A stretch of DNA of 34,833 bases from a bacterium. GTDB taxonomy: Bacteria > Bacteroidota > Bacteroidia > CAILMK01 > JACPUW01. Below the pieces are notes generated by a model. That model did not search any database and was not told where the DNA came from. It saw nothing but the letters and a program-made list of their open reading frames with translations. The position numbers and the translations under genes were made by a program. The stretch spans positions 1 to 34,833 of the forward strand of contig WGNN01000138.1 of NCBI GenBank assembly GCA_016124515.1. The letters run 5' to 3'. This document shows, piece by piece, positions 1 through 34,833 of the stretch (within the stretch, counting starts at the first letter, position 1; the number at the start of each line of letters is the position of its first letter).

Positions 1-252
1 AAATCTAATCTGAAAGCAAATCACAACACAAACTAAAAGACACCCTTCTACTCATTGGCTGTGACAAATATCCTAAAATCTAATCTGAAAGCAAATCACA
101 ACAGTTGCTTACCGAAGCAAACTCGGAGCTTGGCTGTGACAAATATCCTAAAATCTAATCTGAAAGCAAATCACAACGCGTTTGAGTACAAATTGTAGCT
201 CAATTCTGCTGTGACAAATATCCTAAAATCTAATCTGAAAGCAAATCACATT
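1..252 (-). CRISPR. Right end of a type II-C-like CRISPR array, 3 spacers
   Basis: A 45-nt repeat occurs at 1-27 (cut by the window edge), 58-102, 133-177 and 208-252, separated by spacers of exactly 30 nt at 28-57, 103-132 and 178-207. The complete copies are identical except that the last one has TT instead of AC at 251-252, the usual decay of a terminal repeat. Read on the minus strand the repeat starts GTTGTGATTTGCTTTC and ends TCACAGC, so its ends are near-perfect inverted complements. This resembles type II-C (Cas9) repeats known from Bacteroides and relatives, including the 30-nt spacer length. I therefore infer crRNA transcription from the minus strand. No cas gene or obvious tracrRNA anti-repeat is seen to the right of the array; they may lie to the left, or the array may be an orphan. 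The three spacers differ from each other and I see no protospacer in the window. Confidence 0.95.
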
Positions 253-413
253 GACACCACCAATGGCTAGGTCACTTGGTATTACTGCTAAAAGTGTGTT
301 TCAGTTTTGGATGATAAATACAAGCGGAGTAAAGCCTAGCGCTTAATAAGCATCCTTAAATTGAATATGAATACCTTCTACTTCAAGTACATTTTATCAA
401 ATCTGAAGCCTGC

Positions 414-962
414 TCATTTCGGGTTAAGATCCAGAAAATTAATCAACAACTTTTCGCATGCTCCAATTTTGTAATTGTAAAAGACCATTAAAAGTACGAA
501 ACTTACTGCGAGAACGATCGGGAAACCCCACCAATATTGCCAAATTGGGTCATCAATAAGGTTTGGAAACGCAATCATAATAGTCATGAAACCAAGGTTA
601 AAAATAAGCGCAGCAACAAGTATGGCTTTGGTAGTTTGCGGCAGGTGGTAATCAATTTTTACCACACTTCCGTTAGCAATTGATTGAATAGTTCCGGTAA
701 GCTCTGGGCGCAATTGGTTGTTGGGGCCGTAATCGAAGGTTTGCAGCAATTTAAACTGTTTGTTGCCAACAGTTCCTTCAAAATAGCATCCATTGTCTGA
801 ATTGGTATTGGATTTTTCAGTTATTTCAGCCAATATTATCTCGATCTTTTCCGCTGGTAAAAAACTGGCATATTGCATTTCTTTTCGAAATAACATGGTT
901 TTCGTCTTAGAATTGAAGTAAAAATAGTAATAATCAATAATGTCATTGATGAATTTAGCCAT
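414..962 (-). CDS. Two-helix membrane protein of unknown function
   Basis: I do not recognise this 182-aa protein. The frame is open to a TTG at 971, but the ATG at 962 is the better start. The first ~110 residues are soluble and mixed in composition, with an aromatic stretch (DYYYFYF) near the N-terminus. Two hydrophobic segments follow, at about 112-133 and 144-165, separated by a short loop rich in Trp (IWQYWWG). The C-terminus is a short tail (about 15 residues). This suggests an inner-membrane protein with an N-terminal cytoplasmic domain and a helical hairpin anchor. It sits alone between the CRISPR array and a small lipoprotein gene on the same strand, 226 bp away, and nothing in the sequence links it functionally to the array. 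Gene reality is likely from composition and length; function is unknown. Confidence 0.6.
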   Translation of the reverse strand: MAKFINDIIDYYYFYFNSKTKTMLFRKEMQYASFLPAEKIEIILAEITEKSNTNSDNGCYFEGTVGNKQFKLLQTFDYGPNNQLRPELTGTIQSIANGSVVKIDYHLPQTTKAILVAALIFNLGFMTIMIAFPNLIDDPIWQYWWGFPIVLAVSFVLLMVFYNYKIGACEKLLINFLDLNPK

Positions 963-1188
963 ACATGTCAAAATACAGCATTTCGCTCAAATTAATCAGT
1001 ACATCAACTAGGGTTCGGTTCCCTGTAATAATAAAGTGATGTTTTTGCTGCAATTCTCTCGCATTCCTGTGCAAATTAGGCGAGGACATGGTCTGTAGAA
1101 TACAAATCTGTCGGGTGGTTGTTTTATCTGTACGAAAGGCATTTTTCGGCTTTTGCTCGTTTCGGTACAGCTTATATATGCTTCGTTG

Positions 1189-1557
1189 TCAATCCATTGT
1201 GGCGTCAATATAAGGGTTGCCTTCTGCGGTGTACGTGGGTGTTATATGGTAGGTGTGCCAGCCGGGCCAAAGTTTGCGCTCGCCCACGTAGTCCGTTGGT
1301 CGTTGCTCAAAAGTGTCGCCATGGCACACAAAAAACAGGTAGGTGTAGCGGTAGGCCTTTGCAAAATTGCAATAAGGGGTTTTACTGCAGGCGGCAATGC
1401 TGTCAAAAGTATAGCTCTTTGACTCACAGCGAATCACCACGTTTTTCAGTGTAGCAGGCCCCTCATTGGCCAGGCGAATTTTTACACTATTGCTACATGC
1501 CGAAAGCACACAGGATATAGCCATACCCCCGAGCAATTTTTTGGCTAAATGCATCAT
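1189..1557 (-). CDS. Small predicted lipoprotein, unknown function
   Basis: A 122-aa protein beginning MMHLAKKLLGG, with a hydrophobic signal sequence and a lipobox LSAC (Cys21), so the mature protein should be a lipid-anchored envelope protein of about 100 residues. The ATG at 1557 (or the adjacent ATG at 1554) is preferred over the upstream in-frame start at 1593, because it places the signal peptide at the N-terminus. The mature part contains several further cysteines (in RCES, AACS, PYCN and FVCHGD) and an aromatic C-terminal half (YRYTYLFF, WPGWHTYH), consistent with a small beta-rich, disulfide-containing fold. I recognise no family. It is separated from neighbours by more than 200 bp on both sides and is probably monocistronic. 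Confidence 0.6.
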   Translation of the reverse strand: MMHLAKKLLGGMAISCVLSACSNSVKIRLANEGPATLKNVVIRCESKSYTFDSIAACSKTPYCNFAKAYRYTYLFFVCHGDTFEQRPTDYVGERKLWPGWHTYHITPTYTAEGNPYIDATMD

Positions 1558-1569
1558 GAAATTTTCAAG

Positions 1570-1599
1570 CAAAATAGGCTTTATCCTGGGCAATTACAA
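1570..1599 (-). promoter_or_regulatory. Putative Bacteroidota promoter for the small lipoprotein gene
   Basis: On the minus strand a TTG (1599-1597) is followed after 20 nt by TATTTTG (1576-1570), close to the Bacteroidota TTG-N19-21-TAnnTTTG pattern but one T short. It ends 13 nt before the ATG at 1557, at a plausible distance. Pattern match only. Confidence 0.3.
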
Positions 1600-1776
1600 C
1601 CAAAGCGCCGGTGCTTACGCAGAATTGGAATAGACTGCCTTCAGGCCGAAAGGGGAGTGAACGAAGCTCTTTTTAGTGCCAAAAAAAGAGCGAGCTGACA
1701 ACGTATAAAAAATGCGAGATTGGGGGCAACACATTTTTTAACGCAGCGCAATTTCTATTTCCCTTGGGCTGTACCA

Positions 1777-1784
1777 TATCTTTG
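1777..1784 (+). promoter_or_regulatory. Putative -7 element (TATCTTTG) of the lipoprotein-lgt unit
   Basis: A perfect match to the Bacteroidota -7 consensus TAnnTTTG lies 20 bp before the ATG at 1805. No clear TTG element is seen 19-21 bp upstream, so only the -7 half is supported. It would drive the lipoprotein gene and lgt together. Confidence 0.4.
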
Positions 1785-1804
1785 GCACCCAAATTAATTC
1801 TATT

Positions 1805-2338
1805 ATGCACAAACACCTTATACTCCTTATGTCTGTTGCCATTGGGTTTAGCGCCTGCGACCAACAAAAAAGCAGCGTTTCAAGCACCCAACAAGCCAAA
1901 CTTTTAGACAATACCGTTGTTGACGAAATCCAACAAAAACGCGAAGAAGGCAACGCAGAAGTCAACCAATTTGAGTCGCGTATGCCCGAACTAATGATGG
2001 TGTATAATGAAGAAATACTAAAAAACCAGCCCGATTTACAGGCCAAATACGCAAATATGATGAATGCCGAACTTCGTTTGTTTCAGGCTAAAATGCAGTA
2101 TGATATGGAAAAAAGCATGTTTATCGACAAAGTACTGCATCAGGTGGCTACAGCTAATTCAAAAGAAGAGGTGCGCAACAACGCCGAGGCGCTTATCAAT
2201 GAGCTGCGTCAGCAAAGCACCATGTATATTGAAAGTTGCCGCAACCTAATAAACGAGATGAAAAATGCGGGCATAGACAATCCATTGCTCGACGACATGC
2301 TGCGGGCACCCGAAACAAAGGATGAAGAACCCAAATAA
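1805..2338 (+). CDS. Coiled-coil lipoprotein upstream of lgt
   Basis: A 177-aa predicted lipoprotein. Residues 1-17 form a signal sequence ending GFSAC, with the lipidated Cys at residue 18. The rest is polar, charged and almost free of Gly and Pro, with long Glu/Lys/Gln/Ala/Met-rich runs at roughly 35-165 typical of amphipathic alpha-helices or a coiled coil. It ends in an acidic tail (ETKDEEPK). I do not recognise a family. Its stop is 5 bp before the ATG of lgt, so the two genes are almost certainly co-transcribed, and a TAnnTTTG element lies just upstream. The protein is itself a predicted substrate of the enzyme encoded next to it, but nothing shows a specific partnership. Residues after the lipid Cys (DQQKSS) do not form an obvious Bacteroidota lipoprotein surface-export signal. 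Confidence 0.75.
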   Translation: MHKHLILLMSVAIGFSACDQQKSSVSSTQQAKLLDNTVVDEIQQKREEGNAEVNQFESRMPELMMVYNEEILKNQPDLQAKYANMMNAELRLFQAKMQYDMEKSMFIDKVLHQVATANSKEEVRNNAEALINELRQQSTMYIESCRNLINEMKNAGIDNPLLDDMLRAPETKDEEPK

Positions 2339-2343
2339 GCTCT

Positions 2344-3471
2344 ATGCCTTTATTTATCAGCTGGAACTTTGATCCCGAAATAGTACATCTGCCCATGCTA
2401 GCCCCGCGCTGGTATGGGCTTTTGTTTGCACTCGCGTTTTATGTGGGCTACCTCATATTGCGCAAGGTTTGGCTTCGCGAAAAACTTGATGAGAAAAGCC
2501 TCGACAAATTGTCGTGGTATGTAATTCTCGCCACCCTTATTGGCGCCCGTTTGGGGCATGTTTTGTTTTATGGCCCTTGGTGGAACGAGGTGGACAGCGC
2601 CGGAAATGTTTTGGTGGAAGGCTATTTTGACAATCCACTCAGCATACTCAACATTCGTGAGGGCGGATTGGCAAGTCATGGTGCCGCTATTGGGATCTTA
2701 ATAGGTCTCTTTCTCTACCTACGCTCGGCCAAAATAAACAAGTCGTATTTGTGGCTTGTTGACCGACTGGTAATTGTAGTGGCTATAGGTGGGGCTTTTG
2801 TGCGTATTGGCAATTTTACCAATTCCGAGATTATCGGAAAACCCACCGATGCCCCGTTTGGCGTGGTTTTTTTGCACAATGCAACAAGCCATTTAAACGA
2901 TTATCTTGTTGACGATGACAACAGCGTGGGCATGGTGAGCTATGATTTGGAGGGAACATCTGATACCTTGGTTTACCAAAATCAGGTATGTAAAAAATAC
3001 AACCTGCACCTGCAGTTCAGGGGCACTGAAGATGAGTTGAAACGCTTTGCTTCATTTGGCATGGGCTACGTGTTCAATAGCAGCAACGCCAGCTACCGAC
3101 ACACCTACTACAACATGTCGCAACCAATTGATGTGGAAAAAGAAGGCGATTTGTTGCAAACCAATTTGGTGGTTTACGGCATTCCGCGGCATCCGGCGCA
3201 GCTCTACGAAGCCTTATGTTACTTGCTCATTTTCTTGCTGTTGTACAGTCTTTACCAACGCAAAGGCACCAATATTCAGCAGGGTTTATTATTTGGTACA
3301 TTCCTCAGCACGGTTTTCACCGCACGGTTTTTCATTGAGTTTATCAAAGAAAACCAAGTGGACTTTGAAGACAACCTGAGCCTGAACATGGGCCAAAACC
3401 TGAGCATACCTTTCGTGCTGATTGGCCTTGGCCTGATAATCTATAGCTACAGGCGGAAAAAAGAAGCTTAG
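2344..3471 (+). CDS. lgt: Prolipoprotein diacylglyceryl transferase with large insertion
   Basis: Lgt transfers a diacylglyceryl group from phosphatidylglycerol to the lipobox cysteine of prolipoproteins at the inner membrane, the first step of lipoprotein maturation. Visible family motifs are WYGLLF (about 23-28), GGLASHGA (107-114, with His112 matching the conserved E. coli His103), VRIGNFTNSEIIG (153-165, Arg154 matching Arg143), PRHPAQLYE (281-289) and ARFFIEFIKE (327-336). Several membrane segments lie between these, and a basic tail (YRRKKEA) ends the protein. At 375 aa it is about 85 residues longer than the E. coli enzyme. The extra length is a hydrophilic block at roughly 180-275, between the GNF and HPAQLYE motifs. 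The gene follows a lipoprotein gene by 5 bp. Its TAG stop overlaps the TAA stop of convergent hutH, with no hairpin terminator between them. Confidence 0.95.
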   Translation: MPLFISWNFDPEIVHLPMLAPRWYGLLFALAFYVGYLILRKVWLREKLDEKSLDKLSWYVILATLIGARLGHVLFYGPWWNEVDSAGNVLVEGYFDNPLSILNIREGGLASHGAAIGILIGLFLYLRSAKINKSYLWLVDRLVIVVAIGGAFVRIGNFTNSEIIGKPTDAPFGVVFLHNATSHLNDYLVDDDNSVGMVSYDLEGTSDTLVYQNQVCKKYNLHLQFRGTEDELKRFASFGMGYVFNSSNASYRHTYYNMSQPIDVEKEGDLLQTNLVVYGIPRHPAQLYEALCYLLIFLLLYSLYQRKGTNIQQGLLFGTFLSTVFTARFFIEFIKENQVDFEDNLSLNMGQNLSIPFVLIGLGLIIYSYRRKKEA

Positions 3472-4967
3472 AGCGCGGTAAACTCTTGTTTTACAAAGGC
3501 TACCGTTTTTGTAATGTCTTCCGACAAAAAACGGTCGTTGTCAAGCGATGGAACCACTTTTCTGTATTTAGCCATCAGTTGGCTTGTTTGGCTCGCTTTG
3601 TCAAATTCGCTGCGCTGCTCCCAGGCTTGGGCGGCGGTCATTAACTCTATGGCCAACACCGTACGCACATTATCCACTATTCGCTTGCATTTGGTAGCCG
3701 CATTGGCACCCATACTCACGTGGTCTTCTTGTCCGTTTGATGATGGAATACTGTCAACACTCGCAGGAGTGGCCAATTGCTTATTTTGACTCACTATTGA
3801 TGCTGCGGTGTATTGCGGAATCATAAAACCGCTGCGCGTGCCGGGGCGCGGACTCAAATAGGGGTTCAGGCCACGACTGCCGCTAATGAGCAAGTAGGTG
3901 CGCCGCTCTGAAATACTCCCCAATTCGGCAAGGGCTATGCCCAGAAAATCAAGTGCCAAGGCCAATTCCTGTCCGTGAAAATTGCCACCGGAAATTATTT
4001 GGTCTGCCTCATTAAATACTATGGGATTGTCGGTTACCGCATTCATTTCAGTTTCCGCCACCCCTTGGCAATGCTTCAATGTGGTATAAGTGGCGCCATG
4101 CACCTGTGGAATGCACCTGAAACTGTAGGGATCTTGCACCGCTTTATTCGGTGCATCGGCAAGTGCGCTGTCCGCCAGTAGCTTGCGTATGAGTTCGGCG
4201 CTTTTTTGCTGACCTTCATGCGGCCGTATTTCGCCCAGTCCGGGGTAAAATGGAGTGAGGCGGCAATTGAAGCCCTCAAGCGATAGGGCAGCAATATGGT
4301 GCGCAGCCTGCCAAAGTTTGTAGCCTTCAATAAGGCAATGTACCAAATGCCCCAACATAAATTGGGTTCCATTCAAAAGGGCAAGGCCTTCTTTGGCTTT
4401 CAGACTCAGCGAAGGCATTTGCAGTTGTGCCAGCACTTCCGAAGTACTTTTTACCTCATGGTTCCAATGCGCTTTTCCTTCGCCCATCAGCGCCATGGTT
4501 AGGTGGGCCAGCGGTGCCAAATCGCCGGAGGCACCTAGTGAACCTTGCTCATGTATGCAGGGCAAAATGCCGTGGTTGTAAAATGCCGCCAACTGCTGCA
4601 GCACCACGGGGCGAACCCCCGAAAAACCATAAGAGAGCGATTTTATCTTGAGCAGTAAAATGAGTTTTACCAAGTCGTTGTCAATGAGCGCACCGGTGCC
4701 GCAGGCATGGCTCCTTACCAGGTTCACCTGCAGTTCCTCAAGTTCTTCGTTGGGAATTACCGTATTGCACAGCGAGCCAAAACCCGTGTTGATACCGTAA
4801 AAAGCCTGATTACCTGCCGAAAGTTTTTGGTCGAGGTAGCTGCGGTTTGCTCCGGTTTTTTCCAGTACTTCTTCCGCTATTTCAATGGCTGCGCCTGATG
4901 TTATCAGTTGGTTTACTTGCTTCAGGCTCATGAAAGAAGTATCCAGTTGCTGTGCTTGTTGGCTCAT
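3468..4967 (-). CDS. hutH: Histidine ammonia-lyase
   Basis: HutH deaminates L-histidine to trans-urocanate and ammonia in the cytoplasm, the entry step of histidine degradation. The 499-aa length is normal. The MIO cofactor triad Ala-Ser-Gly is at 146-148 within GSLGASGDLAPLAHL, the catalytic-loop Tyr57 lies in YGINTGFG, and the selectivity pair Ser86-His87 (VRSHACGTG) and the QEDHVSMG motif both point to histidine rather than tyrosine or phenylalanine as substrate. Other family blocks are LLNGTQ and DPYSFRCIPQVHGA. The ATG follows the hisS stop by one base (TAA T ATG), so translation is probably coupled and both genes share one mRNA. No hutU, hutI, hutG or ftcD is present in the window. The 3' end overlaps lgt convergently by 4 bp. 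Confidence 0.95.
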   Translation of the reverse strand: MSQQAQQLDTSFMSLKQVNQLITSGAAIEIAEEVLEKTGANRSYLDQKLSAGNQAFYGINTGFGSLCNTVIPNEELEELQVNLVRSHACGTGALIDNDLVKLILLLKIKSLSYGFSGVRPVVLQQLAAFYNHGILPCIHEQGSLGASGDLAPLAHLTMALMGEGKAHWNHEVKSTSEVLAQLQMPSLSLKAKEGLALLNGTQFMLGHLVHCLIEGYKLWQAAHHIAALSLEGFNCRLTPFYPGLGEIRPHEGQQKSAELIRKLLADSALADAPNKAVQDPYSFRCIPQVHGATYTTLKHCQGVAETEMNAVTDNPIVFNEADQIISGGNFHGQELALALDFLGIALAELGSISERRTYLLISGSRGLNPYLSPRPGTRSGFMIPQYTAASIVSQNKQLATPASVDSIPSSNGQEDHVSMGANAATKCKRIVDNVRTVLAIELMTAAQAWEQRSEFDKASQTSQLMAKYRKVVPSLDNDRFLSEDITKTVAFVKQEFTAL

Positions 4968-4968
4968 A

Positions 4969-6336
4969 TTACTTGTTTAAAATTTCTATTATTTGTGAAA
5001 GGCTATAGCCATTTTGCTCACCGGTTTCTAGGTTTTTCAATTGGTATTGCTGCGCTGCAAATTCGGTTTCTCCGGCTATAAGTACGTAGGGTATTTCTCT
5101 TTTTTCGGCAAACTTCATTTGCTTGCCCAATTTGGCTTTTTGCACATATAATTCTGTAGCTATGCCGCTGTTGCGCAGTTGGTTGCTCAGGTTCAGGTAG
5201 GCGGCATTGTGCTTTTCGTCAAGGTTTAGCACCAGCACTTGGCAATTGTTGCCCAAGGTGGCCGGAAACAAATCCAATTGCTCCATCACATCATACAAGC
5301 GTTCAGCGCCAAATGAAAGCCCCACGCCGGGCACATCTTTCACCCCAAAGCTTTCAGTAAGGTTGTCGTAGCGGCCACCGCTTGCCACCGAGCCCATATT
5401 TACGCCATCAAGTTGCACTTCGTAAATAGTACCAGTGTAGTAATTAAGTCCGCGGGCCAGGCTAAAATCCACTTCCACTCGGGTGTTTTGCAGCGTGCAG
5501 GCGTTTACGTAGCCCAGCACTTCGCGCAATTCGGCAATACCTTTTACTGCCATTTCGTTGCCGGCAAGCAAGTTTTGTAGTTGGTCCAGGCGCTCGTTGT
5601 TGTTGCCCTCTATGGCGGTAAAGTTTTTTATTTTGTCTATGTCTTCATTGTTAAAGCCGCGGGCAGCAAGCTCTTTTTCCACGCCTTCCATGCCTATTTT
5701 ATCCAGCTTGTCTATGGCCACGGTCATATCGGTCATGGCATCGGCGCGTTGCAGGGTTTGGGCAAAACCCGCCAATACCTTGCGGTTGTTGAGCTTATAA
5801 ACCGATGTGGGCAATTTCAAACGGTTGAAAACATCATCTACTATGAGTATAAATTCCGTATCGCTGAGCAGCGAAGTAGTGCCGGCCACATCCGCATCGC
5901 ATTGATAAAACTCGCGGTAGCGGCCACGTGCAGGTCTATCGGCGCGCCACACCGGCTGTATTTGAAAACGCTTGTAGGGCAGCCCCAGTTGGGCGTGGTT
6001 TTTGGCTATAAAACGGGCAAAAGGTATGGTAAGGTCGTAGCGCAACCCTTTGTCGGCTATGGCCGAGCGGATTTTTTTCGCTTGCTCATGGCTTAAATCT
6101 TCAGGTTCAAGATCCTTTAAAAAGTCGCCCGAACGCAGGATTCTGAACAACAATTGATCGCCTTCATCGCCGTATTTTCCGGTCAAGGTCTCAATATTTT
6201 CCATAGCGGGCGTTTCGAGTGGTGCAAAGCCAAACCGGGTAAAGCTGTCCTTTATTACATCAAAAAGGTAGTTGCGTTTGGCTAGTTCGTTTCTCGAAAA
6301 ATCGCGGGTGCCTTTGGCGGTATTGGTGGATGACAT
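4969..6336 (-). CDS. hisS: Histidyl-tRNA synthetase
   Basis: A class II aminoacyl-tRNA synthetase that charges tRNA-His. The frame is open upstream to 6438, but the ATG at 6336 gives a standard 455-aa enzyme starting MSSTNTAKGTRDF, where KGTRDF is the conserved N-terminal motif; the upstream 34 codons do not look like synthetase sequence. Motif 2 is at about 131-150 (RADRPARGRYREFYQ), the HisRS signature ARGLNYYTG at 294-302, and motif 3 at 337-347 (GVGLSFGAERL). The C-terminal anticodon-binding domain spans roughly 365-455. It is the first gene of a two-gene unit with hutH, one base apart. A weak promoter-like element lies about 17 bp upstream of the start. Divergent to it, 217 bp away, is the first giant T9SS protein. 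Confidence 0.97.
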   Translation of the reverse strand: MSSTNTAKGTRDFSRNELAKRNYLFDVIKDSFTRFGFAPLETPAMENIETLTGKYGDEGDQLLFRILRSGDFLKDLEPEDLSHEQAKKIRSAIADKGLRYDLTIPFARFIAKNHAQLGLPYKRFQIQPVWRADRPARGRYREFYQCDADVAGTTSLLSDTEFILIVDDVFNRLKLPTSVYKLNNRKVLAGFAQTLQRADAMTDMTVAIDKLDKIGMEGVEKELAARGFNNEDIDKIKNFTAIEGNNNERLDQLQNLLAGNEMAVKGIAELREVLGYVNACTLQNTRVEVDFSLARGLNYYTGTIYEVQLDGVNMGSVASGGRYDNLTESFGVKDVPGVGLSFGAERLYDVMEQLDLFPATLGNNCQVLVLNLDEKHNAAYLNLSNQLRNSGIATELYVQKAKLGKQMKFAEKREIPYVLIAGETEFAAQQYQLKNLETGEQNGYSLSQIIEILNK

Positions 6337-6352
6337 TTTTAAAAAATTTCTG

Positions 6353-6360
6353 CGAAAGTA
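6353..6360 (-). promoter_or_regulatory. Weak -7-like element upstream of hisS
   Basis: The minus strand reads TACTTTCG, one mismatch from TAnnTTTG, ending 16 nt before the hisS ATG at 6336. The nearest upstream TTG elements are at non-ideal spacing (10 and 23 nt). It also supports the shorter hisS start, because the 6438 start would lie upstream of it. Confidence 0.25.
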
Positions 6361-6553
6361 GAAAGCCTTGCAATAATTGCCTTCAAGCTGTGTGAAATGA
6401 AGTTTTAAAGGTATTTGCGCATTTCTGATGTGGGTCATTTGTTGCGGATTCGAAATATTGTATTACATCAGGTTGATGCAATAGTGAAAAACTTTTTTAT
6501 TTTTACCACATCAAGGGTTTTCAAATCCTTGTAGTTTAAGGTTTTATTTGAGA

Positions 6554-9500
6554 ATGAGAGTGTCAAAACGTGTGATATGGGCCTTTTTTGGCCTGCTGCA
6601 CCTGTTGTATGCAGTACCCGCTTTGGCCCAGCTTAGTGGTAGCTACACCATTGATGCCGGGGGCAAGGGCGCTCGCAATTTTGCTTCTATTACTGATGCC
6701 CTTGACGAACTCCAAAAAAAGGGTGTCGATGGACCGGTACATTTTTCAATTGCCAAGGGTGTGTATGTGGGCTCGTTCAACGTAGCGGCTATCAAGGGTA
6801 CTTCGGCCAAAAACCAAATCACATTTGATGGAAAATCGCCCCATGAGGTGAAGCTACTCTCGCAAAGCAATGCTGCAACGCTTACTGTAAGTGGTGCCGC
6901 CCACCTGCTTTTTTCAAATATGACCATCGAAAACGAATACAAGGGGACCTACTACAATGTATTGCTGAAACTGGGGGCCGATAGTGTGGCTTTTGCCAAC
7001 TGCCGCTTCAATTGTAAGTCTAATAACTTTGGCTTTAACACCTACATATCCCAATCAAATAATATTACTTTTTCGCAGTGTGTGGTACAAAGTGGCTACT
7101 ACGGTATGTACATTTCGGGCGCTGCCACCACTCCGGTGCAAAACCTGCAGGTATTGGAATGTGATTTCAATAACCAAAATTATTTCGGCATTTATGGTAA
7201 TTACGCTCGTGAGCTTACTATTAATGGTTGCTACATCGACTCATTTGCATCAGCCGCCTACGGATATCCGGTGTATTTAAATTATACCAACAAGGTTCAT
7301 TTATTAAATAACAAAATTTGGAGTGGCTACTATGGAATACTTATTTCAAACAGCAACTTCTCTTCGGCCAACGATACCAACCTTATTTATAACAATATGA
7401 TTGGCAATTCGTATTACTATGCCATCAGCAATAGCAATACGATTAATTGTAAATACTATAATAACTCTATTGATTTTAGTACGGATTATGCCAACGGAAG
7501 TGCCGTGTATGTTGACAATGGCAAAGGCCACGAATGGCTCAATAATTCAATAAAATGCGAAGGCGCCAAATACGGTATTTACATCAATACGACTTCTACA
7601 GGTCAAATAGCGGCTTTTGACTACAACAACCTCTATTTTCAAAACTGCGCCACCTACGCCTATTTCGAAACCAAAGCCTATACAAATTTCAGCGATTTAA
7701 GTAAAGGAAATGGCGTTTTTCACGTACACAACCAACAAGTTGATCCGGCCTATCGAGGGGAGCGAAACCTGCGCAGCTTTGCTCCGGGGCTCAACAATTT
7801 GGGCGTGGCTGTAGATGTGCTCTATGACATAGACGGCAACAGAAGACCCAATCCACAGGATAAAAAATACGACATAGGCTGCAACGAGTTTTGGCTGGCA
7901 AACCAGGATTTGGATATTTACGAAATAACAGGTCCGCTCACCGTAGGTGCCGCCAATACTGTTGAAATCACCCTCGTCAACCAAGGAACCGGCGCCATCA
8001 ACAACAAGGCGGTGGTGTTTGCCTATTCAACCGACTCAGGAAAAACCTATGTAAAAGAAATAGACAGTATAAAACTGCTGAAACCCGGCGAAAAGTACCA
8101 ATTCAAGTTTGCCAAAAAATGGCGACCGGGCAGCGCAGGAAGTTTTCAATTACGGGTAAAAATAGACCAAAGCGTATCAGGCGATCCCGATGTGAAAGAT
8201 GAAATGCGCTTGCAATTGTGCAGCGGACTAAAAGGTACTTATACCATAGATGCCAACGGAAGTGGGCCCTACAATTTCAAAACCCTACAAGCAGCCTTTG
8301 GCAAACTCCATTGTGGTTTGGCCGGTCATACTACCTTCAAAATAGCTCCGGGCAACTACAACACGCATTTGCTTATAGACGAAATTATAGGCAGTAGTCC
8401 TGATGCCACACTTACCATCGATGGGATTGATGCTGATAGCGTATCCATCTATTTTGCAGGCAATAGCTATGTTGACGCTGCTACCGTAGAACTGCGTGGA
8501 TTGACCTACGTAAAACTTCAAAACTTGCATATCGAGTCCACCGCATCAGGCAGTATGCAGGGCATTAGGTTGGTCAACAACTGCCGGCACATTAGCATAA
8601 GCCATTGCAAAATAAGTAGTACTACCGCTACAGGAAGTCAATCGGCGGGAGTAGCAGCCACCAACCCCTATAGTTTTTACAGCGGCACGGGTGCAAGCAA
8701 TATCCAAGTGAGCAATTGCGAAATTTCCGGGTACTACTCAGGTTTGTACTTTCAAGGATATTCAACTGCCAATCCGCTTATTGCCATTAGGTTGATGAAT
8801 AATTTCATTACAGATTACCGCGGTTATGGAATATCCATTCGCAATGCCGACAGCAGCTATGTGGCTTACAATACCATAACCAATGCCCTTTCTGACTACG
8901 CCACCGCCTACTACGAACAAGGCTGTTTGCTTAGCTATTTGTTGGGCAATGTGGTAATTGACTATGGTTTGGCGGCTTTTGTGCTTGATAAAAACCGTTC
9001 GGCTTCGGCAAACCTTCGGCCACAAATGATCAACAATATGGTGGCAGGCACTTGCAGCTATTCGGGCAATTCGCAAAATCCAAGTGCAATTGATTTGCAA
9101 TCCGGCGCCGATGACTGGGCTATTTGGCACAACTCCATCTTGTTTAGTGCTCCCAACCAAAAAGGCAACAGTGCCTATGGCTATCAGGCTCCCGCTACCA
9201 TCCGCATTACCGAATGTTACAATCTCGATGTGAGAAACAATATATTTTATGACAATTCAAACATCGATTTTGCAGTAATTGCTGTGCTCAACAAGGCTAC
9301 ATTTACCTCATTTGATTATAATAATTATTATACATTGTCAGGCAGTGTGTCGTACGATGGCAGTTTGCACAATACATTGGGCAATTGGGCCAAAGGCAAT
9401 GTGCAATTCAATAAACACTCGGTTAGCAAGAAACCCTTGTTTTTGTCAGCATCAAATCTCAATCTCAGCAAAAATGCCGAATCACCTAGAGGTTATCCGC

Positions 9501-12500
9501 TTGGGATTTCAAAAGACATAAAGCAAAACAAACGCTGCGATATTTCTCCGAGTTTAGGTGCTTTTGAGTCGGGCTATGCCACACCGAAACCTTCGGTGTT
9601 TTTTGCGGTTGACGATACGCTCTACCTAAACAGCCCGTACCAAATACTCAATTCAGCCGATATAAGCGAAATGGCGAATTACAAATGGTATCTTGACAAA
9701 AAGCTCGTATCAGAAAGCCTGCACCTGCACCTTACCATGAGCGAGGCAGGCACACATACCATTATGCTCGTTACCGAAAACTGCGGGGGCAAAGATTCGT
9801 TTAGCAAAACCATAATAGCCGATACAGCACGAAAGGCGCCTGTTGTTGATTTTGCCATTCGCAAAACCGTACTTTCAATTGGCGAAGAAACCACACTCAC
9901 CGATTTGTCAACCAACGGACCTGATCATTTCAATTGGAAAATATCACCTGCCTGGATTAGAAATAAGGTGAGCGGATTATTAGAAAAAACTTATGTGTAT
10001 ATAAATGGCTCTGATTCAACTGTGCGCAATCCACAATTGGTTTTCAATATACCGGGCAGTTATAGTATTTGCCTTAGTGCAGCCAATGCCAAAGGAAAAG
10101 ACAGCCTGTGCAAAGCAGATTATATCGTGGTAAAGGACCAAGTAGCCATGTGCTCAGGAAATTCCTCTTCAATGGTGCAATATGGCACTTTGAGCGATCC
10201 GGGCGGGCTAAACGAAGACTATGCCGGCGGAGCAAATTACAATTGTGATTTTCTAATAAGTCCATGCGTAAAAAACCTGCATATTGTATTTAAGTCATTA
10301 GACTTATCACCCGGAGATTACCTGCGCATCTACGATGGCGAAGACAACACTGCTCCACCTTTGCATACCTACAATTATTATTATAAAAATGGGATCAACG
10401 GCAAAAGCACAGCACCCTTTTTCAAAGACACTTTGTGGTCATTGAGCGGAAAGTTCTACTTTGAATTTCTAACCCAAAGTCACTTGGGTGCTCCCGGTTT
10501 TGAGTTGGAGTGGCAGGGCGAAAAATTTATTGGCAAAGCACCCCTCGCCAAAATAGATTTGCCCGATACCGTTTGCAAAGGAGTGGATGTGTTTCCGCAA
10601 AACCTTTCTTCCGGCTTCCAAAACAAGTACTTGTGGTTTGTAAACAACGGTTCCGAAGTACTTTCATCCGATTCGGCGGCAAGCTTCAATTTTTCGAAAT
10701 CAGGAGTTTACACCATCAAATTGCTGGTGCAAAACTGCTTTGGTTCTTCCATCGATTCGCACAAAGTGATGGTGGCCAAACCATTGAAAACCCCCATTGC
10801 GGATTTTAACTCACCTTTTACCAACGCACGAAAAGGAGTGCCGGTTACGGTTTACCAAAATTCCAGCGGTATGGGCAGCAACTGTGCCACCTCTTGGAAG
10901 TGGCGCTTTGAACCTGACAATGTGGTGTATGCCAAAGGTTTTGATGCCAATTCGCCCAACGCGAAAGTTGTGTTTCAGGATACCGGTTGCTACCATGTTA
11001 CCTTGTGGGTATCAAACCTTGCCGGTACAGATTCCATTACCAAATACTGCTATTTCCATGTATTGGATGTGTGCAGGCCTTCTGTAGCTTTTCTCAACAG
11101 CGATGTGGGTATAAGCCGGGTAAAAATGGGAGAAATAGACAATAAAACAGCTACCGGAGTGGCAGCCTACACCGATTATACTTCGGGCGTGGCGGCAAAA
11201 CTGCAAGTGGGCAGCAGTGCTTCAATTATAATAGAACGTGCAGCAAATCCTGTAAACGCCATCAACCGCGCGGTTTGGATTGACCTTAACCAAGATGGAA
11301 ATTTTGATGAAAACACCGAAAAAGTAGCATTTTCAGGCCCTGATATGAAATTGGCAGATACCCTCAGGTTCCGTGTAAAATCGGCGCTTCTTGGCAAAAC
11401 CACCATGCGCGTGGGGGTCAATATTTCAAACAAATCCAATAAGGCATGTGGCCCCAATATTTTTGGAGAATACGAAGATTATACCATTGAATTCATACGC
11501 GACGAAACCCCGCCTGAAATCTATTTTGAGTGGGAAGGCAAAACAAAGTCGGGCCCATTAACGGTTTTCACCCAACAATGCAGCAATTGGAAAACACCCA
11601 AAGCGTTTGCGGTTGACAATGTAGATGATACATTTTTGGTGTCAGCTTATGCCGGATTAGTAAATACTGCCGACACTGGCGCCTACGACTTGCATTTTGC
11701 CGGAACCGACAAAGCCGGAAACACCAGCTATTCCATTTTGAAAGTGGTGGTGCAACCCGATACCACCGCTCCGCAAATACTGTTGAATGGCCCGCTGGTT
11801 GATACGCTCGCTGTATTTGAAAGCTACCACGACAAAGGTTTTACCGCAGTTGACAATTGTTCAGGAACCGTGCAAACAAAGGTTTCTTCATCAGTAGATT
11901 CATCAAAATTGGGCGAAGGATTTGTGCATTATTGGGCATCTGACGCTAAAGGTAATATTGCCAAACTCCAACGATCGGTTTTGGTGGTGGATGTGATACC
12001 ACCTGTAATTGAATCGCTTGAAGGGGGTGATACCGTTTGGCTACCGGTGTTTGAAAAATATGTAGATGAAGGCCTGAAAGCAAGTGATAACTACACTGTT
12101 GCCAAGGCCTTGCAAGTGTTGGTAAGCGGCAAGGTAAATGTAAATGAAACAGGTACTTACAATCTGCAATATGTGGTTTCTGATGAAAGTGGAAACATTT
12201 CTACACCTGCCACCCGCACAGTGGTGGTTTATGACAGCATAGCACCTGTGGTTTCACTGCTCAATGCCGACACTGTACAAGCAGCAGTGGGCAGCAAGTT
12301 CTACGATTGGGGCGTGAAGACGAATGACAACTACAACAGTTTTTCAGAATTGAGCCTTAGTAAATCGGGTTCATTATTGGCTACACTCAACAAGGGCGAT
12401 GAACTCACGCAATTGGGTTTTTTCGATTTGATTTATACCGTTGCCGATGAAGCCGGAAATACAAGCAGCGCCACAAGGGTGGTTTGGGTTACTGATAAGG

Positions 12501-13009
12501 TGGCCCCTACAGCAATTCTTCGTGGCGACGAAATGGTGTTTGTGAAACGCTGGCAGGATTATAATGATGCCGGAGTTGATTTGTACGACAACTACTGGAA
12601 GGGCAGTGGCCTTTGGTACAGCACCCGCAACAATGTAAACACCCAATTGCCCGGAACCTATTATTTCGAATATTGTCCCCACGATTCGTCGGGTAACGGC
12701 GGCACCTGTGTAAGCCGGTATATTGTGGTGCAGGAACCCAATGGCATTGATGAAGCGGAGGCCGGAAGCATGACAGTGTATCCCAATCCTGCCATCAACA
12801 AGGTTTTGGTGCAACTGCCTACCGGCAGCGAAACCGTATGGGTGGCGGTTTATAATGAGTTGGGCAAAGAAGTGGCAAGAGCTTATAGCAACAGTACCAA
12901 TGCCTTCAGGTGTCAGTTTGATTTGGGCGGCCTGGCAAGTGGCATTTATTTGGTAAAAGCCGAAGGAAGCGCGTTTAAAGCCACACAAAAGCTGGTCATC
13001 AGCCGATAA
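6554..13009 (+). CDS. Giant T9SS-secreted protein with two beta-helix domains
   Basis: A 2151-aa secreted protein starting at the ATG at 6554 (the TTG at 6548 is in frame but less likely). Rough layout: signal peptide 1-26 (ending ALAQ); right-handed beta-helix 31-448, full of Asn-rich turns (LLNNKI, YNNMIGN); a CARDB/adhesion-like beta domain 450-556; second beta-helix 561-1008; PKD-like modules about 1013-1090 and 1095-1194; a CUB-like domain 1199-1323 (CDFLISPC, GDYLRIYDGE); two more PKD-like modules 1328-1504; a GEVED domain 1508-1648 with an acidic loop DLNQDGNFDENTE; five Ig/DUF5011-like modules 1653-2060; and a type A T9SS sorting domain 2068-2151 (VYPNPAIN, LASGIYLVKA). The two beta-helices open with related sequences (SYTIDAGGKG and TYTIDANGSG), so they arose by duplication. 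It is expected outside the cell or on its surface as an adhesin or polysaccharide-associated protein; I see no clear catalytic site. Confidence 0.93.
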   Translation: MRVSKRVIWAFFGLLHLLYAVPALAQLSGSYTIDAGGKGARNFASITDALDELQKKGVDGPVHFSIAKGVYVGSFNVAAIKGTSAKNQITFDGKSPHEVKLLSQSNAATLTVSGAAHLLFSNMTIENEYKGTYYNVLLKLGADSVAFANCRFNCKSNNFGFNTYISQSNNITFSQCVVQSGYYGMYISGAATTPVQNLQVLECDFNNQNYFGIYGNYARELTINGCYIDSFASAAYGYPVYLNYTNKVHLLNNKIWSGYYGILISNSNFSSANDTNLIYNNMIGNSYYYAISNSNTINCKYYNNSIDFSTDYANGSAVYVDNGKGHEWLNNSIKCEGAKYGIYINTTSTGQIAAFDYNNLYFQNCATYAYFETKAYTNFSDLSKGNGVFHVHNQQVDPAYRGERNLRSFAPGLNNLGVAVDVLYDIDGNRRPNPQDKKYDIGCNEFWLANQDLDIYEITGPLTVGAANTVEITLVNQGTGAINNKAVVFAYSTDSGKTYVKEIDSIKLLKPGEKYQFKFAKKWRPGSAGSFQLRVKIDQSVSGDPDVKDEMRLQLCSGLKGTYTIDANGSGPYNFKTLQAAFGKLHCGLAGHTTFKIAPGNYNTHLLIDEIIGSSPDATLTIDGIDADSVSIYFAGNSYVDAATVELRGLTYVKLQNLHIESTASGSMQGIRLVNNCRHISISHCKISSTTATGSQSAGVAATNPYSFYSGTGASNIQVSNCEISGYYSGLYFQGYSTANPLIAIRLMNNFITDYRGYGISIRNADSSYVAYNTITNALSDYATAYYEQGCLLSYLLGNVVIDYGLAAFVLDKNRSASANLRPQMINNMVAGTCSYSGNSQNPSAIDLQSGADDWAIWHNSILFSAPNQKGNSAYGYQAPATIRITECYNLDVRNNIFYDNSNIDFAVIAVLNKATFTSFDYNNYYTLSGSVSYDGSLHNTLGNWAKGNVQFNKHSVSKKPLFLSASNLNLSKNAESPRGYPLGISKDIKQNKRCDISPSLGAFESGYATPKPSVFFAVDDTLYLNSPYQILNSADISEMANYKWYLDKKLVSESLHLHLTMSEAGTHTIMLVTENCGGKDSFSKTIIADTARKAPVVDFAIRKTVLSIGEETTLTDLSTNGPDHFNWKISPAWIRNKVSGLLEKTYVYINGSDSTVRNPQLVFNIPGSYSICLSAANAKGKDSLCKADYIVVKDQVAMCSGNSSSMVQYGTLSDPGGLNEDYAGGANYNCDFLISPCVKNLHIVFKSLDLSPGDYLRIYDGEDNTAPPLHTYNYYYKNGINGKSTAPFFKDTLWSLSGKFYFEFLTQSHLGAPGFELEWQGEKFIGKAPLAKIDLPDTVCKGVDVFPQNLSSGFQNKYLWFVNNGSEVLSSDSAASFNFSKSGVYTIKLLVQNCFGSSIDSHKVMVAKPLKTPIADFNSPFTNARKGVPVTVYQNSSGMGSNCATSWKWRFEPDNVVYAKGFDANSPNAKVVFQDTGCYHVTLWVSNLAGTDSITKYCYFHVLDVCRPSVAFLNSDVGISRVKMGEIDNKTATGVAAYTDYTSGVAAKLQVGSSASIIIERAANPVNAINRAVWIDLNQDGNFDENTEKVAFSGPDMKLADTLRFRVKSALLGKTTMRVGVNISNKSNKACGPNIFGEYEDYTIEFIRDETPPEIYFEWEGKTKSGPLTVFTQQCSNWKTPKAFAVDNVDDTFLVSAYAGLVNTADTGAYDLHFAGTDKAGNTSYSILKVVVQPDTTAPQILLNGPLVDTLAVFESYHDKGFTAVDNCSGTVQTKVSSSVDSSKLGEGFVHYWASDAKGNIAKLQRSVLVVDVIPPVIESLEGGDTVWLPVFEKYVDEGLKASDNYTVAKALQVLVSGKVNVNETGTYNLQYVVSDESGNISTPATRTVVVYDSIAPVVSLLNADTVQAAVGSKFYDWGVKTNDNYNSFSELSLSKSGSLLATLNKGDELTQLGFFDLIYTVADEAGNTSSATRVVWVTDKVAPTAILRGDEMVFVKRWQDYNDAGVDLYDNYWKGSGLWYSTRNNVNTQLPGTYYFEYCPHDSSGNGGTCVSRYIVVQEPNGIDEAEAGSMTVYPNPAINKVLVQLPTGSETVWVAVYNELGKEVARAYSNSTNAFRCQFDLGGLASGIYLVKAEGSAFKATQKLVISR

Positions 13010-13056
13010 CCAACTTATTTTCAAGCCACTCAACTATTTTATTTCTCGTCTAAAAA

Positions 13057-13086
13057 TTGCTGGTTTCGTTAAAATCCCTATCTTGG
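13057..13086 (+). promoter_or_regulatory. Putative Bacteroidota promoter of the second giant gene
   Basis: TTG at 13057-13059, a 19-nt spacer, then TATCTTGG at 13079-13086 (one mismatch from TAnnTTTG), ending 19 bp before the ATG at 13106. It suggests that the second giant can be transcribed independently of the first, although the 96-bp gap also allows read-through. Confidence 0.4.
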
Positions 13087-13105
13087 ATTTTAAATCTCCT
13101 TTCCT

Positions 13106-16100
13106 ATGAAGCAGAAACCATTACTACTCCTATTTCTAGCTGTTTTTTTTACGTTCAATTTGGCCAATGCACAGGCATCAGGTTATTGCACGCCCAAGTA
13201 CTCGGGCAAGGGCAATCCTACCACCAGCCAGCCTACTCCATTTTATACGCACATCTTGCGCGTGGCTTTGGGCGAAATTGACCGGCAAACAGCAGAACCC
13301 ACCAGCGTTTACACCAACACCATTTACCAGGATTTTTCCAAATCAGATACCGCCAGGCTCACACAAACGGGCAAATACCCACTCAACCTGGCTTTGGGCA
13401 ATGGCGCCAATCCACAAACTTTTGCCATTTGGATTGACTATAACCAAAACGGTGTATTCGAAAACTCTGAAAGAATTTACTCAAAAACCGACGAAGCCAA
13501 CAAAGGCGATCACACCTACTCAACCACCATCACCATTCCCAAAAATGCCGTGCTTGGCAATACAAGAATGCGCGTGGGTACGCTTTTTGGCAACAAAATA
13601 CCCAGCCCTTGCAACAACAGCCGACCCGACGACATAAACAAACTCATTATAGATTGGTCGCAACATTTTCAAGACTATTCTATAGTCATAGTAAAACCCA
13701 ACATCCAGCTTTTTGAAAATGTGGAAGTGGTGCAGAACAATTTTGACGAGGTGGAAATTGGCAGCGCCGACAACGACATTATGCGCATTGATGTGACCAC
13801 CAATTCCGATGGCGTTATCAGTCCGCTTACCGTTGATACCTTTTACCTGAGCCTGATGGGCTGCTCCGATCCGGGCGATATCAAGCGGGCCAAACTTTAC
13901 TATACCGGCAAAGACCCCAATTTTAGCACCAGCAACTTGGTTGACAGTCTAAGCAATCCAAAACTGGATTTTAAACTCACCAGCAACACCAACCTGAAAC
14001 AGGGAACCAACTATTTTTGGCTTTGCTACGATGTGCGTAAAACGGCCTTGAATACCAGTAGGATAGACGCACGGTGCAACGGAATTTATGTAGTGGCCAA
14101 GCGCATTCCAAAACAGGTGAGCCCAGCTGGCGACAGACCTTTGGGCTATTGCGTGGCCAAGGGCAATAGAAGCATGTTTGTGTATGTTCGTCGTGTGCAG
14201 TTCAACACCATCAACTTGTACAGCACCTGGAACAATACCGGCTACTCAAATTACACAAGCCGCACTACCGATGTGGTTCGCGGCGATTCGGTAACTCTTT
14301 CAGTAGAAGTAGGAAACGGGGTAAACAACTCATTTACAAAAGCATGGATTGACTTTAACGCCGATGGCGACTTTGACGATGCCAACGAGCGCGTGTTGTT
14401 CGACAGTATTACCACCGCCTCGGTTTCCAGCTATACCTATGGCCCTGTAACCGCAAGGGTTAAAATTCCGGCGAATGCCAAAGTGGGCCCCACTAGAATG
14501 CGCATTATTTCCGCCTCAAAAACCGATGTTTTCCCCTGGAAATTGCCGCCTAATGCCTGCGATAAAATAGTGGAAATAGGAGAGGTGGAAGACTACACGG
14601 TTTACATTACCGAAGATGGTGAACCCGTGGCCGATTTCAACTTCAGCACTGTTTGCAGCGGCGACAGCACACAATTTACTGATAAGTCTTATACCTACAA
14701 CAGTACCTTTTATGCAATAAAATCGTGGAAATGGAATTTTGGCGATGGCGGGACTTCCACCAAACAAAATCCCAAACACTTGTATGCCAAAGCCGGTATT
14801 TACAAAGTATCGTTGGTGGTAAATACCAACAAACCCGGCACACCCGATACCATCTACAAAATAGTAACGGTTGAAAATCCGCAGGTTAATTTCAGTTTGA
14901 ACACCACCTTGTCAAAAACCGATATCACCTTTACTGACCAAACGCGCAATGCCAATGTCGTTTTCTGGCAATGGGATTTTGGTGATCCTACTTCGCCTAT
15001 GAATACGGGTTTTGGACCTACACCGCAGTTTAAATACGACACAAGCGGCACCTATCAGGTGAAACTGGCAGTGCGCACCTTGGGTGGTTGCGAAGATTCG
15101 GTCATTAAAACCATAAAAATAGTAAGCGAGCTGAAACCGATAGCCAATTTCAACGCAGCCACATTTGAACCCTACAAAACCGCTGCCACCGAAATGGTTG
15201 ACTTATCGGCCAACCGACCCAATAAATGGACCTGGAAAGTGCGTCCGTCGAGCTACAGTTTTGTCAACGGAACTTCATCAAGCAGCAGAAATCCTGAAAT
15301 TGCCTTCAATGGGCTACACAAATACACGGTAACCCTAATTGCCGAAAATGGTGCCGGTCTCGACAGTATTTCGCGGCAGTTTACCACCAAAGACTATAAA
15401 AAACCAACTGCCGATTTCAGCGCCAACCAAACCGCGGTTAAAGCCGGTCAAATTGTATCGTTCCTGGATTTGTCAACCAACGACCCCACCATTTGGAACT
15501 GGAAATTTGGCGATGGCGACTCAAGCGAAACTTCAAATCCGGTGCACCAATATGCCCTTACCGGAAAATATACCGTTAAACTGAAAGTGGCCAACCCCGC
15601 GGGCAAAGACAGCAAAACCGCCATTGACTACATTAATGTAAGCGACGAATATGTGATGTGCGAAAACGATGTGCAGAGTTCACCTCTTTTCAATGGCACG
15701 CTCTACGATTCGGGTGGCAAAAAAGGAAATTACGGCAGTTCAGAAGAGTGTAGTTTCCTCATTCAGCCTGAATGTTCAGGCCCCATTAGTCTGGCCTTTT
15801 CAGAGTTTTCATTGCGCGCCGGCGATTTTGTGAGAATCTATGATTACGATGCCAACGACAATGTAAAAGTGCCACTACACAGCGGACCGGGCTTTACCGG
15901 ACTTAGCAAACCGCCTACCTTAAAATCGGTTTTGGGAGCAGTAATCGTTGAAATGTCAACCGACGCATCGGGCGATAGCACCGGATTTAAACTCGTTTGG
16001 TCAGCTTCGCCCAACATTAAACCACAAGCCAAAATACAAGCGGATTCTGTGGGCTATGTAAACAGCGCCATGATTATAACCAACAAAACCAACATTGGCA

Positions 16101-18880
16101 CCGACAACCGATATTATTGGGATGTGGACAACGACGGCATCAACGACGATTCGAGTGCCACTTTTGTATCGGTTCTGTTTAGCAAGCGAGGGGTTGATAC
16201 TGTGCGCTTTGTGGCCGTAAACTGTGCGGGCTCAGATACCATTTACCACATAGTGCGCGTGGATTCTGCTACCAAAGTGCCTACGGCAAAATTTTACGCA
16301 GATAAAACCAAAATTTATACAAACGACGAGGTGAAGTTTTACGACCTCTCCACACAAGGTCCCAATGCCTGGAAGTGGGAAGTGCATTCCGATCCATTCA
16401 ACTACATGTTTGTAAACGGCACTGATGCCAAGAGCCGCAATCCGCAGATTTTGTTTTTTGAACCCGGTTATTACAGCATTTCACTAACCGCATCAAACGA
16501 CCTGGGCAGCGGCACCAAGGAAACCAAAAACCAATACATACTGGTGCAAACCCGCCGACAACTTTGTTTGTATCCGTTTAACGATGTGGCACCTGCCGGC
16601 AGACTTACTGACGACGGCGGCGAAAATGCGCCTTACAAATCAACAAGCTGCGATTTTCTTATACAGCCCTGTGCCAAAGAAGTATTGCTCGATATCAAGG
16701 AGTTTGACTACGGTCCCGGCGATTACCTGAGGGTATATGATGGTGTTGACGCAAGTGGGACCCCGCTGCATCCCTCAGGCGGATTTACCAATGGCTCAAA
16801 GGCCACGGCAAAAACCTTGGTGGCCAAGTCGGGAGCCATGTATATAGTGCACAGCAGCGGCACCAACCCGGCCAACCACAGTGGTTTTGTTGCCGATTGG
16901 TCATCGCTGCCATTTGACAATCCTGAAATTGATTTCAGTGCCCCCGATACCGCTTATACAGGTGGCAATGTGGTGTTTTTGCAAGATAAAACCGATGCCA
17001 AAGGCAATCCATTCCTCAAGTGGAAATGGGATTTTACCAACGATGGAAAAGTGGACGATACCCTGCAAAATACCACCACCAAGTACGCCAAAAACGGCAC
17101 TTACACCGTAGAGCTGAGGGTAGATGCCTGCGAATTCAGCGATTCAATTATGAAAGACATTTTGGTTATTCACCCCAAGGGCAAACCCAAAGCACGTTTT
17201 CAGGTGTCGCAAGTGCGTGGGGCCACCACTGATATTTTTTACTTCAAAGACCGCTCTACCAATGGTCCCGGCGAATGGCGTTGGGAGTTCAACCCGCCTA
17301 CTTTCAAAGTAGCTTCTGGCGGCGATTCGCTGCCGGTAATCGGGGTGCTCTTTAACAAACCCGATACGTATGATGTGAAACTGTATGTGAAAAACTTCCT
17401 TGGCGAGGATTCGCTTCTCAAAAAAGACCACATCATTGTATATGAATATTGCAAACCTAAGGTGCTTTCAAAAGCCGTTGAAGCCTTGAGTATTGCTTAT
17501 TTCTCGCTGGGAAGCATCAGCCACAGCAGTTCAAATTTCGACAGTACCTACACCAATTTTTCGCAGCAATACGAAACCAAACTAACCCGCGGTGGCAAGC
17601 ATCCAATTGTAATTGGCCGCACCACCAATACCCCGGGCATGAACATAAAAGTATGGATTGACTACAACAAAGACGGCGATTTTGACGACACGCTCGAAAC
17701 GGCCTTGGTTATTCCAAATAGTTCGGCTTCGGTTTATACTGATACACTGGTAGTGCCCATGTCGGTGGCTGAAGGACCAACGCGCCTGCGTGTGGGAACA
17801 AGCCTTACTTCGAATACCAACAACCCTTGCGGACCAAATGACTACGGTGAGTTTGAAGACTACCGCGTGATTATCGGCCCCGATGAAACCCGACCTGTAA
17901 TTAGCCTGCTGGGACCACAAACGGTTTTTGCCGAGGTGGGCTACAGTTATGTGGACAGCGGTGCTACCGCCTGGGACAATATTGACGGCAACATCACTTC
18001 CAAAATTGTAACCACAAGCAATGTAGATACAGCCAAGGCGGGCGACTATGAAGTAACCTTTAATGTGAGCGATGCCGCCGGAAACAAGGCACTGGAAGTG
18101 CGCCGAAAAGTGGTGATGCTGCCCGACCAAACCCTGCCTACCATTACGCTTCAGGGAGCCAATCCTATGGACCTTGAAGTATTCAGCCATTTTGTAGATC
18201 CGGGTGCCAAGGCATTCGACAACCTTGATGGCGATATTTCAAACAACATTGTGGTAAAGGTGAATATTGATACCGCAAGGCTGGGCCAATACGAAGTGAT
18301 TTACTCGGCGGTTGACAATGCCGGCAACTATGCACAGGCAGTAACCCGCGTGGTAAATGTGGTGGATACCGAAGCTCCCGTAATTACCCTGCGTGGCAGT
18401 GCAAGCGTTATTCTCAAATTCAATGAGAAATACGTAGAAGACAGTGCCGATGTGAGCGACAACTACTACAACGACGTGGATTTGATAATAAGCGGCGCGG
18501 TAAACACCAAACAGGCCGGTATATACAAAATATACTATGATGCCACCGACAGATCGGGCAACTCGGCGGTGCAACAGGTGCGAACCGTTACCGTAGAAGA
18601 AAAAATCGGTTTTGAAGAGGTAAACATGCTCAGCACTTTTGAAGTATATCCCAACCCCGGCAATGAGGTGGTATTTGTGAAACTCGGCAGCAACCAATCC
18701 TTGAAAACCCGTATCAGGTTGGTAGATGTGTTGGGCAAGGAATTTTACTTTGATGAATTGAACCTGCAAGGACAGAAAATTATCACACTGCCCACCGCAG
18801 GTTTGGCCTCAGGCGTTTATTATGTAGAAGTAATGAACGACCAACAATCGGAAACAAGGAAAATTACCATTGCTCATTGA
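13106..18880 (+). CDS. Giant T9SS-secreted PKD/CUB/GEVED protein
   Basis: A 1924-aa secreted protein. Rough layout: signal peptide 1-23 (ending LANAQ); GEVED 1 at 24-196; a BNR-associated N-terminal-like beta domain about 206-330 (LYYTGKDPNFST, GTNYFWLCYDV); GEVED 2 at 345-502; four PKD-like modules 507-846 (NFGDGG, DFGDP, KFGDGD); CUB-like 1 at 850-968; two PKD-like modules 972-1148; CUB-like 2 at 1152-1266 (CDFLIQPC, GDYLRVYDG); two PKD-like modules 1272-1446; GEVED 3 at 1448-1590; three Ig/DUF5011-like modules 1595-1831; and a type A T9SS sorting domain 1838-1924 (VYPNPGN, LASGVYYVEV). The GEVED domains carry acidic loops such as DFNADGDFDD and DYNKDGDFDD that look calcium-binding. The PKD-CUB-PKD-GEVED-Ig-sorting order repeats that of the upstream gene, so they are mosaic paralogues. 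No enzyme domain is seen; a structural or adhesive extracellular role is inferred. Confidence 0.93.
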   Translation: MKQKPLLLLFLAVFFTFNLANAQASGYCTPKYSGKGNPTTSQPTPFYTHILRVALGEIDRQTAEPTSVYTNTIYQDFSKSDTARLTQTGKYPLNLALGNGANPQTFAIWIDYNQNGVFENSERIYSKTDEANKGDHTYSTTITIPKNAVLGNTRMRVGTLFGNKIPSPCNNSRPDDINKLIIDWSQHFQDYSIVIVKPNIQLFENVEVVQNNFDEVEIGSADNDIMRIDVTTNSDGVISPLTVDTFYLSLMGCSDPGDIKRAKLYYTGKDPNFSTSNLVDSLSNPKLDFKLTSNTNLKQGTNYFWLCYDVRKTALNTSRIDARCNGIYVVAKRIPKQVSPAGDRPLGYCVAKGNRSMFVYVRRVQFNTINLYSTWNNTGYSNYTSRTTDVVRGDSVTLSVEVGNGVNNSFTKAWIDFNADGDFDDANERVLFDSITTASVSSYTYGPVTARVKIPANAKVGPTRMRIISASKTDVFPWKLPPNACDKIVEIGEVEDYTVYITEDGEPVADFNFSTVCSGDSTQFTDKSYTYNSTFYAIKSWKWNFGDGGTSTKQNPKHLYAKAGIYKVSLVVNTNKPGTPDTIYKIVTVENPQVNFSLNTTLSKTDITFTDQTRNANVVFWQWDFGDPTSPMNTGFGPTPQFKYDTSGTYQVKLAVRTLGGCEDSVIKTIKIVSELKPIANFNAATFEPYKTAATEMVDLSANRPNKWTWKVRPSSYSFVNGTSSSSRNPEIAFNGLHKYTVTLIAENGAGLDSISRQFTTKDYKKPTADFSANQTAVKAGQIVSFLDLSTNDPTIWNWKFGDGDSSETSNPVHQYALTGKYTVKLKVANPAGKDSKTAIDYINVSDEYVMCENDVQSSPLFNGTLYDSGGKKGNYGSSEECSFLIQPECSGPISLAFSEFSLRAGDFVRIYDYDANDNVKVPLHSGPGFTGLSKPPTLKSVLGAVIVEMSTDASGDSTGFKLVWSASPNIKPQAKIQADSVGYVNSAMIITNKTNIGTDNRYYWDVDNDGINDDSSATFVSVLFSKRGVDTVRFVAVNCAGSDTIYHIVRVDSATKVPTAKFYADKTKIYTNDEVKFYDLSTQGPNAWKWEVHSDPFNYMFVNGTDAKSRNPQILFFEPGYYSISLTASNDLGSGTKETKNQYILVQTRRQLCLYPFNDVAPAGRLTDDGGENAPYKSTSCDFLIQPCAKEVLLDIKEFDYGPGDYLRVYDGVDASGTPLHPSGGFTNGSKATAKTLVAKSGAMYIVHSSGTNPANHSGFVADWSSLPFDNPEIDFSAPDTAYTGGNVVFLQDKTDAKGNPFLKWKWDFTNDGKVDDTLQNTTTKYAKNGTYTVELRVDACEFSDSIMKDILVIHPKGKPKARFQVSQVRGATTDIFYFKDRSTNGPGEWRWEFNPPTFKVASGGDSLPVIGVLFNKPDTYDVKLYVKNFLGEDSLLKKDHIIVYEYCKPKVLSKAVEALSIAYFSLGSISHSSSNFDSTYTNFSQQYETKLTRGGKHPIVIGRTTNTPGMNIKVWIDYNKDGDFDDTLETALVIPNSSASVYTDTLVVPMSVAEGPTRLRVGTSLTSNTNNPCGPNDYGEFEDYRVIIGPDETRPVISLLGPQTVFAEVGYSYVDSGATAWDNIDGNITSKIVTTSNVDTAKAGDYEVTFNVSDAAGNKALEVRRKVVMLPDQTLPTITLQGANPMDLEVFSHFVDPGAKAFDNLDGDISNNIVVKVNIDTARLGQYEVIYSAVDNAGNYAQAVTRVVNVVDTEAPVITLRGSASVILKFNEKYVEDSADVSDNYYNDVDLIISGAVNTKQAGIYKIYYDATDRSGNSAVQQVRTVTVEEKIGFEEVNMLSTFEVYPNPGNEVVFVKLGSNQSLKTRIRLVDVLGKEFYFDELNLQGQKIITLPTAGLASGVYYVEVMNDQQSETRKITIAH

Positions 18881-18898
18881 TGCAATAGAAGCATAATC

Positions 18899-18963
18899 TA
18901 AAACAACTGAAAAGCCCGGCAATTGCCGGGCTTTTTTGGTTTAAAATCAATTCAGTTGTTTTA
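18899..18963. repeat. 13-bp perfect inverted repeat enclosing the terminator
   Basis: TAAAACAACTGAA at 18899-18911 is exactly complementary to TTCAGTTGTTTTA at 18951-18963. The two arms flank the GC-rich terminator hairpin. The right arm lies inside the last codons of the minus-strand gene that ends at 18947. An RNA crossing the site could form an outer 13-bp stem around the inner hairpin. Confidence 0.85.
18910..18937 (+). terminator. Rho-independent terminator after the giant tandem
   Basis: AAAGCCCGGC and GCCGGGCTTT form a perfect GC-rich stem around AATT, followed on the plus strand by a run of six T. It starts about 30 bp after the stop of the second giant. On the minus strand the same stem is followed by only four T, so it may also terminate the convergent 18947-19693 gene, more weakly. 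Confidence 0.9.
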
Positions 18964-19693
18964 CATTTCTATTGATATACTTATTGAGTCGCTTCCAGTT
19001 TTGCCTTTTTCGAAACAATAATCTTTTTGGCCAGCCCAAATGCCATAGGATTGGCACCGTGCGGGTCATACACCACGGTGGAATTCTTCTTTCAACTCCT
19101 TTATGATTCAGACTAATATAGCCATGAACTTTTTCAAAATTAATACTGTAGGAATAACGGATTTTTTTAATGCGGCCTCTTGACCAAGCGAATTTTTTGC
19201 CATATATGGTTGTTGCAAAAGAGAACTTATAACCAGATTTTGTAGTATAATCCTTGATTATTCTGGCATATTCCCCGGATGTTTTGTCCTCAAAATAATT
19301 AAATATCTCCTTGTAAAACTTAATGAGGTTGCGGTTGTCTTTCGCATAAATATCGATGGCGTATAATCTGTTGAAGGCAAAGCTTAGTACTACGTACAAC
19401 CCGCTGTCTATTAATGAGCTTTTCACCAGGTAGCAATCCATATAATGAGAATATAGCTCTGTAATAAGGTTAATATCAAGGAAAGTATCTCTTATGTTGA
19501 AGTAGTTTGAGTCTATTCGGGCTAAACTGTCAACAATCTTCATCAGATTTGGTATGGAATCTTTGTGCTCAAAAAATTGAAGTGGTACTCCAATCAAATC
19601 GTTTGTGAAGTCTTTGACTTGTGCCTTTGCTGAAAAGAATGTCCCCGTTACCAAGAAAATAACAACAATAAATGCCTTTGCCCCACTAAACAT
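18947..19693 (-). CDS. Secreted protein of unknown function, coupled to upstream gene
   Basis: A 248-aa protein with a signal peptide (MFSGAKAFIVVIFLVTGTFFSAKAQ, cleavage after about residue 25), so it should be periplasmic or secreted; I do not recognise a family. Residues 26-150 look alpha-helical (FYKEIFNYFED), residues 150-200 more beta-like (YSYSINFEKVHGYISL), and the last ~45 residues become strongly basic (KRLLFRKRQNWKRLNKYI). The basic tail could bind membrane or nucleic acid, or be a frame change near the end; I cannot tell which. Its ATG follows the upstream gene's TGA by one base, so it is the last gene of a coupled pair. Its 3' end carries the right arm of the inverted repeat at the terminator. 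Confidence 0.6.
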   Translation of the reverse strand: MFSGAKAFIVVIFLVTGTFFSAKAQVKDFTNDLIGVPLQFFEHKDSIPNLMKIVDSLARIDSNYFNIRDTFLDINLITELYSHYMDCYLVKSSLIDSGLYVVLSFAFNRLYAIDIYAKDNRNLIKFYKEIFNYFEDKTSGEYARIIKDYTTKSGYKFSFATTIYGKKFAWSRGRIKKIRYSYSINFEKVHGYISLNHKGVERRIPPWCMTRTVPILWHLGWPKRLLFRKRQNWKRLNKYINRNVKQLN

Positions 19694-19694
19694 G

Positions 19695-21137
19695 TCAACT
19701 CCTTATTTTGAGCAAAGTAAAACCTTCGCGCAGTTTTATGAGCGGCACCAAAAATTCTGAGGATGATATTTGGATCGATTCTTTGGGAATGGCATAGCCA
19801 TCGAGTTCGCTGCCGCGAATAAAAATATCGCCTTCGCCTTGCCCATCAGGATTTACTTCATAAATAAGCACATTGCTCGATTTGCGCGACAAATCGTTGT
19901 AAATGAAATACAAACGATCGTCGGTTACCTGACAGCCGAATGAGGAATAATAACCTTCGTCGTTGAGCGAAATCTGTTCTTTCTTTATTACTTTATGCCA
20001 ATCAAGTGAGCCATCGGGGTTGATGGACAATACCGATATTTCATAATAATAATAGTAATACCTTACATAGGTTTGCTGCACGCCATACATCGATACATCG
20101 TCCAGTTGTTGTTCATCTATTTCGCGGCGTTCGCATATAAAAATATCACCCCCATCGGTTCGCTTCACCGTTTTCATCAGGTAGAGCGTTTTCATGTCGT
20201 TGTTGTTTCTGGCGCGGCCAAATATTTCGTTCATAAAAACCGGATGAAAAGCCAACTGCCGCTGTTTGGCGCTGTCTTGCTGTGTAAATATTTGGTATTG
20301 GAAAAAACCTATGGGTTTGGTGGTGTCTTCTTCGTAGTAAAAGGAGGTAAAATTGAACGATTTGGTCTTGTTGTCAAAACTGAAAAGTCCGTGATTGGTA
20401 ATAAAATTATCGCCATACAACTTGTGCAGGTAGGTTTTGCCGGTGGTCAGGTCTTTCTCAAGCAGTATTTTAAATTTTTCCCTTTTCAGCAGGCCATCTT
20501 TTTGGGTGTATGAAAGCACACAGAAATACTCATTGTTGACAAAGCGGTGGCGCGCCAACTCAAAATCCTGCTCAAAGTCTATGGTCAGCAGGTCTTTTTT
20601 CAGCACTTTGCAGTTGTTGTCAAGTACCAGCATTTCCAGGTTGTTGTACATAGAATCGCTGGTTTTAGCCACGGTTATCAGCAAACTTTTTCTGTCGCGT
20701 GCAGGATATACCTTAAAGAAATCGGTGCGGTGGTCGTCGGTCTTTTTGGTAAGTATGAGCTTGTCTTCAGAGATTTGGTTTAAGTCGGGATCCAGCATTT
20801 TCGCTTTCAACAACACCTCGCCCGAATTTCGCTCGCGTACCGAATAAATAAGTGCAATCCAATTGTCGAAGAGCACCAGTTTTTCCATGCTCTCGCTTTT
20901 GTTTTGCAAAAACTCCTTGCGCGTGCGCAGTTTCATATCCTGCCGCAATGCCGTTATTAATATGTGGCGGTCGCGTTCGTTTTTCGAGGTCTGGAAATAA
21001 TAAATACCGCTGTGGTTTTCGCCCAATATATTGGTGTAGAAGGTATGGTTGGTTATTTTTTGGGGCGTACTCCAAATCATTTCCTGCCCCTGTGCGGCGG
21101 CAGAAACCAACAGTAGTAAAAGGCTAACTAAGCGCAT
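19695..21137 (-). CDS. Secreted beta-rich protein of unknown function
   Basis: A 480-aa protein with a short signal peptide (MRLVSLLLLLVSAAAQGQ). The mature protein is a succession of short strand-like segments alternating with polar turns (SIYS-type hydrophobics, WIALIYSVRER, RLYFIYNDLS, VLIYEVNPDGQG), which suggests a beta-propeller-like repeat structure, but I recognise no named family. An unusual run of six tyrosines (VRYYYYYYEIS), encoded by an AT-rich triplet tract around 20045-20062, sits about two thirds along. There is no sorting domain, lipobox or membrane helix, so a periplasmic location or another export route is possible. It begins 61 bp after the end of prc on the same strand and is followed after one base by the next secreted unknown. 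A perfect TAnnTTTG element lies immediately before the ATG. Confidence 0.7.
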   Translation of the reverse strand: MRLVSLLLLLVSAAAQGQEMIWSTPQKITNHTFYTNILGENHSGIYYFQTSKNERDRHILITALRQDMKLRTRKEFLQNKSESMEKLVLFDNWIALIYSVRERNSGEVLLKAKMLDPDLNQISEDKLILTKKTDDHRTDFFKVYPARDRKSLLITVAKTSDSMYNNLEMLVLDNNCKVLKKDLLTIDFEQDFELARHRFVNNEYFCVLSYTQKDGLLKREKFKILLEKDLTTGKTYLHKLYGDNFITNHGLFSFDNKTKSFNFTSFYYEEDTTKPIGFFQYQIFTQQDSAKQRQLAFHPVFMNEIFGRARNNNDMKTLYLMKTVKRTDGGDIFICERREIDEQQLDDVSMYGVQQTYVRYYYYYYEISVLSINPDGSLDWHKVIKKEQISLNDEGYYSSFGCQVTDDRLYFIYNDLSRKSSNVLIYEVNPDGQGEGDIFIRGSELDGYAIPKESIQISSSEFLVPLIKLREGFTLLKIRS

Positions 21138-21141
21138 GAAA

Positions 21142-21149
21142 CAAATATA
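21142..21149 (-). promoter_or_regulatory. Putative -7 element (TATATTTG) before the 480-aa gene
   Basis: A perfect TAnnTTTG match on the minus strand whose last base is only four bases before the ATG at 21137. A transcript starting the usual 4-7 bases downstream would be nearly leaderless. No good TTG element is seen 19-21 bp further upstream. Confidence 0.35.
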
Positions 21150-21198
21150 ACAGCCAATGGCTTTGCGTGGCTAATTAATCTGGGGCAATTGCGCGTGG

Positions 21199-23328
21199 CT
21201 AGTGCAGCATGTCTTCCATTATCAGCAGTACTTCCGCCAGATAAAAATCTTCTTTCAGTTGTTTTTCCCATCGTTCCTTTTTCTCTTTAATCACATCTTC
21301 GCCATCCTCGGGCATGTACTCCTGCAAGCTCACAAAGCTTAGGGTTTCGTCGGGTGTAAATAGGTTTTTGAATTCTTTGTTGTTGTCTTCAAATTTTTTG
21401 CGCTCGGCCAGTTCGTCTTCCAGTTTCAGCGAAACCTGTGTTTCATCGCGTTCCTTTTTATACTCTGCATTGCGTGTTACCACCTCGTTGAAAACCGCAC
21501 TTTTGCTCACGCGTTTTTCGCTGTTTTTGCGCAGTTTGGCTATGTTGTAGTGGTTTTCGGTCCATTTGTTATACACAGCCGGCGATATAGAATCCCAGGG
21601 CAGTGGATTTTCGTACGACTTGATGCTGGATTCCATGTAGCCATATTCGTTGGGCAGGTAAATGTGCGGATGCACGCCTTTGAGCTGGGTAGATGCGCCG
21701 TTGATGCGGTAGAATTGCTGGATGGTAATTTTTACGGATCCAAGCGGGCGGGTGGGAATGGCATTTTCTGAAACGAATTGGTTCAAATCGAGCATGGTTT
21801 GCACGGTGCCTTTGCCAAAGGTGTGGCTACCCACCACCACAGCGCGGTCGTAGTCTTTTAGCGCGGCGGCCAAAATTTCGCTTGCCGATGCGCTGAAGTT
21901 GTTGACCATGATAATGAGCGGACCATCATAAGCCACTTCGGCATTGCGGTCGCCATATACCCGTGCCGGACGGTTTTCGTTTTTCACCTGTACCACGGGG
22001 CCTCTTTCAAAAAAGTGGCCGGCCATATCCACCGCGTCTTGCAGTGAGCCGCCGCCGTTGTTGCGCAGGTCGAGTATAATGCCCGATACATTTTCGGCTT
22101 TCAGGCGAAGGGCTTCTTTTCTTATATCTTCCGCACTTTCGCGTCCTTCCTTGGCGCCAAAGGTTGAGTAAAAGCTGGGCAGGTAGATGTAGCCTATTTT
22201 GTGCTTGGTTTTGCTGTTGGTTATCAAAGCCGATTTGGCATAGGTTTCTTCCTGCACCACCACATCGCGTATTATGGATATTTCCTTGATTTCGCCGGTG
22301 GGTTTTTGCACGGTCAGGCGCACTTCAGTTCCCTTGGGTCCGCGTATCAGGCTTATGGCGTCTTTCATGGTGGCATCCACAATATCCACCGGTTCCTGAT
22401 CGGCTTGGCCTACTTTCAGTATCAGGTCATTTTCTTTCAAATCGCCCTGACGCCACGAGGCGCTGCCCGGCACTATAGACACCACTTTGATGTATTCGTT
22501 TTCTTTCATCAGCTGTGCACCAATGCCTTCAAGGCGGCCTGTCATGCGCATTTCAAAATTTTCGCGCTCCTGCGGTGGAAAGTATTCGGTGTGCGGGCCA
22601 AAAGCCGCATTGAGGCTGTTTATGAACACCGCAAACTGGTCTTCGTCGTCAATTTCCTTGCGGCGCTTGTAGCGGGTTTCCAGGTTTTCCAAAATCTGCT
22701 CGCGCGATTTTGATTCCATGTCTTCCTCACTTTCTGCTTCAAATGCTTCTCCGCGTTTCTCGGCTTTCTCCTCGTCTTTTTGCTGCTTGTCTATTTTGTT
22801 GGCCAAGCGGCTCATCACCATGTATTTGGCATATTGTTGCCAGTATTTGAGTCTTTCTTCTTTGTTTTTGAAATAGCTGCGCTTGTCGGGGTCGGTTTCA
22901 AAGCTTTCGCTTACTGTAAAGTCGAAGGCTTTGTCAAACAAGCCGGGGGTCAGCTCTTCCACTTCGTCAAGGCGTTTATATAGCAGCTCCACCGCCTCAA
23001 AGTAAAACTCCAACTTGCCGTTTTTCAATTCGTCATCAATGCTGTACTTGTATTTTTCCAGTGCATCAATGTCTTCCTGCAAAAAGTATTGTTTGTTGTA
23101 GTCCAGGTTTTCCAGGTATTTGTTGAAGGTAAATTCCGAAACTTCGTCGTTTACCGTTTTGGAGCTGTAGTGGTCGTTGTTGAGCAAATTCACCATTATT
23201 TCAGATATAATGGCTTCGTCGGCAAGTGCTTTTACACGGTACCTGCTCTGCTGGTGCTGGCTCGCATAGGTCCATGCACCAATGAGCAAAATGAGGAGGG
23301 TAAAAGGCACAATATATTTACGTTTCAT
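21199..23328 (-). CDS. prc: Carboxy-terminal processing protease Prc/Tsp (S41)
   Basis: A periplasmic tail-specific protease that trims or degrades envelope proteins from their C-termini. The frame is open to a TTG at 23343, but the ATG at 23328 (MKRKYIVPFTLLILLIGAW) gives a clean N-terminal signal or anchor and a 709-aa protein, close to the 682-aa E. coli Prc. Order: N-terminal helical region about 30-235 with a Lys/Glu-rich insert (180-215); PDZ domain about 255-350 (RLEGIGAQL, GSASWRQGDLKENDLILKVG); S41 peptidase core 360-540; C-terminal tail-specific-protease domain 540-709. The catalytic dyad is Ser481 (in NNFSASASEI) and Lys506 (in FGKGTVQ), spaced 25 residues as in E. coli (Ser452/Lys477). 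It lies 83 bp downstream of a PLP-enzyme gene and upstream of two secreted unknowns, which could be substrates or partners, but only position suggests this. Confidence 0.95.
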   Translation of the reverse strand: MKRKYIVPFTLLILLIGAWTYASQHQQSRYRVKALADEAIISEIMVNLLNNDHYSSKTVNDEVSEFTFNKYLENLDYNKQYFLQEDIDALEKYKYSIDDELKNGKLEFYFEAVELLYKRLDEVEELTPGLFDKAFDFTVSESFETDPDKRSYFKNKEERLKYWQQYAKYMVMSRLANKIDKQQKDEEKAEKRGEAFEAESEEDMESKSREQILENLETRYKRRKEIDDEDQFAVFINSLNAAFGPHTEYFPPQERENFEMRMTGRLEGIGAQLMKENEYIKVVSIVPGSASWRQGDLKENDLILKVGQADQEPVDIVDATMKDAISLIRGPKGTEVRLTVQKPTGEIKEISIIRDVVVQEETYAKSALITNSKTKHKIGYIYLPSFYSTFGAKEGRESAEDIRKEALRLKAENVSGIILDLRNNGGGSLQDAVDMAGHFFERGPVVQVKNENRPARVYGDRNAEVAYDGPLIIMVNNFSASASEILAAALKDYDRAVVVGSHTFGKGTVQTMLDLNQFVSENAIPTRPLGSVKITIQQFYRINGASTQLKGVHPHIYLPNEYGYMESSIKSYENPLPWDSISPAVYNKWTENHYNIAKLRKNSEKRVSKSAVFNEVVTRNAEYKKERDETQVSLKLEDELAERKKFEDNNKEFKNLFTPDETLSFVSLQEYMPEDGEDVIKEKKERWEKQLKEDFYLAEVLLIMEDMLH

Positions 23329-23411
23329 GAATGGGTATTTCAAATCGGGTGGAATTTTAAAATTTGATAACGCAAAACCGCTAAAATGAGTTGTTAAATC
23401 CTGTGAACTCT

Positions 23412-24494
23412 TTATAAATTCATGGTACGGATGCTTTCGCCGTCAAAACTAACATATTTGCCCATGCTGTGCGCGGTAAGGCATGAATGAACGGGCAATA
23501 CCCCAACAAAATCGCCCACTTGGCAGCTGTTGAAAACTGATTGGCTCAACTGCATAATGCCGTGTTCCTGCGAAAGTGAGATGAGGTGGCAGTTGGGCTG
23601 CAAGGTGCTCCAACCCTCATTATGCAAATGCACCAATTGACCAAAATGGGCTGTTTGGCTCGGGGAAATCAATTGTTCTTTGGAAAAGTGAACCGCTCCG
23701 CCGTGAATGACAATCTGTTGTTTTTCGTGGTGTTTTTCAACTATGGGGCAAGCCATGCACACAGCTATGTCTTCTTCGCTGCAACTGCCAAACTGCGCTT
23801 GCATCAGGTCGTAAAACACAAAATTGCCCGCGGTCAGGTGGCTTATGCCTTCAAAACTTTGGGCCGTGGAGCAACCGGGGGTATCGCCAAAATAAACCGG
23901 TCCGTTGTATGACAGCTTTTCGCGTAAGAGCACAATAGCCTTCAATGCGTTTTGGTGTAGCTGTTTGGTGGCCCCCGGCTGTTGGTAGGTAGTGCCGTTG
24001 TGCACGTAAAAACCCGCCATATCATGTGTTGATTGTTCTACTTCATCAACCAAGGCGGCTATAAGGTTGTGGTTGGCAATGTCAATTCCCGTACGGCCAT
24101 AGTTGGGGTCAAGGTCTATGAACACCGAAATGCCATCGGTGTTTTTTAAAGCTTGTAAATGCGCTGTACACGAGATGTTTACGCTCAAATTGGTCTTTCG
24201 CGCAAGCTGTTGCAAACGGGCGGCCTGCGAGGCAATGGGCGGCATAGCCAAATGGATGTGGCTGTAGTTGTCAGCTGCAAAGTACTCGGCCATTGCGAGC
24301 GAAGAAACCGTGATTGCATTAACTCCGGCTTCCTTAAAAAGGCAACCTATTTGTATGGATTGGTGGGTTTTGAAATGCGGCTGGAAAATGAGCTTGTGCT
24401 TGTGGCATTTTTCAGCCATTCGGGCAATATTGCCACGCACTTTTTGCAAATCGACAAGCAGGGAGGGCTCGCTAAGGTTTTTTAGTTGCAGCAC
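23412..24494 (-). CDS. PLP enzyme, D-serine dehydratase/D-threonine aldolase type
   Basis: A 360-aa fold-type III (alanine racemase-like) PLP enzyme. The Schiff-base lysine is Lys42 in PHFKTHQS; the barrel continues with FIDLDPNYGRTGI (125-137), FYVHNGTTY (162-170) and GDTPGCST (203-210). The C-terminal domain has the metal-site pair His336-x-Cys338 (PVHSCLTAH). Eukaryotic D-serine dehydratases (DSD1) use His-x-Cys here, whereas D-threonine aldolases characterised in Arthrobacter use His-x-Asp, so D-serine or a related D-beta-hydroxy amino acid is the more likely substrate; the exact reaction is inferred. Translation appears to start at a GTG (24494), because a TAG stop immediately precedes it in frame and the next Met (residue 27) would cut into the conserved N-terminus. 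The start overlaps the end of the upstream DUF4199 gene by 23 bp, suggesting coupling. Confidence 0.85.
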   Translation of the reverse strand: MLQLKNLSEPSLLVDLQKVRGNIARMAEKCHKHKLIFQPHFKTHQSIQIGCLFKEAGVNAITVSSLAMAEYFAADNYSHIHLAMPPIASQAARLQQLARKTNLSVNISCTAHLQALKNTDGISVFIDLDPNYGRTGIDIANHNLIAALVDEVEQSTHDMAGFYVHNGTTYQQPGATKQLHQNALKAIVLLREKLSYNGPVYFGDTPGCSTAQSFEGISHLTAGNFVFYDLMQAQFGSCSEEDIAVCMACPIVEKHHEKQQIVIHGGAVHFSKEQLISPSQTAHFGQLVHLHNEGWSTLQPNCHLISLSQEHGIMQLSQSVFNSCQVGDFVGVLPVHSCLTAHSMGKYVSFDGESIRTMNL

Positions 24495-25002
24495 CTAGTG
24501 GCAATTTTAATACGACCAAAGCTTCAATGAGAATGATGAAAAAACCCAGCATTACCATGTTTGAAAAGTTGGCCATGCCCATACTGCCCGGGGCAAACAC
24601 GGCGTGGTACATTTCTTCTCTTTTGGTCAGTTCTTCTACACTTGTGGTGGGGTCTTGTTTGGCCATTTGTTTTTGCACCATATAGTCGGTGTAGCCGCTG
24701 TTTACAAAATGGTAGAAGATAGAGGAAAGCACAAGCACAAGTACCGAGGCTGCCAATAAAGTAACACCTGCCGAAAGTGCAAGTGTGCCGTATTTCAAGT
24801 CGTTTGCCGGGGTTTTGAACTTGGCTGCACGCATGGCCATGTAGCAACCAATTACTATCACAAGCGTGTTTGAAAGCAACATACTCATGGTTTTGTATTG
24901 CATGTTTTCGCCCTGAATTCCAAGCAAATATTCTCCTATCCACCAAATAAACATGGCAAAGGCCATCCAGAAGCCTATTTTCAATTCGGTTTTAATATCC
25001 AT
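24472..25002 (-). CDS. DUF4199-family membrane protein
   Basis: A 176-aa integral membrane protein starting MDIKTELKIGFWMAFAMFIWW. The frame opens at a TTG (25020), but the ATG at 25002 fits both the family and the promoter just upstream. Hydrophobic segments lie at about 9-29, 38-57, 71-94 and 147-168, with a polar loop (residues ~95-145, MVQKQMAKQD, LTKREEMYH) between the third and fourth. This pattern matches DUF4199, a family of small four-helix membrane proteins common in Bacteroidota with no known function; I make the match by recall of the family's look, not by search. Its end overlaps the GTG start of the PLP-enzyme gene by 23 bp, so it leads the minus-strand cluster that may continue to prc and the two secreted unknowns. 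Confidence 0.75.
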   Translation of the reverse strand: MDIKTELKIGFWMAFAMFIWWIGEYLLGIQGENMQYKTMSMLLSNTLVIVIGCYMAMRAAKFKTPANDLKYGTLALSAGVTLLAASVLVLVLSSIFYHFVNSGYTDYMVQKQMAKQDPTTSVEELTKREEMYHAVFAPGSMGMANFSNMVMLGFFIILIEALVVLKLPLGAATKKP

Positions 25003-25017
25003 CAAAAATCTTTGCTG

Positions 25018-25049
25018 CAAAGTAATTGGTGCCGCTTATATAAAGCCAA
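25018..25049 (-). promoter_or_regulatory. Putative promoter of the DUF4199 gene
   Basis: On the minus strand TTG (25049-25047) is followed after 21 nt by TTACTTTG (25025-25018), one mismatch from TAnnTTTG. It ends 15 nt before the ATG at 25002. It supports that start, because the upstream TTG at 25020 would overlap the -7 element. Confidence 0.4.
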
Positions 25050-25212
25050 CAATTTCGTGATTCTTGTAACGGTCAGTTTCATCAACTTCATGCGCAGTAG
25101 CGCTTTACAAAGTGCGGTTGTTTTGGTCCAAAGCAGCTCATTTTCTGCCAATAGGTATGTTAATTATTGATTTTGTAAATGACAGTATGTGAAGCAATCA
25201 GCGCTATTGGAG

Positions 25213-25220
25213 TAATTTTG
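25213..25220 (+). promoter_or_regulatory. Putative -7 element (TAATTTTG) for the TonB receptor pair
   Basis: A perfect TAnnTTTG match 142 bp before the ATG at 25363, implying a leader of about 135 nt. No TTG is present at ideal spacing upstream, so this is a half-site only. Confidence 0.3.
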
Positions 25221-25362
25221 CAAATTGAAGCGTACCAGAAACGAAGAAGAGGCCCTCTAAGCAGATATTGGAAACCATTTTTAGCGTTAAAGCCCTGATA
25301 TACATAAGGTGAAATACACCTGATGGCTGTTTTCTTGTACGTGTTTTGGAACTGAATAATAG

Positions 25363-27573
25363 ATGAAACTTAACATAATAGCTGTATTTCTGTTGTTTTT
25401 GACCACTGCGGCAAGCGCACAACAAGGCCTTGTAAGCGGGGTGGTACAGCACGAAAAGCAGGCGCTCGCGGGAGCCAATGTTTATTGGAAAGGCACCACG
25501 GTGGGAACCACCACCAATGCCGAAGGGCGTTTTAGCCTGCCCGACAGTAGCGCCTATACCGTGCTGGTGGTAAGTTTTGTGGGCTACCTGACACTGGAAA
25601 TACCGAAGTCTGAAATACAAAACCCACTGGTGATAGAGCTTGAACCCGACCAAACACTGGGAGAGGTAACCATTGAAGGCCACCGAAGCGGAAAGGAAAT
25701 CCTGTCGATGGAGCCTTTGCTGCTGGAGCGGCTTGGCCAAAAGGAACTGAAAAAAGCGGCCTGTTGCAACCTGAGCGAGAGCTTTGAAACCAATGCCAGC
25801 GTTGATGTCAATTTTGCCGATGCCATTACCGGTGCGCGAAAAGTGCGCATGCTGGGGCTCGATGGTGTGTATTCGCTCATAACCATTGAAAACATGCCTG
25901 ATGTGCGCGGACTCGCCTCTTCTTTTGGGCTTTCGGCTATTCCGGGCCCGTGGATACAATCCATACAACTGGCCAAAGGGGTGGGCAGCGTGGTAAATGG
26001 ATACGAGTCAATAACCGGTCAAATAAATGTAGAGCTCATGAAACCGCACAGTGCCCCGCGTTTTCATTTCAATGGCTATTCAAATAGTATGGGGCGTTTT
26101 GAAACTTCGCTCAACGGGCAGTTCAGGGTTAGCGACAAGTTGAACACACTGGTTATGTTCCACACCAACTCCATGGACCGAAGTATTGATGCCAACGAGG
26201 ATGGTTTTCTTGATGTGCCAAGGCAAAATCAGGTAACGCTCACCAACCGATGGATGTACTACAACGACAAGATTGAAAGCCAGTTTGGAGTGGAATTATT
26301 GGCCGAGCGACGCCTGGGCGGACAAATGGGATACACCCCCATGCAAGAACATAACATGTTGAATCCCTGGGGTATGAACGTGCGTCAAAACCGCTTGAAA
26401 GCCTACGCAAAGCTGGGTTTTTTGCCGAATGACGAACACCCGAAAAGAAGTTTGGGTATCATCAACAAATTTTCTTACTATAACCAAGATGCTGTTTACG
26501 GACTCAAGTTTTACGACGGAACCAATAATTACTGGTACACCAATGTCATTTTTCAGGATGAGGTGATAAACCGCAACCACCTGATAAAAGCGGGTGCCGG
26601 TTTTTTTATTGATAAATACGTAGAAAAGCTCGACGACCAACTAAACCAATACCAAATAAACCGCGCACGTACCGAGCAATCGGCGGGGGTTTTTGCTGAA
26701 TATACCTACCACCCCAATGTTCGTTTTACCTCAATAATTGGCGGCAGGCTTGACTACCACAATCTTTTTGGTGCTTTTGTGACACCCCGCTTGCATTTGC
26801 GTTACAAACTGAGGCGCAACCTCACCTGGCGCTACACCGGTGGTTCCGGGCGACGCACACCCAATATGTTGGTTGACAACAGCCGCGTAATGGTGAGTTC
26901 GCGCACTATAGTAATACCCACCAAACTGATTCAGGAAAAGGCATGGAATACCGGAACAAGCCTGGTTTGGGATGTGCTTTTGTCAGGCAGAGAAGGCAGC
27001 ATTACCCTTGATGCTTACCACACGGAGTTTGTGAATATGATGGTGATGGACATGGATGCAAGTGCCCAAACCCTGAGTTTTTACAACCTCAACGGACGCT
27101 CATTCGCCTCGGTGGCACAGATTGAGGTTAACTACGAACTGCTGCGCGGGCTCGATGTGCGTGCCTCGTACAAAATACAGGATGTGAAAACCACTTACAG
27201 CAGTGGCCAATTGCGTTCATTGCCTTTTGTGGCAAAAAACAAATGGCTGCTCAATGCGGCTTACAACACGCCCAACCGCATGTGGGGTTTTGATGCTACG
27301 GCGCTGCGCACCAACCCCGGACGCATAGCCGCCACCGTAAATAACCCCGATTTTGAAATGCCTTGTGCGTTTTGGCGCTTTAATGCACAAATTACTTTCC
27401 GCTACAATGGGCTGGAAATTTATACGGGCGGTGAAAACCTGAGTGGGTTCAAACAAAAGAATCCAATAATTTCGGCACAAAGTCCGTTTGACCCTTCTTT
27501 TGATGCCGCCAATGTGTGGGCACCTATTTACGGACGCATGGTGTATCTTGGGGTCCGATACACGCATTTTTAA
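25363..27573 (+). CDS. TonB-dependent receptor, probable metal (copper-like) type
   Basis: A 736-aa outer-membrane receptor. Signal peptide 1-20 (ending ASAQ); carboxypeptidase-regulatory-like beta domain about 21-95 (GVVQHEKQALAGANVYWKG, a Bacteroidota hallmark); plug about 105-230 with VRMLGLDGVYSLITIENMP and the pattern KGVGSVVNGYESITGQINVEL; beta-barrel 230-736 ending YLGVRYTHF, with a terminal Phe as expected for barrel assembly. The plug contains adjacent cysteines, Cys134-Cys135 (KKAACCNLSESF). I recall this CC motif from a receptor subfamily that is encoded beside heavy-metal-associated (HMA) proteins, and an HMA gene does begin 22 bp downstream. Uptake of copper or a copper-bound ligand through the outer membrane is therefore a reasonable inference. 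The sequence does not fix the metal. Confidence 0.9.
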   Translation: MKLNIIAVFLLFLTTAASAQQGLVSGVVQHEKQALAGANVYWKGTTVGTTTNAEGRFSLPDSSAYTVLVVSFVGYLTLEIPKSEIQNPLVIELEPDQTLGEVTIEGHRSGKEILSMEPLLLERLGQKELKKAACCNLSESFETNASVDVNFADAITGARKVRMLGLDGVYSLITIENMPDVRGLASSFGLSAIPGPWIQSIQLAKGVGSVVNGYESITGQINVELMKPHSAPRFHFNGYSNSMGRFETSLNGQFRVSDKLNTLVMFHTNSMDRSIDANEDGFLDVPRQNQVTLTNRWMYYNDKIESQFGVELLAERRLGGQMGYTPMQEHNMLNPWGMNVRQNRLKAYAKLGFLPNDEHPKRSLGIINKFSYYNQDAVYGLKFYDGTNNYWYTNVIFQDEVINRNHLIKAGAGFFIDKYVEKLDDQLNQYQINRARTEQSAGVFAEYTYHPNVRFTSIIGGRLDYHNLFGAFVTPRLHLRYKLRRNLTWRYTGGSGRRTPNMLVDNSRVMVSSRTIVIPTKLIQEKAWNTGTSLVWDVLLSGREGSITLDAYHTEFVNMMVMDMDASAQTLSFYNLNGRSFASVAQIEVNYELLRGLDVRASYKIQDVKTTYSSGQLRSLPFVAKNKWLLNAAYNTPNRMWGFDATALRTNPGRIAATVNNPDFEMPCAFWRFNAQITFRYNGLEIYTGGENLSGFKQKNPIISAQSPFDPSFDAANVWAPIYGRMVYLGVRYTHF

Positions 27574-27595
27574 ATCTTATATAAAATCAAAAACC

Positions 27596-27943
27596 ATGAA
27601 TAATACATTGAAAAACAAACTGTTGATTTTTGGATTCCTGCTCATTGGCTTGGTGGTTTATGCCAAAACCCAAACGGCTACCATCAAGAGTTCTATGGTG
27701 TGCCAAATGTGCGAAGACAACATCCGCAACGGATTGATATATGAAAAAGGGATCAAGAAAATTACCTTCAATCTTGATGAAAACGAGATTTATGTAAAAT
27801 TCAATCCGAAGCAAACTACTTTGGAAGAGATTAAGAAAAAGATCACCCTGCTGGGCTATGCGGCTGATGAGCTACCCGCCGACAAAGAGGCTTTTGATGC
27901 CTTGGCCGGTTGCTGTAAGACGAAGGATGCCAATTGTAAGTAA
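27596..27943 (+). CDS. Exported HMA-domain metal-binding protein
   Basis: A 115-aa protein starting MNNTLKNKLL; the ATG at 27596 is chosen because it opens directly into a signal sequence or anchor (about 7-23), whereas the frame upstream overlaps the receptor gene. Residues 25-92 form a heavy-metal-associated ferredoxin-like domain with the metal motif VCQMCEDNI (Cys36-x-x-Cys39) and the typical ending LLGYAADE. A short C-terminal tail adds three cysteines (AGCCKTKDANCK: Cys106, 107, 114) that could form a second metal site. It follows the TonB receptor by 22 bp and is surely co-transcribed with it. A periplasmic metallochaperone receiving metal from the receptor is the natural inference, with Cu(I) the usual ligand of CxxC HMA domains. 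A T-run shortly after the stop is not preceded by a clear hairpin. Confidence 0.9.
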   Translation: MNNTLKNKLLIFGFLLIGLVVYAKTQTATIKSSMVCQMCEDNIRNGLIYEKGIKKITFNLDENEIYVKFNPKQTTLEEIKKKITLLGYAADELPADKEAFDALAGCCKTKDANCK

Positions 27944-28127
27944 GCCGTTTTTTTTTACGTTGAATAAGAGTTTTGCATCATTTTACCCTGTGCGGTGTTG
28001 GGTGTAACGGCGCGTCATCGCCCCAAGCTTATTACATTTCTTTGAGTTACTATTTCACCATTAAACGCCTTGACCATGATGCAAACTACCCAACCGGCAA
28101 GATTCAATAGGGGTTTAATCTTCAAAC

Positions 28128-28343
28128 TCAAAGTTCACCATTTCGCTCTTTGATAAATCTTGTAGTCAGGGTTCTTGCCCAATATCGAGGTACGTCAAAT
28201 TCAGTTTGTAAGTACTTTACTATGTCATTTGACTTTTTATTCAACGAATCAAAATCACCCAAAATCTTGTGCCATTCCGATAGGTTTTTACCGGTTTTTT
28301 CAATCACCTGCTCGTCAGATACGTTCCAATAATCGCTTTTCAT
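28128..28343 (-). CDS. DUF4287-like small protein
   Basis: A 71-aa soluble protein starting MKSDYWNVSDEQVIEKTGK. The ATG at 28343 is preferred to the upstream TTG at 28364. The pattern TGKNLSEWHKIL, then DIVKYLQTEFDVPRYWARTLTTRFIKE, matches my recollection of DUF4287, a short helical domain (a TGK-x-x-x-EW motif, then an H/D-IVxWL block and a W-rich block) found alone or fused to other domains and of unknown function. It is almost all alpha-helical and charged, with no signal peptide, so it should be cytoplasmic. It lies alone between the convergent HMA gene (184 bp away) and the giant type B T9SS gene upstream, and has its own perfect TAnnTTTG element 34 bp before the start. Confidence 0.65.
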   Translation of the reverse strand: MKSDYWNVSDEQVIEKTGKNLSEWHKILGDFDSLNKKSNDIVKYLQTEFDVPRYWARTLTTRFIKERNGEL

Positions 28344-28377
28344 TTTGTGCTTTTTTGAGTTCAAATTGCTGTTGGCT

Positions 28378-28385
28378 CAAATCTA
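28378..28385 (-). promoter_or_regulatory. Putative -7 element (TAGATTTG) for the DUF4287 gene
   Basis: Perfect TAnnTTTG on the minus strand, 34 nt before the ATG at 28343 and inside the 60-bp gap after the giant gene's stop. No well-placed TTG partner is seen. Confidence 0.35.
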
Positions 28386-28403
28386 CTCCAAATGAGTGTT
28401 AAC

Positions 28404-31400
28404 CTACCTGATAAGCTGAAGGGTTCCTTTGTACGAAAGTATTTCCTGGTTTTTGCCGCGTAAAAACAGCACCACGGCATAGTTTCCCTCCGCGCAGGTT
28501 TTGCCGTTTGTAGTGCCGTCCCAGACTTTTCCCACATCCTGCGATTCAAAAACGAGTTGCCCCCAACGGTTGTATATACGCAGGGCATTTACATTGAAAG
28601 TGGTAATGCTGTCTTGCCACAATATGCCCGCTCCTTTCACTTCAAACAAGTCGTTGATGCCATCATTATTTGGGCTGAATGCAGTAGGTACAAAAAAGGT
28701 AGGCACCGGCAGCAGTTTTATGGTGTTGGAGTAGCTGCTGTCTTGTTGGTGGCTTCCTACAATTTTTTCAATGGCAATTACGCGGTATTCGGTAGCTTGT
28801 TCGCTGTTGTTCAAAAAGGCAGTTGTATCGGTAAATTGTGTTGCCCAAGGTTCCACCTCTGCAAGTTTTTCAAACCGGCCACTTTCGGTTCTTTTCTCAA
28901 TTCGGTAGTTCAGCACATCGGCCTCCCAGTTTTCGTATTTGTTCCAATGCAAGCAAAAGTTGCCGTTTTCAATACTGCTGCTTAGGAAAATGCTGGTGGC
29001 TATATTGCTTGATGCCGTAGTGTTTCCGCAAAAATCGTGTGCCTGAACGGTGTAGGCATAGGCTTCGCGCTGCGTAAAGGCGTGCGCATCAAGAAAACTT
29101 GTGGTGTCGCCGGGTCTTGCAATGGTTTGAAACACATCGGGCCGCGAAAGTGCTTTTCGGTTGATGAAATAATTTGTGGTATTACGCAAACGACCTTGTG
29201 CCCAACGCAACTGTACGCCATTGCTTTCTACCGTGGCCAATTGCAATTTTAGTGGATCCAACTTGTAGTTGTAGGCTACTTCATGTGCCACGCTGTTGCT
29301 TAGGCTGTTGCGTGTTTCCAATCCTTTTACTGCTTCTATGTAATATCCGTAGTCGCCGTTGCATATAGCTGAGTCGATGTAACTTAAGTTGTTGTTTGAA
29401 AGCCTGGCAATGAGTTTATTTTGTTGGTTGTAGTTGCGGTAAAGATGGTATCGCTGCAAGCTATCCCAGCCAATATATGGTGTCCAATTGAGCAAAGAAA
29501 AGTCGGTATTGTTGCTGTCAACGCTCAGGTGTACCGCACAATGGGTTTTGGCCGACCAAGTGTGTTCGCATTTGTCAATGAGCTGCATTTTAATGCAATA
29601 GGGTGGCTTGCAGGGCTTCAGATTCAGCTGCATCATGGTGTCGGTAAGCAGGTAGCTTGAGCCCAAAAGTACTCCTGTCGCTTCGTTGTACAAGCGGTAT
29701 TTATTAAAGGCAAAAGCATTGGCGGGTTTCCAGCTTGCCAACAACATGCTGTCGTTTATCATGCTGATAAAGTGGAGCTTAGGCGAGTCAACCGGCAGGT
29801 TTTTCATAATCTCCAATACCTTGCTTTTTGTAATGGATTGCGTACATCCGTGGGCATCAACCACTTTGAGCATAAAACTGTAAGTGCCTTCTTTGGCAAA
29901 AACCAACACCTTATCGGCGGGCATGGCAAATTTTGCAAAGGCTGAATCGTTGCTTTTGAACCACTCTCTGCTGTTAATGGCTGCCGTGGCGGTTGACAAG
30001 TCGCTGAAAGTAACTTTTCTATTGGTGCAAGTAAGGCTGTCGTCGAGCGAAAAATCGGGTTTTGGCAATTCAAAAACCGTTAAATCACGGTCAAGATACA
30101 TCGTGTCGTTGCAGTTCAATTTATTCGCAACCACCAATCTGGGGCGGTATTTACCGGCGTTGAGAGTAAAGTCAACTTGCCTGAGTGTGTCTGTAGCAGT
30201 GCTGTTTTGCCCCACTTGCCATTGCCAACGGTAGGCGTATCGCGAACTGTCGGTAAGTGTAATTTGCAGTGGTTCGCAAGAATCGTTTTTGTTGCAGGTA
30301 AAAAAGGCCCGCGGTTTGGCGTAAACCACTATGCTGTCCTCAAGTCCTTTTATTATAGTGCAGCCATTGTTGTCTTTTCCAATGACACTTGGTCTGAAAA
30401 TCTGAAACTCTTTGTTGTTTTTTACATGGTAATGATGCGATGAAAAACCAACAGAATCGAGTGAAGAGTTGTCGCCGTAGTCGAAATATATTTTGGCGGC
30501 GTTTTTACTCTTGTTTTTAAAACTAACGGCAAGCGGTTCGCAGCCGAAATTATTGCCGATTTTAAAATCGAGGAATGGGCTGTTTACCATTATTAAATGT
30601 GGTTTAAAAATGGTGTCGGCACAACCGTATTTGTTTTTTGCGATAAAGCTAATGTCAAAAGTGTTTTTTGGGCTTTTTTGCCTGCTCAGGTCATATACCT
30701 TGTAGGTTTCGGATTGGGCGGTGTGCACCAAGCTGCTGCTGTCGCCAAAATTCCAGATAAACGAATCGGCATTCACTGCCACAGCTTCAAAAGCATAAAA
30801 GGCCGGCGAGCATTTTACGGTAGTATCTACATTGAAAGCAGCGCTGAATGGGATGACAAACAGGCGTTTATGCACAGAGTCGCTGCAATTTTTATCGTTC
30901 CATACCTTCAAATGCAAGTCGTATTGGCCAAGGGTGTCAAGTGGAAAAAGTGGGGTTTTACTGTGGCTGACTGCGTTCATGCCGGGTCCTTTCAAAAGCC
31001 ATTGCATGCTATCAATTTGGCCAATTGAATAGTTGGCGGGTTGCAGGTTTACACTGGAACAAAAAGTGTCGGGTGCGGTAAACCTTGCTTGCAAGTCATA
31101 TTGGTACAGGCCGTTAATTTGCGAGGTAGCCACACAGCCCTGTTGGTTTTTTATTTGTAATTCAATAGAAATATTAGACTTGGTATTGACGGTAATAGAA
31201 GTGGTGGCACTATCGGGTTGGGCAAAGTAAACACCATTTTGCGCCGAGGCCCAATGATAGTCGGGCTTATTGCTTTTATTGACGTCATAGGCCTTGTTTT
31301 CTTCAATTTTCGCTTTCAACAAACCGGTAAATGGATAACAGGGAAACAGCGTGTCGAATGCATACGAAGCGGTGATGCCACCAATTTTAAGATGCTTTTG

Positions 31401-33293
31401 GACGGTGATGCTGTCGCGACAATCGCCGGTTTTGTATTTAAGCAACACATCATATTTTCCCGCTTTTGTGATATCGAAAAATAACTTTTGATTGGCATAA
31501 TCAACCTGAGCCGAAAAGGAATCTGTGGTATTATAAGCTTTTGCCCAGATTTGCAATGCCGCTCCTTTGTTGCTGTTTTGGTAAGGCACGGCAATGGTAT
31601 CGCCCACACAATATATAATAGGTTGCTTGTCAATAGAAATCAGGTTGAGTGGTTTTATGTTCAGAAACGAATCAACACCAAAGGTATCGGTGCAACCTGC
31701 ATCATTTTGGGCAATGGCAACTACGCGGTATTTTCCGTTTGATGGCGGCGAGAAGGTGTAATTAAGTGTATTCGATTGGTCGGTCAGTTGGCCTTTTTCA
31801 TCATAAACAAACCACTTGATATCCGTTATTTTGTTGAAGCAAATACTGTCGTCGAGCTTGATATTTATGTCTTTTCCCGGGCAGCTTACTTTGTTGTCGG
31901 GGCTGAAATGTGCCACAAATGGCTTGGCACTGAACTCATACTTGTCGGTGGCTTTGCAACCGAGGCTGTCTTCCGCCTCAAGCAACAGCGTGTATTTACC
32001 CGCTTTGTGCAGCTTGTAAGTAAAACCAATGCTGTCAACCATGCGGAGCAGTTGGCTTTTGTTGTCGCTCAGTTGCCAGTTTATTTTTCGCAGGCCGTTG
32101 TCGGCGCCCACTTTTGCTGCAATGTTCAGTTGTTGCGGCAATTGGCAATAGCATTTATCGCCTTTTATAATGGAGGTATTAATAACAGGTTTTTGAGCGG
32201 TAAACTCCAGGCTGTCGGTAAGCAGGCACTGTGGGTATTTGTAGCTCACATAGAGCTTATAATCGCCGTTTTTGGTGGCGGTTGCTATCATTGAATCAGC
32301 CGAAAGGTTATTAATAAGTAAGCTATCTCCGTGCTGATGGCTCCAGGTTATGTTGGCTGCATCTAGGTTTTTATTCAGCAGTTTCACCGATACTTTATTG
32401 CCTTTGCAGTTGGTGCCGTATAGGTTTCTGTCGCTTATTTTTAGTGGTGCTACATGGTAAACACTTACAAAATTTGGCCACTTAAATGAGTACACGCAGC
32501 CCGTATTGGCGTATCGAACGCTTGCCGAAATATCGTATCGTCCACTATCGGCATACCTTACCCTAGTAGGCGTAAAGGTGGTTTGTGAGTCGGTATTGCT
32601 ATGTGGAAAATACCAGGTTATTACCGGCTTAGTTGTATCGGAAGATGAGAATTTGGGGCTCAATTTCAAGCTGTTTCCTGAGCAAATTGAGGCACTGTCG
32701 GCGGCAAGTGTGAGCTGCGGTTTTAATTTGACAAAGGCCACAGAATCAAACACATGGCTGGTAATACAGTTGTTTTCGCTTTGCAAAACCATTTGGATTT
32801 GTACAGGGCCGCTTTTCTTGAATTTATGCGCAATTTGGTTGCCGGTGTTTTTGTAGGTTTTGCTTTCTATAACCCAGGTCCAATATTTGGTGTTTTTTGA
32901 TGTGTTATAAAAAATAACCGAATCGTCGCGGCTGCAAATGATTTTGTTTTTGGTCATTATTTTACCCACATCGGGTTTTCCCTTCACTTGGATATAGCCA
33001 GCTTTTTTAAGGCTGCAAGTGCTGCCATCATTGAATTTGAGCGCAAGCTTTACATCGTAGCTGCCTGCTTTTTGGTAGGATAGGGAGGGAGTGGAATCGT
33101 TTTTAATAACTTTTATTCCAAAATCCCAGGTTATTGAAGACAGGTTTTTTGGGGCGGGCTGCAAGCTAAAGCGTACAATCCCGTTCTCACAAATTGAGGT
33201 GTCAGATGCCTTGATGCCATAATTGCACTGGGCCGATACATACCCGGTACAGTACAGCATGGCTAAGATTAACCAACCGCGTTTTATTACCAT
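28404..33293 (-). CDS. Giant secreted PKD/FN3 protein with type B (CHU_C) sorting domain
   Basis: A 1629-aa protein. Signal peptide 1-22 (MVIKRGWLILAMLYCTGYVSAQ). Residues ~24-1150 are a long string of roughly a dozen Ig/PKD-like modules, many opening with a cysteine-containing strand (TSICENG, IICSRDD, ASICSGN) and closing with a GxYxV or GKYxL strand (GSYDVKL, GRYDISA, GKYTLLL). Residues about 1166-1529 look like four fibronectin-III-like modules (YRLYNEATG, YHLYRNYNQ, YRIEKRTESG). Residues 1530-1629 are the gliding-motility-associated C-terminal domain (CHU_C, T9SS type B): FVPTAFSPNNDGINDLF, RIYNRWGQLVFES, WDGTTNGK and ENYAVVL-like GNYAVVL. Type B domains direct export through T9SS, and such proteins are often attached by PorP/SprF-type partners, none of which is in this window. 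No catalytic domain is visible; a cell-surface or filamentous adhesin role is inferred. Confidence 0.93.
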   Translation of the reverse strand: MVIKRGWLILAMLYCTGYVSAQCNYGIKASDTSICENGIVRFSLQPAPKNLSSITWDFGIKVIKNDSTPSLSYQKAGSYDVKLALKFNDGSTCSLKKAGYIQVKGKPDVGKIMTKNKIICSRDDSVIFYNTSKNTKYWTWVIESKTYKNTGNQIAHKFKKSGPVQIQMVLQSENNCITSHVFDSVAFVKLKPQLTLAADSASICSGNSLKLSPKFSSSDTTKPVITWYFPHSNTDSQTTFTPTRVRYADSGRYDISASVRYANTGCVYSFKWPNFVSVYHVAPLKISDRNLYGTNCKGNKVSVKLLNKNLDAANITWSHQHGDSLLINNLSADSMIATATKNGDYKLYVSYKYPQCLLTDSLEFTAQKPVINTSIIKGDKCYCQLPQQLNIAAKVGADNGLRKINWQLSDNKSQLLRMVDSIGFTYKLHKAGKYTLLLEAEDSLGCKATDKYEFSAKPFVAHFSPDNKVSCPGKDINIKLDDSICFNKITDIKWFVYDEKGQLTDQSNTLNYTFSPPSNGKYRVVAIAQNDAGCTDTFGVDSFLNIKPLNLISIDKQPIIYCVGDTIAVPYQNSNKGAALQIWAKAYNTTDSFSAQVDYANQKLFFDITKAGKYDVLLKYKTGDCRDSITVQKHLKIGGITASYAFDTLFPCYPFTGLLKAKIEENKAYDVNKSNKPDYHWASAQNGVYFAQPDSATTSITVNTKSNISIELQIKNQQGCVATSQINGLYQYDLQARFTAPDTFCSSVNLQPANYSIGQIDSMQWLLKGPGMNAVSHSKTPLFPLDTLGQYDLHLKVWNDKNCSDSVHKRLFVIPFSAAFNVDTTVKCSPAFYAFEAVAVNADSFIWNFGDSSSLVHTAQSETYKVYDLSRQKSPKNTFDISFIAKNKYGCADTIFKPHLIMVNSPFLDFKIGNNFGCEPLAVSFKNKSKNAAKIYFDYGDNSSLDSVGFSSHHYHVKNNKEFQIFRPSVIGKDNNGCTIIKGLEDSIVVYAKPRAFFTCNKNDSCEPLQITLTDSSRYAYRWQWQVGQNSTATDTLRQVDFTLNAGKYRPRLVVANKLNCNDTMYLDRDLTVFELPKPDFSLDDSLTCTNRKVTFSDLSTATAAINSREWFKSNDSAFAKFAMPADKVLVFAKEGTYSFMLKVVDAHGCTQSITKSKVLEIMKNLPVDSPKLHFISMINDSMLLASWKPANAFAFNKYRLYNEATGVLLGSSYLLTDTMMQLNLKPCKPPYCIKMQLIDKCEHTWSAKTHCAVHLSVDSNNTDFSLLNWTPYIGWDSLQRYHLYRNYNQQNKLIARLSNNNLSYIDSAICNGDYGYYIEAVKGLETRNSLSNSVAHEVAYNYKLDPLKLQLATVESNGVQLRWAQGRLRNTTNYFINRKALSRPDVFQTIARPGDTTSFLDAHAFTQREAYAYTVQAHDFCGNTTASSNIATSIFLSSSIENGNFCLHWNKYENWEADVLNYRIEKRTESGRFEKLAEVEPWATQFTDTTAFLNNSEQATEYRVIAIEKIVGSHQQDSSYSNTIKLLPVPTFFVPTAFSPNNDGINDLFEVKGAGILWQDSITTFNVNALRIYNRWGQLVFESQDVGKVWDGTTNGKTCAEGNYAVVLFLRGKNQEILSYKGTLQLIR

Positions 33294-33847
33294 TTCAATT
33301 ACAAATACTGCTAGCGCACGAAGCCGTGTGCCTTGCAGTCAAAATTACCTTATACTTCTATCGAAACCTCTTCAACTATACACAGATGTGGATTTCTGGT
33401 AAATGTAGGCAATTATTAAACGCTACGGAAGTGTTGACTCTAAAGGTGTAAAATTGTTTTTTACAGCTGCGACGCTAGCTTTCTTCACTTTCCTCAATTG
33501 CTGGTAAACTTTCTGCAAAATCGCTGATTGCAGTGTGTTATGCGTCATATTTCATAAGAATTATACTTCAGGGTGGCGGTGTTTTTTGGTTGGCTACTGA
33601 CTCTAATGAATGTATTGTTTCAATGGCTTATGGCTTAAATTAAGGAAAATTTAAGGTGGATTAGTCGCGGTGGATAAACTATAATTTTGTGCAAAATCAC
33701 ATGAACATGCGATGGGAGTTACTTTCAGTGAATTACAGGCCTAATACGTTATTTGCTTAGCATTAAACGCGTTGTCTGGGCTGTTGAAGTTGCGTTATTA
33801 TTTGTTGAAAGTATAATAAATGTCGATGAATAATTTGATTGGTATCT
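33294..33847. other. 554-bp AT-rich intergenic region
   Basis: No credible gene. It contains the putative promoter of the giant gene at 33340-33347 and an isolated plus-strand TAATTTTG at 33682-33689 that precedes only a 19-codon open frame. No tRNA, rRNA or clear terminator hairpin is seen. Confidence 0.5.
33340..33347 (-). promoter_or_regulatory. Putative -7 element (TAATTTTG) of the type B giant gene
   Basis: Perfect TAnnTTTG on the minus strand, 46 nt before the ATG at 33293. The nearest upstream TTG is about 25 nt away, longer than ideal, so only the -7 half is supported. Confidence 0.35.
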
Positions 33848-34375
33848 TTAACCGTGCTTGATGTAGCGCACAAAGCCGCCGATGACCACAAAAATGAATA
33901 TGGTGAATGAAGTGAGCGCGAGTAGAGTGAAGTCGATTAGGATTAGACCGCTTCTGTTTAGATCGGGTTGGCCAAAAATCTGAGAAAATTGGGGTAGGGT
34001 AAAGGCAGTTGAGATGGTTACCCCGGCATTAAGAAGGCCAAATAGGTAATTGCCAATGTGTAGCAAAACGGGTATGTGTGGCTCGTTATCTGTTTTTTCG
34101 GAATCCGCCCATTGGTCGTCGAGCAGGTTGTCGTTTTGGTAGCTGTGCTTAAAAGTAACGCGACCCCTTCTTATGTGCAAAGCCAGGCTGCATAATCCAC
34201 ACAAGGCAAAAAGTGTGAGAAATGTGACCAAGACAATGAAAGTAGGATCACTTTTGATGGATTTATCGGTATCCGAGACGGTAATATCTACCACAGCAAA
34301 GCCCATGAGGAGCCAATTGAGCATTTCAAAGGATATAAAAATCACCAGTAGTTTTCTGAAATTGAATTTGCGCAT
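33848..34375 (-). CDS. Four-helix membrane protein of unknown function
   Basis: A 175-aa protein starting MRKFNFRKLLVIFISF at the ATG at 34375; the upstream TTG at 34402 is less likely. Hydrophobic segments at about 9-29, 45-67, 104-124 and 143-169 give two helical hairpins separated by a polar loop (70-102: RRGRVTFKHSYQND, DDQWADSEKTDNEPH). The Arg/Lys-rich end of helix 2 (HIRRGR) and of helix 4 (VRYIKHG) suggests those ends face the cytoplasm. I do not recognise a family. It stands alone, with non-coding stretches of several hundred bases on both sides, so no operon context helps. Confidence 0.6.
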   Translation of the reverse strand: MRKFNFRKLLVIFISFEMLNWLLMGFAVVDITVSDTDKSIKSDPTFIVLVTFLTLFALCGLCSLALHIRRGRVTFKHSYQNDNLLDDQWADSEKTDNEPHIPVLLHIGNYLFGLLNAGVTISTAFTLPQFSQIFGQPDLNRSGLILIDFTLLALTSFTIFIFVVIGGFVRYIKHG

Positions 34376-34717
34376 AGTGTTTTCGAAGGTAAAGATTGGC
34401 AAAATAAAACCGGAGGGGATGGGATAAAATCAAAAAGGGAGCGGCGGATAACAACATGAAGCAGTGTCTCGACTCCGGTGAATTTTTCAGTTTCAGTTTT
34501 CCGCGCGTTGTGCTCCGTGCTCAGGGTTTCAGATATAAGCGACTCACTTTTCACTTCCGCACCTCTAAAGAGTAAATCTGGTCATTCACATTTCGGTATA
34601 TTTTAGCACTTTGCAAAACCAAAATGCCTATGCCGGTAAAACTCAAAATGTCAGAACAGTTTGGTCAACATAAGCGCCGACTGAAAACAAATCTACTCAT
34701 GACGTAATTCAAAGATT
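34376..34717. other. Intergenic region before the truncated right-edge gene
   Basis: 342 bp with no convincing gene. Short arms ACCGGAG (around 34420) and CTCCGGT (around 34475) could pair across about 50 bases. A 27-codon plus-strand open frame at 34624-34707 is too short and too plain to call. Otherwise nothing is seen. Confidence 0.4.
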
Positions 34718-34833
34718 ATGATGTGGTTGTTTTTCTTAAGTGCTGCTTTTTGCATGTTGATTCAAACCGTGATTACAATTCAATTGTATTATGTGAGTCG
34801 TAAAATAATTTCTATTTTACGTAAAACGGGGAT
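34718..34833 (+). CDS. Truncated N-terminus of a probable membrane protein
   Basis: An open frame begins with two adjacent ATG codons (34718, 34721) and runs without a stop to the window edge, giving about 38 residues: MMWLFFLSAAFCML followed by IQTVITIQLYYVSRK and IISILRKTG. The first ~27 residues are hydrophobic, ending in basic residues, which suits a membrane anchor with the rest of the protein cytoplasmic. Too little is present to assign a family. Confidence 0.4.
   Translation, partial: MMWLFFLSAAFCMLIQTVITIQLYYVSRKIISILRKTG

What the first reader, a model, noticed from the sequence alone, without database searches (positions are those of the whole stretch)
1..252. Each CRISPR repeat may carry its own Bacteroidota-type promoter
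Seen: on the minus strand every complete repeat has TTTG at repeat positions 8-11, a 19-nt spacer, then GATATTTG at 31-38, seven bases before the spacer begins. This fits the Bacteroidota promoter pattern TTTG-N19-TAnnTTTG with one mismatch. A start 4-7 bases after the -7 element would fall at the repeat-spacer junction. Known: in Neisseria and Campylobacter type II-C arrays, promoters inside repeats start individual crRNAs within spacers, making RNase III processing dispensable. Inference: the same logic may be built here with the very different Bacteroidota promoter code.
Basis: partly seen in the sequence, partly recalled or inferred. Interest (0 to 1): 0.6.

Follow-up and report, generated by a model that had tools for sequence, protein, structure and literature searches.

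The report
Promoters inside Bacteroidota CRISPR repeats
Many Bacteroidota Cas9 (type II-C) CRISPR repeats appear to carry their own Bacteroidota-type promoter just beyond the part that pairs with tracrRNA, but the repeat in this window is a weak, shifted example, and promoters inside type II-C repeats were already known or proposed.

Summary
The letters reported are there: three complete 45-nt repeats read TTTG (8-11), 19 nt, GATATTTG (31-38) on the minus strand. Taken alone this is weak. Shuffling the repeat tail gives a match with at most one mismatch at that exact spacing in 1.7% of cases, at N17-21 in 8%, and anywhere in 34%. I then compared 92 distinct II-C repeats beside cas9 across Bacteroidota. 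The idea survives, but in a different register. Of 60 long (44-57 nt) repeats, 25 carry exact TAnnTTTG on the crRNA strand, against 0 on the other strand and about 1 in shuffles. It sits mostly at positions 23-31, 18-19 nt after TTG at 2-4, just outside the tracrRNA-paired part. The same -7 motif lies directly before the tracrRNA anti-repeat (29 of 65 loci exact, 2 expected). The flank before the arrays shows no such motif above chance. In the terminal repeat the tracr-pairing half decays and the -7 part is kept. The window's register is found in about 7 of 60 long repeats, and its G1 in 0 of 32 tracr promoters. Repeat-borne promoters are published for Campylobacter and proposed for Flavobacterium. 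Verdict: a new variant of a known kind; the window is marginal; no RNA ends were available.

The parts
208..252 (-). R0, oldest and leader-distal repeat (5' end on the crRNA strand), first two bases AA instead of GT, otherwise consensus
133..177 (-). R1, complete 45-nt repeat
58..102 (-). R2, complete 45-nt repeat
1..27 (-). R3, partial repeat cut by the contig end (positions 1-27 only, no -7 part)
178..207 (-). spacer 1 (30 nt), the first that an R0 promoter would transcribe
103..132 (-). spacer 2 (30 nt)
28..57 (-). spacer 3 (30 nt)
215..222 (-). candidate -7 element GATATTTG of R0 (repeat 31-38), one mismatch to TAnnTTTG
   Evidence: sequence; matrix score 4.3; outside the tracr-paired region 2-27
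140..147 (-). candidate -7 element GATATTTG of R1
   Evidence: sequence
65..72 (-). candidate -7 element GATATTTG of R2
   Evidence: sequence
242..245 (-). candidate -33 element TTTG of R0 (repeat 8-11), also inside the tracr-pairing part
   Evidence: pairing
225..232 (-). alternative -7 site TAGATTTT of R0 (repeat 21-28), near the place where relatives carry TATCTTTG; overlaps tracr pairing; low score
253..413 (-). flank upstream of the array on the crRNA strand: no exact TAnnTTTG (nearest upstream on this strand at 1411) and no terminator-like element before the same-strand ORF ending at 414

Best explanation
This is the leader-distal (oldest) end of a type II-C array, cut by the contig end. 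Its repeats have two halves. Nucleotides 2 to about 24-27 pair with the tracrRNA, which is encoded upstream of cas9 on another contig of the same genome. The 3' part carries a primary-sigma (Bacteroidota) -7 element that starts transcription of the next spacer-repeat unit. In most relatives with 44-57-nt repeats the promoter is TTG (2-4) - 18/19 nt - TATCTTTG (23-31), with a start about 11 nt before the spacer. In the window that site has degenerated, and a shifted promoter, TTTG (8-11) - 19 nt - GATATTTG (31-38), is the most likely replacement, starting at the repeat-spacer junction. Each transcript would then need only tracrRNA-guided processing at its 3' side. Shown: anatomy, conservation, strand bias, spacing, tracr pairing limits, lack of an external -7 element, decay pattern of the terminal repeat. 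Inferred: that transcription really starts there, and the exact start positions.
For: (1) 25/60 distinct long repeats have exact TAnnTTTG on the crRNA strand, 0/60 on the other strand, about 1.2/60 in shuffles; at most one mismatch in 55/60. (2) Starts cluster at 23-24, i.e. N18-19 after TTG(2-4) (best site at N17-19 in 42/60; 20 of 25 exact ones at N18-19). In tracr promoters TTG lies N18-20 upstream of the -7 in 19 of 32. (3) The motif lies just 3' of the tracr-paired part: pairing ends mostly at 21-27 in the 29 long loci with a defined tracr start. (4) tracrRNA genes carry exact TAnnTTTG within 30 nt before the anti-repeat in 29/65 loci (2.0 by shuffling), usually 4 nt before it; TACATTTG in this genome. 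(5) No excess of TAnnTTTG in the 100 nt upstream of arrays (3/71 against 3.9 shuffled). (6) In 29 decayed long R0 repeats, 45% of positions 1-16 are changed but 1.3% of -7 positions. (7) 0/7 II-C repeats from other phyla (one of them, L098, a probable contaminant contig) and 0/8 type I repeats from Bacteroidota have the exact motif; four of the seven other-phylum repeats end in a -10-like box, TACAAT or TATAAT. (8) Repeats that lack the usual site tend to have the shifted one (6 of 9 with a shifted site lack the usual one, against 8 of 51; Fisher p = 0.003).
Against: No RNA 5' ends were available. The window's own site has G at position 1 (0 of 32 tracr promoters) and is marginal by chance. 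TTG(2-4) and TTTG(8-11) are constrained by tracr pairing and so are not independent support. R0 keeps its whole 3' half, not only the -7, and loses the -33 (another TTG at N16-21 in only 5 of 27). Repeats are related: 60 long ones fall into 26 groups, 7 with an exact motif. The nn positions are mostly TC in repeats, more uniform than in tracr promoters, so descent or another function may contribute. Most of the 36-nt Bacteroidota repeats lie on a different plan and lack the full motif (exact in 4 of 32). The cas9 relation rests on anti-repeat complementarity, since the array and cas9 are on separate contigs of a draft genome.
Confidence: 0.6

Rival explanations
1. The conserved [TG]ATCTTTGA core in the repeat is not a promoter but a recognition element for Cas1-Cas2 spacer integration (or for Cas9/RNase III), and the array is transcribed some other way.
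For: The core is more uniform (nn mostly TC) than tracr promoters of the same loci; the R0 decay pattern keeps the whole 3' half, not only the -7; repeat interiors matter for integration in several CRISPR types (general knowledge).
Against: The motif equals the sigma consensus, has a TTG at promoter spacing and matches the motif at tracrRNA starts; R0 is never an integration site yet keeps it; the element moves within the repeat (starts at 22-28 and 31-32), unlike a fixed ruler signal.
Confidence: 0.17
2. The arrays are transcribed from outside by read-through or a weak promoter upstream of the oldest repeat, and processed by RNase III as in type II-A.
For: In the window an ORF on the same strand (414-971) ends 161 nt before R0 with no terminator-like element between.
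Against: No excess of the -7 motif upstream of 71 arrays, although the same test finds it readily at tracrRNA; published reads in F. columnare are within the array and run toward the leader, though only eight (PMC8092290).
Confidence: 0.15
3. In this particular repeat the GATATTTG match is a chance product of an AT-rich tail; the family may use repeat promoters but this array's promoter is lost or elsewhere.
For: 34% of shuffled tails give a match with at most one mismatch somewhere; G at position 1 is not seen in tracr promoters.
Against: Exact spacing to TTTG (1.7% by chance); one other genome has the same GATATTTGTNACAGC end (L169), and five further repeats use positions 31-32.
Confidence: 0.35
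4. The 5'-biased decay of R0 is neutral (outer part free, inner part kept identical by recombination with neighbours) or selected only to break tracr pairing, and says nothing about promoters.
For: Leader-distal repeats decay in many CRISPR types, and 5' decay in II-C has been read as a block on extraneous crRNA (PMC12080349); junctions in long repeats usually leave 24 nt or more of homology.
Against: The same authors suggest R0 must keep its promoter; in this set junctions in the 3' half are rare.
Confidence: 0.4

Closest known systems
Repeat-embedded crRNA promoters of Campylobacter jejuni and Neisseria meningitidis type II-C
   Same: [quoted passage not shown] the terminal repeat loses its tracr-pairing half.
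   Different: There the element is an (extended) -10 box (GGTAAAAT, TACAAT) ending at the repeat-spacer junction with starts inside the spacer (position 5 in C. jejuni, PMC3656092); here it is the Bacteroidota -7 TAnnTTTG, usually 15-16 nt before the spacer, with a predicted start still inside the repeat.
Proposed repeat-encoded promoter of Flavobacterium columnare (PMC8092290) and F. psychrophilum (PMC10309648)
   Same: Same phylum and subtype, same idea of a Bacteroidota promoter in the repeat, TTG proposed as -33, transcription toward the leader.
   Different: Those papers name only the TTG and show few or bulk RNA reads. The -7 element, its spacing, its position outside tracr pairing and its spread over the phylum were not given in the passages I read.
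Bacteroidota primary sigma promoter (TTTG at -33, TAnnTTTG at -7; PMC7366714)
   Same: Motif, spacing and strand match in many long repeats and at tracrRNA starts.
   Different: The window's copy has G at position 1 of the -7.
Degenerate extra repeat of II-C arrays (PMC12080349)
   Same: R0 changes fall mostly in the first 15 or so positions.
   Different: Here the pattern is examined in Bacteroidota and read against the -7 element, which stays intact in 26 of 29 decayed long R0 repeats.

Membership tests
Type II-C CRISPR-Cas | Cas9 in the same genome | tested here: met
   cas9 on contig C117, 1218 aa, TIGR01865 465 bits, RuvC_III and HNH domains; subtype II-C inferred from relatives' loci
Type II-C CRISPR-Cas | tracrRNA anti-repeat complementary to this repeat | tested here: met
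   L006 4816-4791 minus, pairs with repeat 2-27, followed by TAAGGATTATTCCG and a terminator-like hairpin with T run
Type II-C CRISPR-Cas | cas1-cas2 downstream of cas9, no csn2/cas4 | tested here: inconclusive
   no type II cas1 over cut-off in this 82%-complete draft; contigs break on both sides
Type II-C repeat-embedded promoters | crRNA strand runs toward the leader/cas genes so the leader cannot supply the promoter | tested here: met
   relatives' arrays lie downstream of cas9 on the opposite strand; in the window the degenerate oldest repeat is at the 5' end of the crRNA strand; cas side not in the window
Type II-C repeat-embedded promoters | promoter motif in the repeats of the group above chance | tested here: met
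   for long Bacteroidota repeats as a set
Type II-C repeat-embedded promoters | promoter motif above chance in the window's own repeat | tested here: inconclusive
   one mismatch; 1.7-34% by chance depending on the freedom allowed
Type II-C repeat-embedded promoters | 5'-triphosphate crRNA ends at each unit | not testable with these tools
   no RNA data
Bacteroidota primary sigma promoter | -7 TAnnTTTG | tested here: not met
   window has GATATTTG (one mismatch); relatives met in 25/60 exactly, 55/60 within one mismatch
Bacteroidota primary sigma promoter | -33 TTG/TTTG about 17-21 nt upstream | tested here: met
   TTTG-N19 in the window; TTG(2-4)-N18/19 in relatives; tracr promoters N18-20
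Neisseria/Campylobacter-type -10 in repeat | TAnnAT or TATAAT-like hexamer at 31-36 | tested here: not met
   window has GATATT at 31-36; four of seven other-phylum II-C repeats end TACAAT or TATAAT

The most novel reading that the evidence does not exclude
Across Bacteroidota the II-C repeat is split in two: a tracr-pairing half that ends where the tracrRNA itself starts, and a promoter half with a complete -33/-7 primary-sigma promoter. Both guide RNAs thus start from the same kind of promoter, and every crRNA is made from its own start about 11 nt upstream of the spacer. Repeats that lost the usual -7 have rebuilt it about 7 nt downstream, at the same distance from the second TTG; the window would be one of these.
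Probability: 0.5. Interest if true: 0.6.

Novelty: new variant of a known kind. Interest (0 to 1): 0.45.

Why it matters
It would show that the one-promoter-per-repeat design of type II-C arrays persists in a phylum whose primary sigma factor reads a different promoter code, with the repeat adapted to that code. It may help explain why many Bacteroidota II-C repeats are about 10 nt longer than others. It also gives a testable 5' end for crRNAs when Bacteroidota Cas9 systems are moved into other hosts, where the repeat promoter might not be read.

Tried and rejected
(a) Completion of the -7 in 36-nt repeats by spacers starting with TG: no bias (TG start 6.3% against 6.1% interior for GATATT ends). 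(b) External promoter upstream of arrays: no excess. (c) -33 rebuilt in the replaced flank of R0: 5 of 27 only. (d) Genome-wide count of TTG-N17-21-TAnnTTTG in the own genome: not above the reversed control, uninformative. (e) Single-linkage clustering of repeat tails with gaps collapsed 48 repeats into one group and was too coarse; replaced by same-length clusters. (f) Relatives by protein in genome contigs gave only two loci, and a viral scan gave none.

Full report
Observation. The window is the whole of contig C112 of a 3.8-Mb draft genome (82% complete). Its left end cuts an array of 45-nt repeats and 30-nt spacers. The copies are identical, so this is one observation; shuffling the tail of the repeat gives a -7 with at most one mismatch at that exact spacing in 1.7% of trials, at N17-21 in 8.4% and anywhere in 34%.

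What the array is. cas9 lies on contig C117. Upstream of it is a tracrRNA gene: TACATTTG immediately followed by the anti-repeat AAATCTAAATCTGAAGCAAATCACAA, then TAAGGATTATTCCGTTGTGAAAACA and a terminator-like hairpin (L006, from 4824 downwards on the minus strand). The anti-repeat pairs with repeat positions 2-27. The array is therefore taken to be the type II-C array of this genome, although no type II cas1 was found in the draft. The right-hand repeat (252-208) is the oldest one, R0, at the 5' end of the crRNA strand; the cas side is beyond the contig end.

Comparative set. I searched about 800 Bacteroidota genomes with the Cas9 model, fetched about 135 cas9 regions and found arrays with my own script. 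This gave 92 distinct repeats: 32 of 36 nt and 60 of 44-57 nt. Orientation was set by the 5' end GTTGTG and agrees with 65 tracrRNA genes recognised by complementarity and the conserved TAAGG that follows.

The Bacteroidota -7 element. Long repeats contain exact TAnnTTTG in 25 of 60 on the crRNA strand, 0 of 60 on the other strand, and 1.2 per 60 when the tail is shuffled (strand test p = 2.5e-9, which ignores relatedness). Grouped into 26 clusters, 7 have an exact motif against 0 on the other strand, and 24 against 10 are within one mismatch. Most are TATCTTTG at 23-31. The distance to TTG at 2-4 is 18-19 nt in 20 of the 25 exact cases, and the best site lies at N17-19 in 42 of 60. So the register proposed from the window is not the usual one.

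An internal yardstick. In 29 of 65 loci an exact TAnnTTTG lies within 30 nt before the tracrRNA anti-repeat (2.0 expected), usually 4 nt before it. A matrix trained on 32 of these sites has T at position 1 in 32 of 32 and G at position 8 in 30 of 32, and TTG lies 18-20 nt upstream in 19. Training required at most one mismatch to the consensus. With this matrix TATCTTTG scores 10.9, the window's GATATTTG 4.3 and its other candidate TAGATTTT 0.8. In loci with a clear tracr start, pairing with long repeats ends mostly at positions 21-27, where the repeat -7 begins. The motif is thus not explained by tracr pairing, while the TTGs lie inside the paired part and are not independent evidence.

No external promoter. 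In the 100 nt upstream of R0 the exact motif occurs in 3 of 71 arrays (3.9 shuffled). In the window the nearest exact -7 on that strand is at 1411.

The terminal repeat. R0 serves no crRNA except as a possible promoter for spacer 1. In 36 of 76 arrays with enough flank it has two or more changes, almost all in the first 22 positions, often as a block of unrelated sequence. In 29 such long repeats 45% of positions 1-16, 1.3% of -7 positions and 2% of later positions are changed. This decay is known for II-C and has been read as breaking tracr pairing while keeping the promoter (PMC12080349). It agrees with a promoter but does not prove one, because the whole 3' half is kept, the -33 is lost, and recombination with neighbouring repeats could do the same. 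Loss of the -33 may be tolerable: PMC7366714 cites a study in F. johnsoniae that found the -7 but no -33.

The window's minority register. Seven of 60 long repeats, including the window, have a -7 candidate at 30-33 with TTTG at 8-11. Repeats with a site there tend to lack the usual one (6 of 9 against 8 of 51, p = 0.003 without correction for relatedness). The two TTGs are 7 nt apart, so the shift keeps the spacing. I infer that the window repeat uses GATATTTG, but with less confidence than for the family.

Controls. Seven II-C repeats from other phyla (six from plasmids, one from a probable contaminant contig, L098) have no exact motif, and four of them end in TACAAT or TATAAT. Eight type I repeats from Bacteroidota have none either. 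Both controls are small. The 36-nt Bacteroidota repeats often end in GATATT, TAGATT or TACATT at 31-36, where other phyla have their -10 box; the first two spacer bases do not complete a TTTG.

Prior work. Repeat-borne promoters are established in C. jejuni by dRNA-seq (PMC3656092). For Bacteroidota, F. columnare (TTG 33 bp upstream of each spacer, eight reads; PMC8092290) and F. psychrophilum (PMC10309648) were proposed to use a repeat-borne promoter. A Riemerella study found none (PMC5006608), but with a tool from a fruit-fly genome project. I found no paper in the held library giving the -7 element in these repeats; subscription journals are mostly missing.

Verdict. The window repeat is a plausible but weak case, and direct evidence of transcription starts is missing.

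Noticed in passing
L150 (array on the minus strand), about 25 copies: A type II-C repeat of 57 nt, about 10 nt longer than any other in the set; its best -7 candidate (TAAATTTA) starts at position 36.
   Followed up: partly
36-nt repeats, e.g. L052, L040, L039: Many 36-nt Bacteroidota II-C repeats end in GATATT, TAGATT or TACATT where other phyla end in TACAAT; GATATT lies outside tracr pairing and is kept although the preceding bases differ. Function (promoter or integration) not settled.
   Followed up: partly
L097, upstream of the first full repeat: The degenerate outer repeat contains an inserted piece with an inverted repeat (CCGTC...GACGG) between TTTCTTTGACATA and ATTAAAACCAAG.
   Followed up: no
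   Followed up: no
own genome, contig C110 (cas3 21025-22179, cas1-like 23996-24640): The genome also carries a cas3 and a cas1 relative, so a second CRISPR system of another type is likely.
   Followed up: no
L006 3-149 and 261-407: Two 147-nt direct repeats, 92% alike, at the end of the cas9 contig; possibly why the assembly broke there.
   Followed up: no
window 414-971 minus: A 185-aa open frame without a Pfam match ends 161 nt before the array on the same strand, with no terminator-like element between; read-through into the array is possible.
   Followed up: partly
window 28404-33293 minus: 1629-aa protein with PKD domains and a type IX secretion C-terminal signal (CHU_C).
   Followed up: no
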